Shown here in pieces: positions 1 through 64,000 of a DNA stretch of 64,000 nt (positions within the stretch are counted from its first letter, which is position 1; each line of letters starts with the position of its first letter). The stretch comes from Nocardioides dokdonensis FR1436. GTDB taxonomy: Bacteria; Actinomycetota; Actinomycetes; Propionibacteriales; Nocardioidaceae. The notes below the pieces were generated by a model, which was not told the origin of the DNA, did no database searches, and saw only the letters and a list, made by a program, of their open reading frames with translations. The position numbers and the translations under genes were made by a program. The stretch is from positions 1,240,001 to 1,304,000 of the forward strand of contig NZ_CP015079.1 in assembly GCF_001653335.1 (NCBI RefSeq), written 5' to 3'.

Positions 1-924
1 GAGCTCCTCGGCAGTCGTGGCCACCTCGATGTCGAGGACTCCTGCCTCACCGAGCAGGTCGACCACGACCTCGACCTCCGCCGCGAGACCCGCACGGGTG
101 CTGGAGTGGAGCTCGAGGAACAACGCCGGCCGCTCCGGGAGCCGCAGGTCCAGGTAGCGGCTCACGGCCCCGATCGCGAGCTCGTCGACCAGCTCGAGCC
201 GAGCGAGCGGCACCCCCGACTGCATCACGTCGAAGGCGGCCCGGGTCGCCGCTTCGACGCCGGGGAAGAAGGCACGGATGCCCTGCACGCAGGCAGGCCG
301 CGGGTGCACCCTCAGGGTGAGCTCGCTGATCACGCCGAGCGTGCCGCCCGAACCGACGACGAGGTCCTTGAGTGCATATCCGCTGCTCGTCTTGCGGACC
401 GGACGCCCCAGGCGGAGTACCCGCCCGTCGACCAGGGCCAGCTCCAGGGAGAGGACGTTCGCGCGCATCCCGCCGTACTTGATGGTCGTGGTGCCCGAGG
501 CGTTGGTGGAGGCCATGCCTCCCAACGTCGCGTCGGCGCCCGGGTCGACGGGGAAGAAGACACCCGCGGAGCGCAGGTGCGCGTCGAGTTGCATCCGGGT
601 CACCCCCGGCTCCACGGTGACCGTCATGTCCTCGACGCTGTGGCTCAGCACCCGGTCCATCTGCGACACGTCGAGGGCCAGCTCGTCGCCGCGGGGGACC
701 ACCTGCCCGTCAGCACTGGTGCCTGCCCCCCAGGGGATCACCGGCGTGCCGGTCTCTCGCGCGTACCGAAGGGCCGCAAGGACGTCGTCCCTGCTCTCGG
801 CGAAGACCACTCCGGCAGGGTGGACGATGCTGGAACTGTTCTCGTCCCGCCCATGGGCGTCCAGATCCGCCTGTTGACGACTGATCTCGAACGACAGTCC
901 GGGATGGTTGACAGGCGCTGACAT
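1..924 (-). CDS. FAD-linked oxidase, D-lactate/glycolate dehydrogenase-like (3' end outside window)
   Basis: The first 308 codons are visible; the C-terminus lies beyond base 1. The N-terminal half matches the FAD_binding_4 (PCMH) fold of the GlcD/Dld family. It has PVIPWGAGTS at residues 61-70, VEPGVT near 105, and a Gly/Ala-rich pyrophosphate-binding stretch ending GGMASTNASGT near 135-145. Such flavoproteins oxidise 2-hydroxyacids (D-lactate, glycolate) and pass electrons to quinone or cytochrome. The substrate cannot be told without the C-terminal domain. ATG 924 is chosen because homology starts soon after it and a G-rich stretch precedes it; an in-frame GTG lies 11 codons upstream. Confidence 0.85.
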   Translation of the reverse strand, partial: MSAPVNHPGLSFEISRQQADLDAHGRDENSSSIVHPAGVVFAESRDDVLAALRYARETGTPVIPWGAGTSADGQVVPRGDELALDVSQMDRVLSHSVEDMTVTVEPGVTRMQLDAHLRSAGVFFPVDPGADATLGGMASTNASGTTTIKYGGMRANVLSLELALVDGRVLRLGRPVRKTSSGYALKDLVVGSGGTLGVISELTLRVHPRPACVQGIRAFFPGVEAATRAAFDVMQSGVPLARLELVDELAIGAVSRYLDLRLPERPALFLELHSSTRAGLAAEVEVVVDLLGEAGVLDIEVATTAEEL

Positions 925-1081
925 GACGGACCCCCGATTGCCCCACCCGCCCACAGATCAAGCAGCGGGATAACCGACCGTTCGGTTGTGGAACTCGATG
1001 GTCGCCAACCTCCGGCACCGTGTCAACAGGACCCGGCCACCGACTGTCGGCAGCGTCGTGGTCGCCGACCGGTCCCCGGCG

Positions 1082-2854
1082 TCAGGGCTTCTTGTGCCGG
1101 GGCTTCTTGCGCTCGGAGCTGTCGCCCCAGGTGTCGTTCGAGCTGCCGCTGTCGGCCCGCAGCTCGATGAGCTTGCCGGAGATGCGGGTGTCGGCCAGCG
1201 CCGCGAAGACCTGGGGGCCCAGTCCGGCCGGGAGCTCGACGAGCGAGAAGTCGGGCCGGATCGAGATCTTGCCGAAGTCGCCGCGCGAGAGGCCGCCCTC
1301 GTTGGCCAGGGCGCCGACGATCTGGCGGGGCTCGACCTTGTGCCGCTTGCCCACCGAGATCCGGTACGTCGCGAGGTCGACGTCGCCGCCGCGGCGGGGG
1401 GCGCGCTCGGCGCGGGCCTTGCCGGACCTCTCGTCGCGACCGCCACGCTCGGGACGCTCGGGGGCGCGACGAGCCTCGCGCTCGGCGCGGGCCCGGTCGG
1501 CGTCGGCGTCGAGCAGCAGCGGCGTCTCGCCCTGCGCCACGACGGCCAGCGCGGCAGCCACGTCGACCTCGGGCACGTCGTGCTCGCGCACGTAGTGGGC
1601 CACGATGTCGCGGAAGCGCTCGATGCGGTCGCGCTGCTCCAGCGCCTCGGTGATGGCGTCGTCGAAGCGGGTCAGGCGGGTGCTGTTGACGTCCTCGGCG
1701 CTGGGCAGCTGCATCTGGGTCAGCGGCTGGCGGGTCGCCTTCTCGATGTGCTTGAGCAGGTAGCGCTCGCGCGGGGTGATGAACGAGATCGCGTCACCGG
1801 TGCGCCCGGCCCGGCCGGTGCGACCGATGCGGTGCACGTAGGACTCGGTGTCGGTGGGGATGTCGTAGTTGACGACGTGGCTGATGCGCTCGACGTCGAG
1901 ACCGCGGGCGGCCACGTCGGTGGCGACCAGGATGTCGAGCTTGCCGGCCTTGAGCTGGTTGACCGTGCGCTCGCGCTGGACCTGGGCGATGTCACCGTTG
2001 ATCGCGGCGGCCGAGTAGCCCCGAGCCCGCAGCTTCTCGGCCAGGGTCTCGGTCTCGTTCTTGGTCCGGACGAACACGATCATGCCCTCGAAGTTCTCGA
2101 CCTCGAGGATGCGGGTGAGCGCGTCGACCTTCTGCGGGTAGGACACGGTCAGGTAGCGCTGGGTGATGTTCGCGGCGGTGCGCGCGCTGCGCTTGACCGT
2201 GATCTCGGCGGGATCGCGGAGGTACTGCTTGGAGAGCCGACGGATCTGCGTGGGCATGGTGGCCGAGAACAGCGCCACCTGCTTGTCGTCGGGGGTCTCG
2301 GCCAGGATCGTCTCGACGTCCTCGGCGAAGCCCATGTTGAGCATCTCGTCGGCCTCGTCGAGCACCAGGAAGCGCAGCTTCGACAAGTCGAGGGTGCCCT
2401 TGTCGAGGTGGTCCATGATCCGACCCGGGGTGCCGACGACGATGTGCACGCCGCGGCGCAGCGCCGAGAGCTGCACGCCGTAGGCCTGGCCGCCGTAGAC
2501 GGGCAGCACGTGCACGCCCTTCATCCGCGCGGCGTACTTCTCGAAGGCCTCGCACACCTGGAGCGCGAGCTCACGGGTGGGGGCCAGCACGAGCGCCTGC
2601 GGGCTCTTCTGCGACAGGTCCAGGTTGGAGAGGATCGGCAGCGCGAACGCGGCGGTCTTGCCGGTCCCGGTCTGCGCCAGGCCGACCACGTCGCGACCCT
2701 GCAGGAGGGTGGGGATGGTCTCGGCCTGGATGGCCGACGGGGTCTCGTAGCCCACGTCGGACAGGGCCTTCAGCACCTGCTCGGACAGACCGAGCTCGAC
2801 GAACGTCGGCACCTGCTCCTCGACGGTCGGGGTCTCACTCTCGGGGGAAGTCAC
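1082..2854 (-). CDS. DEAD-box ATP-dependent RNA helicase with DbpA-type RNA-binding domain
   Basis: A 590-aa protein beginning at a GTG. The Q motif is followed by AQTGTGKT (motif I, near residue 60), PTREL, TPGR, DEAD (motif II), SAT (motif III), and in the second RecA domain ARGLD and HRIGRTGR (motif VI). A low-complexity Arg/Glu/Ala linker leads to a C-terminal DbpA-like RNA-binding domain around residues 480-555, then a basic tail ending RKKPRHKKP. This is the CsdA/DeaD layout, which unwinds structured RNA in ribosome assembly and at low temperature. The open frame continues upstream of the GTG, but the protein family starts here. Confidence 0.93.
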   Translation of the reverse strand: MTSPESETPTVEEQVPTFVELGLSEQVLKALSDVGYETPSAIQAETIPTLLQGRDVVGLAQTGTGKTAAFALPILSNLDLSQKSPQALVLAPTRELALQVCEAFEKYAARMKGVHVLPVYGGQAYGVQLSALRRGVHIVVGTPGRIMDHLDKGTLDLSKLRFLVLDEADEMLNMGFAEDVETILAETPDDKQVALFSATMPTQIRRLSKQYLRDPAEITVKRSARTAANITQRYLTVSYPQKVDALTRILEVENFEGMIVFVRTKNETETLAEKLRARGYSAAAINGDIAQVQRERTVNQLKAGKLDILVATDVAARGLDVERISHVVNYDIPTDTESYVHRIGRTGRAGRTGDAISFITPRERYLLKHIEKATRQPLTQMQLPSAEDVNSTRLTRFDDAITEALEQRDRIERFRDIVAHYVREHDVPEVDVAAALAVVAQGETPLLLDADADRARAEREARRAPERPERGGRDERSGKARAERAPRRGGDVDLATYRISVGKRHKVEPRQIVGALANEGGLSRGDFGKISIRPDFSLVELPAGLGPQVFAALADTRISGKLIELRADSGSSNDTWGDSSERKKPRHKKP

Positions 2855-2955
2855 CTTGCAACGGTAGTCGCTCGGGGGGTCGCTCTTCCATTCGTGCTCG
2901 CGGTGGGCTCGGTCACCCCCTGCTGGGGAGGCTGTTCCGAGCCCACCGCTCGAGG

Positions 2956-4800
<1,845 letters not shown>

Positions 4801-4815
4801 GGGTGGGGTCCTTGC

Positions 4816-5139
4816 CTATCCGTAGACGATCCGGCGCAGCTGGCGCTCGGAGAGGGTGGGTGGGGCCACCACGCGCTGCGCCAGCTCGGCGCCCACGCGG
4901 GTGAAGATCTCGGGGTTGCGCAGGCCGCGGGCCTGCAGCTGCCCGTGGCGGCGGCGTACGTAGTCCTCCACGCTCTCGCGCTGGAAGGCCGTCACGTCGC
5001 CGATGACCCGGCGCGCCTCGGCCTCGTCGAGGCCGGTGGTCGCCACCAGGTGCTGCACCAGCGGCGCCAGGAGATCGGGCTCGTTCGCCCGGCGGCCCGC
5101 TGCTGTCACCTGCGCAATCTGACGGGAAGCGCCGGACAT
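4816..5139 (-). CDS. Small protein of unknown function upstream of glmS
   Basis: 107 aa starting MSGASRQIAQ; I do not recognise a domain. It is soluble, charged and probably mostly helical, with EAEARRVIGDV and ESVEDYVRRRHGQLQARG, and the C-terminus is LSERQLRRIVYG. It ends 15 bp before glmS on the same strand, which suggests an operon. The frame stays open 45 codons further upstream to base 5274, but that extension has no protein-like character and crosses the divergent promoter region, so the ATG at 5139 is preferred. A small inverted repeat (5150-5167) lies just upstream of this start. Confidence 0.6.
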   Translation of the reverse strand: MSGASRQIAQVTAAGRRANEPDLLAPLVQHLVATTGLDEAEARRVIGDVTAFQRESVEDYVRRRHGQLQARGLRNPEIFTRVGAELAQRVVAPPTLSERQLRRIVYG

Positions 5140-5149
5140 GCGCAAGTCC

Positions 5150-5167
5150 CTGCCCGGAATCGGGCAG
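5150..5167 (-). promoter_or_regulatory. Inverted repeat in leader of the glmS-linked small gene
   Basis: A perfect 7-bp arm pair (CTGCCCG / CGGGCAG) separated by 4 bases, centred about 20 bp upstream of the 107-aa gene start. It could be a protein operator in the divergent promoter or a leader hairpin near the ribosome binding site. No homologue was recognised. Confidence 0.3.
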
Positions 5168-5261
5168 AAAGGCGTCACTCGCTCGACTCCAGCACCTTCC
5201 GTGCGACGCACCTGCGTTCTTCTGGTACCTTGGTGAACAGAAGATGAACAGGAGGTGTCCG

Positions 5262-5405
5262 ATGTCGGACGCACAGATGACCGGTCGTCCCACGCTGACC
5301 TGGGCCCTCGTGGCCGACGCCGACGGTGGCACGCACCTGGAGTCGCACTGGACGATCCCGCAGACCGCGCTCGCGGCCGCCTCGCCGGCCGCCCACGCCG
5401 CCTGA
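5262..5405 (+). CDS. 47-aa small protein of unknown function
   Basis: A short frame that starts at an ATG with a strong ribosome binding site (AGGAGG about 6 bases upstream) and stops at 5405. The protein begins MSDAQMTGRPTLTWALVADA, continues with DGGTHLESHWTIP, and ends in an Ala-rich tail. It has no signal peptide and no membrane segment. It is divergent from the glmS-linked gene. The clean ribosome binding site, amphipathic content and downstream hairpin (5446-5480) make it a credible gene. The function is unknown. Confidence 0.6.
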   Translation: MSDAQMTGRPTLTWALVADADGGTHLESHWTIPQTALAAASPAAHAA

Positions 5406-5445
5406 CGCGCCCCGCGCTCTACCCAGCACCCAGCACCCAGCACCC

Positions 5446-5480
5446 AGGAGCCGCGTCCCCGAGCCGGGGGCGCGGCTCCT
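5446..5480 (+). terminator. Stem-loop terminator after the 47-aa gene
   Basis: Fifteen-base arms (AGGAGCCGCGTCCCC and GGGGGCGCGGCTCCT, pairing with one G-U) flank a 5-base loop. It is preceded by three or four copies of a CCCAGCA direct repeat at about 5421-5446. No U-tract follows, as is usual for actinobacterial hairpin terminators. Confidence 0.6.
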
Positions 5481-5589
5481 GCGCGTCCCCCCGCTCCTGC
5501 ACGAGAGATCCATGCCCTGCGGAATAGATCCGGGCACCCCCCGCTTGAGATGGTTGAATCTTCACCCACTATCTCCCAGGAGCTTCCTC

Positions 5590-6255
5590 ATGGCCTTCTT
5601 CCGCAAGACCACCGCCCCCGCCGCCCGCACCGCCGTCCAGGCGACCCCCGCGACGACCGCGACGACCGCGACGACCGCGACGACCGCGACCGCCACGTTC
5701 GACGCTCCCACCGCGGCGCTCGACGACATCTCCGGCGACTACACGATCGACGCGAGCCACAGCCGCCTCGGCTTCAGCGCCCGGCACGCGATGGTCACCA
5801 CCGTCCGCGGCCAGTTCTCCGAGTGGTCCGGCACCGCCCACGTCGACACCGCGAACCCGGCGGCCTCCTCGGTCCGCCTGAGCATCGCGACCGCCTCGAT
5901 CGACACCGGCAGCGCGGACCGGGACGGCCACCTGGTCTCGGCCGACTTCTTCGACGCCGTGGAGAACCCGGAGATCACTTTCGTGTCCACCGACGTGAGC
6001 CGCGACGGGTCGGACTGGACCATCACCGGCGACCTCAGCATCAAGGGCGTCGCCCGCCCGGTCACCCTCGAGTTCGAGTCGACCGGCTCGGCGAAGGACC
6101 CGTTCGGCAACCTGCGCATCGGCTTCGAGGGCGGCACCACCATCAACCGCAAGGACTGGGGCCTGATCTGGAACGCGGCGCTCGAGACCGGCGGTGTGCT
6201 CGTCTCCGAGAAGATCAAGCTCGACTTCGACGTCTCGGCGATCCGCGACGCCTGA
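5590..6255 (+). CDS. YceI-family lipocalin-like protein
   Basis: 221 aa. After a variable Ala/Thr-rich N-terminus, residues 50-221 match YceI: DYTIDASHSRLGFSARHAMV at the start, GHLVSADFFD, then SIKGVARPVTLEFE and NRKDWGLIWN. YceI proteins form a beta-barrel that binds polyisoprenoid-like lipids. Unlike E. coli YceI there is no signal peptide, so it is probably cytoplasmic. ATG 5590 follows the ribosome binding site CCAGGAGC; the frame is open further upstream but not protein-like. A 9-bp tandem repeat encodes the Thr-Thr-Ala run. Confidence 0.9.
   Translation: MAFFRKTTAPAARTAVQATPATTATTATTATTATATFDAPTAALDDISGDYTIDASHSRLGFSARHAMVTTVRGQFSEWSGTAHVDTANPAASSVRLSIATASIDTGSADRDGHLVSADFFDAVENPEITFVSTDVSRDGSDWTITGDLSIKGVARPVTLEFESTGSAKDPFGNLRIGFEGGTTINRKDWGLIWNAALETGGVLVSEKIKLDFDVSAIRDA
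5650..5685 (+). repeat. 9-bp tandem repeat inside the YceI gene
   Basis: Four perfect copies of GCGACGACC in frame, encoding a Thr-Thr-Ala repeat in the N-terminal linker. Being a multiple of three, copy-number change would alter linker length without a frameshift. Confidence 0.8.
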
Positions 6256-6265
6256 GCCCACTCCT

Positions 6266-6302
6266 CGCCGCCGGCCCCGGGACAAACCGGGTGCCGGCGG
6301 CG
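6266..6302 (+). terminator. Hairpin terminator after the YceI gene
   Basis: Perfect 10-base arms CGCCGCCGGC and GCCGGCGGCG enclose a second short CCGG/CCGG stem. It lies 11 bp after the YceI stop and 25 bp before the next start, so it probably ends the YceI transcript. Confidence 0.6.
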
Positions 6303-6326
6303 GTGTCCTTGGGTCATCATCGACTC

Positions 6327-7250
6327 ATGAGCACGAGCGCCTGCGTCCCGTCGCTGCCCGACGGGCTGACCACCCGGCCCCTGCGGCTCGCCGACGCACC
6401 GTCCGTCACGGAGGTGATCCGGGCCGAGGAGCTCGTCGACCTCGGCGCCGCCGAGATGAGCGTCGAGGAGGTCCGCGAGGACTGGTGCCGCCCCAGCTAC
6501 GACCTCAGCACCAGCACCCGGGCCGTCCTCGACCCGGCGGCCGGCGACCGGCTGGTCGCGTACGTCGACCACACGGGGGACGACGTCGCCTACGCCGGCG
6601 TGCACCCGGCGTACCAGGGCCGCGGCATCGGGACCTGGCTGGCCGCCTGGGTCCAGCAGCGGGCCCGCGAGGCCGGGGCGACCCGGATCGGCAGCCAGGT
6701 GCCGCAGGGCAGCGCCGCCGACAGGTTCATGCAGGCGCAGGGCTATCGGTTGCGCTGGACCGCCTGGGACCTGGAGCTGCCCGCCGGGACGACGATGCCG
6801 GCGGCGCCCCTGGCGCCCGGGCACACCCTGCGCGACGCCGAGCCCGCCGACCACGAGCCCGCCTGGACCCTGCTCGAGGACTGCTTCCTCGAGTGGGCCG
6901 AGCGCCCGCGGCAGCCGTTCGACGACTTCGGCGCCCGGATCTGGGACCGCGAGGGCTACGCGCCGTGGCAGCTGCGCCTGGTGCACGACGAGTCCGGGGC
7001 CCTGGTCGGCGCCACGCACGTGCACCTGTCCGGTGGGGGCGGCTACGTCGCCAAGATCGGTGTGCGGCGCGACCGTCGCGGCCGCGGGCTGGCCGCCGCG
7101 ATGCTCACCGACGCCTTCGCCCTGGCCCGCGCGCACGGCGCCCGGCGCTGCTACCTGTCCACCGACTCGCGCACCGGCGCGCTGGGGCTCTACGAGCACG
7201 TGGGCATGGTGGTGTCCTCGACGTGGGTCCACCGCGCCGTCGACCTCTGA
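6327..7250 (+). CDS. Tandem GNAT-family N-acetyltransferase
   Basis: 307 aa, about twice a single GNAT domain. The first half carries the acetyl-CoA-binding signature HPAYQGRGIGTWL near residue 93 and the second RRDRRGRGLAAAML near residue 252, each on a V/A beta-strand as in motif A. The C-terminal STDSRTGALGLYEHVGM also fits. Double-GNAT proteins of this kind include mycothiol synthase relatives, but I see no specific MshD signature, so the acceptor is unknown. ATG 6327 starts the homology. Confidence 0.88.
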   Translation: MSTSACVPSLPDGLTTRPLRLADAPSVTEVIRAEELVDLGAAEMSVEEVREDWCRPSYDLSTSTRAVLDPAAGDRLVAYVDHTGDDVAYAGVHPAYQGRGIGTWLAAWVQQRAREAGATRIGSQVPQGSAADRFMQAQGYRLRWTAWDLELPAGTTMPAAPLAPGHTLRDAEPADHEPAWTLLEDCFLEWAERPRQPFDDFGARIWDREGYAPWQLRLVHDESGALVGATHVHLSGGGGYVAKIGVRRDRRGRGLAAAMLTDAFALARAHGARRCYLSTDSRTGALGLYEHVGMVVSSTWVHRAVDL

Positions 7251-7291
7251 GCCAGGGTGCCGGCGACCGCACGGTCTGCGAAGGTGGGTCC

Positions 7292-8503
7292 GTGCCGAGC
7301 ACCACGAGCCCGGACCTGCGCGGAGCGGGTCTCCAGCGCTCCCTGGTCGCGCTCATCCAGGTGCTCGGGCTCGCCGTGTGGTTCTCCGCCACCGCGATCG
7401 CGCCCACCCTGCGCCGCGAGTGGGGACTCGGCGACACCTCGGTGGTGTGGCTGACCGGGGCGGTGCAGGTCGGCTTCGTCGTCGGCGCGCTGACCTCGAG
7501 CGTGCTCAACCTGCCGGACCGGATGCCCCCGCAGCGCCTGGTGGCGCTGTGCGCGCTCGGGGCCGCAGCCTCCACGGCGCTCCTCGCGGTGGCCGCCGAC
7601 CGCCTGGGCGCTGCCCTGCCGCTGCGCTTCCTGACCGGCGTCTTCCTGGCCGGGATCTACCCGGTCGGGATGAAGCTGATGGCGTCGTGGTCGCTGCCCG
7701 TCGACCGTGGCCGCGCCTTCGGGGTGCTCATCGGCGCCCTGACCCTGGGCTCGGCCCTGCCGCACCTGATCAGCGCCGCGGGCCCGCTGCCCTGGCGCGC
7801 GGTGATGCTCACCGCCTCGGCCCTGACCCTGGTCGCCGGCGTGGTCGCGTGGACCGTGCTGCGCCCGGGTCCGTTGCTGGCGCCCGGTCAGCGCCCGCGG
7901 GCCCGGCACGCCCTCGCGGGACTGCGCGAGCCGGCACCCCGCCTGGCCAACCTGGGCTACTTCGGGCACATGTGGGAGCTCTACGCGCTGTGGACCTGGC
8001 TGCCGGCGTTCCTGGTGCGCCAGCCGGCGTGGGAGCTGTCGGGCGCCGGGGTGAGCGCGGTGACGTTCGGCACCGTCGGCGCCGCCGGACTCGTGGGCAG
8101 CCTCCTGGGCGGCTGGGCGGCCGACCGCTACGGCCGCTCGCGCGCCGCTGTGGCCGCGATGGCCACCAGTGCCGCCTGCTGTCTGCTGGCGCCGCTGCTC
8201 TGGTCGGCGGGCCCGGTGCTCCTCGTGGTGTTCCTGCTGGTGTGGGGCGCCTCGGTGATCGCCGACTCGGGCGTCTTCTCGACCGCGCTGAGCGAGACCG
8301 CCGACCAGCGCTACGTCGGGACCGCGCTGAGCGTGCAGACCGCGGTGGGCTTCACGTTGTCGGTGGTGACCATCCAGCTGCTGCCGCTGCTCGCCGACGA
8401 GATCGGGTGGCGCTGGGCGTTCTGGCTGCTGGCGCCCGGTCCCGCACTGGGCGCGCTCGCGATGCTGCGCCTGGGCCGGATCACGGCACCTCGACCGTCG
8501 TGA
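7292..8503 (+). CDS. MFS transporter
   Basis: 403 aa from a GTG, with about twelve hydrophobic segments, beginning LIQVLGLAVWFSATAIAPTL and containing the inter-helix loop GGWAADRYGRSR around residues 270-281 (MFS motif A-like). It looks like a complete major facilitator; substrate unknown. It starts 41 bp after the acetyltransferase gene and its 3' end overlaps the convergent downstream gene by 23 bp. Confidence 0.88.
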   Translation: MPSTTSPDLRGAGLQRSLVALIQVLGLAVWFSATAIAPTLRREWGLGDTSVVWLTGAVQVGFVVGALTSSVLNLPDRMPPQRLVALCALGAAASTALLAVAADRLGAALPLRFLTGVFLAGIYPVGMKLMASWSLPVDRGRAFGVLIGALTLGSALPHLISAAGPLPWRAVMLTASALTLVAGVVAWTVLRPGPLLAPGQRPRARHALAGLREPAPRLANLGYFGHMWELYALWTWLPAFLVRQPAWELSGAGVSAVTFGTVGAAGLVGSLLGGWAADRYGRSRAAVAAMATSAACCLLAPLLWSAGPVLLVVFLLVWGASVIADSGVFSTALSETADQRYVGTALSVQTAVGFTLSVVTIQLLPLLADEIGWRWAFWLLAPGPALGALAMLRLGRITAPRPS

Positions 8504-9080
8504 CCACCGAGGTCACCGACGGGCGTCGCGGGGTCGAGGAGAACCCGAAGTCGGGGGCCGGGTGCACCGGCGCCAGGGCACCGAGGTCGCGGCCCTCGAG
8601 CCGGCCGCGGACCGCGGTCACGGCGTGGTGGTCGGTGGCGCCGTACCACTCGCGGCGCCCGTGGCCGGCCGACCCCCGGGTGCGCACGCCCCGCATCACG
8701 ACCCGGGCGACCGGGTCGATCGCGGCGCAGAAGGCCGGCGCGGTGGCCACCGGGTCGGGCACCAGGCCCAGCAGCCGGCCCAGCGGCGTACGCCCGCCGA
8801 CGTCGAGGTCGAGCTCGAGGGAGTCGGCGCGCACCGACCACGCGGTCGGCGGCCCGGTGGTCGCGAACTCCTCCACCCGCACCTCGTCGAAGGTGTAGGT
8901 GCGCGCGATGAAGTCGGCGACCCGCTGGGTCGGGGCCAGCAACAGGCGGTGGCCCGAGGGCAGCGCCACCATCGCGTCGGAGAACGGCCCCCACGGGGTG
9001 CGGTCCCAGCGCCCGACGACGACCCGCACCCCCGAGGTGCTGCCGACGCCGGCGATCCGGCCGTGGAAGCGCTGACGCAT
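8481..9080 (-). CDS. Conserved hypothetical protein
   Basis: 199 aa beginning MRQRFHGRIAGVGSTSGVRV; no family recognised with confidence. It is soluble, without signal peptide or membrane segments. Internal GRWDRTPWGPFSDAMVALPSGHRLLLAP and SLELDLDVGGRTPLGRLL suggest a beta-rich fold. Its 3' end overlaps the convergent MFS gene by 23 bp. A twin inverted repeat (9111-9235) lies between its start and the TetR stop. Confidence 0.7.
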   Translation of the reverse strand: MRQRFHGRIAGVGSTSGVRVVVGRWDRTPWGPFSDAMVALPSGHRLLLAPTQRVADFIARTYTFDEVRVEEFATTGPPTAWSVRADSLELDLDVGGRTPLGRLLGLVPDPVATAPAFCAAIDPVARVVMRGVRTRGSAGHGRREWYGATDHHAVTAVRGRLEGRDLGALAPVHPAPDFGFSSTPRRPSVTSVVTTVEVP

Positions 9081-9110
9081 GCCGCGAGCCTAGGCGGCGC
9101 CACCACCCCC

Positions 9111-9163
9111 AGCGGTGGGCTGGCAACCGGAACCGGGGCCAAGGTGGTTGCTGGCTCACCGCT
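9111..9163. repeat. 53-bp extragenic inverted repeat, copy 1
   Basis: Arms AGCGGTGGGCTGGCAACC and GGTTGCTGGCTCACCGCT are near-perfect inverted repeats around a 17-bp variable centre. A second copy of identical length follows 19 bp later. The arrangement resembles REP/BIME-type extragenic palindromes. Confidence 0.8.
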
Positions 9164-9182
9164 GCCGACCGCGCCGGTGCCC

Positions 9183-9235
9183 AGCGGTGAGCTGGCAACC
9201 TGGGTCGGTCCGACAACGGTTGCTGGCTCACCGCT
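9183..9235. repeat. 53-bp extragenic inverted repeat, copy 2
   Basis: Left arm AGCGGTGAGCTGGCAACC and right arm GGTTGCTGGCTCACCGCT match copy 1 except for one base. The 17-bp centre differs. The pair forms a tandem of two cruciform-capable units between two minus-strand genes. Confidence 0.8.
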
Positions 9236-9261
9236 CCCGGGCCCGGCACCCCAGGAAGCGC

Positions 9262-9879
9262 TCAGGCGTGGCCCAACCGCTCGAACGCGCGGGTGGCGGC
9301 GTCGACGATGTCGTCGGGGCCGGCGGTGATCGAGCCGTCGAGCCAGGCGCCGACCAGCTTCTCCAGGCCCCCGATGAACATCAGCCCGGCGAGCTCGCCG
9401 TCGCGGCCCTGGAGCGCGTCGGAGCCGTAGAGCGCGGCCGCCTCGGAGGCGGCGTACGCACCGAAGCCGCGCAGCATCGCGTTGCGCGGCGCGGCGAGGG
9501 TCGGGCGCGAGGCGCCCAGCAGGATCGCCACCCGGCCCTTGCGCGGGTCGTCGGTGATGACGGCGACGAAGGCGGCCACGGCGGCCCGCACCCGCTCGGC
9601 GGGCCCGCCCTCGGTGTCGTTGATCGCGGCGTCGACGACGGTGCGGATCTCCTCGGTGATGCCGGCCAGCACGGCCAGCAGCGCCTCGTCGAGGTTGGCG
9701 AACTGCTCGTAGAAGTAGCGCTCGGTCAGCCCGGCCTCGGCGCAGATGCGGGTCATCGTGACGGGCGGTCCGTCGGTGCGGCCCCAGACCTCGAGGGCAG
9801 CGGCGACGAGCTGCTCCCGGCGCGCGGCGATGCGCTCCTGGGCGCTCTGCCCGCGGTAGCGCCCTGCTTTGACAGCCAT
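9262..9879 (-). CDS. TetR-family transcriptional regulator
   Basis: 205 aa starting MAVKAGRYRGQSAQERIAAR. The N-terminal helix-turn-helix covers about residues 17-62, with the typical ICAEAGLTERYFYEQFANLDEALL. The C-terminal ligand-binding domain is generic. It is divergent from the P450 gene, and a perfect 16-bp palindrome (9947-9962) lies between them, so it most likely represses the P450-dehydrogenase operon and possibly itself. The open frame extends 34 codons upstream but the family begins at this ATG. Confidence 0.92.
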   Translation of the reverse strand: MAVKAGRYRGQSAQERIAARREQLVAAALEVWGRTDGPPVTMTRICAEAGLTERYFYEQFANLDEALLAVLAGITEEIRTVVDAAINDTEGGPAERVRAAVAAFVAVITDDPRKGRVAILLGASRPTLAAPRNAMLRGFGAYAASEAAALYGSDALQGRDGELAGLMFIGGLEKLVGAWLDGSITAGPDDIVDAATRAFERLGHA

Positions 9880-9946
9880 GAGCGCATGGTGCCACGAGCG
9901 CCCCGACGCGCTCCGCCTCCCTCCAGGGTGTCCCCACCCCGGTATT

Positions 9947-9962
9947 GACAGGACGTCCTGTC
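9947..9962. promoter_or_regulatory. Palindromic TetR operator overlapping the P450 promoter
   Basis: GACAGGACGTCCTGTC is a perfect 16-bp palindrome. A consensus -35 hexamer TTGACA occupies 9945-9950 and overlaps its left end on the plus strand. Binding here would block RNA polymerase at the P450 promoter. The site is 67 bp upstream of the tetR start and 18 bp before the P450 ATG. Confidence 0.75.
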
Positions 9963-9979
9963 TGAATGACGCTGCACCC

Positions 9980-11365
9980 ATGGCTGATCAGATGGCTGCC
10001 TCTCCCCCCGTCCGCGAGCTGCCCCCGCTGACCCGACGCGCGCGGGGTCTCCCGGTGGTCGGGCGCACCCTCGACTACGTCCGCGACCCCCAGGCCCTCT
10101 TCGAGCGGCAGTGGAGCGAGCACGGTCCGGTCTCCCCGCTGCCGCTGCTCGGGCACCCGTGGGTGCTGCTCCTGGGCCCCGACGCCTGCGGCGCGGCCCT
10201 GACCAACGGAGACAAGGCGTTCGCCAACGCACCCGCCTGGACATACCTCGTCGGGCCCTTCTTCCGGCGCGGGCTGATGCTGCTCGACTTCGAGGAGCAC
10301 AGGCTGCACCGCCGGATCCTCCAGCAGGCCTTCACCCGCGACCGGCTGGAGGGCTACAGCCGCAGCCTGCAGCCGGCGGCCCGCGCCGGCGTCGCCGCCT
10401 GGACGCCCGACCCCGCCTTCCGCGCCCACCCGGCCCTGAAGGCGCTGACCCTCGACCTCGCCGCCCAGATCTTCATGGGCGGCGCCGAGCTCACCTCGCC
10501 CGAGGAGATGGACCGGGTCAACCGGGCGTTCATCGACTGCGTGCAGGCCGCCTCAGCACTGGTGCGCCGACCGGTCCCGGGCACCCGCTGGTGGCGCGCC
10601 ACCCGCGGCCGGCGCCGGCTCGAGGAGTTCCTGCACGGCTACCTGCCCGCACGCCGCGCCGCGCCGGGCGACGACCTGCTCTCCCAGCTGTGCCTGCTCG
10701 AGGACGACGACGGGCAGCGGTTCGGCGACCAGGCCGTCGTGGACCACATGATCTTCCTGATGATGGCCGCCCACGACACCTCCACCAGCACGCTGACGAC
10801 CATGACGGAGATGCTGGGCAAGCACCCCGAGTGGCAGGAGCGCTGCCGCGCCGAGTCGCTGGCCCTGGGTCCCGACCCCACGCTCGCCGAGCTCGAGGGC
10901 CTGACCTCGCTCGACCTGGTGATGCGCGAGTGCCTGCGGTTGCGCGCCCCCGTGCCACTCGTCGTACGCCGCACCGTGAAGGACACCGAGGTGCTCGGCA
11001 CCCGCATCCCCGCCGGCCGCTTCGTGGCCGTGGCCCCCGGCTTCAGCCACCTGATGGCCGAGCACTGGAGCGACCCCGAGCGGTTCGACCCGGAGCGCTT
11101 CGGGCCGGAGCGCCGCGAGGACCGCTCGCACCGGCACGCGTGGATGCCCTTCGGCGCCGGCGTGCACAAGTGCCTGGGCATGGCCTTCGCCGGCATCGAG
11201 GTCACCACCGTGATGCACCACCTCCTGCGCCGGTGCACCTGGGACGTCGACCCCGGCTACCGCCCACCGCTGGACCACCGGTCCCTGCCCTTCCCCACCG
11301 ACGGCCAGCCGCTCGACCTCCGCCCCCTCGACCCCCGCTCCCTCGACAGCCAGGAGAACCCATGA
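9980..11365 (+). CDS. Cytochrome P450
   Basis: 461 aa. The haem-binding signature FGAGVHKCLG places the thiolate ligand at Cys398. The I-helix reads MMAAHDTSTSTL, the K-helix ExxR is ECLRLR, and RFDPERFGPER precedes the haem loop. The eukaryote-like I-helix and length suggest a CYP51/CYP120-like class acting on sterol, retinoid or fatty substrates; the substrate is unknown. No Shine-Dalgarno precedes ATG 9980, and with TTGACA at 9945 the transcript would begin close to the ATG, so it may be leaderless. The dehydrogenase overlaps its stop by 4 bp. Confidence 0.93.
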   Translation: MADQMAASPPVRELPPLTRRARGLPVVGRTLDYVRDPQALFERQWSEHGPVSPLPLLGHPWVLLLGPDACGAALTNGDKAFANAPAWTYLVGPFFRRGLMLLDFEEHRLHRRILQQAFTRDRLEGYSRSLQPAARAGVAAWTPDPAFRAHPALKALTLDLAAQIFMGGAELTSPEEMDRVNRAFIDCVQAASALVRRPVPGTRWWRATRGRRRLEEFLHGYLPARRAAPGDDLLSQLCLLEDDDGQRFGDQAVVDHMIFLMMAAHDTSTSTLTTMTEMLGKHPEWQERCRAESLALGPDPTLAELEGLTSLDLVMRECLRLRAPVPLVVRRTVKDTEVLGTRIPAGRFVAVAPGFSHLMAEHWSDPERFDPERFGPERREDRSHRHAWMPFGAGVHKCLGMAFAGIEVTTVMHHLLRRCTWDVDPGYRPPLDHRSLPFPTDGQPLDLRPLDPRSLDSQENP

Positions 11366-12210
11366 ACCGCACCCGCACCGACCGCCAGCGCGACCTGCGC
11401 GGCAAGGTCGTCGTCATCACCGGCGGCGGCCGGGGCATCGGCCTCGCCACGGCCGGACGCTTCGCGGACGCGGGCGCCCGGGTGGTCGTCGGGGACCTCG
11501 ACGCGGACGTGGCGGCTCGGGCGGCCCGCGCCGTCGGAGGGACCCACCGCGCCCACGGCCACGCCCTCGACGTCACCGACCGCGCCTCCTTCGCCGCGTT
11601 CCTCGAGCGTGCCGGGGAGCACGGTCCCGTGGAGGTGCTGGTGAACAACGCCGGCATCATGCCGCTGGGCCCGCTGGGCGAGCAGAGCGAGGAGTCGATC
11701 GACCGCGTGCTCGACGTCAACCTGCGCGCGGTCATCACCGGCACCCGGCTGGTGCTGCCGTCGATGGCGGCGCACGGGCGCGGCCACGTCATCAACGTCG
11801 CCTCGGCCGTCGGCCGGGTGGGGATGGCCGGTGGCGCGGTCTACTCCGCCTCGAAGTTCGGGGTGGTCGGCTTCTCCGAGGCCATGGTCGGCGAGCTGGC
11901 GCCCCTGGGCATCGACGTCTCCTGCGTCCTGCCCACCGTGGTGGCCACCGAGCTCGGTGCCGGGGTGTCGCCCGCGCGCGGCATGAGGCCCTGCACGCCC
12001 GAGCAGGTGGGCGAGGCGATCCTCGGTGTCGCCCGCGAGCCCCGCTTCGAGACCTGGGTGCCCGGCTACGCCAAGGCGATCTTCCACACCAGCAACGCCC
12101 TGCCGCGCCGCGCCCGCGACCTGCTCAGCCACCTGATGCACGCCGACTCCAGCCTCACCGACGTCGACACCCGCGCCCGGGCCGCCTACGAGGACCGCGC
12201 CGCCCGGTGA
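11362..12210 (+). CDS. Short-chain dehydrogenase/reductase
   Basis: 282 aa. NAD(P)-binding TGGGRGIG sits at residues 20-27, NNAG follows in mid-protein, and the catalytic Ser and YSASK are present (VASAVGRV ... AVYSASK). A C-terminal extension ending YEDRAAR has helices suggestive of membrane association, as in retinol-dehydrogenase-like SDRs. It shares ATGA with the P450 stop, so it is translationally coupled; the pair probably hydroxylate and then oxidise the same substrate under TetR control. Its stop codon is the first base triplet of an intergenic repeat copy. Confidence 0.92.
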   Translation: MNRTRTDRQRDLRGKVVVITGGGRGIGLATAGRFADAGARVVVGDLDADVAARAARAVGGTHRAHGHALDVTDRASFAAFLERAGEHGPVEVLVNNAGIMPLGPLGEQSEESIDRVLDVNLRAVITGTRLVLPSMAAHGRGHVINVASAVGRVGMAGGAVYSASKFGVVGFSEAMVGELAPLGIDVSCVLPTVVATELGAGVSPARGMRPCTPEQVGEAILGVAREPRFETWVPGYAKAIFHTSNALPRRARDLLSHLMHADSSLTDVDTRARAAYEDRAAR

Positions 12211-12240
12211 CCCGGCGCAGATGTCGCGCCGAGTCGGCGC
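12208..12240 (+). repeat. Dispersed GC-rich repeat, copy A (beginning at the SDR stop codon)
   Basis: The 33 bp starting at the stop codon, TGACCCGGCGCAGATGTCGC and onward to GAGTCGGCGC, closely match sequences after the drrB-like stop (27062) and before the antiporter (28430). Confidence 0.7.
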
Positions 12241-12280
12241 AAACCGCCCGGGCGGGGCAGGAGGAACCTAGGATCGAGCC

Positions 12281-13252
12281 GTGGCCCGCCCCCGTTCCCG
12301 GCTCGTCGCGCTCCTGGCCGTCGCCGGGCTGGCGCTCACGAGCGTCCCGTCGCAGGCCGGCGCGCCCCCGCGGGTCGAGCGCGACCCACGCAGGGAGCTC
12401 GGTCTCTTCGTCGACCCGAAGATGCCCGCGGCTCAGGAGGGCGCGGCGTACGTCGACATCGCCCGGCGCCCGCAGGCGCTGTGGCTCTCGAACGAGTACT
12501 ACCCGCGCGAGCAGGTCGCCGACGTCGTGCGGGCCTACACCTCGCGCGCCGCGGAGGCCGGCAAGACCCCGATGCTGGTCGTCTACGCCATCCCCGACCG
12601 GGACTGCGGCCAGCACTCCTCCGGCGGCCTGCCCGGCGCCGCCGCCTACCAGGCCTGGGTCGCGGAGGTGGCGGCCGGCATCCGGGGCAGCAAGCCGATC
12701 CTGGTCCTGGAGCCCGACGCCATCGGCTTCTACGGCCACAGCGAGTGCACCAACGGGCGGAAGCGACTGCGGCTGCTGCGCAACGCCGTACGCCGGCTGA
12801 GCGCGGCCGGCGCGTGGGTCTACCTCGACGCCGGCCACTCCGGCTGGACGCCGTACGCCGACCGCGCCCGGCTGCTGAGGACGGCCGGGGTCGGCCTGGG
12901 TCGCGGCATCAGCACCAACGTGTCCAACTTCCGGCGCCTCGGCGCGGAGAAGGCGTATGCGGAGCTGCTGCTGCGCCAGCTGCGCCAGGACGGCGTGAAG
13001 GGGGTCAAGTACGTCGTGGACACCTCGCGCAACGGGGCGCGCCGCCCCGTCGACGGCGACGTCATCAACCCCACGTGGGCGCGGCTGGGCAAGGCGCCGC
13101 GACTGCGCTTCCAGGGCCGCTTCGACGGAACCCTCTGGGTCAAGCACCCGGGCGAGTCCGACGGCCCGGTCAACGGCGGACCGGCCTCGGGCCAGTGGTG
13201 CGACCTGCTCGCCGACCGGCTGCTGGGCAACGACGGCCCCGGCGGCTGCTGA
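12281..13252 (+). CDS. Secreted glycoside hydrolase family 6 (endoglucanase/cellobiohydrolase)
   Basis: 323 aa from a GTG preceded by GGAGGAA. An N-terminal signal peptide (about residues 1-27, ending SVPSQAGA) indicates export. GH6 hallmarks are YAIPDRDCGQHSSGG near residue 102, LVLEPDAIGF, the conserved Asn-rich TNVSNF, and WVKHPGESDG near 290. GH6 enzymes cleave beta-1,4-glucan with inversion. There is no cellulose-binding module, and the protein is catalytic domain only. Confidence 0.93.
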   Translation: MARPRSRLVALLAVAGLALTSVPSQAGAPPRVERDPRRELGLFVDPKMPAAQEGAAYVDIARRPQALWLSNEYYPREQVADVVRAYTSRAAEAGKTPMLVVYAIPDRDCGQHSSGGLPGAAAYQAWVAEVAAGIRGSKPILVLEPDAIGFYGHSECTNGRKRLRLLRNAVRRLSAAGAWVYLDAGHSGWTPYADRARLLRTAGVGLGRGISTNVSNFRRLGAEKAYAELLLRQLRQDGVKGVKYVVDTSRNGARRPVDGDVINPTWARLGKAPRLRFQGRFDGTLWVKHPGESDGPVNGGPASGQWCDLLADRLLGNDGPGGC

Positions 13253-13263
13253 CGCGTGAGGGG

Positions 13264-13776
13264 CTACCAGCCCCAGCTGCCCGGGACGCCCTTGAACGGG
13301 CCGACCACCCGACTCGTGATCCAGCCGCCGTAGAAGCCGCCCTCCTGGGCGACGACGACCTCGCCGTCGACCCGGCAGGCACCCATCGCCGCCGGGCTCA
13401 CCGCCACGGCGTCGGCCAGCGCCGCGAACCTCGGCGTCGGTGCGGGGTAGGTCCACGCGGCCCGCTCCGCGACCACCGGTCGGCCGTCGGGGCCGGCTCC
13501 GCCGACGACGTCGAAGTACGACGCCCGGCCCTTCCACTCGCACGCCGACGATCCCTCAGCCGGGCGCAGCGCCCCGTCGAGGAACGCCGTGCGCGGCAGG
13601 TAGTAGGTCGGCGGGTGACTGGTCTCGAGGACCCGCCACGAACGGGTCGTGCGCGCCACCACGAGACCACCGAGCTCGACCTCGACGCTCTCGGTGGACT
13701 CCTGCAGGTCCGGCGGGCGCGGGTAGTCCCACACGGACTCCTGGCCGGGTCCGGCCTTCTCGGGTCGTGGACGCAC
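13264..13776 (-). CDS. DUF427-domain protein
   Basis: 170 aa. The core VVARTTRSWRVLETSHPPTYYLP, then SACEWKGRASYFDV and the AWTYP motif are the typical DUF427 pattern, a small beta-rich domain of unknown function widespread in actinobacteria. The C-terminal FYGGWITSRVVGPFKG is also characteristic. It lies convergent to the GH6 gene with only 11 bp between stops and is followed upstream by a small acidic protein gene on the same strand. Confidence 0.88.
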   Translation of the reverse strand: MRPRPEKAGPGQESVWDYPRPPDLQESTESVEVELGGLVVARTTRSWRVLETSHPPTYYLPRTAFLDGALRPAEGSSACEWKGRASYFDVVGGAGPDGRPVVAERAAWTYPAPTPRFAALADAVAVSPAAMGACRVDGEVVVAQEGGFYGGWITSRVVGPFKGVPGSWGW

Positions 13777-13787
13777 GCAGCCGGGGC

Positions 13788-14072
13788 TCAGGCCCCGTCG
13801 GCGACGGGCTCGGTCGACTGGGTCTCGGCGGGCCGGCTCTCATCGGGCCGGCTTTCATCGGGCTTGCTCTCATCGGGCTGGGGAGCCGGCGGGCCGTCGG
13901 CCTCGGCCCGCAGGTGCATGAGGCCGAGCGCGTCGCGCAGGTCCTCCGCGCTCTGGTACGTCTGCGGAGCCTGGTCGATGAGCACGCCCGCCCAGGTGGG
14001 CTCGTCGACCAGCACGTCGCTGCCGAAGTACTCCTCGATGGCCGCCGTCGCGCCCTGCGTGTCGAGTGTCAT
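13788..14072 (-). CDS. Small acidic protein with PDES repeats
   Basis: 94 aa beginning MTLDTQGATAAIEEYFGSDV. Residues 1-60 look folded and soluble; the tail has three in-frame 15-bp repeats encoding PDES(K/R), then a Glu/Thr-rich end. No domain recognised. The ATG at 14072 has an AGGG element about 8 bp upstream. It stops 11 bp before the DUF427 gene and is divergent from zwf, so 14073-14225 must hold both promoters. Confidence 0.6.
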   Translation of the reverse strand: MTLDTQGATAAIEEYFGSDVLVDEPTWAGVLIDQAPQTYQSAEDLRDALGLMHLRAEADGPPAPQPDESKPDESRPDESRPAETQSTEPVADGA

Positions 14073-14225
14073 GTGGACACCCTGCCAGGTCACAAGGGGT
14101 GAGGACGGTCCCCGTCCCGTTTTTGGGGGACCGTGCCACCGCGCGCACCACCCGTAGGGATGGCCGGGCGAGGGTGCGGACGCGGTAGGCATGGGGGTCC
14201 CGTCCGCACCGTCGAGAGGCCCGTC

Positions 14226-15668
14226 GTGCCCCAGAGCCAGTCCTCCCCCACCGAGGAGCTCGCCCCGCACGTGATGGTGCTCTTCGGCGCCACCGGAGAC
14301 CTGGCGGCGCGCAAGCTCTTCCCCGGCCTCTACCGCCTCGCCGCACAGGGCCGGCTGCCCGAGCGGTACGCCGTCATCGGCAGCGGCCGGCACTCCCCCG
14401 GCACCGACGACGAGTTCCGCCAGCAGGTGCGCGAGGGTCTCGAGGCCACGGTCGACGACCTGGACGCCCAGGTGGCCGACGCGCTGCTGGAGCGGGTGTC
14501 GTTCTGCACCTCCGACGCCGACGACGGCGCCGACCTCGCGGCCGCCGTCCGCGCGGCCGAGGAGTCCTGCACCGCGGGCTCCGACGCCGCCGGCACCGAG
14601 GACGTACGCCGCCTCGTCTACCTCTCGGTGCCCCCCGGGGCGATGGCCGGGATGATCGCGATGCTGGGGCGCGAGGATCTCACCGAGCGGGCGCGCCTGG
14701 TGGTCGAGAAGCCGTTCGGGCTCGACCTGCGGTCCTCCCGCGACCTCGACGCGGCTCTCAAGGAGGTCGCCGACGAGGAGCAGGTCTTCCGCATCGACCA
14801 CTTCCTGGGCAAGGAGGCGGTGCAGAACATCCTGGCGCTGCGCTTCGCCAACGGGCTGTTCGAGCCGGCGTGGAACCACCGCCACATCGAGTCGGTCCAG
14901 ATCGACGTGCCCGAGGACCTGGGGCTCGAGGGCCGCGGCAGCTTCTACGAGTCGACCGGTGCGCTGCGCGACATGATCTCCACGCACCTGGCGCAGCTGC
15001 TGGGGTTCGTGGCCCTGGAGGAGGCCTGCCGCTTCGACGCCGACGAGCTGCGCGACGCCAAGGCCGCGGTGTTCGCGGCGATGCGTCCCCTCGACCCCGC
15101 GCGCGCGGTGTTCGGGCAGTTCGAGGGCTACCGCGACGACGAGGACGTCGACGGCGACTCCGAGGTGGAGACGTTCGTGGCCCTCGAGGCCTGGGTCGAC
15201 AACGACCGCTGGCGCGACGTGCCGTTCTACCTGCGCACCGGCAAGGCGATGGCGCAGGGACGGCGCACCATCACGCTGCGCTTCCGCACCCCGCACACCG
15301 AGATCTTCAACGGCTCGGTGGCGTGCAACGAGCTGGTGCTCGAGCTGACCGACCAGCCGCAGGTGCACGTGGAGCTGCAGGCCAAGAAGCCCGGCCCCGA
15401 CATGGACCTGGTCAAGGCCACGATGAGCCTCGACTTCGCCGAGGACGTCGAGGAGGGCGACCCCCTGGAGGCCTACGAGCGGCTGCTGCTCGACGTGCTG
15501 CGCGGAGAGCGCACGCTCTTCACCCGCGCCGACGAGGTGGACCGGATCTGGCAGGTCGTCCAGCCGCTGCTCGACGACCCGCCGCCGGTGCAGTCCTACG
15601 AGCAGGGGTCGTGGGGGCCGCAGGACGCGCTCGACCTGCCGCTGGGCAGCTGGCACCTGGGCCGCTGA
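14226..15668 (+). CDS. zwf: Glucose-6-phosphate 1-dehydrogenase
   Basis: 480 aa from a GTG, the normal length. The NADP-binding motif [13 protein letters not shown] is near residue 21 and the active-site signature [13 protein letters not shown] near 190. EKPFG and the C-terminal [20 protein letters not shown] also match. It oxidises glucose-6-phosphate to 6-phosphogluconolactone, the entry to the oxidative pentose phosphate pathway and a main NADPH source. It is not in the usual actinobacterial tal-zwf-opcA cluster, so it may be a second paralogue. The frame is open upstream but the family starts here. Confidence 0.95.
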
Positions 15669-15674
15669 GCGGGC

Positions 15675-18600
15675 TCAGCGGGCGTTCTCGCGCAGGGTCG
15701 CACCCCGCGCGCCGCGGACGGTGAGCACCGCGCTGGCCAGCGCGACCGCCCCGAAGAGCACCGCGGTCACCAGCGCCAGCAGCGCGAGCCGCAGCGGGTC
15801 CACCGCAGCGACCAGCGCGGGCGTGGAGAGCGTCTCGGCGTAGCCGAGGGTCACGGTGCGCAGGACGACGTACTGCGCCAGCGCGCCGGCGGCCAGCCCT
15901 GCGACGGCCGTGCTGCCCAGCACCACCGCCAGCTCGCGCACCACCGCCGACATCACCTCGCGCCGCGAGACCCCCACGACGCGCAGCGAGGCGGCGTCCC
16001 GGCGCCGCGAGGGCAGCTGCACCGCGGTGCTGACGGCCAGCGCGGCGACCGCCATCACCAGCACCAGCGCCGCCACGACGGCGTAGAGCCGCAGCGCGAG
16101 CGCGTAGGCCTCGCCGTCGAGCCCGGCACGCACGTCGGCGTACGTGCGGTCGACCGACAGCCCGGCCGCGCGCAGCTCGGCGCTGACCGCCGCCGGGGTG
16201 TCGGCGCGCGCCAGCACCACGACCTCGGAGGAGTCCTGGTCGTAGACCTCGCGATCGGCGCTGATCATGTCGTAGTCGATGAGCAGCCCCCGCGGGCCGA
16301 GCAGCGGGACGCTGCCCGCCTCGACGACGGGGTCGACGGCGAACGTCAGCGGCGAGCTGGTCGAGAAGGCGTTGGGATCGGGCTCGGTGCGGGCCTCGGC
16401 CCCGCGCACCACCGGCAGCGCCTCGGGCAGGTCCCCGGTGGTGAGCTGGAGGATCGCGGGCTCGTCGGCCGCGGCCTCGATGCGCAGCTCGCCGGCCTCG
16501 ACCTCGACGGAGGTGATCGCGTCGGGGGCCGAGGCGTCCGGCGCCACGTCCCAGCCGGCGCCGGTGATCGCGTCGACGGGCTCGCCGTCCATGCGCAGGT
16601 CGGCGAGGGTGATCGTGCCCTCGACGGTGGTCTTCAACGCGGCCGGACCACCGATCGTCAGTCCCTCGAGCCGGCACCCCTCCCGGCAGGCCCGGACGTC
16701 GGCCACGAGCGTGGTGCGCCCCGGCGGCGCCGGGCCGAGGTAGGCGAACCCGACGTCGCCCTGCGCGCTCACCAGCCGCAGCCGCAGCGTCAGCTCGTCG
16801 CCGGTGCGGGCCCGGTGGTCGACGTCGACGGTGAGCCGGCGCCCGGTGAGGACCGGCGCGGGAGCGCGCGGGCGCAGCAGCCCGGCGATCTCGTCGGTCG
16901 ACGTGCCGGGGGTCCACTGGCCCGACCACTGCGCGACCCGCGTCAACCGGGCGGTGTCGGCGACGGTGAAGACCGGCCCGGTGCTCGACAGGGTGCCCGC
17001 GGCCATCAGCCAGCGGCCGTCGGGGTCGGCGGCCCGGCTCAGCGCCACGGTGCGGCTCAGCGGCAGGTCGGAGGCCCACACGACCGCGGCGGGCGCCCGG
17101 GTCGCCGCGACGCTGGCCCGCCACTGCGACGCCGAGTCGTAGATGCCGGCCCCGAAGACGCAGATGGCGATCGCGGCGGTCACCGGCAGGATCACCAGGG
17201 TGCCCTCGCGGCGCCGGCTCAGCGTCCGCGCCGCCACGAAGGTCGGCAGCGAACGGCTGCGGGGCCCGCGCCGGGTCCACCAGCCGGCGAGCGCGGCGGT
17301 CCCGCGCGCCCCGGCCAGCCCCGCGACGACGGCCAGCAGCACCGGCAGCACCAGGTCGGTCACGTCCGGCTCGCCCGGCTTCCCGGCCGACAGCTTGCTG
17401 AGCAGCACCAGGAGGGTGGCGCCCACGAGGACGAGCTGGGCGACGACGGCGCCCCGTCGTGCGCGCGTGGGTCGGCGTACGCCGGTCAGCTGCTCGGCGA
17501 GGTCGACGCGCAGCACCAGCCCGATCGCGACGACGGCGACCAGCGCCGCTGCGAGGCCGACCCCCAGACCCAGCACGAGCGAGGTCCACGGCAGCGGCAG
17601 CGGCAGCCCGGGCACCAGCCACGACTCGACGAGCAGCCACGAGCCGCCCAGGCCCAGCGCTCCCCCGAGGGGCACCGCGAGGGCGAGCAGGACCAGCGGC
17701 TCGGAGAGACCCAGCGCCCACATCCGGTGACGGGGCAGACCGCGCAGGGACGCCAGCGCCAGCTCGGGCAGCCGCAGGTCCGCGGCGGCGGTGAGCAGCC
17801 GCAGGAGCAGCGCGAGCGCGACCAGGACCAGCGAGAGCACCGCCGGGGAGACCGAGCTGCGGGCGGTGGCCTGCTGGGCCCGGACCTCGGCGGCCACCCC
17901 GTCGATGTCGTTGATCGAACGGGACTCGAAGCTCCCGCTGTCCACCTGGACCTCGAGGTCCTCCTGGGCGGCGGCCACCGCTCGCACCCGGTCGAGCCCG
18001 GCGATGTCGAGGTCGGCGGGCGGCTCGAGGCGGCGGTCGACGAGGACGTCGTAGCCCACCCCGACGAGCCGCTCGGAGAAGGTGTCGTAGCCGGTCAGCA
18101 GCGGCGCCGGGCGGTAGGGCTGGCTGCTCGGCGGCGGGGTCGGCGTGCGGGAGGAGAAGCGGGACAGGTCGAACCACCAGTCCGCCTCATCCGGGCGTTC
18201 GGGCCCGGGCACGGTGTAGAGCCCGACGACCTCCAGCCGTCCGGTGCCCTCCACGTCGAGGGTCGAGCCGGGGCCGAGGTCGGTCAGCTCGCCGTCGCCG
18301 GCCAGCATCAGCACCTCACCGGGAGCGCTCGGGCAGCGGCCCTCGATCTCGAGGTGGTCGCAGTAGCCCTCCTTGGCCGCCAGCCGCACCAGCCCGCCCA
18401 GGCCCGCTGTCTCGTCGGAGCGCAGGAAGGTCTGCGGCGCCACGTAGGTGTCGCCCGCACCGGACCCGGCCTCCTGCGCCAGCTCGGTGGCCTCCGCCGC
18501 GGCCGCGGCCGGGTCGGTGCCGCCGGGCGGCCGGTAGGCCCAGCTCAGGCCGGTGAGGTTGTTCGGGGCGTCGGCGAGCCGGGTGACGAGGTAGGAGTTC

Positions 18601-18731
18601 GTCACCGCGTCCTGGAAGACCGGGCCGAGCACCGCCGAGCCGACGGCCAGGGCGGTGAGCAGCACGGAGCCCACCGAGAGCAGCAGGCGTGCACGCAGGC
18701 CGCGCAGCACCGTCGCGAGGAGCGTCCTCAT
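15675..18731 (-). CDS. Large FtsX-like ABC transporter permease (last gene of the operon)
   Basis: 1018 aa beginning MRTLLATVLRGLRARLLLSV. One N-terminal membrane helix is followed by a large extracytoplasmic region, a central cluster of helices (around residues 270-470), a second extracytoplasmic region, and three or four C-terminal helices with an FtsX pattern (VVALVLVMAVAALAVSTAV ... GVSRREV). It stops 6 bp from the convergent zwf stop. Its ATG overlaps the previous gene's stop (ATGA). It probably pairs with the 773-aa permease to form the membrane part of a MacB/Lol-type transporter. Confidence 0.85.
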   Translation of the reverse strand: MRTLLATVLRGLRARLLLSVGSVLLTALAVGSAVLGPVFQDAVTNSYLVTRLADAPNNLTGLSWAYRPPGGTDPAAAAAEATELAQEAGSGAGDTYVAPQTFLRSDETAGLGGLVRLAAKEGYCDHLEIEGRCPSAPGEVLMLAGDGELTDLGPGSTLDVEGTGRLEVVGLYTVPGPERPDEADWWFDLSRFSSRTPTPPPSSQPYRPAPLLTGYDTFSERLVGVGYDVLVDRRLEPPADLDIAGLDRVRAVAAAQEDLEVQVDSGSFESRSINDIDGVAAEVRAQQATARSSVSPAVLSLVLVALALLLRLLTAAADLRLPELALASLRGLPRHRMWALGLSEPLVLLALAVPLGGALGLGGSWLLVESWLVPGLPLPLPWTSLVLGLGVGLAAALVAVVAIGLVLRVDLAEQLTGVRRPTRARRGAVVAQLVLVGATLLVLLSKLSAGKPGEPDVTDLVLPVLLAVVAGLAGARGTAALAGWWTRRGPRSRSLPTFVAARTLSRRREGTLVILPVTAAIAICVFGAGIYDSASQWRASVAATRAPAAVVWASDLPLSRTVALSRAADPDGRWLMAAGTLSSTGPVFTVADTARLTRVAQWSGQWTPGTSTDEIAGLLRPRAPAPVLTGRRLTVDVDHRARTGDELTLRLRLVSAQGDVGFAYLGPAPPGRTTLVADVRACREGCRLEGLTIGGPAALKTTVEGTITLADLRMDGEPVDAITGAGWDVAPDASAPDAITSVEVEAGELRIEAAADEPAILQLTTGDLPEALPVVRGAEARTEPDPNAFSTSSPLTFAVDPVVEAGSVPLLGPRGLLIDYDMISADREVYDQDSSEVVVLARADTPAAVSAELRAAGLSVDRTYADVRAGLDGEAYALALRLYAVVAALVLVMAVAALAVSTAVQLPSRRRDAASLRVVGVSRREVMSAVVRELAVVLGSTAVAGLAAGALAQYVVLRTVTLGYAETLSTPALVAAVDPLRLALLALVTAVLFGAVALASAVLTVRGARGATLRENAR

Positions 18732-21049
18732 CGCTGGGCCTCCTCGCGCAGGATCGCGGGCCGGGAACGTTCCCGGCTGGGTCGGCGACCGCGGCCCACG
18801 ACGAGCGCCACGGCGACGGCGACGCCCGCCCCGAGACCCAGCACCGGCCACGGGTCGACCGAGGTGCGCAGGGGCACGGCATGGGTCGGGACCTCGACGA
18901 GCGTCAGGTCGCCCAGCAGCCACAGCACCGCGGCCGCGGAGCCGAGCACGGCGGCGACGACCGAGACCACGCAGAGCCCGGCGACCTCGAGGCGGCCGGC
19001 CCCGCGGAGGCGGCGTACGTCGAGGCCGACCACGCGCAGCGCAGCCATGTCGCGCAGCCACGCGGGCCGCTCGCGGGCGACGGCGGTGCTCAGCACGAGG
19101 AGCGCGACGAGGAGCGAGAAGCCGGCCATCAGCAGGTAGACCCGGGCCTGCGCCGCGCCGGTGTCGTCGCTCACCGCGGCGCGCACGTCCTCCAGGCTGC
19201 GCAGCTCGCCGCCGGTCTCCTCGAGCACCGCGTCGAGGACGGCGGCGGGCGCGTCCGCGCGCGCCAGGACCATCACCTGGGCCAGGGGGACGGTCGGCGG
19301 GGAGCCCTGCACCGCCCGCGGCAGGTCGGCCAGCACCCCGTCGCCCTGCACCAGCGGCAGGCCGGGCGTCCGGGCCACGACGTCGGCGGCCAGGTCGGCC
19401 CCGCCCGGCGAGTCGAGCACCGGCGCACCCTCCCAGGTCGCGGTGCGGGTGGCCAGGACCGGCACCGACGACGTGTCGGGGGTCGGCACGGCGACCAGCG
19501 GGGTGCTCGAGGTGAGCGCCAGCAGACCACCCGCGACCGGGACCGGTCCGCCGGGGCGGTCGCCGCGGGTCTCCGCGGCGGGCGACCAGCCGCGCTCGAG
19601 GAGGTCGGAGCCACCGAGCACGAGCGAGTCGAGGGTCCACGGCAGCGCGCTGTCGCCCGGGAGCCGCTGCAGGGTGAGCGCCACCGGCGTGCAGCCCGCC
19701 GCGCAGTCGACGGGCACCGCCACCGTGTCGGAGCCGCCGTCGAGGTCGATCTCGAGGCGGAGCCGGACCTGCCGGGACGCGCCGTCGGCAGCCCGCAGGG
19801 TGGCCACCACCTGGGGCCGCATCCGGCCCTTGAGGCGGCGGCTCACGCCGCGCACCGTGGCGACCAGCTCCTCGCCCTCGACGGGGCCGGAGGCGGCCGT
19901 CTGCTCGGCGACGAGCTCGTCGACCACCGACCCGACCGCGGCCGCGGCGGTGTCGTCGTAGAAGTCGCCCAGCACGGCGTCGAAGCGGGCCAGGTCGAGG
20001 AAGGCGCGCCGGGCGGCCACGCTGCCCTCGCCGGGCACCAGCACGGCCGCCATCAGGTCGGTGCCGTCGGGGTCGAGGCGCCGGGTCAGCGCCAGGGCGC
20101 CCTCGGCGTCGGTCTCGAGGTCGATGCGCAGCGGGGCGCCGGCGACCAGGCGGGCGGTCTGGTCGGTCCACCGCTCGACCTGCGTGGCGGCGGTGAGCGC
20201 GACCCCGGCGACGACCGCGGCGGCCACGAGCACCCGCACCGACCCGGCGGCCCCGGCGACCCGGTCGAGCCGTCGGGCGGCGAGGAACCCGGCCAGTCCC
20301 GCGCGGTGCCCGCGTCGGCGCACCCACACCCGCGCGAGGGCCCGCAGCACCCACAGCGCCGCGGCGCCCGCGGCGAGACCGAGGAGGGCGGGACCGGCGA
20401 GCACCACGAGGTCGGGGCGACCGGTCGCGGCGCCCGTCCGCGGGTCGGGGCCCACGGAGCTGCGGTAGACCGCGACCGCCGCACCCACGACCACCAGCAC
20501 CTGGGCGAACGCCGCCGCGACCGACGTACGACGCGGCCTCGCGGTCGTCGTCACCTGGTCGGCCAGCGGTTCGCGCAGCGCCGCGGTCATCCCGACCATC
20601 AGCGCCCCGAGCGCCACCAGCACCACCAGCAGCGCGGCGACGAGCGCGTCCGCACCGACCAGGGGTCCGGGGTCGCTGAGCCAGGCGCGCGCGGTGACGT
20701 GGGCGACGACCAGGCCGAGCCCGCCCCCGAGCAGGCCGCCGAGCACGAGCACCACGAGCGGCTCGAGCGCCATCAGGACGAAGAGCGCGCCACCGTCGAG
20801 GCCCCGCAGCCGGGCCAGCGCGATCTCCCCCCGGCGCGCCCTCGCGAGCTCGCTGCCCGTGGCGGGCACCGCGACGAGCGCGACGACCAGCAGCGGCACC
20901 GCCAGTGCGCCGGAGGTGCCGGCGGACTCGGAGAAGCCCAGCACGGCGACCACTCCGGCGACCACCACGGTCGTGAGCAGCAGCAGCGGCAGCAGGGTGC
21001 CGCGTCGCGACCAGGCACCGCGCAGGGTCCGGGCCAGGTCGCGCCTCAC
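18728..21049 (-). CDS. FtsX-like ABC transporter permease
   Basis: 773 aa from a GTG overlapping the preceding stop (GTGA). It starts VRRDLARTLRGAWSRRGTLL with a membrane helix right away, then a cluster of helices with SELARARRGEIALARLRGLD (an FtsX cytoplasmic-loop feature), a long soluble domain, and C-terminal helices including MAALRVVGLDVRRLRG. The organisation mirrors the 1018-aa neighbour and suggests an ancient duplication. It probably acts with the two upstream ATPases in exporting a lipid, peptide or lipoprotein. Confidence 0.85.
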   Translation of the reverse strand: MRRDLARTLRGAWSRRGTLLPLLLLTTVVVAGVVAVLGFSESAGTSGALAVPLLVVALVAVPATGSELARARRGEIALARLRGLDGGALFVLMALEPLVVLVLGGLLGGGLGLVVAHVTARAWLSDPGPLVGADALVAALLVVLVALGALMVGMTAALREPLADQVTTTARPRRTSVAAAFAQVLVVVGAAVAVYRSSVGPDPRTGAATGRPDLVVLAGPALLGLAAGAAALWVLRALARVWVRRRGHRAGLAGFLAARRLDRVAGAAGSVRVLVAAAVVAGVALTAATQVERWTDQTARLVAGAPLRIDLETDAEGALALTRRLDPDGTDLMAAVLVPGEGSVAARRAFLDLARFDAVLGDFYDDTAAAAVGSVVDELVAEQTAASGPVEGEELVATVRGVSRRLKGRMRPQVVATLRAADGASRQVRLRLEIDLDGGSDTVAVPVDCAAGCTPVALTLQRLPGDSALPWTLDSLVLGGSDLLERGWSPAAETRGDRPGGPVPVAGGLLALTSSTPLVAVPTPDTSSVPVLATRTATWEGAPVLDSPGGADLAADVVARTPGLPLVQGDGVLADLPRAVQGSPPTVPLAQVMVLARADAPAAVLDAVLEETGGELRSLEDVRAAVSDDTGAAQARVYLLMAGFSLLVALLVLSTAVARERPAWLRDMAALRVVGLDVRRLRGAGRLEVAGLCVVSVVAAVLGSAAAVLWLLGDLTLVEVPTHAVPLRTSVDPWPVLGLGAGVAVAVALVVGRGRRPSRERSRPAILREEAQR

Positions 21050-21861
21050 CGGCCGTCCGGCGGGCGCCGGAAGGCGGAGTCGTCGACGGCCCCCGCAGGC
21101 CGCGCCGGGACGACCGGCCCGAGCGGCTCGACCGGCGGCTCGCCGGGCAGGGACTCCTGGGAGGCCTCCTGGGGACTCGGCGCGGGCTCCACCGGGTGCC
21201 CGGGCAGGTGCACCGGCTCGGTGTGGTCGACCAACCTGCCGTCGTCGAGGGAGTGGTGGCGGTCGCAGGCCTCGACCACCGCCGGGTCGTGGGTGGCCAC
21301 GACCACCACGGCCCCACGGTCGGCCTCGCGACGCAGCTCGGCGAGGACCAGGGCCCGGTTGCCCTCGTCGAGCTCGCTGGTCGGTTCGTCGGCGAGCAGC
21401 ACCCCGGCACCCACGCACAGCCCGCGGGCCAGCGCCACGCGCTGCATCTGACCGCCCGAGAGCTCCTCCACCTGGCGGTCGGCGAGGTCACCGATGTGGA
21501 AGCGGGCCAGCGCTTCGTGCGCCTGCGCGTCGGCCTCGGCCGGTGCGACGCCGCGGGCCCGCAGCGCCACCGACACGTTCTCGCTCGCCGACAGGATCGG
21601 GACCAGTCCGTAGACCTGGAGCACGAACGCGACCTCGGGCCGCGGGTCGCCCGTGCCGCGCCAGGTGGGCGCGCCGTCGTACGTCACCTCACCGGCGCTG
21701 GGCCGGAGCAGCCCGCCGACGATCGAGAGCAGCGTGGTCTTGCCCGAGCCGCTGGGCCCGGACAGCGCGGTCAGCTCACCGGCGCGCAGGACCAGGTCGA
21801 TGTCCTCGAGCAGCGGGCGGTCCACCTCGTAGCGCACGCCGCGCACGTGGACGTCGCTCAT
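21046..21861 (-). CDS. ABC transporter ATP-binding protein (LolD/MacB-type)
   Basis: 271 aa. It has Walker A GPSGSGKTT near residue 40, a Q-loop, signature LSGGQMQRVALARGL and Walker B LLADEPTSELDEGNR, then the H-loop THD. The C-terminal 50 residues are a Pro/Glu-rich extension. Its ATG overlaps the upstream ATPase stop and its stop overlaps the permease GTG. It is the second of two non-identical ATPases, so the pair probably works as a heterodimer. Confidence 0.93.
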   Translation of the reverse strand: MSDVHVRGVRYEVDRPLLEDIDLVLRAGELTALSGPSGSGKTTLLSIVGGLLRPSAGEVTYDGAPTWRGTGDPRPEVAFVLQVYGLVPILSASENVSVALRARGVAPAEADAQAHEALARFHIGDLADRQVEELSGGQMQRVALARGLCVGAGVLLADEPTSELDEGNRALVLAELRREADRGAVVVVATHDPAVVEACDRHHSLDDGRLVDHTEPVHLPGHPVEPAPSPQEASQESLPGEPPVEPLGPVVPARPAGAVDDSAFRRPPDGR

Positions 21862-22772
21862 CCGCCCTCCTCGGGGGGCCGGGAGACGACGAGGCGGTCG
21901 CGGCCGTCCTGGGGCTCCGGCTCGATGCGCACCAGCGTGCCCTGCGGCCACTGGCCGGCCAGGTGCGAGGGCAGGTGCACGACACCCTCGGCGCCGATGA
22001 CGACGTACTCGGCGCCGTCGCGGCCCTCCAGGCCCACGCGCCCGCCCTTCATGGTCACCGTGCGGGGGAACGTCGCCGCCACCTCGGGCTGGTGGGTCAC
22101 CACGATGATGGTGGTGCCGAGCTCGTCGCCGAGGTCGTGGACCAGCCCGATCACCGCGTCGCGGTCCTCGTGGGAGAGCTGGCTGGTGGGCTCGTCGGCG
22201 AGCAGCAGCTGCGGCGAGGTCGAGACCGCGCAGGCCAGGGCGAGGCGCTGGCGCTGGCCGCCCGACATGGTGGCGACGACCTGGTCGGCCACGCTCTCGA
22301 GCCCGACCCGGGCCAGCAGCGCGGTCTCCGGCACCGCCTGCCTGCGCTCGGCCGAGGTCAGCGCGAGCCGGGCGAACGCGACGTTCTGGCGGGCGGTCGC
22401 GTAGGACAGCAGGTTGCGGGTGGCGCCCTGCAGCATGGTGCTGACCCGGCGCGAGCGCAGTCGTGCGAGCTGGGGCTCGGGCAGCCGAGAGATCTCGTGC
22501 TCGCCGAGGAAGATCCGGCCGGCGCTGGGCTTCTGGATGCCGCCCAGCAGCGTCAGCAGCGTCGACTTGCCGGAGCCGGAGGGACCGAGGAACGCCACCC
22601 GCTCCCCGGGGCGCACCGCGAGGTCGACGCCCTGCAGCGCGACGACGTCGTGGCCCTCGAAGGTGCGGTAGAGGTGCACCACCCCGGTGCACCGCACCCC
22701 GATACCTCCGGGGTGGGTCGGCTCCCCGATGTCCACACCGGGTTCGAGCACCGTCACCTGGGACCTCCCCAT
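21858..22772 (-). CDS. ABC transporter ATP-binding protein (first gene of the operon)
   Basis: 304 aa beginning MGRSQVTVLEPGVDIGEP. It has Walker A GPSGSGKST near residue 73, signature MSGGQRQRLALACAV and Walker B LLLADEPTSQLSHED. In place of the usual Leu-Asp D-loop there is a Gln-Leu-Ser variation. A C-terminal extension of about 60 residues (GAEYVVIGAEGVVHLPSHL) is not part of the ATPase fold. It heads the four-gene coupled operon running down to 15675. Confidence 0.92.
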   Translation of the reverse strand: MGRSQVTVLEPGVDIGEPTHPGGIGVRCTGVVHLYRTFEGHDVVALQGVDLAVRPGERVAFLGPSGSGKSTLLTLLGGIQKPSAGRIFLGEHEISRLPEPQLARLRSRRVSTMLQGATRNLLSYATARQNVAFARLALTSAERRQAVPETALLARVGLESVADQVVATMSGGQRQRLALACAVSTSPQLLLADEPTSQLSHEDRDAVIGLVHDLGDELGTTIIVVTHQPEVAATFPRTVTMKGGRVGLEGRDGAEYVVIGAEGVVHLPSHLAGQWPQGTLVRIEPEPQDGRDRLVVSRPPEEGG

Positions 22773-22892
22773 CTCCGCGGGACAGCAGACCCCACCGTCG
22801 GCGGGTGGCGCAACACCGCCGGCGCTTCGTTAAGGACCTGTGACTCCTGGGGTTCACGCCGGGGCGTACCTTCTGCCCTCGTGGGAGAGCGG

Positions 22893-24182
22893 ATGCGGGG
22901 GTTGCTGGCCGACACCCGGCCCCTGCGCAACGACCACTTCCGTCGGCTGTGGGTGGCCAACATCGTCACCGTCGTCGGCGCCCAGCTGACCGTCGTGGCG
23001 GTGCCGGCGCAGATCTACGCCGACACCGGCTCGTCGGCGTACGTCGGGCTGACCGGGCTCTTCGGGCTCGTGCCCCTCGTCGTCTTCGGCCTGTACGGCG
23101 GCGCGCTCGCCGACGTCTTCGACCGCCGCAGCATCCTGCGGGTCACCACCGTCGGGCTGATCGCGACCAGTGCGCTGTTCGCGGTGCAGGCCTTCGCCGG
23201 GTCCACGAACGTGTGGCTGCTGCTGTGCCTCTTCGCCCTCCAGCAAGCCTTCTTCGCGGTCAACCAACCGACCCGCAGCGCGGTGCTGCCCAAGCTGCTG
23301 GCCCCCGACCTGCTCCCGGCGGCGAACTCGCTCAACATGACGGTCTTCCAGGCCGGCGCGATCGCCGGGCCGCTGGTCGCCGGCGTCCTGATCCCGTTCA
23401 CGGGCTTCGCCTGGCTCTACGCCGTCGACACGCTGACCCTCTTCGCCACCCTGGGCGCGGTGCTGCGGCTGCCGGCGCTGGCCGTCGAGGGAGCGGCCAC
23501 CCAGGTCCCGGGCGTGCGGGCGGTCATCGACGGCTTCACCTACCTGCGCTCCCAGCCGGTGCTGCTGATGTCGTTCGTCGTCGATCTCATCGCCATGGTC
23601 TTCGGGATGCCGCGGGCGCTCTTCCCCGAGATCGCGGCCGTCGACTTCGACGGGCCCGGTGAGGGCGGGCTGGTCTTCGCCCTGCTCTTCGCGGCGATCC
23701 CCGCGGGGGCCGTGCTCGGCGGCGTCTTCAGCGGCTGGGTCTCGCGGATCTCGCGCCAGGGCCTCGCGGTGGTGCTGTGCATCCTCGTCTGGGGCGCCGC
23801 GATGGCCGGCTTCGGACTGGCCGTGGTGCTCGCCGAGCAGTGGCGCACGCCGATGCTGCTCCTCGCGCTGCTGATGCTGGTGGTCGGCGGGGCCGCCGAC
23901 ATGGTCTCGGCGGCCTTCCGCACCTCGATGCTCCAGAGCGCCGCCACCGACGCGATGCGCGGTCGCCTCCAGGGCGTCTTCATCGTCGTGGTCGCCGGCG
24001 GGCCGCGGGTCGCCGACGTCCTGCACGGCGCCACCGCCGCGAGCGTCGGCGCCGGCGCGGCCGCGGCCGGGGGCGGAGTGCTGGTCGTGGTCGGCACCGT
24101 GGTCGCCGCGCTGGTGGTGCCGTCGTTCGTGCGCTACCGCATCACCCGCACCCCTCCCACGGCGGCGGTGCGTGAGGGATGA
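22893..24182 (+). CDS. MFS transporter, EntS/enterobactin-exporter-like
   Basis: 429 aa, about twelve hydrophobic segments. NDHFRRLWVANIVTVVGAQLTVVAVP at the N-terminus and the loop GGALADVFDRRS (motif A) fit the MFS_3/EntS-type exporter group, and FALQQAFFAVNQPTRSAVLP is also typical. ATG 22893 has GGGAG five bases upstream; a GTG at 22881 is an alternative. It is divergent from the ABC operon and its end overlaps the sigma-factor start. Substrate is unknown, possibly a siderophore or drug. Confidence 0.88.
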   Translation: MRGLLADTRPLRNDHFRRLWVANIVTVVGAQLTVVAVPAQIYADTGSSAYVGLTGLFGLVPLVVFGLYGGALADVFDRRSILRVTTVGLIATSALFAVQAFAGSTNVWLLLCLFALQQAFFAVNQPTRSAVLPKLLAPDLLPAANSLNMTVFQAGAIAGPLVAGVLIPFTGFAWLYAVDTLTLFATLGAVLRLPALAVEGAATQVPGVRAVIDGFTYLRSQPVLLMSFVVDLIAMVFGMPRALFPEIAAVDFDGPGEGGLVFALLFAAIPAGAVLGGVFSGWVSRISRQGLAVVLCILVWGAAMAGFGLAVVLAEQWRTPMLLLALLMLVVGGAADMVSAAFRTSMLQSAATDAMRGRLQGVFIVVVAGGPRVADVLHGATAASVGAGAAAAGGGVLVVVGTVVAALVVPSFVRYRITRTPPTAAVREG

Positions 24183-25131
24183 TGCGGGCGTGGAGGATGA
24201 TGAGCGCGTGAACGCGGTCAGTGACGCCCCTCTGCTCGATCCCGACATCGACGTCGACGAGCTCGGCGCCCACCTGCGCTCGCTGGCCTACCGGATGCTC
24301 GGCTCACCGGGTGAGGCCGACCGGGTCGTGGCCGAGGCCTGGCAGCGCCGCCAGGGCGCCGCGCCGGGCAGCGTGCTCGACGAGCGCACCTGGTTGAGCA
24401 TCGTGGTCGCCCGCCTGAGCCTGCAGCGGCTCCGGTCGCCGGTCCACGACCACGCGCCCGCGCCCGACGACGAGGCGGTCGCGGTGCCGCTGAGCGAGCC
24501 CCAGGAGCCCGTCGACCCGTTCCAGGAGGCCGACGCCGCCGCGCTGCGCGAGGCCGTCGACCCCGACCTGCTGGCCGCGCTCGAGCGGCTGGCGCCGGCC
24601 GAACGGGTCGCCTTCGTGCTGCACGACCTCTACGACTGGCACTTCGAGGACGTCGCCGGTGCCCTCGGGCGCACCCCGGTGGCGGCCCGCGAGCTGGCGA
24701 TCCGGGGTCGGTGCGCGGTCCAGGCGGGCAGCGACGACGAGGCCGCCGGCGCGGCCGCCGGAGCCCGGGCCCGCCAGCTCGACGTCGTCCGGGCCTTCGT
24801 CGAGGCCGCTCGCGGGGACGACCCCGCCGCGATGGCCGCCCCGCTGCACCCGGAGGTGCGGCTGCGGGCCGACGGTGCCGCGATCGGGCTCGGCGCCGAG
24901 GCGATCGTGGAGGGTGCACCCGCCGTCGCCGCGCACCTCGCCGAGCACGTCGCCGACCTGCGCCCCGCGCTCCTCGACGGGTACGCCGCCGCGGTGTGGC
25001 GCGAGGACCAGGCGGAGCGGATGGTCGTCGGGTTCACCGTCGAGGACCGACTGGTCCTCGAGATCGACCTGGTCGCCGACCCCGGGATCCTCCCGCTGCT
25101 CGACCTCGCCCCGCTGGACCCCCGCGCCTGA
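24172..25131 (+). CDS. ECF sigma factor with SnoaL-like C-terminal domain (SigJ/ECF41-like)
   Basis: 319 aa from a GTG overlapping the MFS stop; later in-frame GTGs exist. Sigma region 2 is HLRSLAYRMLGSPGEADRVVAEAW (residues about 30-55) and region 4 is LAPAERVAFVLHDLYDWHFEDVAGALGRTPVAARELAIRG. An NTF2/SnoaL-like domain (about 210-310) follows, as in ECF41-type factors where the extension controls activity in place of an anti-sigma factor. The usual DGGGK motif is not evident; RADGAAIGLG occupies the region. No CMD or oxidoreductase partner gene is next to it. Confidence 0.82.
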   Translation: MRDDAGVEDDERVNAVSDAPLLDPDIDVDELGAHLRSLAYRMLGSPGEADRVVAEAWQRRQGAAPGSVLDERTWLSIVVARLSLQRLRSPVHDHAPAPDDEAVAVPLSEPQEPVDPFQEADAAALREAVDPDLLAALERLAPAERVAFVLHDLYDWHFEDVAGALGRTPVAARELAIRGRCAVQAGSDDEAAGAAAGARARQLDVVRAFVEAARGDDPAAMAAPLHPEVRLRADGAAIGLGAEAIVEGAPAVAAHLAEHVADLRPALLDGYAAAVWREDQAERMVVGFTVEDRLVLEIDLVADPGILPLLDLAPLDPRA

Positions 25132-25217
25132 GCCGGCGATGAATCCGGTTGTCGGCGCCGGTCTCTAGGCTGCAAGGTCGAGAGGCACCCGGCGCGGTGC
25201 CGACGAGAGGACAGCAG

Positions 25218-26216
25218 ATGGTGGACATGATCTCCGCGACCGGCCTGGTCAAGAGGTACAAGGACGTGGTGGCCCTCGCGGGGCTCGACCTCGCCGTCCC
25301 GGAGGGGCGGGTGCTGGCCCTGCTCGGGCCCAACGGGGCCGGCAAGACCACCGCGGTGCGGGTGCTGACCACGCTGCTCAAGGCCGACGAGGGCACCGCC
25401 CACGTGGCCGGCGTCGACGTGGCGGCCGACCCCGACGGCGTCCGCGCCCGGATCGGGCTGTCGGGGCAGTACGCCGCGGTCGACGAGCACCTGACCGGCT
25501 ACGAGAACCTCGAGATGGTGGGCCGGCTCTACGGCCTGGGTCGCACCCGCTCCCGCGAGCGGGCCCGCGAGCTCCTCGAGCGCTTCGACCTCGTCGACGC
25601 CGGCGACCGGCCCTCCAAGACCTACTCCGGCGGGATGCGGCGTCGTCTCGACCTGGCCGGCTCGCTGGTGGCCGCGCCGCCGGTGCTGGTCCTGGACGAG
25701 CCCACGACCGGGCTGGACCCCCACGGCCGGGTGCAGATGTGGGACGTCATCCGCGAGCTGGTCAGCGACGGGGCCACCCTGCTGCTCACCACCCAGTACC
25801 TGGAGGAGGCCGACCGGCTCGCCGACGAGATCATCGTCATCGACCACGGCCGCGCGATCGCCCGCGGCACGGCCGACGAGCTGAAGTCGCAGACCGGCGG
25901 CGAGCGCGTCGAGCTCGTCCTGGCCCACGCCTCCGACCGGGAGGCCGCCACCCGGCTGCTGGGCGACGTCGCGATCGGCGAGGTCGGCGTCGCCGAGAAC
26001 GGACGCGAGCTGACCGCCGCCGTCGACGGCGGGGTGGGCGCGCTGCGCCGGGTCCTGGAGGGCCTCGAGACGCAGGGGCTCGCGGTCCTGGACATCGGGC
26101 TGCGACGCCCCACCCTCGACGACGTGTTCCTCACCCTGACCGGCCACGCGGCCGAGAAGGACCCCACCGACGAGCCGTCCGAGGCCCTCACCGCGACCCA
26201 GGAGGCCACCCGATGA
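25218..26216 (+). CDS. DrrA-type ABC transporter ATP-binding protein
   Basis: 332 aa. Walker A GPNGAGKTT near residue 38, signature YSGGMRRRLDLAGSL, Walker B LVLDEPTTGLDP and TTQYLEEADRLAD give the DrrA/daunorubicin-resistance subfamily, with its C-terminal regulatory domain ending PTLDDVFLTLTG. A GAGAGG element precedes the ATG. Its stop overlaps the permease start (ATGA). Such pairs export hydrophobic drugs or glycolipids. Confidence 0.94.
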   Translation: MVDMISATGLVKRYKDVVALAGLDLAVPEGRVLALLGPNGAGKTTAVRVLTTLLKADEGTAHVAGVDVAADPDGVRARIGLSGQYAAVDEHLTGYENLEMVGRLYGLGRTRSRERARELLERFDLVDAGDRPSKTYSGGMRRRLDLAGSLVAAPPVLVLDEPTTGLDPHGRVQMWDVIRELVSDGATLLLTTQYLEEADRLADEIIVIDHGRAIARGTADELKSQTGGERVELVLAHASDREAATRLLGDVAIGEVGVAENGRELTAAVDGGVGALRRVLEGLETQGLAVLDIGLRRPTLDDVFLTLTGHAAEKDPTDEPSEALTATQEATR

Positions 26217-27064
26217 GCACCACCAGCCGGATCCCCGAGCCCACCCCGGTCGTCGCCCGCCCCCACGGGACGGTGCGCGCACTCAGCGACGGCTGGATCG
26301 TGGCGAAGCGCAACCTCATCAAGATCAAGCGCGTCCCCGAGGTGCTGATCTTCGTGCTGATCAGCCCGATCATGTTCGTGCTGCTCTTCGCGTTCGTCTT
26401 CGGCGGGGCGATCGATCCCGAGGGCGCGGTCAGCTACCGCGAGTTCCTCATCGGCGGCATCTTCGCCCAGACCGTCGTCTTCGGTGCCACGTTCACCGGC
26501 GCCGGCCTGGCCGAGGACATGCAGAAGGGCATCATCGACCGGTTCCGCTCGCTGCCGATGTCGCGATCCGCGGTGCTCGTGGGCCGCACGACCTCCGACG
26601 TCGTCTACAACGTGCTGTCGTTGATCATCATGGCGCTGACCGGGCTGCTGGTCGGGTGGCGCATCCGCGAGGGCGCCTTCGACGCACTGCTCGGCTTCGC
26701 GCTGCTGCTGGTCTTCGCCTACGCGATCAGCTGGGTGATGGCCTACGTCGGGCTGCTGGTGCCCTCGGTCGAGGTCATCAACAACGCCTCGTTCATCGTC
26801 ATCATGCCGCTGACGTTCGTCTCGAACGCCTTCGTGCCGCTGAGCTCCTTCGACGGCGTGCTGCGCCAGTTCGTGCTGTGGAACCCGGTCTCGGCGCTGA
26901 CCCAGGCCAGCCGCGAGCTGTTCGGCAACATCGACCCCTCCACCCCGCTGCCCGACGCCTGGTCGATGCAGCACCCGGCGCTCTACACCTTGCTCTGGGT
27001 GGTGCTGATCCTGCTGGTCTTCGTGCCGCTCTCCACCCGCCAGTTCGCCCGCGCCTCCTCCTGA
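26213..27064 (+). CDS. DrrB-type ABC-2 permease
   Basis: 283 aa, six membrane helices, translationally coupled to the ATPase. Typical elements are the N-terminal amphipathic stretch VAKRNLIKIKRVPEVL, SPIMFVLLFAFVFGGAI, EDMQKGIIDRFRSLPMSRSAVL and FVSNAFVPLSSF. It ends STRQFARASS. The last 40 bp of the gene and its stop are duplicated 1.37 kb downstream (28393-28438). Confidence 0.93.
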   Translation: MSTTSRIPEPTPVVARPHGTVRALSDGWIVAKRNLIKIKRVPEVLIFVLISPIMFVLLFAFVFGGAIDPEGAVSYREFLIGGIFAQTVVFGATFTGAGLAEDMQKGIIDRFRSLPMSRSAVLVGRTTSDVVYNVLSLIIMALTGLLVGWRIREGAFDALLGFALLLVFAYAISWVMAYVGLLVPSVEVINNASFIVIMPLTFVSNAFVPLSSFDGVLRQFVLWNPVSALTQASRELFGNIDPSTPLPDAWSMQHPALYTLLWVVLILLVFVPLSTRQFARASS

Positions 27065-27070
27065 CCCGGC
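27025..27070 (+). repeat. 46-bp direct repeat, copy 1 (3' end of drrB-like gene)
   Basis: Runs from GCCGCTCTCCACCCG inside the permease gene through its TGA to GACCCGGC. Identical at 42 of 46 positions to 28393-28438. Confidence 0.85.
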
Positions 27071-27215
27071 CCGGATATCTCGCCGAGTCGGCGCAGATGT
27101 CCGGTCCAGTCGGCGCACATCGTCCGTTCCCTGCCCGGCTGATCCCGGGCGAGATCTGCGCCGGGTGGACGCGACATCTGGGCCGGGTGGACGCGACATC
27201 TGGGCCGGGTCGCGC
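27062..27215. repeat. Intergenic repeat block with 22-bp period, copy B
   Basis: This 154-bp spacer between convergent genes is almost wholly repeat. The first part matches copy A at 12208. The second part is the inverse orientation with 22-bp periodic units: CCGGGTGGACGCGACATCTG starts at 27161 and 27183, and a partial third unit at 27205. Opposed orientations would let the region fold into a large hairpin and act as a bidirectional terminator. Confidence 0.8.
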
Positions 27216-28376
27216 TCAGCGACGCAGGAGCAGCACCCGGTCGTCGCCGTCACGGACCTCGCCGCGGCCGTCGGTGTTGGAGGTCGCCAGGAGGAGGCCG
27301 CTCTCCCCCGGGCCGCCGTCGCGGGGCAGGGCGAGGACGCTGCGCAGCCGACCGAGCTCGCCGGCGTAGTGGCCCACCGGCTGCTCGACCAGGTCGGCGG
27401 AGGGCTGGTCCGAGGCCGAGGCACCCGTCAGCGGTACCTCCCACAGCCGCTCGCCGCGCAGGGCCGCCATCCACAGCGACCCGTCCCAGAAGGCCAGGCC
27501 CGAGGGTGAGGCGTCGGCGGTGCTCCAGACGACCACGGGGTCGGTGAGGCCGGCCTCGCCTCCGCTGCCCTCGACCTGCGGCCACCCGTAGTTGGCACCC
27601 GCCTCGATCAGGTTGAGCTCGTCGTAGGCGTTCGCCCCGAACTCCGAGGCCCACAGCCGGCCCTGGTCGTCGAAGGCGAGCCCCTCGACGTTGCGGTGGC
27701 CGTAGCTGAAGACCTCGTTGTCGAAAGGGTTGCCGGGGGCGGGACGTCCGTCGAGGCCCAACCGCAGCACCTTGCCGGAGAGGGAGCCGGTGTCCTGTGC
27801 GGACCCGGGGACGCCGTTGTCACCGGTCCCCACGTAGAGCAGCTCGTCGGGCCCGATGACCAGCCGCCCGCCCTGGTGGAAGCCGGCACCTCCGGGGATG
27901 CCCTCCAGCAGCACCACGGGCTCGCCCAGCCGCTCACCGTCCCAGGGCATCGAGACGATCCTGCTGGTCGCCTCGACGGTGTAGTAGGCCAGCAGCGCCG
28001 ACTCGTCGGGCGTCAGCGCCAGGCCCAGGAGGCCCGCCTCGCCACCCGGCACGACGTCGGGCAGCGTCCGCAGTGCCTCGGTCTCGCCGGTGGCAGGTTC
28101 CAGGCGCAGGAGCCGTCCGGTGTCCCGCTCGCTGAGCAGCACGGTCCCCTCCCGGGTCGCGGCCAGGCCCCAGGGGCTGGTCAGCCCGGTGCTGATCTCC
28201 TCGGACGAGAGCCCCGCCGCGTCCCCTGGGGCGAGGTCGTCGGCCGGCGAGCCGGTGCGGGTCGTGGCGCTGGGGGCGTTCGCGCGCTGCCCGGGGTCCG
28301 GGTCGCCGCCACAGCCGACCAGGAGCGACGTCACCAGGGCGACGAGACCGAGCGAGCGGCCTACGGGACGGATCAC
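27216..28376 (-). CDS. Lipoprotein PQQ-dependent sugar dehydrogenase (glucose/sorbosone dehydrogenase family)
   Basis: 386 aa from a GTG. A lipoprotein signal ends in LVGC with the lipidated Cys at residue 22. The beta-propeller begins LSSEEISTGLTSPWGLAATREGT and carries GGEAGLLGLALTP, GFHQGGRLVIGPD, YGHRNVEGLAFD and ANYGWPQVEG, which are the characteristic GSDH motifs. These exported enzymes oxidise aldoses when given PQQ; the cofactor must come from elsewhere, as no pqq genes are here. It is bracketed by the 46-bp direct repeat and by repeat blocks B and C. Confidence 0.9.
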   Translation of the reverse strand: MIRPVGRSLGLVALVTSLLVGCGGDPDPGQRANAPSATTRTGSPADDLAPGDAAGLSSEEISTGLTSPWGLAATREGTVLLSERDTGRLLRLEPATGETEALRTLPDVVPGGEAGLLGLALTPDESALLAYYTVEATSRIVSMPWDGERLGEPVVLLEGIPGGAGFHQGGRLVIGPDELLYVGTGDNGVPGSAQDTGSLSGKVLRLGLDGRPAPGNPFDNEVFSYGHRNVEGLAFDDQGRLWASEFGANAYDELNLIEAGANYGWPQVEGSGGEAGLTDPVVVWSTADASPSGLAFWDGSLWMAALRGERLWEVPLTGASASDQPSADLVEQPVGHYAGELGRLRSVLALPRDGGPGESGLLLATSNTDGRGEVRDGDDRVLLLRR

Positions 28377-28392
28377 GGCCCCAGCGTGCCAG

Positions 28393-28438
28393 GCCGCTCT
28401 CCACCCGTCAGGTCGCCCGCGCCCGCTCCTGACCCGGC
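28393..28438 (+). repeat. 46-bp direct repeat, copy 2: relic of a drrB 3' end
   Basis: Differs from 27025-27070 at four positions. Read on the plus strand it still encodes LSTRQVARARS and a TGA, matching the permease C-terminus LSTRQFARASS. It sits just upstream of the sorbosone dehydrogenase start and has no gene body in front of it. Confidence 0.85.
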
Positions 28439-28484
28439 GCGACATCTGGGCCGGGTGGGCGCGACATCTGGGCCGGGTCGCGGG
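28430..28484. repeat. Intergenic repeat block, copy C
   Basis: After TGACCCGGCGC, two units of GACATCTGGGCCGGGT (at 28441 and 28463) repeat with the same 22-bp spacing as block B. It lies upstream of the antiporter gene. Confidence 0.75.
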
Positions 28485-28557
28485 TCCGCGCCCGCCCTGA
28501 CGAGCGGGGAGACCCCCGTGGCTGGAAGAATCGACCCAGCCTGCGGGAGGGACCCCC

Positions 28558-30150
28558 ATGGAGGACATGACGGCGATCCTCGTCGTGGCGCTGCTCGGCG
28601 GCATGGCCGCGGCGCTGGTGCGGCTGCCGCCGCTGCTGGGCTTCCTCGTGGCCGGGTTCGTGCTCAACGTGCTCGGGGTCGCCTCGGTGCCGGCGCTCGA
28701 GGTCTCGGCCGACCTCGGCGTCACCCTCCTGCTGTTCGGCGTCGGGCTCAAGATCGACCTGCGCCAGCTCGCCCAGCGCGAGGTGTGGGTCACCGCGACC
28801 GTGCACATGGTCGCCTCCACCCTGATCGGGGCCGCCGTCGTGGCGGCCATCGGCCTGAGCGGCACCGCCCTGCTCGCGGGCAGCGACTGGCGCACCTGGG
28901 TCCTCGTCGGGTTCGCCCTGTCGTTCTCCAGCACCGTCTTCGTGGTCAAGATCCTCGAGGACCGCAGCGCCAGCCGCTCCCTGGGCGGCCGGACCGCCAT
29001 CGGGGTGCTCGTGGTCCAGGACCTCGCCGCGGTCGCCTACCTGGCCGCCTCCTCCGGGAAGCCGCCGTCCCCCTGGGCCCTGCTGCTGCTGCTCCTGCTG
29101 CCCGGGGCGTGGGTGCTGCGCACCGTGCTGGCCCGCATCGGCCACGACGAGCTGCGCCCGCTCTTCGGCCTGGTGCTGGCCCTGGTGCCCGGCTACGCGC
29201 TCTTCGAGGCCGTCGGCCTCAAGGGCGACCTGGGTGCCCTGGTCATCGGCATGATGCTGGCCGGCCGGCCCGGCGCGATGGGGCTCGCGAAGAGCATCTT
29301 CACCGTCAAGGACCTGCTGCTGGTCGGCTTCTTCGTTTCCATCGGGATCGGCGCCCTGCCCACCCTGGAGCACCTCCTGGTCGCCCTCGTGCTCGTGGTG
29401 GTGCTGCTGCCGCTCAAGGCCGTGGGCTTCGCCGCGCTGCTCGGCACCGCCGGGCTGCGACGGCGTACGTCGGTCCTCACCGGCTCCACGCTCGCGAACT
29501 TCTCCGAGTTCGGGCTGATCGTGGCGGTCGCGGCCTCGGCCGACGTGCTGGGCGAGGACTGGCTGGCCACCCTGGCCACCGCGATCGCGGCCAGCTTCGT
29601 CGTCGGCACCGCCGTGGGCAGGCGCCCTGAGTACCTCGTCAAGGCCCTGTCGCGGCTGGTCCGCGAGCGGCCCGAGCAGCGCCTGCACCCGGAGGACCGG
29701 CCGATCGACGTGGGCCACGCCGAGGCGGTGGTGCTCGGGATGGGCCGGGTCGGCCGCGCGGCCTACGACCGGCTCCAGCAGGTCCACGGCCTGGCCACGG
29801 TCGGTGTCGAGACCTCCGGCGACCGGGTGGCGCGCCTGGTCGAGGAGGGTGTGGACCTCATCGAGGGCGACGCCACCGACCCGGAGTTCTACGAGCGGCT
29901 GCACACCGGTGACGTGCGCGTGGTGCTGCTGGCGATGCCGTTCCACGGCAACAACGTCGACGCGCTCGAGCAGCTGCGCGCAGCCGGTTTCACCGGGACC
30001 ATCGCCGTCGTCACGCAGTACGACGCCGACCTGCGCCAGGCCCGCGCGCTCGGCGCCCAGACCGGCTTCCAGCTCTACGACGGTGCCGGGGCCGAGCTGG
30101 CCGACCTGGCCGCGGAGGCCGCCGGTCTGCGGCTGCGCGACCAGGACTGA
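28558..30150 (+). CDS. KefB/CPA2-type cation:proton antiporter with RCK_N (TrkA-N) domain
   Basis: 530 aa. Residues 1-375 form about twelve membrane helices of the Na_H_exchanger family, including GFLVAGFVLN, LGVTLLLFGVGLKIDLRQL, LSFSSTVFVVKILE and TGSTLANFSEFGLIVA. Residues 390-510 are a Rossmann RCK_N domain: AVVLGMGRVGRAAYDRLQ, then ETSGDRVARL and EGDATDPEF. Such proteins exchange K+ or Na+ for H+ under nucleotide control. ATG 28558 follows GGAGGGACCCCC. Confidence 0.92.
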   Translation: MEDMTAILVVALLGGMAAALVRLPPLLGFLVAGFVLNVLGVASVPALEVSADLGVTLLLFGVGLKIDLRQLAQREVWVTATVHMVASTLIGAAVVAAIGLSGTALLAGSDWRTWVLVGFALSFSSTVFVVKILEDRSASRSLGGRTAIGVLVVQDLAAVAYLAASSGKPPSPWALLLLLLLPGAWVLRTVLARIGHDELRPLFGLVLALVPGYALFEAVGLKGDLGALVIGMMLAGRPGAMGLAKSIFTVKDLLLVGFFVSIGIGALPTLEHLLVALVLVVVLLPLKAVGFAALLGTAGLRRRTSVLTGSTLANFSEFGLIVAVAASADVLGEDWLATLATAIAASFVVGTAVGRRPEYLVKALSRLVRERPEQRLHPEDRPIDVGHAEAVVLGMGRVGRAAYDRLQQVHGLATVGVETSGDRVARLVEEGVDLIEGDATDPEFYERLHTGDVRVVLLAMPFHGNNVDALEQLRAAGFTGTIAVVTQYDADLRQARALGAQTGFQLYDGAGAELADLAAEAAGLRLRDQD

Positions 30151-30174
30151 GCCAGGCTCTGCGAGGCTGGGCCG

Positions 30175-30822
30175 GTGCCCGACACCGTCCCCGCGCCGCA
30201 GCTGTCCCTGCCCGACGACGAGGCCCGCGCCCGGGTCGCGGCCTTCGCCGACGACCTGGTGCGTCGGCGCACGGTCCGGGACTTCTCGTCCCGCCCGGTC
30301 GCCGCGGGCGTCCTCGAGGACGCGGTCCGCGCCGCCGCCAGCGCGCCCAGCGGGGCGCACGTGCAGCCCTGGCGCTTCGTCGTGGTCACCGACCCCACCG
30401 TCCGCCGGCGCCTGCGCGAGGCGGCGGAGGCCGAGGAGCGCGAGTTCTACGGCCGTCGCGCCTCCGAGGAGTGGTTGCAGGCCCTCGCCCACCTCGGCAC
30501 CGACGCCACCAAGCCGTTCCTCACCGACGCGGCCGCGCTGGTCGTGGTCTTCGAGGTGCACCAGGGCCCGGACTCGCCCAAGCCCTACTACGTCAAGGAG
30601 TCGGTGGGGATCGCCGTCGGGTTCCTGCTGGCCGCGCTGCACCAGGCCGGGCTCGCGACCCTGACCCACACCCCGAGCCCGATGAAGTTCCTCGGCGAGG
30701 TCCTCGGTCGCCCGCCCGAGGAGCGCGCGTTCGTCGTCGTCGCGGTCGGCCATCCCGCACCGGACGCCGAGGTCCCGGCCCTGGAGCGCAAGCGGCTCGA
30801 CCAGGTGCTGGTCCGCGTCTGA
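30175..30822 (+). CDS. Nitroreductase-family flavoprotein
   Basis: 215 aa from a GTG, 24 bp after the antiporter stop. RRTVRDFSSRPV near residue 31 and AAASAPSGAHVQPWRFVVVTD (FMN contacts) start the fold; KESVGIAVGFLLAALHQAGLATLTHTPSPM and RPPEERAFVVVAVG complete it. The pattern is closest to the BluB/iodotyrosine-deiodinase branch of the nitroreductase superfamily, but no cobalamin genes are near, so the substrate is open. Confidence 0.9.
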   Translation: MPDTVPAPQLSLPDDEARARVAAFADDLVRRRTVRDFSSRPVAAGVLEDAVRAAASAPSGAHVQPWRFVVVTDPTVRRRLREAAEAEEREFYGRRASEEWLQALAHLGTDATKPFLTDAAALVVVFEVHQGPDSPKPYYVKESVGIAVGFLLAALHQAGLATLTHTPSPMKFLGEVLGRPPEERAFVVVAVGHPAPDAEVPALERKRLDQVLVRV

Positions 30823-30831
30823 GCCGCAGGG

Positions 30832-32598
30832 TCAGTCGCGCAGCTTGGCCAGCCGGGCACGCAGCAGGTCGACGCGGTGGGCGTTGCCGTGCAGCTCCAC
30901 GTAGCTCTCGGCGTACGACGCCAGCAGCGCGTCGTCGAGCCGGCGCACCGCACCCGGGGGGTAGCGGTAGTCCATGCGCTGGTTGATGTCGGCCTCGTCG
31001 ACGGCGACCAGCGCCTCGGAGAGCTCGCCGAGGCTGGTGACGCCCAGCTCGAGCAGCAACCCGGAGATCCACGCGTAGTGGTCGGTGCGCGACCAGCCGG
31101 CATCGGCGTACTGCCCGGCGAGGAAGGCTGCCAGCTCACGCGGGTCGAGGCGCGGGTCGGCGTCGGGCTCGGCGACCTCGTCGTCGCCGGCGCGCGGGTC
31201 GGTGGCCTGGAGCCGGTCGCGGATCGTGGAGAACTCCCGGTCGGCCAGCTCCAGCAGCCCGGCGGCGAGGGTGAAGCGGCGGTCGAAGTCGCGCTCGTGC
31301 TCCTCGGGGACGACGCCCTTGTAGCGGATGTCGTGCTCGAACTCCGCCCACGCGTGCTGCAGGACGGTGCGGATCTGCACCGACGCGACCAGCCCGCGCA
31401 GCGACGACCACTCCGGGTCGCCCTCGCGAGCGCCGTCGAGGCCGACGACCTGGTGCCGGCTGGAGTACCCGAAGCGACCCTCGCTGGCGGTCTCCCGGCC
31501 CATGTCACGGTCGTCGTGGACGACGAGCTGGTCGCGGACCAGGTCGGCCACCGTCTCGACGTCGCGCTGGACGTAGGTGATGACCCGGACCCCGAGCTGG
31601 TCGGTGACCTCGGTCAGCGGGTCGCGGTAGAGCGGCCGGCTCCCCGGCCGGCCGTCGACGCTGCGGGCCGCCTTGGCCGCGAACGAGCCGACCGACTTGG
31701 TGCGCCCGGTGACGGAGAGGTAGTTGATGCCGGCCTCGTCGAGCAGCGACTGGACCAGCCGCACGTAGCGCTCCCCGGCGTCGCGCAGCTGCGGCAGGCG
31801 CGCGGCGTACGCCTGGGTGGCGGCCTGGACCGGGTCGGTGCGCGGCCGGCTGCGCCGCGGGCTGGGCTCGAGGTCGTCGGGGAGGGTCGGGACGACGACG
31901 TAGCCGTTCTCCCAGGAGCCCTCGGGACCCAGGTAGGTGGTGGTCGCGTCGGGGTGCAGGTCGGCGAAGAGCCCGACGTAGGCGCACACCACGGCGTCGA
32001 CCTGGTCCTCGACGACGCGCAGCTCGCTCTTGCGGGTGGCGCCCTCGACGTCGGCGCGCAGCCGGGTCCACGGCTCGCCGGCGGTGACCACGACGGTCTC
32101 CAGGTAGCCCATCAGCGCGAGCAGCTCGCTGCGCAGGCCCTCGAGGTCGCGCCCGGCCTTGTTCTTGTACTTCAGGCTGCGCCCGAGCCGGAACAGCGCG
32201 ACCGTGGCCGGGTGCGGGTAGACCTCGATCGCGCGCCGCTGCCGGCCGGACCGGGGGTTGAGGTCGAGACGCAGCTGACCGGCGATCCGGGCGCCGCGCG
32301 GGGTCTCGGCGAACTCGGGCTTGCCCGTGTTCGCCGGGTGGGCACCGGCGTCGAAGCGCGCGAAGTCCTTGTTCAGCGCGGCCTCGCAGCCGCGGTTGCC
32401 GGTGGCGTTGCGCACGATCAGCGGGGCGTCGATCGCCACCAGGCACGGCCCGCCGGCCACCACGCCCTCGACGGCCGCGGCCACCTCGTCGTCGGTGCGC
32501 TGCGCCGAGACGTGCAGCAGCCGCGCCTCGGGGTCCAGCACCGCGACCCCGGTGGGAGCGCGCTGGCCCCAGGCGAGGTCGATGCCGACGTAGTGCAT
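30832..32598 (-). CDS. DUF429 (RNase H-like) domain fused to RelA/SpoT (p)ppGpp-synthetase domain
   Basis: 588 aa in one uninterrupted frame starting MHYVGIDLAWG. Residues 1-240 match DUF429, a predicted RNase H-fold nuclease, with acidic candidates Asp7 (GIDLAWG), Asp57 (AIDAPL), Glu125 (EVYPHP) and Asp198/Asp201. A Pro/Arg linker (about 243-255) leads to an alarmone-synthetase domain at 265-430: GRTKSVGSFAAKAAR, the substrate-binding Asp333 in DQLGVRVI, the G-loop FGYSSRHQVV (Tyr378), and VQIRTVLQHAWAEFEHDIRYK. Residues 480-588 are a helical tail. The Glu that normally precedes the QIRT motif is Ser406. No hydrolase, TGS or ACT domain, so it is a small-alarmone-synthetase type. Function inferred; the fusion is directly visible. 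Confidence 0.85.
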   Translation of the reverse strand: MHYVGIDLAWGQRAPTGVAVLDPEARLLHVSAQRTDDEVAAAVEGVVAGGPCLVAIDAPLIVRNATGNRGCEAALNKDFARFDAGAHPANTGKPEFAETPRGARIAGQLRLDLNPRSGRQRRAIEVYPHPATVALFRLGRSLKYKNKAGRDLEGLRSELLALMGYLETVVVTAGEPWTRLRADVEGATRKSELRVVEDQVDAVVCAYVGLFADLHPDATTTYLGPEGSWENGYVVVPTLPDDLEPSPRRSRPRTDPVQAATQAYAARLPQLRDAGERYVRLVQSLLDEAGINYLSVTGRTKSVGSFAAKAARSVDGRPGSRPLYRDPLTEVTDQLGVRVITYVQRDVETVADLVRDQLVVHDDRDMGRETASEGRFGYSSRHQVVGLDGAREGDPEWSSLRGLVASVQIRTVLQHAWAEFEHDIRYKGVVPEEHERDFDRRFTLAAGLLELADREFSTIRDRLQATDPRAGDDEVAEPDADPRLDPRELAAFLAGQYADAGWSRTDHYAWISGLLLELGVTSLGELSEALVAVDEADINQRMDYRYPPGAVRRLDDALLASYAESYVELHGNAHRVDLLRARLAKLRD

Positions 32599-32648
32599 GC
32601 CCCTACCCTGCCGTACGCCGCCCCCGCAGCCGCTCAGGCCTCGCGGGT

Positions 32649-33839
32649 TCAGCCCTCGTGGATCGGCTCGGCGGGAAGCCGCTTGACCTTGCGGGTCCGG
32701 CGGCGTCGGCCCGGGATCATCGAGCGCATCTCCTCGAGCTTGCCGAAGCACAGCAGCCGGTCACCGGCCTCGAGCACGTGCCGGCTGTGCGGGTTCGGGA
32801 TGACGCTGGTGCCGCGCTGCAGCGTCAGCGCCGAGATGTCGCGCTCGCGCAGCCCCGACTCGCCCAGGGTCTTGCCCACGAGGTCGGAGGCGGCCTGCAC
32901 CGCGATCTCGGCGACGCCGTACCCGGTCGAGACCGTGAGCCGCTGGCGCACGTCGATCTCGGGGAAGGCGACCTGGTTGTCGATGAAGTCGATGATCGAG
33001 CCGGCGACGTCTAGGTCGGTGGCGCGCTCGATGCCCTCGAGCCCGGGCGAGGAGTTCACCTCCATCACCAGGGGACCGTCGTTGCCCTCGAGCATGTCGA
33101 CGCCGGCGACCCGCAGCCCCATGATCTGCGCGGCCCGCACCGCCACGCGCTCGTAGTCGGCGTCCAGGGTGACCGGCTCGACGGTGCCGCCGCGGTGCAC
33201 GTTGGAGCGGAACTCGTCGCCCTGCGCGACCCGGCGCATCGCCGCCACCACCCGGTCGCCGACCACCAGCGCGCGGATGTCGCGGCCCTTGCTCTCGGCG
33301 ACGAAGCGCTGGATGAGCACGTTCTGCCGGGTGCTGTGCAGGGTCTCGATGATCGCCTCGGCGACCTTGAGGGTGGGCGCCAGGATGACCCCGATGCCCT
33401 GGGTGCCCTCCAGGAGCTTGATCACCACCGGCGCCCCGCCGACCCGCTCGATGGCGGCGATGACGTCGGCCCGGTCGCGCACGAAGGTCGTGGCCGGCAT
33501 CCCGATGTGGTGCCGGGACAGGATCTGGGTCGCGCGCAGCTTGTCGCGCGAGTTCGTGATCCCCCACGACGTGCTGGGCGTGTAGACGTCCATCTGCTCG
33601 AACTGGCGCACCACGGCGGTGCCGAAGTACGTGATCGAGTTGCCGATGCGCGGCAGGATGGCGTCGTAGTGCGAGAGCCGCTTGCCCCGGAACTGCAGGT
33701 CCGGCTCGTCACCGGCGAGGTCGATGCCGAAACGCAGCGTGTTGAGCACCTTGACCTCGTGACCCCGGTCGAGGGCCGCGGTGCGCAGGCGCTGCGTACT
33801 GTACGACCGGGGCGCGCGGGACAGGATCGCGAGTTTCAT
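32649..33839 (-). CDS. RimK-family ATP-grasp glutamate ligase with C-terminal RCK_C-like domain
   Basis: 396 aa; typical RimK is about 300. Residues 1-95 are the RimK N-domain (DAILPRIGNSITYFGTAVVRQFE), 100-290 the ATP-grasp core with VVIKLLEGTQGIGVILA, LIQRFVAESKGRDIRALVVG, VAGVDMLEGNDGPLVMEVNSSPG. Residues 300-375 form an added domain like TrkA_C/RCK_C (AVQAASDLVGKTLGESGL ... LEAGDRLLCFG), followed by a basic tail. RimK adds glutamates to ribosomal protein S6 or other acceptors. The divergent gene 23 bp away encodes a RimB-type protease. Named as RimK-family because the acceptor is unproven. Confidence 0.9.
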   Translation of the reverse strand: MKLAILSRAPRSYSTQRLRTAALDRGHEVKVLNTLRFGIDLAGDEPDLQFRGKRLSHYDAILPRIGNSITYFGTAVVRQFEQMDVYTPSTSWGITNSRDKLRATQILSRHHIGMPATTFVRDRADVIAAIERVGGAPVVIKLLEGTQGIGVILAPTLKVAEAIIETLHSTRQNVLIQRFVAESKGRDIRALVVGDRVVAAMRRVAQGDEFRSNVHRGGTVEPVTLDADYERVAVRAAQIMGLRVAGVDMLEGNDGPLVMEVNSSPGLEGIERATDLDVAGSIIDFIDNQVAFPEIDVRQRLTVSTGYGVAEIAVQAASDLVGKTLGESGLRERDISALTLQRGTSVIPNPHSRHVLEAGDRLLCFGKLEEMRSMIPGRRRRTRKVKRLPAEPIHEG

Positions 33840-33862
33840 GGGTTCCAGACTGAGAGGCGACG

Positions 33863-34336
33863 GTGGAGACGGACCTTTCCTACACCCTGGCGGGGTGGCG
33901 GGAGTGGGTCAGCCTGCCCGATGCCGGTGTCGAGTGGATGAAGGCCAAGCTCGACACGGGGGCCCGGACCTCGGCGATCCACGCCTTCGACCTCGAGGAG
34001 CTCGAGCGCGACGGCCAGCAGCTCGTGCGCTTCTCCGTGCACCCCTGGCAGGCCACCGACGAGGACGCCGTGCTGGTCGAGAGCCCCGTGCTGGACCGTC
34101 GAGAGGTCCGCTCGTCCTCCGGCCACGTCGAGGAGCGGCTGGTGGTGCCGATGGCGCTCACCCTCGTCGGGCGCACCGTCACCGTCGAGATGAGCCTGAG
34201 CCGCCGCGACGAGATGGGCTTCCGGCTGCTCGTGGGGCGTGAGGCGCTGCGCCAGGGCTTCGTCGTGGACCCCGGCCACTCCTACCGCGGCGCCCGCCCG
34301 CCGGTCACCGTCCGCCGCCGCAACCGGGGCCGCTGA
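33863..34336 (+). CDS. RimB-type retropepsin-like ATP-dependent zinc protease domain protein
   Basis: 157 aa from a GTG. GWREWVSLPDAGVEWMKAKLDTGARTSAIHA holds the retropepsin-like DTGARTSA motif at about residues 31-38, and the second half GFRLLVGREALRQGFVVDP is typical of this family (formerly DUF785). Pseudomonas RimB removes or limits glutamates added by RimK. It starts 23 bp from the divergent rimK-like gene, and the aspartoacylase gene begins at its stop. Confidence 0.9.
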   Translation: METDLSYTLAGWREWVSLPDAGVEWMKAKLDTGARTSAIHAFDLEELERDGQQLVRFSVHPWQATDEDAVLVESPVLDRREVRSSSGHVEERLVVPMALTLVGRTVTVEMSLSRRDEMGFRLLVGREALRQGFVVDPGHSYRGARPPVTVRRRNRGR

Positions 34337-34337
34337 C

Positions 34338-35294
34338 GTGGCCCGCCCGTCGTTCGAGATCGGCCCCGTGCGGGTGCGCCCGGGGCGCGCCCAGTCGCTC
34401 GCGCTCCCGATCACCCGCCTGGTGACCGGTGCCGAGGTCGACCTGCCGGTCCGCGTCGTGCACGGGCGCGAGGACGGCCCCACCGTCTGGATCGACGCCG
34501 CCATCCACGGCGACGAGGCCGTCGGCGTCGAGGTGGTGCGCCAGGTGCTCGCCGACCTCGACCCGCGCACCCTGCGGGGCACGCTGATCGCGATCCCGAT
34601 CGTCAACGTCCTCGGCTTCATGACCGGCAGCCGCTACCTGCCCGACCGCCGCGACCTCAACCGGTCCTTCCCCGGCTCGGCCCGCGGCTCGCTGGCCGGT
34701 CGCATCGCGCACCTGATGATGACCGAGGTCGTCGCCAAGTGCTCGGTGGGCATCGACCTGCACACCGGCTCCGACCGGCGCACCAACCTGCCGCAGATCC
34801 GCACCGACCTCGAGGACCCCGAGACCCGTCGCCTGGCCGAGGCGTTCGCGGCGCCCGTGATGATGCACGCGCGGCTGCGGGACGGCTCGCTGCGCCACGC
34901 CGCGCGCGAGGAGGGCGCCAAGGTGCTGCTCTACGAGGCCGGCGAGGCCTGGCGGATGGACCCGTGGGCGATCGACGCCGGCGTGCGCGGCGTACGACGC
35001 GTGCTCGCGGCGCTGGAGATGACCGGGCCCGTCGACGAGGAGCCGCCGCCGGCCAGCCTCGAGAGCTGGCGCAGCGGCTGGGTGCGCGCGCGAGGCACCG
35101 GGATGCTGCACCTGGAGGCCGAGCTGGGCCAGCGTGTCGAGAAGGGCGAGCGCCTGGGCGGGCTCTTCGACTCCTTCGGCAAGCGGGTGCGACTGGTGCA
35201 CGCCGACCGCGCGGGCATCGTGGTGGGCCGCACCGAGGCACCGCTGGTGAGCTCGGGGGACGCGGTGCTCCACCTCGCCGAGGTCGAGCCGTGA
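34338..35294 (+). CDS. Succinylglutamate desuccinylase/aspartoacylase-family protein
   Basis: 318 aa from a GTG immediately after the RimB-type stop. Zn-carboxypeptidase-like motifs are present: AAIHGDEAVGVEV (His-x-x-Glu ligands, near residue 55), DRRDLNRSFPG (substrate Arg/Asn), GIDLHTGSDRR (third ligand) and LLYEAGEAW. A C-terminal barrel-sandwich region RGTGMLHLEAELGQRVEKGERLG follows. Proteins of this type recur beside rimK and rimB and are thought to act in the same glutamate-tail pathway; the exact substrate is not known. Confidence 0.9.
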   Translation: MARPSFEIGPVRVRPGRAQSLALPITRLVTGAEVDLPVRVVHGREDGPTVWIDAAIHGDEAVGVEVVRQVLADLDPRTLRGTLIAIPIVNVLGFMTGSRYLPDRRDLNRSFPGSARGSLAGRIAHLMMTEVVAKCSVGIDLHTGSDRRTNLPQIRTDLEDPETRRLAEAFAAPVMMHARLRDGSLRHAAREEGAKVLLYEAGEAWRMDPWAIDAGVRGVRRVLAALEMTGPVDEEPPPASLESWRSGWVRARGTGMLHLEAELGQRVEKGERLGGLFDSFGKRVRLVHADRAGIVVGRTEAPLVSSGDAVLHLAEVEP

Positions 35295-36577
35295 GCCCGC
35301 GGACGAGCGGCGGGCCCGAGGTCCCCCGCGAGGTCGTGATGCTGCGCGAGCTGCACGCCCTGCTCACCAGCATCAGCAGCGCCGGGACCCTCTCCGAGCT
35401 GTTGCAGCTCGTCGCCCAGGGCGTCGTCGACGTGCTGGGCTTCCAGATCGCCGCGGTCAACTACCTCGACGACGACGGCTTCCTCGAGGTGCTCGCGGTC
35501 GCCGGTGACGAGGAGGCCGCACGCACCATGAGCGGGCGCCGGGTGCGGGTGGAGGAGTTCCTCGAGGAGTTCGAGATCGCCGACCAGTGGGGGCAGCTGC
35601 GCTTCGTCCCCCACGACCGCCTGCCCGACGACGTGGTGAGCACCTGGGTCCCCCGGGTCGAGGCGCTCACGGGCCCGGACGCCTGGCACCCCATGGACGC
35701 GCTCCACGCGCCGCTGCACGGCCCCAACGGGGAGCTGGTGGGGGTGCTCGGTGTCGATCTGCCCATCGACGGCCGACGGCCCGACGAGCTCGCCCGCCAG
35801 GTGCTGGAGATGTACGCCGTGCAGGCCGGGCTGGCCATCCACCGCGCCCGCGCCCTGCAGCGGGAGCACGAGCTCGCCGCAGGACTGCGGGAGTCCAGCC
35901 GCTACCGCGAGCAGGTCAACGCGGCGGTGACCCACGAGCTGAAGAACCCGCTCACCTCCATCCTGGGCCACGTGGAGATCCTCCAGGACACGCCCGCGCA
36001 GTCGGACCAGGTCGAGCGCAGCGTGAGCTCCATCAGCCGGGCCGCACGCCGGATGGAGGCGCTGGTCGAGAGCCTCCTGAGCCTGGCCCGCGTCAGCGAC
36101 CCCGAGCAGCTGCCGGCCCGTCGCCGGGTCGACCTGCGCGAGCTGGTGGCCGAGGCGCAGGAGCTCGCCGCCGTCCAGGCCCAGCGCCGCGACATCACCC
36201 TGACCGTCGACGGGGCCGAGGAGCCCTGCCACACGGAGGGGGATCCTGCCGAGCTGGCGATGGTGGTCTCCAACCTGCTGAGCAACGCCCTGAAGTACAC
36301 CCCGCCCGGCGGGTCGGTGCGCCTCACGACGAGCACCGTCGGCGACCGGGTGTCGCTGACCTGCACCGACACCGGCCACGGCATCCCGCTGGCCGACCAG
36401 GCCACCGTCTTCGACGAGTTCACCCGCTCGGCCCAGCCCGACGGCGGCGAGGTGCCCGGCAGCGGGCTGGGCCTGGCGATCACCCGCCGGGTGGTCGAGC
36501 GCCACGGAGGCACGATCGACCTCCGGTCGACGCCCGGGCAGGGCACGTCGGTCCAGGTCCTGCTGCCGGCCGCCTGA
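35291..36577 (+). CDS. GAF-domain sensor histidine kinase (orphan)
   Basis: 428 aa from a GTG overlapping the previous stop (GTGA). Residues 20-180 form a GAF domain; no membrane helices, so it is cytoplasmic. The H-box VTHELKNPLTSILGHVEIL is near residue 217, followed by N-box NLLSNALKYTP, G1 DTGHGIP and G2 GSGLGLAITRRVVERHGG. No response regulator gene is adjacent. Coupling to the RimB/aspartoacylase genes suggests a signalling link to that pathway, which is inference. Confidence 0.92.
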   Translation: MSPRTSGGPEVPREVVMLRELHALLTSISSAGTLSELLQLVAQGVVDVLGFQIAAVNYLDDDGFLEVLAVAGDEEAARTMSGRRVRVEEFLEEFEIADQWGQLRFVPHDRLPDDVVSTWVPRVEALTGPDAWHPMDALHAPLHGPNGELVGVLGVDLPIDGRRPDELARQVLEMYAVQAGLAIHRARALQREHELAAGLRESSRYREQVNAAVTHELKNPLTSILGHVEILQDTPAQSDQVERSVSSISRAARRMEALVESLLSLARVSDPEQLPARRRVDLRELVAEAQELAAVQAQRRDITLTVDGAEEPCHTEGDPAELAMVVSNLLSNALKYTPPGGSVRLTTSTVGDRVSLTCTDTGHGIPLADQATVFDEFTRSAQPDGGEVPGSGLGLAITRRVVERHGGTIDLRSTPGQGTSVQVLLPAA

Positions 36578-36771
36578 GCCCGGCCCGCGGGCTCACGGAA
36601 CCCGTGCGTGACCTCGAGGCTCCTGGCACGTTTTACCTTCCACCACCCAAGGATGTCCGATCGGTGGAGGCGGGGTCCGGGCTCCGCTGACGAAGATCTG
36701 ACCTTCCCCCGCACCATCCCCCCTTCTCCACCCCCCCCTGAACCATCCCCCTCCTCCCCCCGGAGCCACCT

Positions 36772-37965
36772 GTGCGATCCCCCCACCGCGCTGCGACCAG
36801 CCCCGCCCCCCGCCGGCACCGTCGCGGCGCCCTGCTCACGGCCCTGACCGGTGCCCTGGTCACCGCGTCGCTGTCCGTGCCCGCCGGCGCCCCCGCCGCC
36901 CCCGTCGCGCCCGTCGAGTCGTCCACCGTCGCGCTCGGGCCCGTGTCCGCCGCCCCGCTCGCCGCGCGCACCCAGGAGCGCCGTCGCCGCGACAACCCCC
37001 CTCCCGAGCTCGGTGTGCAGTTCCACGGGCTGTGGTCGTCCTACTCCGACGCCGACCGGGCCGGGGTGCTCGACCGGCTCGTCGACATGGGCGCGGGCTG
37101 GGTCCGCCTGGACATGTCCTGGGCGATGATCCAGCCGACCGCCGGGCGCATCGACCCCGCCGGCTGGGGTGTGCGGTTCGTCGACCGGGTCGTCGACATG
37201 GCATCGGAGCGGGGGCTGAAGGTGCTCGCCACCTTCTGGCTCACCCCCGGCTGGGCCGGCCCCGAGGCCGGCGAGCGCTCGCTGCCGGCCGACCCCCGCG
37301 ACTACGGCCGGGCGCTGGCCTGGGCCGCGGACCGCTGGGCCGGGCAGGTGCAGGCCTGGGAGGTCTGGAACGAGCCGAACTCGAAGGACTTCCTCGCCGG
37401 CGCCGACCCGGCGGCGTACGCCGACCTGCTCTGCGCGGCCCACGACGCCGTGCGCCCCGCGACCGCGGGCGGCCCGCAGCTCGTCTTCGGCGGCACGATG
37501 CACAACGACTCGGAGTGGATCGAGGCCGCGTACGACGCCGGCGCGGGCGCCTGCTTCGACGTGCTGGCCACCCACCCGTACCAGTCGCCCTCCGACACCG
37601 GCCCGATGTCGGGGTCGGGCGAGTCGCAGTGGGAGTTCAGCCACCTCGCGGAGGTGCGCGCCCTGATGCGTCGCCACGGCGACACCCGCCCCGTGTGGGT
37701 CACCGAGTTCGGCTGGTCCTCGCACTCCGACCGCGGCGGCGAGCAGCCGTGGGAGCGCGGCGTCAGCCGGCGCCAGCAGGGCACCTTCACCGTGGCCGCG
37801 CTCGAGGCGCTGCGCAAGCAGTTCCCCTTCGTGAAGAAGGCCTTCCTCTACAACGACCGGGCCCGCACCGACGCCGGGCGGCACATGAAGGGCTACGGCC
37901 TGATGACCCCCGGGCTGAAGCCCAAGCCGGTCTACCGCGCCGTGCAGCGCTGGGCGGGTCGCTGA
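36772..37965 (+). CDS. Secreted clan-A glycoside hydrolase (GH39/GH5-like)
   Basis: 397 aa from a GTG with GGAG about 7 bases upstream. A twin-arginine-like basic N-terminus with a hydrophobic stretch (residues 18-42) indicates export. The TIM barrel has GVQFHGLWSSYSDADRAGVL, RLDMSWAMIQP, the acid/base Glu in WEVWNEPN and the nucleophile Glu in VWVTEFGWSSH. The substrate cannot be told from the sequence. The 194-bp upstream spacer is C-rich just before the start and shows no riboswitch I could recognise. Confidence 0.88.
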   Translation: MRSPHRAATSPAPRRHRRGALLTALTGALVTASLSVPAGAPAAPVAPVESSTVALGPVSAAPLAARTQERRRRDNPPPELGVQFHGLWSSYSDADRAGVLDRLVDMGAGWVRLDMSWAMIQPTAGRIDPAGWGVRFVDRVVDMASERGLKVLATFWLTPGWAGPEAGERSLPADPRDYGRALAWAADRWAGQVQAWEVWNEPNSKDFLAGADPAAYADLLCAAHDAVRPATAGGPQLVFGGTMHNDSEWIEAAYDAGAGACFDVLATHPYQSPSDTGPMSGSGESQWEFSHLAEVRALMRRHGDTRPVWVTEFGWSSHSDRGGEQPWERGVSRRQQGTFTVAALEALRKQFPFVKKAFLYNDRARTDAGRHMKGYGLMTPGLKPKPVYRAVQRWAGR

Positions 37966-38014
37966 CGCGGCCCTGCGGAGCCCCGGGTCGGGGTGTAGGT
38001 GGTGGTGACGGCGA

Positions 38015-38419
38015 TCAGTCGCCGGCGGCCTCGAGCATCCGCACCAGCTCGGCGCCCATCTCCTCGATGACCGCCTGCAGGCCCTGGAGCGGGCGCACCA
38101 TGACCGTGAAGTCACGGATCAGCCCGGCGTCGTCCCAGGTGATCATGTCGATGCCGTGGACCTGCTTGCCACCGACGACGGCGCTGAACTCCAGGATCGC
38201 GGAGTCGGGGCCCACCCACTCGCGGAGGTAGCGCAGCTGCGGCCCGAGCACCGTGAAGGCGGCGCTCAGGTAGCCCACCACGGCGTCGCGACCCTCCTGG
38301 GGCGTGTGCACCGCCGGGGACCGGAAGACCCCGTCCTCGGCGACGAGGGCCGGCAGCCGCGAGGCGTCACCCGCCTCGGCGACCTCGTGCCAGCGGGCCA
38401 GGGCAGCGGTGACGTCCAT
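38015..38419 (-). CDS. SnoaL-like/NTF2-family protein
   Basis: 134 aa. It has the polyketide-cyclase SnoaL-like pattern: ARWHEVAEAGDASRLPALVAEDGVFRSP, the GRDAVVGYL helix, and beta-strands AILEFSAVVGGKQVHGIDMITWDDAGLIRDFTVMVRP. Such proteins bind or isomerise small hydrophobic ligands. It stands alone on the minus strand, divergent from the glutaminase gene. Confidence 0.88.
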   Translation of the reverse strand: MDVTAALARWHEVAEAGDASRLPALVAEDGVFRSPAVHTPQEGRDAVVGYLSAAFTVLGPQLRYLREWVGPDSAILEFSAVVGGKQVHGIDMITWDDAGLIRDFTVMVRPLQGLQAVIEEMGAELVRMLEAAGD

Positions 38420-38481
38420 GACCCCATCCCACCACGGGGCGCGATTGACACGTGGTGCGGCGCAGACGGCATCCTGCCCGG

Positions 38482-39777
38482 GTGGACTCCCCCATCCCGG
38501 ACTACCTGCACGAGGTGCTGAGCGCCTGCGGCGCCGACACCTCCGGCGCCGTCGCCGACTACATCCCCGAGCTGGCCCAGGTCGATCCCGACCGCCTGGG
38601 CGTGGCGCTCACCACCGTCGACGGCGCGGTCTACGAGGCCGGCGACTGCGAGTCGCGCTTCACGATCCAGTCGATCTCGAAGCCGTTCGTCTACGCGCTG
38701 GCGCTGCAGCAGCGCGGGCTCGAGGCGGTCCTGGACCAGGTGGACGTCGAGCCGTCGGGCGAGGCGTTCAACGAGCTGTCCCTCGAGAAGGGCTCCGGTC
38801 GGCCGCTGAACCCGATGATCAACGCCGGCGCGATCGTCGTGCACACCATGCTCGGGGACCCGGGCGACCCGCAGGGTCGCTGCGACCAGGTGCTGGCCGG
38901 GCTGTCCGCCTTCGCCGGGCGTCCCCTCGACGTCGACGAGGCGGCGTACGGGTCGGAGACGGCGACGGCCTTCCGCAACTACGCCATCGCCAACATGCTG
39001 CGCAGCCGTGACTCGATCACCGAGGACCCCGAGGACGTCGTGGCCGCCTACACCCGGCAGTGCTCGGTGCGCGTCAGCACGCGCGACCTGGCGCTGATGG
39101 CCGCCACGCTGGCCAACGGTGGCGTGCACCCGGTGAGCGAGGAGCAGGTCGTCGAGGAGTGGGTGGCCCGCCAGGTGATGAGCGTGATGGCCACCTGCGG
39201 CATGTACGACTCCGCCGGCGACTGGATCTCGACCGTCGGCTTCCCCGCCAAGAGCGGCGTGTCGGGCGGGATCATCGGAGCACTGCCCGGCCAGCTCGGC
39301 ATCGCGGCCTTCTCGCCGCGCCTCGACCCGCACGGCTCCAGCGTCCGCGGCGTCGAGGTGTGCCGCCACCTCTCGGCCGACATGGGGCTGCACATGATGG
39401 ACGCCCCCCAGCCGGTGCGCGCGACCATCAGGAGGATGCACACCGTCCAGCAGGTCGACGGCAGCGCCGCGAAGGTGTTCTCGCTGCACGGCTCCCTGCA
39501 GTTCGCCGGCACCGAGCGGCTGGTGCGCGACCTCGCCGAGGCCGATGCCGCGGGCCAGCTCTCCGACGCGGTCGTGCTCGACCTCACGAGGGTGCACTCC
39601 ATCAACGCGGTGGCGCGCCGGATGCTGCTCGAGACCGTACGCCGGCTCAGCGTGGAGGGCTGCAGCGTGACGGTGGTCGACCCCGAGTCGACGCTGCCCG
39701 ACCCCGACTGCGGGGACGGGCTGCGCCCGACGGTGGTCGGCACCGTCGCCGAGGCGGCCGCCCTCGGTGGCGGCTGA
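38482..39777 (+). CDS. glsA: Glutaminase A with C-terminal STAS domain
   Basis: 431 aa from a GTG. The glutaminase domain (1-305) has the serine-type catalytic motif Ser64-Ile-Ser-Lys67 within FTIQSISKPFVYAL, then NPMINAGAI and FPAKSGVSGGI. It hydrolyses glutamine to glutamate and ammonia. Residues about 330-425 form a STAS domain: VFSLHGSLQFAGTERLVRDL, VVLDLTRVHSINAVARRML. STAS domains bind partner proteins or nucleotides; the phosphorylatable Ser is visible in the VHSIN loop. Standard GlsA is about 310 aa. Confidence 0.92.
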   Translation: MDSPIPDYLHEVLSACGADTSGAVADYIPELAQVDPDRLGVALTTVDGAVYEAGDCESRFTIQSISKPFVYALALQQRGLEAVLDQVDVEPSGEAFNELSLEKGSGRPLNPMINAGAIVVHTMLGDPGDPQGRCDQVLAGLSAFAGRPLDVDEAAYGSETATAFRNYAIANMLRSRDSITEDPEDVVAAYTRQCSVRVSTRDLALMAATLANGGVHPVSEEQVVEEWVARQVMSVMATCGMYDSAGDWISTVGFPAKSGVSGGIIGALPGQLGIAAFSPRLDPHGSSVRGVEVCRHLSADMGLHMMDAPQPVRATIRRMHTVQQVDGSAAKVFSLHGSLQFAGTERLVRDLAEADAAGQLSDAVVLDLTRVHSINAVARRMLLETVRRLSVEGCSVTVVDPESTLPDPDCGDGLRPTVVGTVAEAAALGGG

Positions 39778-39783
39778 GCCCGC

Positions 39784-40446
39784 TCAGACCTCGGCGAGCC
39801 GCAGCGCGGCGACGACGTCGGCGAACATCCGCTGCTTGATGGTGGCCATCGTGGCCCGGTCCTTGCCGGCCAGGTGCCGCACCCGCGCGGCCGCGGCCTC
39901 GGGCAGGTCCTCGAGGCCGGTGGCGACGTCGACGATGCCGGCCGCCGCCGCGTCCGCGCCGGGGAACCGGTGACCGGTGGTCATCGAGTCCATCGCGGCC
40001 CGCGGGGTCAGCTTGGCCATGATCAGCGCGTTCATGCCCGGGGTGAACGGGATGTGGATGTCGACCTCGGGGAAGCAGAAGTAGCCGCGGTCCTCGCGCA
40101 TCACCCGGTGGTCGTGGGCCATGGCCAGCATCGCGCCGGCACCGAAGGCGTGACCGTTGAGGGCGGCGACGGTGGGCACCGGCAGGGTCAGCACCTTCTC
40201 GAAGAGGCCGTGGACGCGGCCGACGTACTCGCCGAGGCGGTCGGGGTGCGCGCCGAGCCACTCCAGGTCCAGGCCGTTGGAGTAGAACTTGCCGTCACCG
40301 GTGGTGATCAGCGCCGCCGGCTCGGTGGAGGACGCGAGGTCGTCGAGGAAGCCGTCCACCTCGTCGAGGAAGGCGGGGGTGAAGCGGTTCTCGTCGTCCC
40401 CGAAGTGGATGGTCCACAGCGGTCCGTCGTGCGTCAGCGTCGGCAT
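39784..40446 (-). CDS. Enoyl-CoA hydratase/isomerase-family protein
   Basis: 220 aa with the crotonase fold: ALITTGDGKFYSNGLDLEWLG, VPTVAALNGHAFGAGAMLAMAHDHRVM and FPEVDIHIPFTPGMNALIMAKL. The oxyanion-hole glycines are present but the usual catalytic Glu pair is replaced around EVDIHIP, which fits delta3,delta2-enoyl-CoA isomerase (PECI-like) proteins. It is convergent with the glutaminase gene, 6 bp apart. Confidence 0.88.
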   Translation of the reverse strand: MPTLTHDGPLWTIHFGDDENRFTPAFLDEVDGFLDDLASSTEPAALITTGDGKFYSNGLDLEWLGAHPDRLGEYVGRVHGLFEKVLTLPVPTVAALNGHAFGAGAMLAMAHDHRVMREDRGYFCFPEVDIHIPFTPGMNALIMAKLTPRAAMDSMTTGHRFPGADAAAAGIVDVATGLEDLPEAAAARVRHLAGKDRATMATIKQRMFADVVAALRLAEV

Positions 40447-40640
40447 GCGGCGCTCCTCTCGTCGGCGACATCAGAGCACACGTCACGCCGGGTGCTGGAG
40501 GGCACCTCCGGGTGTGTTCCCGAAGCGCCTTCCTGGCCACAATCGGGACGCGGCCCGAGGTCGGGCCGGAGCCGGCGGTGCCGGCACAGAGTCGGGTCGC
40601 CCCGCGGCGGCCCGTCCCCCACGATCATCGAGGAGGACGC

Positions 40641-41297
40641 ATGACGCGCATCATCATCATCGGAGGACACGGCAAGGTGGCCCGCAAGGCGACGCCGCTG
40701 CTGGTCGAGGACGGTCACGAGGTCACCTCGGTGATCCGTGACCCGGACCAGTCGGCCGCGATCAGCAAGCTGGGCGCGGAGCCCGCGGTCGCCGACGTGG
40801 CGTCCATGCAGCAGCGCGAGCTCGAGGACCTGCTGCGTGGCCACGACCTGGTCGTGTGGTCGGCAGGCGCCGGGGGCGGATCGGCCGAGAAGACGTACGC
40901 CGTGGACCGCGACGCCGCGATCCGCTCGATGGACGCCGCCGCAGCGGCCGGGGCCGAGCGCTACGTGATGGTCTCCTACTTCGGCGCCGGACCCGATCAC
41001 GGCGTCCCCGCCGACAACGCGTTCTTCCACTACGCCGAGGCGAAGGCCGCCGCCGACACCCACCTCGAGGAGTCGGCCCTGAAGTGGACGATCCTCAAGC
41101 CCAGCGCGCTCACCGAGGGGCCGACCACCGGCAGGATCGACGTGCGCTCCGCCGACGCTGGCGAGGTGTCGCGCGGCAACGTCGCGGCCGTCATCCGTGC
41201 GGTCGCCGGCGCCGACCCCGCTGCCGTCGCCGGGCTGACGATCCCGTTCAACGACGGCGACACCCCGATCGAGGAGGGCCTGCGGCACGTCCGCTGA
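40641..41297 (+). CDS. NAD(P)H-binding Rossmann protein (atypical SDR)
   Basis: 218 aa with AGGAGG seven bases before the ATG. RIIIIGGHGKVARKATPLL near residue 3 is the dinucleotide-binding motif, and VSYFGAGPDHG ... FFHYAEAKAAADTHLEESALKWTILKPSALTEGP is the usual SDR_a5/YwnB-like pattern. These proteins often act as NADPH sensors or reductases; the substrate is unknown. Confidence 0.9.
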   Translation: MTRIIIIGGHGKVARKATPLLVEDGHEVTSVIRDPDQSAAISKLGAEPAVADVASMQQRELEDLLRGHDLVVWSAGAGGGSAEKTYAVDRDAAIRSMDAAAAAGAERYVMVSYFGAGPDHGVPADNAFFHYAEAKAAADTHLEESALKWTILKPSALTEGPTTGRIDVRSADAGEVSRGNVAAVIRAVAGADPAAVAGLTIPFNDGDTPIEEGLRHVR

Positions 41298-41308
41298 GCG
41301 GGCGGAGG

Positions 41309-41884
41309 TCAGTCCCCCGCGACCTCGGGGAGCCGCGGGTGGGCCGTCGGGTAGATGCCGACGGCGAAGCCGTAGACGGTGTCGCCGGAGCGGGGCAGCT
41401 CGTCGAACTCGCGCACCAGCGCGGCCATCCGCTCCCAGAACTCGACGGCGCGCTCCTCGGGCAGGCGCGCGTGCCGGACGAAGCCCCACAACCGCCCGTC
41501 GGCGAACGCGGGCGCCGACTCCCGCGCGGCCACCTCGAGGTCGTTGAAGTCCCGCGGCAGGGTCGCGCCCTCGCCCCCCTGCTCGGCACGGACGTGGAAC
41601 ATCCGCGCGGTGCGGCCGTAGAAGCGCTCCTCGATGGCGCGCACCCGCCGGGTCCGCACGACGCGCACCAGCCCCGCCTCGGTCAGCACCTTGACGTGGT
41701 GGGCGACCGTGCTCTTGGGTCGGCCCACCGCGGTGGCCAGCTCGGTGATGGTGGCCGCCCGCTCGTGGAGCAGACCGAGGACCGTCGTCCGCAGCGGGTT
41801 GCTGAGGGCACTGACCTGCGCCGGTGACGTGAGCACGAGCCGGTCGGCGAGCTCGTAGTCGGGAGGAGGGGGGTTGCTGGACAT
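41309..41884 (-). CDS. ArsR-type winged-helix transcriptional regulator
   Basis: 191 aa. Residues 20-85 form a winged helix: SALSNPLRTTVLGLLHERAATITELATAVGRPKSTVAHHVKVL, then EAGLVRVVRTRRVRAIEERFYGRTARMF. The C-terminal half resembles the extension found in HTH_20 regulators. It is divergent from the dienelactone-hydrolase-like gene with 66 bp between starts and an obvious 10-bp-spaced direct repeat in the gap, so it probably controls that gene and itself. Confidence 0.9.
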   Translation of the reverse strand: MSSNPPPPDYELADRLVLTSPAQVSALSNPLRTTVLGLLHERAATITELATAVGRPKSTVAHHVKVLTEAGLVRVVRTRRVRAIEERFYGRTARMFHVRAEQGGEGATLPRDFNDLEVAARESAPAFADGRLWGFVRHARLPEERAVEFWERMAALVREFDELPRSGDTVYGFAVGIYPTAHPRLPEVAGD

Positions 41885-41900
41885 GGCCTGACCAGACTAC

Positions 41901-41917
41901 CGTTCCAGAACGTTCCA
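41901..41917. promoter_or_regulatory. Direct-repeat operator between the ArsR-type and DLH genes
   Basis: CGTTCCA occurs twice, 10 bp apart (41901 and 41911), one helical turn, in the 66-bp divergent gap. GAACGTTC in the middle is also a palindrome. It is the best candidate site for the adjacent regulator. Confidence 0.5.
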
Positions 41918-41950
41918 TCTTGTTGGATCATTCGCCAGGCAAGGAGAGCC

Positions 41951-42526
41951 ATGTCCACGATCGTCCTGTTCCACCACGTCCAGGGACTCACCGCGGGAGT
42001 GGTGTCCATCGCCGACGAGCTCCGGCGGGCGGGGCACACCGTGCACACCCCGGACCTCTTCGACGCCCGTACCTTCACCACGATCGAGGACGGCATGGCC
42101 CACGCCCGCGAGGTCGGCTTCGACACCCTCCTCGAGCGTGGCGTGGCCGCTGCCGAGGGTCACTCCTCGGCCGTCTACGCCGGGTTCTCGCTCGGGGTGA
42201 TGCCCGCCCAACGGCTGGCCCAGACGCGCGCGGACGCGCGCGGCGCGCTGCTGCTGCACGCCTGCCTGCCGGTCTCGGAGTTTGGCGAGCGGTGGCCGGA
42301 GGGGGTCCCGGTCCAGGTCCACGGCATGGACGCCGACCCGTTCTTCGCCGAGGAGGGCGGCGACATCGACGCCGCTCGGGAGCTGGTGGCGTCGACCGAG
42401 GCGGCGGAGCTGTTCCTCTACCCCGGCGAGGAGCACCTCTTCACCGACTCCTCGCTCCCCGCGTTCGACCCGGCAGCCACGGCCCTGGTGCTGGAACGGG
42501 CGCTGCGCCTGCTCGACGCCCTCTGA
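41951..42526 (+). CDS. Dienelactone hydrolase-family protein
   Basis: 191 aa, small alpha/beta hydrolase. IVLFHHVQGLTAGVVSIADELRRAGHTVHTPDLF starts the fold. The nucleophile elbow reads GFSLG (Ser rather than the Cys of classical dienelactone hydrolases), then VQVHGMDADPFF with the catalytic Asp and GEEHLFTD with the His. An AGGAGAG precedes the ATG by about 8 bases. Substrate unknown. Confidence 0.9.
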   Translation: MSTIVLFHHVQGLTAGVVSIADELRRAGHTVHTPDLFDARTFTTIEDGMAHAREVGFDTLLERGVAAAEGHSSAVYAGFSLGVMPAQRLAQTRADARGALLLHACLPVSEFGERWPEGVPVQVHGMDADPFFAEEGGDIDAARELVASTEAAELFLYPGEEHLFTDSSLPAFDPAATALVLERALRLLDAL

Positions 42527-42608
42527 CCGACGCTGGCCTCAGTGGACGCAGCCACCCGGCCTCGCTGCTCGTCTCGTGGTCGGCTCGCCGGCCAGCCTCT
42601 CCCACGGC

Positions 42609-43058
42609 ATGATCGGCGACGTGATGAAGTCTCCGCTGCTCGCCGCCGCCCTGTCCGCCGTGGTGCTGGCGGGGTGCGGCGCCGACACTCCTGCCGAGCC
42701 TGCCCCTCCCCGGACGGCCGACCCGCAGGCTGACGGCGCGTCCTCGGCCGAGAGGGCCACGCGCCGCGACGCGTCCGCCCTGGCGCGCCTCCTACGGGCG
42801 CACCACACCGAATCGCAGGCCTATCCGAGGAACCATGCGTCGCTCATGCGGTTCGCAGAGGAGTCCGGGTTCGAGTTCACTGACGGCAACCTGATCCAGA
42901 TCTACCAGGCACTGCCCGGGAAGGGGTCTGCCTCGTCCTTCGGATTCTGCGTGGTGAACCCCAAGTCGCGTGCGTGGACGCTCTACGACAGTGCCGAAGC
43001 CGACCACACGACCAGCACGGGTGGTCTGGTCTGCCAGCCGATGGCCGGGGCGAGCTGA
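42609..43058 (+). CDS. Small lipoprotein of unknown function
   Basis: 149 aa. A lipobox LAGC puts the lipidated Cys at residue 23; an internal ATG (42624) would also give a full signal. After a Pro/Ala-rich linker, residues 50-145 form a small domain with two Cys (FGFCVVNP, GLVCQPM) that could form a disulphide. The pattern AYPRNHASLMRFAEESGFEFTDGN vaguely recalls pseudopilin-like domains, but I do not claim it. GC is slightly lower than in its neighbours. Confidence 0.7.
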   Translation: MIGDVMKSPLLAAALSAVVLAGCGADTPAEPAPPRTADPQADGASSAERATRRDASALARLLRAHHTESQAYPRNHASLMRFAEESGFEFTDGNLIQIYQALPGKGSASSFGFCVVNPKSRAWTLYDSAEADHTTSTGGLVCQPMAGAS

Positions 43059-43145
43059 GATCGACGTCCGCTCCGCCGGTCCTGAGAGCTGCTGCACACC
43101 TGGTCCACCCACGGCAGGCTCACCGATCGGCGGCAGCCGCCGCGG

Positions 43146-44570
43146 TCAGTGGGCCATGTCGACGAAGCGGGAGTAGTGGCCCTGGAAGGCCACCGTGATG
43201 TCCCGGGTGGGACCGTTGCGGTGCTTGACGACGAGCAGGTCGGCCTCGCCGGGGCGGGTCGACTCCTTCTCGTAGGCGTCCTCGCGGTGCAGCAGGATCA
43301 CCATGTCGGCGTCCTGCTCGATCGAGCCCGACTCACGCAGGTCGCTCATCGCCGGGCGCTTGTCGGCGCGCTGCTCGGAGCCACGGTTGAGCTGCGACAG
43401 CGCGATGATCGGGACCTCGAGCTCCTTGGCGAGCAGCTTGATCTGGCGGGAGAACTCCGAGACCTCGAGCTGGCGCGACTCGACCTTCTTGCCCGAGCTC
43501 ATCAGCTGCAGGTAGTCGATGACGATCAGCTGCAGGTCGTGCTTCTGCTTGAGCCGTCGCGCCTTGGCGCGGATCTCCATCATCGTCATGTTCGGGCTGT
43601 CGTCGATGAAGACCGGCGCCGAGGAGACCTCGCCCATCTTGCGGGCCAGCTTGGTCCAGTCGTCGTCGCCCATCGCGCCGTTGCGGATGTGGTTCAGCGG
43701 CACCTTCGCCTCGGCGGAGAGCAGACGCATCGTGATCTCCGAGCGCGTCATCTCGAGGCTGAAGAACACGCTGGTCAGGTTGTTGTGGATAGACGCCGCC
43801 CGACAGAAGTCCAGAGCCAGCGTCGACTTCCCCATGGCAGGACGCGCCGCGACGATGATCATCTGGCCCTTGTGCAGACCGTTGGTCAGCTCGTCGAGGT
43901 CGGCGAAGCCGGTCGGGACGCCGTAGATGCCGGAGTCACGGTTGCCGATCGCCTCGATCTCGTCGAGGACCCCGTCCATGATGTCCGAGAGCGGCGCGTA
44001 GTCCTCACCCGAACGCTTCTCGGCGAGCTTGAAGACCTCGGCCTGAGCCTGGTCGACGATGTCGTCGACGTCGCCCTCACCGGCGTAGCCGATCTGGACG
44101 ATCTTGGTGCCGGCGTCGACGAGCCGGCGCAGCACCGACTTCTCGCGCACGATGGCGGCGTAGTAGCCGGCGTTGGCCGCGATCGGGACGTTCGCCGACA
44201 GCGTGTGCAGGTAGGGCGCGCCACCGACGCGCTGCAGCTCACCGCGGCGCTGGAGCTCGGCCGCGACCGTGACCATGTCCACCGGCTCGCTGCGCCCGTA
44301 GAGGTCGATGATCGCGTCGTGGATCGTCTCGTGGGAGGGGCGGTAGAAGTCGCCACCCCGCACCCGCTCGGTGACCTCGCTGATCGCGTCCTTGCTGATC
44401 AGCATCGCGCCGAGCACCGACTGCTCGGCCGCCATGTCCTGCGGCGGCGTGCGGTCGTTGGGTCCGTTGCGCGGGCGCTCGCCGGGCTTGTAGGAGACCG
44501 GGCCGTCGCCCCAGTCCTCGTACGGCGGCGGCTCCTCTGCGGTGCGGCCCTGCTGCTCGGTGACGCTCAA
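43146..44570 (-). CDS. dnaB: Replicative DNA helicase
   Basis: 474 aa starting at TTG (MSVTEQQ) with GGAGGG four to five bases upstream. The N-terminal domain TPPQDMAAEQSVLGAMLISKDAI is followed by the RecA-like ring ATPase: Walker A ARPAMGKSTLALD, LQLIVIDYLQLM, QLNRGSEQRADKRP and SDLRESGSIEQDADMVILLHR. It unwinds DNA at the fork. Unlike the M. tuberculosis gene there is no intein: the Walker A region and the C-terminal motifs run on without insertion. It is transcribed away from the DnaA-box region upstream. Confidence 0.97.
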   Translation of the reverse strand: MSVTEQQGRTAEEPPPYEDWGDGPVSYKPGERPRNGPNDRTPPQDMAAEQSVLGAMLISKDAISEVTERVRGGDFYRPSHETIHDAIIDLYGRSEPVDMVTVAAELQRRGELQRVGGAPYLHTLSANVPIAANAGYYAAIVREKSVLRRLVDAGTKIVQIGYAGEGDVDDIVDQAQAEVFKLAEKRSGEDYAPLSDIMDGVLDEIEAIGNRDSGIYGVPTGFADLDELTNGLHKGQMIIVAARPAMGKSTLALDFCRAASIHNNLTSVFFSLEMTRSEITMRLLSAEAKVPLNHIRNGAMGDDDWTKLARKMGEVSSAPVFIDDSPNMTMMEIRAKARRLKQKHDLQLIVIDYLQLMSSGKKVESRQLEVSEFSRQIKLLAKELEVPIIALSQLNRGSEQRADKRPAMSDLRESGSIEQDADMVILLHREDAYEKESTRPGEADLLVVKHRNGPTRDITVAFQGHYSRFVDMAH

Positions 44571-45062
44571 CGTGCCCTCCCCTGCGTGGTCCCCGGGCCG
44601 ACCCCGTGCCGGCTGGCGCCGGTGCTCGTGACGCTAGGGGCGAGCACCGACACAGCGGCGCCGCACCGCGTGGAGACCGGTCCGAGACGACGTCCGGTGG
44701 ACCTCGTCCGCGTGACCGTACGTGTCCCGGGGCCGCATCGGAAAGCCGGTTGTCCACAGGCCCTGTGGATAAGTTGGCCCGTCCCGTGGAGGACACGCGA
44801 CAGCGTGTGCAGAGCCTGGGGACGGTTCTGTGGAGAACTACTGTCAACTCCTGGGAGCACCCTGTCTGACCTGGGATAACGCACATCCACACCTGTGGAT
44901 GAAAATTTGTCGGACATTGATTTTGTTCACGTCCCCGACACTCCCGGGACACCCCTGATGTTTGTCGACATAGCGCCCAGTACCGCACTGTCCACAACTT
45001 GTCCCCAGTTTCGGTAAGACACCGCCGACCGGTATGGACGACCTCGCGCCTACGATCCGCTC
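44571..45062. promoter_or_regulatory. 492-bp non-coding region with a cluster of DnaA-box-like sequences
   Basis: Between divergent dnaB and the MATE gene there is no plausible gene. Boxes resembling TTATCCACA/TTGTCCACA lie at 44750-44758 (+, TTGTCCACA), 44764-44772 (-, perfect TTATCCACA), 44829-44837 (-, TTCTCCACA), 44894-44902 (-, TCATCCACA), 44962-44970 (+, TTGTCGACA), 44988-44996 (+, CTGTCCACA) and 44999-45007 (+, TTGTCCCCA). An AT-rich run (about 44900-44935) sits in the middle. Chromosomal oriC normally adjoins dnaA, which is absent here, so it is more likely a DnaA-responsive control region for dnaB or a DnaA-titration site. Confidence 0.65.
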
Positions 45063-46436
45063 GTGAGCGCACCACCGGCCGGCACCGACCCCCGCGCCAC
45101 CGACCGCGAGATCTGGCGGCTGGCGGTCCCCGCCTTCCTGGCCCTGGTCGCCGAGCCGCTCTTCCTGCTCGGCGACGCCGCCGTGGTGGGTCGCCTCGGC
45201 ACCCCCGAGCTCGCCGGCCTGGGCATCGCCGCGGTGGTCCTGCAGACCGCCGTCGGCCTCTGCGTCTTCCTCGCCTACGGCACCACCGCCAGCGTCGCCC
45301 GCCGCCTGGGCGCCGGCGACCTGCGGGGCGCCCTGGCCCAGGGCGTCGACGGGCTCTGGCTGGCCGTCGGCATCGGACTGGTGACGACGATCGCCGGCGT
45401 CGCGCTGACCGGCCCGATGGTCGCCGCGTTCGGCGCCGGCCCCGAGGTGACCGAGCAGGCGACCACCTACCTGCGCATCGCCTTCCTCGGCACCACCCCG
45501 CTGCTGGTGATGCTGGCGGCCACCGGGGTGCTGCGCGGCCTGCAGGACACCCGCACGCCGCTCTACGTCGCCGTGGGCGGCAACGTCCTCAACATCGTCC
45601 TCAACGTGGTCCTGGTCTACCCCGCCGGTCTCGGCATCGCCGGCTCCGCGATCGGCTCCGTGGTCGCGCAGGTCCTCAGCGCAGCGGTGCTCGGCACCGT
45701 CGTGGTGCGCGGGGCCCGGGCCCAGGGCGCCCCGCTGAGCCCCGACCTGCCCGGCATCCGCCTCGCCGCCCGGGCCGGCGTGCCGCTCGTGGTGCGCACC
45801 CTGACCCTGCGCGCGGCCATCCTCGCCACGACGTACGCCGTCACCCTCGGCGCCGCACCGGGCGCCGGGCTCGACGTCGACCTCGCCACCCACCAGCTGG
45901 CGATGACGCTGTGGGGCTTCCTGGCCTTCGTCCTCGACGCCATCGCGATCGCGGCGCAGGCCCTCACCGGCCGGACCCTGGGCGCCGGCGACGTGGAGGC
46001 CACCCGCCGGCTGACCCGTCGGATGCTGCGCTGGGGCGTGGTCGTCGGCGTGGTCACGGGACTGGCGCTGGCCGCCGCCAGCCCGCTGCTCGGCCCCCTC
46101 TTCAGCCGCGACGAGGCCGTGCACCAGGCACTGGTGCCGGTGCTGCTGATCGCCGCGCTGGGCCAGCCGGTGGCCGGGATCGTCTTCGTGCTCGACGGAG
46201 TGCTGATCGGCGCCGGCGACGGGCGCTACCTGGCGCTGGGCGGCGTGGTCACGCTGGTGGTCTACCTGCCGGTCGCCCTGCTCGCCGCGTCCTGGGGCGG
46301 CCTGCTGGCGCTCTGGATCGCCTACACGACCGTCTTCATGGGTTCGCGCATGGTCGTGCTGGTGCTCCGCGAGCGCAGCGACGCCTGGGTGGTCACCGGC
46401 GCCACGTTCCCCGGCCCGCGCCGGGCCAGGTCGTAG
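45063..46436 (+). CDS. MATE-family efflux transporter (DinF-like)
   Basis: 457 aa from a GTG, twelve hydrophobic segments in two halves. REIWRLAVPAFLALVAEPLFLLGDAAVVGRLG and the equivalent second-half start are typical of the DinF branch, as is TGVLRGLQDTRTPLYVAVGGNVLNIVLN. These carriers export drugs or metabolites in exchange for Na+ or H+. In many actinobacteria a dinF-like gene sits next to dnaB, as it does here. Confidence 0.93.
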   Translation: MSAPPAGTDPRATDREIWRLAVPAFLALVAEPLFLLGDAAVVGRLGTPELAGLGIAAVVLQTAVGLCVFLAYGTTASVARRLGAGDLRGALAQGVDGLWLAVGIGLVTTIAGVALTGPMVAAFGAGPEVTEQATTYLRIAFLGTTPLLVMLAATGVLRGLQDTRTPLYVAVGGNVLNIVLNVVLVYPAGLGIAGSAIGSVVAQVLSAAVLGTVVVRGARAQGAPLSPDLPGIRLAARAGVPLVVRTLTLRAAILATTYAVTLGAAPGAGLDVDLATHQLAMTLWGFLAFVLDAIAIAAQALTGRTLGAGDVEATRRLTRRMLRWGVVVGVVTGLALAAASPLLGPLFSRDEAVHQALVPVLLIAALGQPVAGIVFVLDGVLIGAGDGRYLALGGVVTLVVYLPVALLAASWGGLLALWIAYTTVFMGSRMVVLVLRERSDAWVVTGATFPGPRRARS

Positions 46437-46446
46437 GCTGCCCGCC

Positions 46447-47019
46447 ATGGCCCCGTTGTCCCTGGTCGCCTCGGGGCTGCTCCTCGTCGCCCTCGTCGCC
46501 CCCACCGGTGGGTACGACGTGATGGCCGACTGGGCGGGCTGGGCCCTGGTCGTCGCGGGCCTGGGCCGCCTGCCCGCCGAGACCGCCACCCGCCAGCGTC
46601 CGGTCCTGATCGGGCTGGCCGTGGTCGCCGGCCTGCTGGCGGCCGTGCTCTGGTTCCCGCAGGTCAGTGGCTCCCTGGGCGACGCCGACCCCTCGATCGC
46701 CTGGGCGCTGAGCCTGCCGCAGCTGCTGGTCACCGTGCTGCTGGCCCACGAGCTCGGCGTCGCCGCCGCCGTGGGCCAGGACGCAGCGGCTCGCCGCCGC
46801 TGGTTCCTCGTGCGGACGGTCGCGGTGGTCGTCGCGGTGCTGCCCGTCCTGGTCTACGGCGCCGGGGTGAGCGGTCTGGAGCCGCTCGCCTTCGTCCTCG
46901 CCGACCTGCTCATCCTCACCGTGGTCGTGATGCTCCTGGTCGACGCCCGCCGCGCCTGGGCCGGAGGCACACCGCGCGACTTCGGGCGAAGCGCCGCGAG
47001 CACGGCCAGGGATTCGTAG
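46447..47019 (+). CDS. Four-to-five-helix membrane protein of unknown function
   Basis: 190 aa starting MAPLSLVASGLLLVALVAP, 10 bp after the MATE stop, so probably co-transcribed. Hydrophobic segments lie at about 1-18, 28-42, 52-70, 85-102, 118-138 and 145-165. No domain recognised. The C-terminus is a short polar tail. Confidence 0.75.
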   Translation: MAPLSLVASGLLLVALVAPTGGYDVMADWAGWALVVAGLGRLPAETATRQRPVLIGLAVVAGLLAAVLWFPQVSGSLGDADPSIAWALSLPQLLVTVLLAHELGVAAAVGQDAAARRRWFLVRTVAVVVAVLPVLVYGAGVSGLEPLAFVLADLLILTVVVMLLVDARRAWAGGTPRDFGRSAASTARDS

Positions 47020-47079
47020 CCTGGGGCGCACTGGGGCGTTGTAGCAACGACCCCTCCGCCTCCACCTGAGGAACATCCG

Positions 47080-48285
47080 ATGCCAGTCCCCTCGTCCGCC
47101 CGTCGCGCTGCCACCCTGTCCGTGGCCGCACTGGTGGGTGCCCTGCTGCCGGTCCTGGCCGCTCCCGCCGCGACCGCCGACCCCGGCTGCCTCACCGAGG
47201 TCGCACCGCCAGGAGAGCTCCCGCTGCCGCTCCCGTCGCCGATCGGTCCCGGGGACCGGTGCGACGACAGCGTCCCCCCGGAGACCAGCCTGGACTCGGT
47301 GACCCCGACGCCCAACGGGCTCGGGTTCGTCGCGCAGGACTCGATCACCCTGACCTTCACCGGGAAGCACCCCGACGCGGACGCCGACCCGATCGGGTTC
47401 GAGTGCCAGTTCTTCAACACCCCCGAGGCCCCGGCCGACTGGCAGAAGTGCACCAGCCCGGTGACCTACACCGACCTCGAGGACACCCGCCGCGAGCTGG
47501 GCGGCAAGGAGACGCCGTACACCTTCCGGGTCCGCGCCTTCGACGCCGCGGACCGCCCCATCGACGCGACCTCCCCGAGCAACCCGCTGTTCGGCACCGG
47601 CGGCGCCGCCACCGACGTGCCCGACATCGACCAGACGCCCGCCGAGACGAGCTTCAAGGTGGACACGCTCACCCCGGTCGCGCGGATCTTCAACGAGCCG
47701 TTCGACCCCGAGACGCCCGAGCTGCCGATGCTCACCACCGACAGCCCCCGGCTGCGCATCACCGGCTCGGAGTCCGCGCTCACCTTCGCGTGCGACATCG
47801 ACGGGCGCGAGATGCCCTGCAGCGACGACAACGTCGTCTTCCACGACCTCGGGCCCGGCACCCAGACGCTGAGCGTCTCGGTGAGCGACCGCGCGGGCAA
47901 CACGTCGGCGAAGCCGGCCACCACGACCTTCACCGTGCCGGAGAACCTCGTCTCGCCCGGCCGGCGCTGGAAGACCCGGTCCTCGGACAAGTACTTCGCC
48001 GGCGACTACCTCGAGGCGACCCGCTACAAGTCGAAGATCTCGGTCGAGGGCACCGACGTGCGCGAGGTGCGGCTGCTCGCCACCACCGGGCCGGACACCG
48101 GCAAGCTGAAGTTCAAGACCCCCGGCGGGGTCTGGCGCAAGGTCAAGCTCGGCGGCAAGCGCACCCAGCGCAGCGCCGTCGTGATCGTGCGCAACGCGCA
48201 GAGCGGCTCCTTCAGCGGACCGATCACGTTCCGCGTGATGAGCCGCGGCAAGCCCGTCCAGCTCGACGCCATCATGCTGCGCTGA
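47080..48285 (+). CDS. Secreted protein with Ig-like repeats, unknown function
   Basis: 401 aa with a signal peptide (about 1-33, ending PAATADPG). The mature part contains two beta-sandwich repeats of the kind ETSLDSVTPTPNGLGF ... FECQFFN and SPRLRITGSESALTFACDIDGREM, each with a Cys pair, as seen in actinobacterial surface proteins with bacterial Ig-like folds. The C-terminal 120 residues are Lys/Arg-rich beta-structure. It may be a cell-surface or matrix protein. Confidence 0.75.
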   Translation: MPVPSSARRAATLSVAALVGALLPVLAAPAATADPGCLTEVAPPGELPLPLPSPIGPGDRCDDSVPPETSLDSVTPTPNGLGFVAQDSITLTFTGKHPDADADPIGFECQFFNTPEAPADWQKCTSPVTYTDLEDTRRELGGKETPYTFRVRAFDAADRPIDATSPSNPLFGTGGAATDVPDIDQTPAETSFKVDTLTPVARIFNEPFDPETPELPMLTTDSPRLRITGSESALTFACDIDGREMPCSDDNVVFHDLGPGTQTLSVSVSDRAGNTSAKPATTTFTVPENLVSPGRRWKTRSSDKYFAGDYLEATRYKSKISVEGTDVREVRLLATTGPDTGKLKFKTPGGVWRKVKLGGKRTQRSAVVIVRNAQSGSFSGPITFRVMSRGKPVQLDAIMLR

Positions 48286-48309
48286 GCGCGACCGGTCGTC
48301 GAGGACGAC

Positions 48310-48348
48310 GAACGGGCCCGGACCTCCGTCGGAGGTCCGGGCCCGTTC
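48310..48348. terminator. Bidirectional hairpin terminator between the secreted protein gene and rplI
   Basis: A perfect 18-bp stem, GAACGGGCCCGGACCTCC and its complement, with a 3-base loop, 24 bp after the secreted-protein stop and 25 bp before the rplI stop. It suits termination from both sides. Confidence 0.85.
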
Positions 48349-48373
48349 TCGTGGTGCAGGTGCGGTGTGGGAC

Positions 48374-48820
48374 TCAGCCCTTGACGACGTTGAGCGACAC
48401 GGTGGCCGACACCTCGTCGTCGAGACGCACGGACACCTGGTGGGCGCCGAGCGACTTGATGGCGTTCTCGACGGCGATCGTGCGCTTGTCGACAGGCTCG
48501 CCGCTCGCCTCGGTCAGCGCCGAGGCGATGTCGGCGGGGGTGACGGCGCCGAAGAGACGCCCGCCCTCGCCGGCCTTGACCGGGACGTTGACCGTCGCGG
48601 CCTCGAGCTTCGCCTTGATCTCGAGGGCGTGCGCCTGGTCGCGCACCGCGCGGCTGGACCGCGCGCTCTTGATCGACTCGACGGTCTTCTCGCCGCCGCG
48701 GGTCCAACGGATGGCCACGCCACGGGGGACGAGGTAGTTACGGCCGTAGCCGTCCTTGACCTCGATCACGTCGCCGGGACCACCGAGACCGGTGACCTCC
48801 TGGGTCAGGATGAGCTTCAT
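48374..48820 (-). CDS. rplI: 50S ribosomal protein L9
   Basis: 148 aa, normal length. [36 protein letters not shown] is the L9 signature for binding 23S rRNA. A long helix and the C-terminal domain [15 protein letters not shown] follow. It is last in the rpsF-ssb-rpsR-rplI operon, 14 bp after rpsR. Confidence 0.98.
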
Positions 48821-48834
48821 CGTCCGTGCTCCTC

Positions 48835-49071
48835 TCAGCGACCGGTGGAGGTGTAGGGCAGCAGAGCCACCTCGCGGGCGTTCTTGACCGCGATGGCCAC
48901 GTCCCGCTGGTGCTGTACGCAGTTGCCGGTGACCCGACGCGCGCGGATCTTGCCGCGGTCGGAGATGAACTTGCGGAGAAGGGTGGCGTCCTTGTAGTCG
49001 GCGCCGGTCGCCTTCTCCTTGCAGAACTGGCAAACCTTCTTCTTGGGCTTGCGAATCACTGCCTTGGCCAT
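48835..49071 (-). CDS. rpsR: 30S ribosomal protein S18 (zinc-binding form)
   Basis: 78 aa. [20 protein letters not shown] followed by [26 protein letters not shown] is S18. Cys14, Cys17, Cys51 and His54 form a possible zinc ribbon, the C+ type that is usually replaced by a zinc-free paralogue under zinc starvation. It partners with S6 in the 30S platform. Confidence 0.98.
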
Positions 49072-49167
49072 TGTGGTGCTTCCTTTCTAGAAGCCCGCCC
49101 CGGAGTGGGTACCGGGTCGGAATGGATCAGGTTGATGGTCAGTGGTGCTGGACCGGACGGTCCAGGA

Positions 49168-49803
49168 TCAGAACGGGGGCTCCTCGCCCACGCCGGGGGC
49201 GCCCCAGGGGTCGTTGCCCTGGCTCGGGGCCGGACGGGACTGTGCCCCGCCGTACCCGCCGCCGCCCTGCGGAGCGGCCTGCTGGCCACCCTGCTGGGGC
49301 GCCGGAGACGCCCAGGGGTCGTTGGCCGGAGCAGCTGCGCCCTGGCCTCCGCCCTGAGCCGGCTGGCCGCCGCCGTAGCCGCCGCCCTGTCCGCCGCCCT
49401 GGCCGCCGCCGGAGTAGCCTCCGCCGCCGCCGCCCTGACGGGTGGTGCGGGCGACCTTGGCGGTCGCGTAGCGCAGGGACGGGCCGACCTCGTCGACCTC
49501 GAGCTCCATCACGGTGCGCTTCTCACCCTCGCGGGTCTCGTAGGACCGGGCCTTGAGGCGGCCCTGGACCACGACGCGCATCCCCTTCTGGAGGGACTCG
49601 GCAACGTTCTCCGCGGCCTGTCGCCAGATCGAGCAGGCGAGGAACAGCGCTTCGCCGTCCTCCCACTCGTTGGTCTGACGGTTGAGGGTGCGCGGCGTCG
49701 ACGCGATCCGGAAGTTGGCCACGGCCGCCCCCGAGGGGGTGAATCGCAGCTCCGGGTCGTCGACGAGGTTGCCGACCACCGTGATGACGGTCTCGCCTGC
49801 CAT
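49168..49803 (-). CDS. ssb: Single-stranded DNA-binding protein
   Basis: 211 aa. The OB-fold is residues 1-115 ([36 protein letters not shown] ... [14 protein letters not shown]). A long Gly/Gln/Pro-rich linker then ends in an acidic tip GVGEEPPF, the partner-binding tail. It lies between rpsF and rpsR as in most actinobacteria. The linker is encoded by GGN-rich low-complexity DNA. Confidence 0.97.
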
Positions 49804-49941
49804 GAGGTCTCCCTAGCGGTGTGCTGATCCTGGTGCTGTTCGGTCGTCCGATCCAGCGTGCGCGACCATCGTGGCCGAACGCGCCGACATCGGACAGGGG
49901 TCATCCACAAGTGGACGACCCGAGGCATCGAGCCGGGAGGC

Positions 49942-50232
49942 TCAGTGCGCGTCGGGCCGGATGACCTTGGTGCGCAGGATCGCCTCGTTGAGGCCGAGCT
50001 GACGGTCGAACTCCTTGACCGTGGCAGGCTCGGCGTTCAGCGTGATGACGGCGTAGATGCCTTCGGCGTTCTTCTTGACCTCGTACGCGAGGCGGCGACG
50101 TCCCCAGACGTCGACGGACTCGACGGTGCCACCGTCGTTGGTGATCACGTTGAGGTACTTCTCGAGGGACGGCTGAATCGTCCGCTCTTCGAGGCTGGGG
50201 TCGAGGATGACCATTACTTCGTAAGCACGCAT
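49942..50232 (-). CDS. rpsF: 30S ribosomal protein S6
   Basis: 96 aa. [30 protein letters not shown] and [18 protein letters not shown] define S6. The start is decided by AGGAGGTGGAG seven bases upstream. It ends ...[11 protein letters not shown], without the acidic Glu tail on which RimK acts in E. coli. It heads the ssb-rpsR-rplI operon; a hairpin with a nearby CCG lies in the leader (50262-50280). Confidence 0.97.
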
Positions 50233-50261
50233 AGCAGTCTCCACCTCCTCTGGACTCGGCG

Positions 50262-50280
50262 GCCACGGTCTCTCCGTGGC
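50262..50280 (-). promoter_or_regulatory. Leader hairpin upstream of rpsF
   Basis: In the rpsF leader a 7-bp stem GCCACGG/CCGTGGC with a 5-base loop is followed at once by CCGCCGAG, about 30 bp before the start. Known rpsF leaders carry an S6:S18-binding structure with a conserved CCG. This is a candidate only. Confidence 0.35.
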
Positions 50281-50426
50281 AGGAGGGCTGTGCGTTCCCG
50301 CACCCGCACGACGCTCGCGCGCCACGCTGGTGGGAGCGGGGACCGCGGACAGGGACCCGTCGGTGGGGCCTGCGATCGCGGACAGCGCAAGATACCAGCG
50401 CGCGAGGACCACGGCCCAAACGTCGG

Positions 50427-50454
50427 CCCACGCCTGTGCACGACCAGGCGTGGG
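50427..50454. promoter_or_regulatory. Inverted repeat between divergent rpsF and kinase genes
   Basis: Perfect 10-bp arms CCCACGCCTG and CAGGCGTGGG with an 8-base spacer, 32 bp before the kinase ATG. Likely an operator or cruciform; no regulator can be assigned. Confidence 0.4.
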
Positions 50455-50485
50455 TGGCGCCGCCCCGGGGTAGGAGGGCGACGAC

Positions 50486-51478
50486 ATGCGCCACTCCTCC
50501 TCCGGGCGACATCCCGGGCACCCGGGCCTCCCCGCGCCGCCGCCGCGGCGGCTCGCGGGCCGCTACGAGCTGCGCGACCGGGTCGGGTCCGGTGCGATGG
50601 GCTCGGTCTGGCGCGCGTGGGACCACCAGCAGGGGCGCTGGGTGGGCGCCAAGGTGCTGGGCGAGCACGACGCGGGGCTGCTGCTGCGCTTCGTGCGCGA
50701 GCAGTCGGTGCGCATCGACCACCCGCACGTCGTCGCCCCGACGGGTTGGGCCGCCGAGGACCACCTGGTCGTCCTCACCATGGACCTGGTGCGCGGGGGG
50801 TCGCTCGACGACCTGCTGCGCGAGCACGGCCCGTTGCCCGAGAGCTACGTGGCGGTGCTGCTGGCCCAGCTGCTGCGTGCCCTGGCCGCGGTGCACGAAG
50901 CGGGCGTGGTGCACCGCGACGTGAAGCCGGCCAACCTCCTGCTCGAGCCCACCGGGAGCGGGCGCCCGCACCTGCGGTTGGGCGACTTCGGGGTCGCCAC
51001 CCTGGTCGACGGCCCCCGGCTGACCCAGCACCCCGGTGTGGTCGGGACCGACGGCTACCTGGCCCCCGAGCAGGTCGCGGGGGCTGCGCCCGACCCCCGC
51101 CAGGACCTGTACGCCGCCGGCGTCGTGGTCCGCGAGCTCCTCACCGCCCGTACGCCGCGCCAGCAGGCCGGCCGGCCCGCCCCGCCCGGTCTCCTCTCCG
51201 GGTTGGTCACGTCGCTGACCAGCCCGGATGCCGGGGGCCGCCCGCCCTCGGCGCTCGCCGCGCTCGAGCGGCTGCACCGCCTGGGGGTGCCGGCGGGCAC
51301 ACCGTGGGACCGGGAGCCCCGACCCCCGCACGTGCCCGACCGCCTCGGCACCCCGCCGGGGCCCCGCACCCCCGGCGCGGGCCGGGAGGCGGCCCTGTCG
51401 ACGCGGACCGTCGCCGCGGCGCTGTGCCTGCTCGGCTCCGCCGGGCTGTGCCTGGTGGCCCTGGTGCTGCTGCTGTGA
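50486..51478 (+). CDS. Serine/threonine protein kinase with one C-terminal membrane anchor
   Basis: 330 aa. The glycine loop is GSGAMGSVW, the ATP-binding Lys is Lys56 (VGAKVLGE), and [17 protein letters not shown] and [10 protein letters not shown] are the catalytic and activation loops of Hanks-type kinases. A Pro-rich linker leads to a single hydrophobic segment (about 308-330) at the very C-terminus with no extracellular sensor (PASTA) domain. It is a tail-anchored cytoplasmic kinase. Confidence 0.93.
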
Positions 51479-51495
51479 GCGCCGGTCCGCGCCGC

Positions 51496-51615
51496 TCAGC
51501 GACGGCGCAGCAGCACCAGCCCGGCCACCAGGAGGGCGAGGGCGACCCCCAGCAGCAGCGTCGCCGTACCCAGCCGGTCGTCGGCCAGCGCCGCGGTGAG
51601 CAGGGTGGACGTCAT
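51496..51615 (-). CDS. 39-aa putative single-pass membrane protein
   Basis: MTSTLLTAALADDRLGTATL followed by a hydrophobic stretch and LLRRR at the end. It has a positive-inside tail and no good ribosome binding site. It sits convergent to the kinase gene and divergent from nfo. It may be real or chance; the hydrophobic/RRR layout favours a small membrane protein. Confidence 0.4.
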   Translation of the reverse strand: MTSTLLTAALADDRLGTATLLLGVALALLVAGLVLLRRR

Positions 51616-51681
51616 GGCGGGAGGTTCCCACGACCCCGGACCCGGCAAACCCGTGTCGGTGAGCGCTCCTAGGGTGGCCCC

Positions 51682-52485
51682 ATGTCGTCGAACTCGATCC
51701 GCATCGGTGCCCACGTCGACCAGGCCGACCCGGTCGGCGAGGCACGCGCGCGCGACCTCCCGCTGGTGCAGATGTTCCTGGGTGACCCCCAGGGCTACCG
51801 CGGGCCCGAGGTCCAGCACGTCGGCGGCGCCGCCGGGCTGCGCGAGGAGGCCGAGGCCGCCGGCGTCGAGCTCTACGTCCACGCGCCGTACATCATCAAC
51901 GTCGCGACCACGAACAACCGGGTCCGGATCCCGAGCCGCAAGCTGCTGCAGCAGCACATGGACGCGGCGGCCGAGATCGGCGCCCGGGGCCTGATCGTGC
52001 ACGGCGGGCACGTCAACAAGAGCGACGACCCGGCCGTCGGCTTCGACAACTGGCGCAAGGCCGTCGAGGCCACCGACCTCAAGATCCCGCTGCTCATCGA
52101 GAACACCGCCGGCGGCGACCACGCGATGACCCGCCACCTCGAGCGGATCTCCGGCGTGTGGGCCGCGATCGGGGGTGCCGAGGGTGCCGACATGGTCGGC
52201 TTCTGCCTCGACACCTGCCACGCCCACGCCGGCGGGATCGCCCTGGAGAGCGTGGTCGAGGACGTGCTGGCGATCACCGGGCGCATCGACCTGGTGCACG
52301 CCAACGACAGCCGTGACGACTTCGGCTCGGGTGCCGACCGGCACGCCAACTTCGGCTCCGGCCGCATCGACCCGGACCTGCTCGCCTCGGTGGTGCGCGA
52401 CGCCGGGGCACCGGTGGTGATGGAGACCCCAGGACCCGCCGAGGCCCACGTGGCCGACGCCGCCTGGCTGCGGAATCGGCTGTAA
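51682..52485 (+). CDS. nfo: Endonuclease IV (AP endonuclease)
   Basis: 267 aa, normal length. IRIGAHVDQADPVGEA and VHAPYIINVATT start the TIM barrel; zinc ligands are visible in HGGHVN, LLIENTAGG, GFCLDTCHAHAGG and LVHANDSRDDFGSGADRH. It cuts DNA at abasic sites in base-excision repair. It is 10 bp upstream of the FemX-like gene, so probably co-transcribed. Confidence 0.95.
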   Translation: MSSNSIRIGAHVDQADPVGEARARDLPLVQMFLGDPQGYRGPEVQHVGGAAGLREEAEAAGVELYVHAPYIINVATTNNRVRIPSRKLLQQHMDAAAEIGARGLIVHGGHVNKSDDPAVGFDNWRKAVEATDLKIPLLIENTAGGDHAMTRHLERISGVWAAIGGAEGADMVGFCLDTCHAHAGGIALESVVEDVLAITGRIDLVHANDSRDDFGSGADRHANFGSGRIDPDLLASVVRDAGAPVVMETPGPAEAHVADAAWLRNRL

Positions 52486-52495
52486 CGTCCCTGCC

Positions 52496-53674
52496 GTGAC
52501 CCACCCCGTGCCTGCCGCCCCGCTCCGGGTGCGGGAGATCCCGCCCTCCGAGCACCTGGCGTTCCTCGAGACCCGCCCCTCGGCCAGCTTCCTGCAGACC
52601 CCCGCCTGGGGCCTGGTCAAGGCTGAGTGGCGCCGTGAGTCGCTCGGATTCTTCGCCGGCGAGGAGCTCGTGGGCGTCGCGCTGGTGCTCTACCGCCAGC
52701 TGCCCCGCCTCAAGCGCTACCTGGCCTACGTCCCGGAGGGGCCGGTCCTCGACTGGACCGACGACGACCTGGGCCGATGGCTCCAGCCGCTGGCCGCCCA
52801 CTGCCGCGGCCGTGGCGCCTTCGGGGTGCGGATGGGTCCGCCCGTGGTGACCGCGCAGTGGAGCGCCCAACAGGTCAAGGACGGCATCGCCGACGACGGC
52901 GTACGCCGCCTGGGCGAGCTGGCCCCGCTCGAGCGGGACCCCGTCGGGGCCCGTGTCGTCTCGCAGCTGGAGTCCCTGGGCTGGCGCCACCAGGGCGTCG
53001 ACGGCGGCTTCGCCGCCGGCCAGCCCCAGTTCGTCTTCCAGGTGCCCCTCGTCGACGACGAGGGCGCGCCGCTCGACGAGGCCGCCGTCCTCAAGGCGAT
53101 GAACCAGCAGTGGCGCCGCAACATCAAGAAGGCCGTCAAGGCCGGCGTGGAGGTGCAGTCGACCTCCGGCGTCGCCGAGGCGCTCGAGGCGCTGCCGGCC
53201 TTCCACGAGCTCTACGTCCACACCGCTGAGCGCGACCACTTCACCCCGCGCCCGCTGGGCTACTTCCGCACCATGGTCGAGGCCCTGGCCGGTGAGGGCG
53301 AGCAGCTCGACCAGCCCGACCGGCTGCGCCTGCACCTGGCCCGCCACGAGGGCGACCTGGTCGCGGCCACCATCGCGATCCGCGTCGGCACCCACTCCTG
53401 GTACTCCTACGGCGCCTCGTCCACCGAGAAGCGCGACGTGCGCGGCTCCAACGCCGCCCAGTGGGCGATGCTGCGCGACGCCCTCGCCGCGGGCTCGCAC
53501 GTCTACGACCTGCGCGGCATCACCGATACCCTCGAGGCCGACGACAGCCACGTCGGGCTGATCCAGTTCAAGGTCGGCACGGGCGGCCGGGCCGTCGAGT
53601 ACGCCGGCGAGTGGGACCTGCCGCTCAACAAGGTGCTCTACCGCGCCTTCAGCCTCTACATGGCGCGCCGGTGA
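52496..53674 (+). CDS. FemX/FemAB-like peptidoglycan amino-acid ligase
   Basis: 392 aa from a GTG. Two GNAT-like subdomains: SFLQTPAWGLVKAEWRRESLGFF and, after the helical NQQWRRNIKKAVKAG, TIAIRVGTHSWYSYGASS and GSNAAQWAMLRDAL ... YDLRGITDTLE. These enzymes add amino acids to the lipid II peptide using aminoacyl-tRNA. It lies with an alanine-racemase-like gene, suggesting a shared role in cell wall peptide chemistry. Confidence 0.92.
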   Translation: MTHPVPAAPLRVREIPPSEHLAFLETRPSASFLQTPAWGLVKAEWRRESLGFFAGEELVGVALVLYRQLPRLKRYLAYVPEGPVLDWTDDDLGRWLQPLAAHCRGRGAFGVRMGPPVVTAQWSAQQVKDGIADDGVRRLGELAPLERDPVGARVVSQLESLGWRHQGVDGGFAAGQPQFVFQVPLVDDEGAPLDEAAVLKAMNQQWRRNIKKAVKAGVEVQSTSGVAEALEALPAFHELYVHTAERDHFTPRPLGYFRTMVEALAGEGEQLDQPDRLRLHLARHEGDLVAATIAIRVGTHSWYSYGASSTEKRDVRGSNAAQWAMLRDALAAGSHVYDLRGITDTLEADDSHVGLIQFKVGTGGRAVEYAGEWDLPLNKVLYRAFSLYMARR

Positions 53675-53681
53675 CCGCGCG

Positions 53682-54791
53682 ATGAGCCTGACCCTGAACG
53701 TCGACGGCCCGCGCTGGCGCGAGCACCTGCGCCGCACGGCTGCCGCCCACCCGGGCCTGGTGCCCGTCGTCAAGGGCAACGGCTACGGCTTCACGCTGGG
53801 CCGCCTCGCGCGGCGTACCCAGTGGCTCGCCGAGCAGGACCTGGGCCACGAGCCCGACGCGGGCACCTGCGACACCCTGGCCGTCGGCATGTACGACGAG
53901 CTCGAGGAGGTCGTGCAGCGCTTCGACGGCAGCGTCGTGGTCCTCACCCCGTGGCGGCCCTTCGGCTCCGCGCTCGAGGCCACCGCCGACGACTCCCTGG
54001 CCGACCGCCTCGTGCACACCGTGGGTCGCCTCGAGGACCTCGAGGACCTGCTCGCGCGGCGCCCGCGGGCCCGGTTCGTGCTCGAGCGGCTGACCAGCAT
54101 GCAGCGCCACGGGCTGTCGGCGCGCGAGCTGTGGGCGGTCGGCGAGGCGTTGCGCGCCCACCCCGGCGCCCGGCTCGAGGGCGTGGCGATGCACTTCCCG
54201 CTCGCCCAGGGCTCGCACACCTCCGAGGCCTCGCGGCTGCTGACCGACGTGGTGGGTGCCCAGCTGCCGCCCGGCCCCCGGTCGCACACGGTCTGGGTCT
54301 CGCACCTCAGCGACACCGAGCTGTCCGGCCTGCGCGCCCGCTGGCCCGACTTCACCTTCCGGTCCCGGATGGGCACCGGCCTGTGGCTTGGCGACCGCGG
54401 CTCGCTGTCGGTGACCTCGACCGTCCTCGACGTGCACCCCCTCGAGCGCGGCGACGTCTTCGGCTACCGCGGGCGCACCGCCCCCAAGTCCGGGCACCTG
54501 CTCGTCGTCACCGGCGGCACCGCCCACGGCGTCGGCCTCGAGGCCCCCACCGGCGACCTCGGCCTGCGCGGTCGCGCCGCCACCCTGGCCCGGGGCGGTC
54601 TCGACGCGGTCGGTTTCGTGCGCTCGCCGTTCTCCATCGACGGCAAGCAGCGGCTGTTCGCCGAGCCGCCGCACATGCAGGCCTCGATGCTCTTCGTGCC
54701 CACCGGAGCCCGGGTGCCCGCCGTCGGTGACGTCGTCGACGTCCGGGTGCGCTACACCGCCACCGCGTTCGACCGCATCGTCGTCAGCTGA
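53682..54791 (+). CDS. Alanine racemase-like PLP protein
   Basis: 369 aa, starting 7 bp after the FemX-like stop. PVVKGNGYGFTLGRLA contains the PLP lysine (Lys31), ERLTSMQRHGLSARELW has the conserved Arg region, and FRSRMGTGLWLGD the phosphate-binding segment. The C-terminal beta domain is present but divergent, so it may be a racemase for another amino acid or an alanine racemase paralogue. Confidence 0.88.
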   Translation: MSLTLNVDGPRWREHLRRTAAAHPGLVPVVKGNGYGFTLGRLARRTQWLAEQDLGHEPDAGTCDTLAVGMYDELEEVVQRFDGSVVVLTPWRPFGSALEATADDSLADRLVHTVGRLEDLEDLLARRPRARFVLERLTSMQRHGLSARELWAVGEALRAHPGARLEGVAMHFPLAQGSHTSEASRLLTDVVGAQLPPGPRSHTVWVSHLSDTELSGLRARWPDFTFRSRMGTGLWLGDRGSLSVTSTVLDVHPLERGDVFGYRGRTAPKSGHLLVVTGGTAHGVGLEAPTGDLGLRGRAATLARGGLDAVGFVRSPFSIDGKQRLFAEPPHMQASMLFVPTGARVPAVGDVVDVRVRYTATAFDRIVVS

Positions 54792-54798
54792 GCGCGCT

Positions 54799-54832
54799 GC
54801 ATGAGTCCCCGGCCGACCGGGGACTCATGCAC
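54799..54832. terminator. Perfect hairpin after the racemase-like gene
   Basis: 15-bp arms TGCATGAGTCCCCGG and its complement around CCGA, 8 bp after the stop. A related, imperfect hairpin lies 32 bp further on inside the 3' end of the convergent gene. Confidence 0.8.
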
Positions 54833-54855
54833 TGGATGGGTGTTGCAACGCCCGA

Positions 54856-56283
54856 CTAGTGCTGGAGTCCCCGGCTGACCGGGGATTCATGCACGGGCTG
54901 CGTACGCCGCACCGGGTCGTGCCGCGGGCGCCACACGTCGCGCGCCACCAGGCCCACGAGGTAGAGCTCGGCGGCGACCCGGACCACGATCGCGACCCAG
55001 TAGAACCCGGCCGCACCGCCGCCGCCGTCGTCGAGCAGGCCGCCGAGGTACCACCACACGCAGGCGAAGTAGAAGATCTCGCCGGCCTGCCACACGATCT
55101 GGTCGCGCAGGCGCGGTCGCGCCAGGACGGCCAGCGGGAGCAGCCACAGCACGTACTGCGGCGAGTAGACCTTGTTCACCAGCAGGAAGCCGGCGACGAG
55201 CAGGAACCCGAGCTGGGCCAGGCGCGGGGTCTGGGGCGCCAGCATCCCGAGCGCGAAGACGGCCGCGCACCAGCCGGCGAAGAACAGCAGCGAGGCGGTG
55301 TTGATGGTGGAGGGCTCGAGGGCGACGTCACCGGCCTGCGCCGCGACCAGCCACAGCGACCCGAGGTCGGCGCCCCGCTCGGAGTTGAAGGACCAGAAGA
55401 CCCGCCACTGCTCGTAGCCGGTCAGCAGTGCCGGCAGGTTGGCCGCCAGCCAGGCCACCGCGGCCGACACCCCCACCAGCGCCAGGTGGCGCCAGAGTCG
55501 CTGGCGCAGGCAGATGACCAGGACCGCCCCGAGCAGGAACAACGGGTAGAGCTTGGTCGCGGTGCCCAGGCCGATGAGCACGCCGGTCAGCACCGGCCGA
55601 CCGGTGGACCAGGCCCACAGCGCACCTGCGACCAGCACCACCGCCAGCAGGTCCCAGTTGACCAGCCCGGTCAGCAGCAGCGCCGGGGAGAGCGCGAACC
55701 ACAGCGCGTCCCACGGACGGCGCGGGTGCGTGCGCGCCAGCAGCCAGACCGCGAGCAGGCTGAGCAGCGCGAAGCCGAGCGCGTTGACGATGACGAAGGC
55801 GCGGATCTCGCGCTGCACCTCGGGGTCGCCGAAGAGCGAGCCCGGGTCGGCGGCCTGCCGCTCGTCGAGGTCGGCCCAGCCGGTCAGACCCTGGGCGACC
55901 AGGGCGGTGCCCCAGGCCCAGTACGAGATCCCGACGGGATACTCCATGACCTCGGGGTAGCGCTCGCGCAGCTCGGCGTCGCCGGAGTAGGGCCAGGCCC
56001 GCTCGACCAGCGCCCGGCCGGTGTAGAGGTAGGGCAGGTCGGAGTAGCACATCTGGGTGTACCGGGCGTCGGTGTCGGTCCAGGTGTCGCTGTAGCAGGG
56101 AGCCTTCTGCAGCATCCCCAGCGCGACCACGACCGCGCACAGCGCCAGGAGCACCCGCAGCGGCGTCCACCACGGATGACGACCGGCCCGCGTCCCCACG
56201 GGCCCGCCGATCCCCTCGCTGAGCGTCGCGGCGAGCGGGTCCTCCTCGGTGGGAGCCGCGTCCGGTCCCGAGGACGGGGTCAT
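54856..56283 (-). CDS. GT87-like polytopic membrane glycosyltransferase
   Basis: 475 aa, about eleven to twelve membrane helices. DTDARYTQMCYSDLPYLYTGRAL and LGTATKLYPLFLLGAVLVI, TGYEQWRVFWSFNSERG and YSPQYVLWLLPLAVL are features of GT87/Rv0051-type polyprenyl-phosphate-sugar transferases. The gene occupies the same place beside the penicillin-binding protein as Rv0051 does in mycobacteria. Its last codons (HESPVSRGLQH) come from a copy of the downstream hairpin. Confidence 0.88.
   Translation of the reverse strand: MTPSSGPDAAPTEEDPLAATLSEGIGGPVGTRAGRHPWWTPLRVLLALCAVVVALGMLQKAPCYSDTWTDTDARYTQMCYSDLPYLYTGRALVERAWPYSGDAELRERYPEVMEYPVGISYWAWGTALVAQGLTGWADLDERQAADPGSLFGDPEVQREIRAFVIVNALGFALLSLLAVWLLARTHPRRPWDALWFALSPALLLTGLVNWDLLAVVLVAGALWAWSTGRPVLTGVLIGLGTATKLYPLFLLGAVLVICLRQRLWRHLALVGVSAAVAWLAANLPALLTGYEQWRVFWSFNSERGADLGSLWLVAAQAGDVALEPSTINTASLLFFAGWCAAVFALGMLAPQTPRLAQLGFLLVAGFLLVNKVYSPQYVLWLLPLAVLARPRLRDQIVWQAGEIFYFACVWWYLGGLLDDGGGGAAGFYWVAIVVRVAAELYLVGLVARDVWRPRHDPVRRTQPVHESPVSRGLQH
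54865..54888. repeat. Second hairpin copy, inside the glycosyltransferase 3' end
   Basis: GAGTCCCCGG and CCGGGGATTC around CTGA, one mismatch in the stem. It is a degenerate version of the 54799 hairpin and encodes the last ten residues of the minus-strand protein. Confidence 0.7.
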
Positions 56284-56298
56284 CGCAGGCTCACCCGG

Positions 56299-58545
56299 TC
56301 ACCCGTTCGGGCTCGGTCCGCCGCTGCCGGCGGCCCCGCTGGGCGACGACGACTCGGAGGGCGGGCCCGTAGGCACGGGCGGCCCGGTGGTCGTGGGGGA
56401 CGGGGTCGGCTCCTCGGTGGGCGTCGGCTCCTCGGTCGGGGTCGGCTCCTCGGTCGGGGTCGGCTCCCGGGTGGGCGAGGGCTGCCGGGTCGGCGACTGC
56501 TGCGTGGGCTGCGGTGCCGGCGGTGCCGGCGGCGCGGTGGTGGGCGCGTAGCCCGGGGGCGCCTCGCCGTCGACGAAGACGGGCTCGGGGAACTCCTCGA
56601 CCTCCAGGCCCTCCATCAGGACCTGCATCACCGCGAGCCAGGTGTCGGCGGGGTAGGCGCCGCCGAAGTACTCCGGCAGCCAGCCCTGGAGCTCCTCGTT
56701 GCCCTTGCCGCGCACGTACATCACCGCGGTCGACAGCTGGGGGGTGTAGCCGACGAACCACGCCGAGGAGACCTCGCCCCGACCGTTGGTCGCAGTGCCG
56801 GTCTTGCCGGCGGCCGGTCGACCCAGGCCGAGGGCGGCGGTGCCGGAGCCACCGGTCACGTTCTGCTGCAGGGCGTACGACACGTCGGCGGCGATGTCGG
56901 CGCTGACCGCGCGCTCACCCTTCTCCTCGTGGGTGTACTCCACCTCGCCGTCGGCGCCGACGACCTCCTCCACGACGTACGGCTCGCTGTAGACGCCCTC
57001 GTTGGCGATCGTGGCGTAGGCGTTGGCCAGGTTGACGGGGCTGACCGTCGCGTTGCCCAACGAGATGCCGGTGATCGGCTCGAGACCGGGCGACGTGGGC
57101 GGGATGCCGGCCCCGTTCTTGCGCGCCTTCGCCGGCGGGATGCCCATCGCGTTGGCCATGTCGAGCACCTTCTGGGCGCCGTTCTCCATGGCCAGGGTCA
57201 TGTCGATGAAGGCGGAGTTGGCGGACTTCTGGGTCGCGTAGACCATGTCGATCGCCGAGCCGTAGCTCTGGTTGCCCTGGTTCTCGATCTCGTTGCCGTC
57301 GGGCAGCTCGTAGGGCGAGTTGCCGTCGAAGGTGTCGCGCAGCGAGAAGCCCTCCTTGATGGCCGCCGCGAGCGCGAAGGCCTTCAGGGTCGAGCCCGCC
57401 TGGCCGCCGGTGACCGCCCAGTTGTACTGCGACTGCACGTAGTCCTGGCCGCCGTAGAAGCCGCGCACGGCCCCGGTGCCGGGCTCGACGCTGGCCACAC
57501 CGACGTGCAGCTGCTTGTCGCCGAAGCCCTCGGGGCGCGCCGAGAGCACGCCCTCCTCAGCGGCCTTCATGGCCTCGGCGGTGAAGGTCGTGGTCACCTG
57601 CAGGCCGCCGCCGTCGATCTCGTCGTCGTCGAAGCCGAGCCGGTTCAGCTCGTCGCGGACCATCTCGAGGACGTGGCCCTTCTGCCCGCCATAGGTGCTC
57701 TCCGCCTCGATCTGCGGGAACTTCGGGAGTCGCTTGGCCGCCTTCTCCCCCTGGGCGGCCGTGATGCTCTCGAGCTTGACCATCTGGCTCAGCACGTAGT
57801 CGTAGCGGCTCTTGAGGAGCTGCTTGTTGTCCTTGCCGTTGGCCGGGTCGAACCGCGACGGGTTGTTCAGCACCGCCGCGAGCACCGCCGACTGGCGCAG
57901 GTTCATGTCCGCGGCGTCCTTGCCGAAGTAGGACTGCGCGGCCGCCTGCACGCCGTAGGCGCCCCGACCGAAGTAGATGGTGTTGAGGTAGCCCTGGAGG
58001 ATCTCGGTCTTGGACTGCTTGCGGTGCAGCTTCAGCGCCAGGATCGCCTCCTTGACCTTGCGCTCGTACGAGCGCTCCTGCGTGAGGTAGAGCACCTTCA
58101 CGTACTGCTGGGTGATCGTGGAGGCGCCCTGGGTGTCGTCACCGGCGGCGTTGTTGAAGAACGCGCGCATGATGCCCTTGGGGTCCAGGCCCGAGTCGGT
58201 CCAGAAGGACTGGTTCTCGGCCGCCACCACGGCGTCCTTGATGGTCTCGGGCATCTCGTCGTAGGAGATCGAGGTGCGGTCCTGGGTCGCGAACCGACCG
58301 GCCTCGGTCTTGCCGTCGGCGTAGTAGACGAACGTCGTCTCGGTCTCGAACTCCGCGTTCGGGTCCGGGATCTCGGTGCTCTGGTAGAGGTAGAAGAAGC
58401 CGCCCGCGGCCAGCAGCGCGCCGACCAGCCCAGCGATCGAGCCCCACTTGAGCACGCTGAGGAGACGCTGCTTCCAGGTCCGGGGCGGGGCCTTGGTGGG
58501 CGTCCGCTTCACGGCCGGACCGGCTGCCCTGCGCTTGGCTGTCAC
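56299..58545 (-). CDS. ponA: Class A penicillin-binding protein (PonA-like)
   Basis: 748 aa with one N-terminal membrane helix (about 34-53). The glycosyltransferase domain has AAENQSFWTDSGLDPKGIMRAF, GASTITQQYVKVLYL and GYLNTIYFGRGAYGVQAAA. The transpeptidase has STLK, SAN and KTGT catalytic motifs. The C-terminal tail is a Pro/Thr/Glu repeat (four 18-bp units at 56405-56476) followed by Ser/Gly. It polymerises and cross-links peptidoglycan. It sits 15 bp upstream of the glycosyltransferase and is divergent from padR. Confidence 0.95.
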   Translation of the reverse strand: MTAKRRAAGPAVKRTPTKAPPRTWKQRLLSVLKWGSIAGLVGALLAAGGFFYLYQSTEIPDPNAEFETETTFVYYADGKTEAGRFATQDRTSISYDEMPETIKDAVVAAENQSFWTDSGLDPKGIMRAFFNNAAGDDTQGASTITQQYVKVLYLTQERSYERKVKEAILALKLHRKQSKTEILQGYLNTIYFGRGAYGVQAAAQSYFGKDAADMNLRQSAVLAAVLNNPSRFDPANGKDNKQLLKSRYDYVLSQMVKLESITAAQGEKAAKRLPKFPQIEAESTYGGQKGHVLEMVRDELNRLGFDDDEIDGGGLQVTTTFTAEAMKAAEEGVLSARPEGFGDKQLHVGVASVEPGTGAVRGFYGGQDYVQSQYNWAVTGGQAGSTLKAFALAAAIKEGFSLRDTFDGNSPYELPDGNEIENQGNQSYGSAIDMVYATQKSANSAFIDMTLAMENGAQKVLDMANAMGIPPAKARKNGAGIPPTSPGLEPITGISLGNATVSPVNLANAYATIANEGVYSEPYVVEEVVGADGEVEYTHEEKGERAVSADIAADVSYALQQNVTGGSGTAALGLGRPAAGKTGTATNGRGEVSSAWFVGYTPQLSTAVMYVRGKGNEELQGWLPEYFGGAYPADTWLAVMQVLMEGLEVEEFPEPVFVDGEAPPGYAPTTAPPAPPAPQPTQQSPTRQPSPTREPTPTEEPTPTEEPTPTEEPTPSPTTTGPPVPTGPPSESSSPSGAAGSGGPSPNG
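56405..56476 (-). repeat. 18-bp tandem repeat in the PonA tail
   Basis: Four in-frame copies of the 18-bp unit GTCGGCTCCTCGGTCGGG (starts 56405, 56423, 56441, 56459; the last is partly diverged), encoding the EEPTPT repeat. Copy number is probably variable between strains. Confidence 0.8.
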
Positions 58546-58685
58546 GTCGCTGCTGCTCCCGGGGAAGAGGGCGCGGCTGGCGCGCCCGGTGGTTCGGACC
58601 GTGGATCAGGGTACGCAACCGGGTGGCACACGGAGCGATCGTCGCGAGGACGGCGCAGCGCACGAGTTTTATCATCCGGCGGATA

Positions 58686-58698
58686 TATCGCTACGATA
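58686..58698. promoter_or_regulatory. Candidate PadR operator
   Basis: TATCG-CTA-CGATA, a 13-bp inverted repeat 7 bp before the padR ATG in an AT-rich pocket of the 159-bp gap to ponA. Likely the autoregulatory site of the adjacent PadR. Confidence 0.55.
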
Positions 58699-58704
58699 CG
58701 TCTC

Positions 58705-59409
58705 ATGGCACGTCGTGGAGAGACCATCGAGCTCGCAGTCCTCGGACTGCTGCACGAGGGACCCATGCACGGCTACGAGCTGCGCAAGCGGCTGAACCTG
58801 ATGCTGGGCTGGGGCCGGGTGCTGTCCTACGGCTCGCTCTACCCCACCTTGAAGAAGATGCTGCGGGCCGGGCTGATCGAGGAGCTGGCACCCTCGCGCA
58901 CCACCGTGAGCCGGCGTCCGCGCATCACCTACCAGGTCACGCCCGCGGGCAACCAGGAGTTCCACGACCTGATGATGGAGGTCGGTCCGACCGCGTGGGA
59001 GGACGACAACTTCGACATCCGGTTCACCTTCTTCTCCTCCACCGACATGGAGATCCGTCTGCGCGTCCTCGAAGGACGCCGCACCCGGCTCCAGGAGCGC
59101 CTCGAGCGCGTCCAGAGCCAGCTGTCGATGACGCAGAAGGAGGTCGACAGCTACGCGGCGGAGCTGCAGCGCCACGGCGTGGAGTCGGTCGAGCGCGAGG
59201 TCAAGTGGCTCTCGGACCTCATCAACGCCGAGCGCGCGGTGCCGCCCTCCGGGACGGACCCGGCTCTCGGGAGCACCGCTCCGCACGACCCCCCACACGT
59301 CCCCCAGCACGACCACCAGCACGACCAGCAGCACGTCCCACCGGCAGCCTCATCCGAGGTGCCGGCGACCACAGCTCGACAGGCCGGCTCTCCAGCCGGT
59401 GAGTCGTGA
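58705..59409 (+). CDS. PadR-family regulator with His-rich C-terminal tail
   Basis: 234 aa. The winged helix is residues 8-100: [29 protein letters not shown] ... [21 protein letters not shown] coiled-coil helix (about 120-170) follows for dimerisation. Residues 194-210 hold six His in 17 ([19 protein letters not shown]), an unusual tail. The position between ponA and ino1 equals Rv0047c in M. tuberculosis. It overlaps no gene, but ino1 begins 20 bp after its stop. Confidence 0.92.
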
Positions 59410-59429
59410 GACAGGAAAGGAACGACCCG

Positions 59430-60515
59430 ATGGGTTCGGTTCGAGTAGCAATCGTGGGAGTCGGCAACTGCGCCACCTCCCTCGTCCAGGGTGTCGAGTA
59501 CTACAAGGACGCCGACCCGCAGGGTTCCGTCCCCGGCCTGATGCACGTCATGTTCGGCGAGTACCACGTCAACGACGTCGAGTTCGTCGCCGCCTTCGAC
59601 GTCGACGACATGAAGGTCGGCAAGGACCTCTCCGAGGCCATCCACGCGTCGCAGAACAACACCATCAAGATCGCCGACGTCCCCACGCTGGGCGTCGACG
59701 TCCAGCGCGGCCCGACGCTCGACGGTCTCGGCAAGTACTACCGCGAGACCATCGAGGAGTCGGCGGCCGAGCCGGTCGACGTCGTCCAGGTCCTGCGCGA
59801 GCGCGAGGTCGACGTCCTGGTCTCCTACCTCCCGGTGGGTTCCGAGGAGGCCGACAAGTTCTACGCGCAGTGCTGCATCGACGCGGGCGTGGGCTTCGTC
59901 AACGCGCTGCCCGTCTTCATCGCCTCCGACCCCGTGTGGGCCAAGAAGTTCGAGGACGCCGGCGTCCCGATCGTCGGCGACGACATCAAGAGCCAGATCG
60001 GTGCCACCATCACCCACCGCGTGATGGCCCGCCTCTTCGAGGACCGCGGCGTCACGCTGGACCGCACCTACCAGCTCAACGTCGGCGGCAACATGGACTT
60101 CAAGAACATGCTCGAGCGTGAGCGCCTGGAGTCCAAGAAGGTCTCCAAGACCCAGGCCGTGACCTCCAACCTCACCGGTGAGCTCGCGAACAAGATCTCG
60201 GACCGCAACGTCCACATCGGCCCCTCGGACCACGTGGCGTGGCTCGACGACCGCAAGTGGGCCTACGTGCGCCTCGAGGGTCGCGCCTTCGGCGACGTCC
60301 CGCTGAACCTCGAGTACAAGCTCGAGGTGTGGGACTCCCCGAACTCCGCCGGCATCATCATCGACGCCCTGCGCGCCGCGAAGATCGCCAAGGACCGCGG
60401 CATCGGCGGCCCGATCATCTCGGCGTCGTCGTACCTGATGAAGTCGCCCCCGGTGCAGCTCCCCGACGACGAGGGCCGCCGCCGCGTGGAGGCCTTCATC
60501 GCCGGCGAGGAGTGA
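59430..60515 (+). CDS. ino1: Inositol-3-phosphate synthase
   Basis: 361 aa. [23 protein letters not shown] is the NAD-binding start; [40 protein letters not shown] and [13 protein letters not shown] are conserved. It converts glucose-6-phosphate to 1L-myo-inositol-1-phosphate for phosphatidylinositol and mycothiol. ATG 59430 has the ribosome binding site GAAAGGA about 10 bases upstream and starts the family; the GTG at 59406 overlaps padR but is not preferred. Confidence 0.96.
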
Positions 60516-60566
60516 GCCCTCCCCACCAGCAGCACCGCACCCGGCCCGACTGAGCCGGCTCTGCAG

Positions 60567-60607
60567 GACGAACGGCGCGGACCCAGCACGGGTCCGCGCC
60601 GTTCGTC
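60567..60607 (+). terminator. Strong hairpin terminator after ino1
   Basis: Perfect 18-bp arms, GACGAACGGCGCGGACCC and its complement, with a 5-base loop, 51 bp after the ino1 stop. Confidence 0.85.
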
Positions 60608-60727
60608 GTCCGCGGCCGGGTCCCTCCCGGGGGGTGAAGATCGCGGCGACGTCGTAACCCGGGCCCGCGCGGGGTCGTTGGCCGTGGGTACGCGCCCACA
60701 CCGACGGCGCCTGTCTCGAGGACGTCC

Positions 60728-63700
60728 ATGACTCCCACACCCCGCCACCGCCGGCGGTTGAGGGCTACCGCCCTGCTCGCCGCCGGCACCACCGCACTGT
60801 CCGGTCTCGGCGCCCTCGGCGTCAGCGCCGCTGCGGCTCCCGCCACCGTCTCCGCCGCGAGCAGCAGCGCCACCGCTGCCGCTGCTCCCGGCGCCATCGA
60901 GGCGCCGCCCAGCAAGGCCGCCCTCGGCGACCTCGGCATCGAGAACAGCTTCGTCTCCTCGGTCGGCTGGGTGAAGCCCGGCGAGTCCTACCCCTCGCGC
61001 ATCCTGGTGACCAACACCGGCGCCACGCCGGTCACCGGGGTCAGCATCACCGTGACCGCCCCGCGCGGCAGCACCATCACCGCGGCCCGGCCGCCCAGCG
61101 GCACCACCGCGGTGGTCCCCGCCGGCGGCGCCAGGACCGTCACCTGGAGCCTGCCGCTGGTGCCCGCCGGCACCGCGACCTCCCCCGCCCGCGTGACGCT
61201 GGTCCTCGAGCACCGGGCCGACACCCTGGCCGCGGAGCCCACCCTCGTGTGGCGCGACCTGTCGAGCACCGCCAAGGTGACCCGCGCCCAGCAGAGCACC
61301 AGCGTCACCAGCCACGGGCCCAAGGTGATCCCGCCGAACGAGGTCTACGACACCGCCCGGTACGGCGACCGGCCCTTCCCGATCGTCCCGGTGCAGTACC
61401 GCGACCGCGCCTACCAGGGCAACCACTCCGGCGACCAGCTCGAGAAGGTCGTCAACGACCCGGACTACCCGGGCTCCACCTTCAACCTCTTCCAGGAGAT
61501 GAGCCTCGGCCAGCTGTTCCCCGAGGGCAGCGTGCCCTCGGCGGGCCTCGACGGCACCGACTTCACCTACGGACCGGGCTTCGACTTCACCCAGGTCCAG
61601 CCCGGCCAGACCTGCACCGGCGGCGTGACCAAGACCGGTCCCGTCCCGGCGCCCGGCACGGTCGGCGGTCCGGCCTACACCGAGCGCATCACCAAGGGCG
61701 TCTACAACCTGCCCGGCAACACCGCCTACTACGGTGCCGACGCCAACGGCACCGCGCTGATCGGCGCCCTGGCCGGCGTCGGCGCCCTCCAGGCCATCGA
61801 CAGCGGCTGCGGCACCCCCGGCAAGATGGTCTACGACGCCGCCGCGATCGCGGACCCCGAGGTCGACTACAGCGACTTCGACACCGACAAGGACGGTGTC
61901 GTCGACTTCTTCATGGCCGTCTTCGCGGGCTGCGGCGGCAACGGCGCCTCCCAGCTGAGCGTGGCCGGCTGCGAGTACACGGATGCGCCGTACGACAACG
62001 TGTGGCCGCACTCCTCGTCGCTGGAGTTCTACTACACCGACCCCGAGACCGGGCTCGCCGGCTTCACCACCGACGACCAGCTCAAGGACCTCGAGGGTCG
62101 TCCGCTCTGGTACACCGACACCACGCGGACCACGATGACCACCGCCGACACGGGCAAGGCCCTCACGGTCTTCGTGCGGGTGGGTCCCTACAACGTCAAC
62201 CCCGAGACGGCCATCGACGCCGCCAGCGTCATCAGCCACGAGTACGGCCACTCGCTGGGGCTGCCCGACTTCTACTCCACCGGCAGCCGCGAGACCTATG
62301 GCGACTGGAACCTGATGGCGACCGACCAGTCGCAGAACATGGACGCCTTCTCCCGCCAGGAGATGGGCTGGGTCGTGCCGCAGGTCCTGGACTCCTCGAC
62401 CTCGGTCACCGGGTGGAAGGACTCCAAGACCGACATCGACACCCTCACCTGGCAGCGCCCCGACGGCACGCCGTACACCTTGGAGGAGGGGGTCGACGGG
62501 CGGGTGCAGAACTCGCAGATGTACGTCGCGAAGCTGCCCGGTCGCCAGCTGCTGGACCCGGCCGTCTTCGACTCCGGCGACAAGGCGAGCAGGACCCACG
62601 CCTGGTGGTCCGGGTCCGGCAACGACTTCGGGTGTGCGCCGCAGAGCGGTCGCAACCTCGACGTGTCGATCCCCCAGCTGGCCACGCTGCCGGCGGGCAG
62701 CAAGGTCGAGCTGTCCATGAAGTCCTGGTGGGACATCGAGTGGGACTACGACTACGGGTTCGTGCTCACCACCACCGACGGTGGCAAGACCTACAGCTCC
62801 AACCGGTCGGAGAACGGCTACACGACCTCCAACACCGACCCGCTCGCCGGGAACCCGAACCAGAACCAGTGCCAGGCCACCTTCGACAACGGCCTGACCG
62901 GGACCTCGGGCAGCTACCAGGCCGGCTCCGAGGCCATCGACCGCAAGGCCGGTGAGACCCCCGACGCCGTGTTCCTCGCCGACCGGTACGACATCAGCGA
63001 GCTGGCCGGCAAGCCGGCCGGTGCGCTGCGGTTCAGCTACGCCACCGATCCGGGCCTGGCCCGGCCGGGCTGGTTCGTCGACGACCTCAAGGTCACCGTG
63101 ACCGAACCCGGCAAGCCGGCGTACGACGTGCTGGTCACCGACCTGGAGACCAGCGGCGGTCCCGACGACGACCGCATCTTCAACGGTGGGTGCCGCGAGG
63201 ACCTGACCACCGCCCAGAGCTGCACCCAGGGCTGGAAGTTCCTGCAGGCGGGCGCCGGCTCCGAGCAGGACCACGCCTACTACCTCGAGATGCGCGACCG
63301 GTCCGGCTTCGACTTCGACGGCTTGGGGCAGGCCGACCGCGGGGGCGCTGCCTTCGAGGCCGGGCTGTACCTCGGCTACACCGACGAGGCGCACGGCTAC
63401 GGCAACACCGGCACCGACAACCCGCCGGCCCAGTCGCCGCTGGACTCCACACCCACGCCGGGCAGCGACACCCCGGACCTGGACGACGCCGCGTTCACCA
63501 CCGCCGCGGCCCGGTCGTCGTTCTCCGACGACCCGGCCAAGCCGCACGTGGACAACTACTCCGACCCGAGCACCACGTCGGGCAGCTGGGAGTTCGCGTT
63601 CGGCTGCCTCGGCTTCTCGGTGAAGCAGATGGCGGGCGCCGACGCGGCCCCGGCCAACAACCTGACCGGTGCTGTGGACCTCACCATCGGCAAGGGCTGC

Positions 63701-64000
63701 GGCGAGTTCAACTACGGCTACCTGACCGAGGCGCCCGGCGGGGGTGGGCAGAACACCGCGCCCCAGGCCGACGCGAGGGCCACGCCCAGCACCGTCCGCC
63801 CCGGCCAGGAGGTGACGCTCTCGGCCGAGGGCAGCACCGATGCGCAGAGCCCGGCGGCCGACCTGGACTACAGCTGGGACTTCGGCGACGGGGGCGGCAC
63901 CAAGGACGCCACCGGCCGGGTCGTGCGCACGTCGTACGGCTCGGTGGGAGCGAAGACCGCCACGGTCACGGTGACCGACCCGCAGGGTGCGGTCGACACC
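60728..64000 (+). CDS. Immune inhibitor A-type M6 metalloprotease with PKD domain (3' end outside window)
   Basis: 1091 codons are seen and the end is missing. A signal peptide (about 1-38) is followed by a beta-sandwich domain resembling DUF11 (about 70-165: YPSRILVTNTGATPVTGVSI). The M6 peptidase spans about 200-800, with zinc motif HEYGHSLGLPD at 504-514 and then YGDWNLMATDQ. A PKD domain begins around 1020 (VRPGQEVTLSAEGSTDAQSP ... YSWDFGDGG). It is a secreted protease; the InhA family cuts antibacterial peptides and matrix proteins. Confidence 0.9.
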   Translation, partial: MTPTPRHRRRLRATALLAAGTTALSGLGALGVSAAAAPATVSAASSSATAAAAPGAIEAPPSKAALGDLGIENSFVSSVGWVKPGESYPSRILVTNTGATPVTGVSITVTAPRGSTITAARPPSGTTAVVPAGGARTVTWSLPLVPAGTATSPARVTLVLEHRADTLAAEPTLVWRDLSSTAKVTRAQQSTSVTSHGPKVIPPNEVYDTARYGDRPFPIVPVQYRDRAYQGNHSGDQLEKVVNDPDYPGSTFNLFQEMSLGQLFPEGSVPSAGLDGTDFTYGPGFDFTQVQPGQTCTGGVTKTGPVPAPGTVGGPAYTERITKGVYNLPGNTAYYGADANGTALIGALAGVGALQAIDSGCGTPGKMVYDAAAIADPEVDYSDFDTDKDGVVDFFMAVFAGCGGNGASQLSVAGCEYTDAPYDNVWPHSSSLEFYYTDPETGLAGFTTDDQLKDLEGRPLWYTDTTRTTMTTADTGKALTVFVRVGPYNVNPETAIDAASVISHEYGHSLGLPDFYSTGSRETYGDWNLMATDQSQNMDAFSRQEMGWVVPQVLDSSTSVTGWKDSKTDIDTLTWQRPDGTPYTLEEGVDGRVQNSQMYVAKLPGRQLLDPAVFDSGDKASRTHAWWSGSGNDFGCAPQSGRNLDVSIPQLATLPAGSKVELSMKSWWDIEWDYDYGFVLTTTDGGKTYSSNRSENGYTTSNTDPLAGNPNQNQCQATFDNGLTGTSGSYQAGSEAIDRKAGETPDAVFLADRYDISELAGKPAGALRFSYATDPGLARPGWFVDDLKVTVTEPGKPAYDVLVTDLETSGGPDDDRIFNGGCREDLTTAQSCTQGWKFLQAGAGSEQDHAYYLEMRDRSGFDFDGLGQADRGGAAFEAGLYLGYTDEAHGYGNTGTDNPPAQSPLDSTPTPGSDTPDLDDAAFTTAAARSSFSDDPAKPHVDNYSDPSTTSGSWEFAFGCLGFSVKQMAGADAAPANNLTGAVDLTIGKGCGEFNYGYLTEAPGGGGQNTAPQADARATPSTVRPGQEVTLSAEGSTDAQSPAADLDYSWDFGDGGGTKDATGRVVRTSYGSVGAKTATVTVTDPQGAVDT

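Follow-up and report, generated by a model that had tools for sequence, protein, structure and literature searches.

The window (the whole stretch of 64,000 nucleotides from Nocardioides dokdonensis FR1436 that was analyzed) encodes a protein of 588 residues, which is quite probably a homolog, and likely an ortholog, of the mycobacterial protein RelZ (MS_RHII-RSD). As judged from its sequence, it would combine a predicted nuclease and a predicted pGpp/(p)ppGpp synthetase in one chain, removing RNA-DNA hybrids or R-loops and making alarmone. On the same grounds, it is an uncharacterized new member of the described RelZ family, and the pairing of the two domains is itself already known. The earlier note knew of no described function for this pairing. 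That statement does not hold; the pairing has been characterized since 2012, was noted for Actinobacteria (PMC3985635) and Marmoricola (PMC5566576), and some database relatives are already annotated as "bifunctional ribonuclease/(p)ppGpp synthase".

RelZ is MSMEG_5849 of Mycobacterium smegmatis, described by Murdeshwar and Chatterji 2012, Krishnan 2016, and Petchiappan 2020, as cited in PMC7591505 and others. In these accounts, it cuts RNA-DNA hybrids and R-loops and makes pGpp and (p)ppGpp with GMP as the preferred substrate, and both activities are reported solely for the full-length hexamer. RNase HII activity is attributed to the DUF429 domain (PMC4429107, PMC4300193), and the same activities of RelZ are restated in PMC8622095 and PMC10112252. 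According to PMC11345224, the role of the protein is "not certain", and the part of PMC11653572 concerned with the gene mentions the adjoining site as one that serves for integration, with nothing further on RelZ there.

Using the window protein as a query for database search, 3353 of the 7993 scored candidates matched (E ≤ 1e-3), well beyond chance, and both Pfam domains were present in all 120 matches listed, the window's own protein included. The window protein is 58% identical to a Mycobacterium tusciae protein (P0274) over 594 columns and 55% identical to the M. vanbaalenii protein (L056) over 593 columns, end to end in both cases. These two species are among those named with RHII-RSD orthologs (PMC7591505). 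No database match was named M. smegmatis and many were nameless, and therefore the link to the characterized enzyme goes through named species from the same group. The window protein and RelZ have the same two domains, in the same order and in a single chain, and the mycobacterial set has the same residue set, including Ser at the metal-ligand site. They differ in that the window protein is from another genus and family, with 55-58% identity to the two named mycobacterial members, and is known from its sequence.

Gene Structure and Domain Organization

The single frame of 588 codons described in the earlier note is intact, and it lies on the minus strand, on which that note was silent. The translation of window:30832-32598:- runs from M to D* with zero internal stops, and all of the motifs named were found (Asp7, Asp57, Glu125, Asp198, Asp201, TKSVGSFAAK, DQLGVRVI, FGYSSRH, and QIRTVLQHAWAEFEHD). 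GC contents at codon positions 1/2/3 are 77/48/98%, which is the pattern of a real gene. The plus strand over the same interval is likewise without stops, the usual shadow of a high-GC gene. The coordinates of the features are listed in Table 1.

Table 1. Features of the relZ-like gene and the gene upstream of it (positions in the window).
Feature	Position	Strand	Remarks
relZ-like gene	30832..32598	minus	588 aa; ATG at 32598, stop TGA 30832-30834
DUF429 domain, predicted RuvC-fold nuclease	31948..32586	minus	residues 5-217
Asp7 codon, first acidic residue of the predicted nuclease site	32578..32580	minus	invariant in relatives
D198-x-x-D201 codons	31996..32007	minus	D-x-x-D spacing RuvC-like
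Pro/Arg linker	31825..31872	minus	about residues 243-258, between the domains
RelA_SpoT synthetase domain	31318..31707	minus	residues 298-427
Asp333 codon	31600..31602	minus	equivalent to Asp107, an Mg2+ ligand in S. aureus RelP (PMC5794853)
Ser406 codon	31381..31383	minus	position equivalent to Glu174, an Mg2+ ligand in S. aureus RelP; ExQxRT motif
C-terminal helical extension	30835..31203	minus	residues 466-588; common to stand-alone homologs
RimK ATP-grasp + TrkA_C gene	32649..33839	minus	ends 50 bp upstream of the relZ start

The DUF429 (E-value 2.3e-29) and RelA_SpoT (E-value 6.1e-14) matches are both above the curated Pfam cut-offs. The arrangement that defines RelZ, an N-terminal DUF429 and a C-terminal RelA_SpoT on one chain, is thus present. 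The view of the earlier note that one polypeptide joins a DUF429 RNase H-like domain to a small-alarmone-synthetase domain is borne out, and M. smegmatis RelZ is reported to have both activities (PMC7591505). A frameshift or stop in the linker was ruled out: the frame is open, and the three genomes most similar to this one in the genus survey retain it entire, at 89-90% identity. The linker has a pLDDT of 80-89 in the structure model.

Nuclease Half

The acidic residues of the DUF429 domain are intact in the alignment of relatives. The first of them, Asp7, is Asp in 336 of 336 database proteins, all 96 fused loci, and all 20 stand-alone DUF429 rows. The spacing of D198-x-x-D201 presumably corresponds to the D-x-x-D of RuvC. 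Residues 1-222 show the RuvC-type combination of a RuvC fold and an acidic site that closes with D-x-x-D. RuvC and other resolvases lead the 50 structural matches listed for this half, and the RNase HII fold is absent among them, although such an absence from the listed entries carries no weight against it.

Residues 1-222 have the fold and the acidic site in common with RuvC-type resolvases, TEFM, and Tex/SPT6, but the nuclease half gave no Pfam match to these families. DUF429, RuvC, RuvX, Tex, and SPT6 are placed in one clade in PMC3985635. RNase HII (RnhB, PF01351) is also a member of the RNase H-like superfamily, and RNase HII activity is reported for RelZ, but PF01351 is absent among the Pfam matches of the window protein at E ≤ 1. 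The only PF01351 match in the same genome (4.38 Mb, a single contig) is located at C1:2637132-2637671, and two RNase HI matches were found besides. The RuvC-type fold replaces "RNase HII" as the family label, and branched substrates are therefore worth testing.

Synthetase Half and Its ATP Site

The fold of residues 252-466 and most of the ATP-site residues resemble RelP and RelQ (6EWZ, 5DEC). In S. aureus RelP, ATP is surrounded by Arg78, Lys80, Ser84, Lys88, Arg91, Asp107, Arg112, Glu174, and His190, and Mg2+ is gripped by Asp107 and Glu174; the ATP-binding and catalytic residues of RelP and RelQ are described as strictly conserved (PMC5794853). In the alignment to 6EWZ (residues 331-441 versus 105-209), Asp333 corresponds to Asp107 and Ser406 to Glu174, and in the alignments to RelQ-type chains Ser lies directly over Glu. 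The other counterparts, assigned by residue spacing, are R299, K301, S305, K309, R312, R338, and H422. The synthetase fold and the ATP-site residues besides the metal pair are thus those of a canonical RelP/RelQ enzyme, whereas the Asp and Glu pair for Mg2+ is absent: Asp333 is kept and Glu is replaced by Ser406. This residue, which was overlooked in the earlier note, precedes VQIRT, where canonical synthetases have Glu.

The substitution extends through the family. Among 336 database proteins, the residue at position 406 is Ser 231 times, Gln 103 times, and Ala twice, and Glu never occurs there; among 96 fused loci, the counts are 74 Ser, 20 Gln, 1 Ala, and 1 Glu. The two sets overlap in origin and are related, and hence are not independent. 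Ser occupies the position in 215 of the 216 proteins found with mycobacterial queries. R299, K301, S305, K309, D333, R338, and H422 are invariant in both sets, and R312 is kept in 329 of the 336 proteins and 94 of the 96 loci. One protein, P0001, is a translation of the other strand and was excluded from the residue counts. The sole fused member found with Glu at the ExQxRT place (VEIQIRT) is L127 (7992-11489, genome G066), which offers a natural enzyme for comparison.

Stand-alone synthetases (L129-L139 and L172-L174) with 53-72% identity to the C-terminal half were observed in the genus of the window and in another family. Eleven close stand-alone halves have Ser at the metal-ligand place and three more have Gln. 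Nine distant stand-alone synthetases (30-39% identical) have Glu there, eight by motif pattern, a reading that covered loci L033-L165, and L147 by alignment; L143 is Glu by pattern and Thr in two other counts. When 442 rows with Ser, Gln, or Ala were compared with 9 rows with Glu, most of them distant, the acidic residues D287, D365, and E455 were conspicuous. With just 9 such Glu rows, no claim is made that any of them is an acid compensating for the lost glutamate.

Ser in place of the metal-binding glutamate would likely change magnesium handling. The synthetase probably works with one metal ligand from the protein, Asp333, rather than two, which is apparently new. The replacement of a single ligand within a nearly frozen site speaks for changed chemistry over decay, while Ser406 could also mark a weak or dead synthetase. 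Ser406 fits the Mg2+-independent activity cited for MS_RHII-RSD in PMC5566576, without being proof of it. RelS of Corynebacterium glutamicum (actRel subgroup, PMC5566576) is another actinobacterial small alarmone synthetase and likewise converts GMP to pGpp, as is reported for RelZ; RelS has no nuclease domain, and it is reported to be highly Mg2+-dependent, in contrast to MS_RHII-RSD. No statement on the missing glutamate was found in the literature covered; the primary RelZ papers are outside this scope, and so it is not claimed to be unpublished.

Distribution of Fused and Separate Halves

The window gene is the only RelZ match in its own genome, which has one further RelA_SpoT frame, of 771 residues. 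The same two-domain order, which the earlier note proposed to seek across actinobacteria, was found in three surveys. At the class level, 79 of 296 genomes match: 22 with a full-length fusion, 11 with a close synthetase half (56-66% identical), and the rest with a DUF429 half or a distant synthetase. Among 195 genomes of the genus, 189 match; 112 have a full-length fusion, including the window's own, one match ends at residue 487, and 6 genomes have none. A further 66 genomes have the best E-value (1e-106 to 1e-142) of a synthetase half, set by this range of E-values with 36 of them seen as match rows, and 10 have weaker matches. In the mycobacterial genus of genome G140, 211 of 248 genomes match, and 70 are fused (one from residue 27 on); the other matches listed cover the DUF429 half only. 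In these surveys, 2-6 candidates were scored per genome, and weak second copies can be missed.

The fusions in the two genus samples contradict the possibility that the domains always occur as separate genes, although separate forms exist too. PMC5566576 reports the fusion in Mycobacterium and Marmoricola; the present counts place RelZ beyond a few environmental mycobacteria.

From the RelZ query, genomes with a stand-alone synthetase seemed to have no DUF429. This was overturned by a Pfam search: among the 11 class-level genomes with a close synthetase half, 8 have a distant DUF429 (139-174 bits) that the RelZ query had missed, and 3 have none. For 12 genus genomes with the fusion, no DUF429 other than the fused one was found. 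The distant DUF429 (E ≤ 6.9e-43) was found in 46 of the 195 genus genomes, distributed as 44 of the 66 with a synthetase half, 2 of the 6 without a RelZ relative, and none of the 112 fused. Of the remaining 22 genomes with a synthetase half, 13 have no DUF429 match and 9 have a weaker one. G325 and G327 are among these nine; in G325 the two halves lie side by side, and G327 probably has a fusion with a divergent nuclease half. Of 12 fused genomes outside the genus, none has the distant DUF429, while it is present in 3 of 5 fusion-free genomes from the same family. When inspected by eye, its sequences retain the D, D, E, and D-x-x-D pattern. This family (L175-L212, e.g., L207 6001-6636; 139-186 bits to Pfam) was seen only in genomes without a RelZ fusion in the samples searched.

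The favored explanation of this either-or pattern is that the fused nuclease is replaced by a free one; it may also be a clade effect. Fisher's test gives p = 1.5e-25 uncorrected, a value that ignores relatedness. A tree-aware test on 28 rows, without 8 distant long-branch rows, had 1 independent pair on the starred branches and 4 at most (sign test p = 1), too few pairs.

Evolution of the Two Halves

The trees include 18 of the 68 loci from L033 to L100 together with later loci, and the synthetase-half tree and the topology test were likewise without the 8 long-branch rows. The synthetase tree has 5 changes between fused and stand-alone forms (5-6 over bootstraps) and the DUF429 tree has 6 (5-7 over bootstraps); these may be losses or gains, as the rooting is uncertain. 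In the mycobacterial fusions, the two halves support different groupings. The synthetase favors L068+L082+L084, a group that is rejected by the DUF429 data (p-AU 2.4e-5), and DUF429 favors L068+L070+L073+L077, which the synthetase data reject (p-AU 1.2e-4); both groups were picked after the trees were seen. The conflict is likely due to exchange of the nuclease half between copies. In three mycobacterial loci, a stand-alone RelZ-type DUF429 adjoins the fused relZ (L047 7133-9713, L052 6866-9743, and L070 7728-10606).

Gene Neighborhood

Downstream, the gap between relZ and the end of a convergent nitroreductase gene is 9 bp, and five neighboring genes scanned by Pfam are all metabolic. The RimK/TrkA_C gene and relZ possibly form one operon. 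When ten neighbor genes of the window were compared with the fetched loci, the order was kept only in L166-L168, from the three most similar genomes. RimK adjoins relZ only there among the loci compared, and a conserved operon is thus ruled out beyond close kin. Elsewhere, ABC and PQQ genes lie near L122, and a few distant ABC-ATPase and kinase matches at other loci are without meaning.

At 32649-35294, RimK (with TrkA_C), a PF05618 Zn_protease, and an AstE/AspA-like gene form a trio beside relZ, which may be a set of the RimK-RimB type. It is kept in L166-L168, and RimK, Zn-protease, and AspA genes are also found about 3.4 kb from the stand-alone relZ-type synthetase of L133.

Alternative Functions

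Three other roles were weighed against that of a working nuclease and synthetase. The synthetase half might be a pseudo-enzyme, a regulatory domain that binds ATP and a guanine nucleotide (or pppGpp), gates the nuclease, and makes no alarmone. The near-complete replacement of Glu, in all 336 database proteins and in 95 of the 96 fused loci, would suit such a domain, as would the regulation of M. smegmatis RelZ by ssRNA and pppGpp (PMC7591505). However, seven of the eight other RelP ATP-site residues are invariant, which a pure binding domain need not keep, and synthetase activity is reported for M. smegmatis RelZ (PMC7591505) while nearly all proteins found with mycobacterial queries have the same Ser; the pseudo-enzyme is considered unlikely. 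It is extremely improbable that the protein is an RNA-end-modifying machine, in which the nuclease would cut the RNA and the synthetase domain would then transfer pyrophosphate from ATP onto the newly exposed 3' end, either in place of GMP or in addition to it. The altered metal ligand and the structural relative CapRel, a tRNA pyrophosphokinase, are consistent with this, and the inhibition of RelZ pGpp synthesis by ssRNA (PMC7591505) could be read as substrate competition. Yet the ordinary alarmone synthetase RelQ is likewise regulated by ssRNA (PMC7591505), the nearest folds are RelP and RelQ, and direct support is absent.

The earlier note further suggested toxicity or phage defense, with an activated protein that cuts nucleic acid and poisons nucleotide or tRNA metabolism. 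Two candidate profiles of PADLOC do match, PDC-S44 to the nuclease half (1.3e-74) and PDC-S33 to the synthetase half (1.1e-7), and the structural matches include CapRel and FaRel2. Against this, the fusion or a close synthetase half is present in most genomes of the genus, all five scanned neighbors are metabolic, and there is no room for an adjacent antitoxin: no antitoxin gene of the toxSAS kind was found next to relZ, whose neighbors are the RimK/TrkA_C gene (50-bp gap) and the nitroreductase gene (9-bp gap). An IMG/VR scan, which reaches close relatives only, gave two stretches that fit the pattern, and neither is a relative; within this reach, the scan gives no support to a phage-borne or mobile gene. 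The suggestion is left unsupported, and such an effector is very unlikely. PDC-S44 and PDC-S33 also match stand-alone relatives, and the DUF429 families that underlie PDC-S44 might be housekeeping genes listed among defense candidates; in the literature, the name PDC-S44 turned up in a single paper.

Proposed Role

As a RelZ protein, the window protein would clear RNA-DNA hybrids or R-loops through its predicted RuvC-fold nuclease half and would also make alarmone (pGpp/(p)ppGpp) through its predicted synthetase half. In the window bacterium, both activities may act in replication-transcription conflicts. A single metal ligand, Asp333, could account for the reported Mg2+-independence of M. smegmatis RelZ. 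The proposal of the earlier note that one protein couples cleavage to signaling stands as far as the two domains share one chain. The coupling itself does not follow: in M. smegmatis RelZ, each domain stays active when the other is inactivated, and R-loops have no effect on pGpp synthesis (PMC7591505), which speaks against tight coupling. The many synthetase halves that lack a fused nuclease, and a gene neighborhood shared with just the three closest genomes, also weigh against the proposed role.

A wider reading is offered tentatively, and we regard it as somewhat doubtful. RelZ may be a separate catalytic class of alarmone synthetase that has discarded the glutamate which, together with an aspartate, holds Mg2+ in RelP, RelQ, and distant stand-alone relatives, has left almost all of the remaining ATP site unchanged, and makes alarmone from GMP first with little or no bound magnesium; the RuvC-type nuclease would be a replaceable part, fused or supplied as the distant free form with the same acidic residues (never both among the genomes sampled), and swapped as a module between copies in mycobacteria. 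If this is true, one residue accounts for the oddities reported for M. smegmatis RelZ, and Ser406 offers a directly testable account of its odd metal behavior. That DUF429 occurs either fused or free suggests that the nuclease function is important and has more than one possible source, a point relevant to the published claim that neither domain of RelZ is functional by itself.
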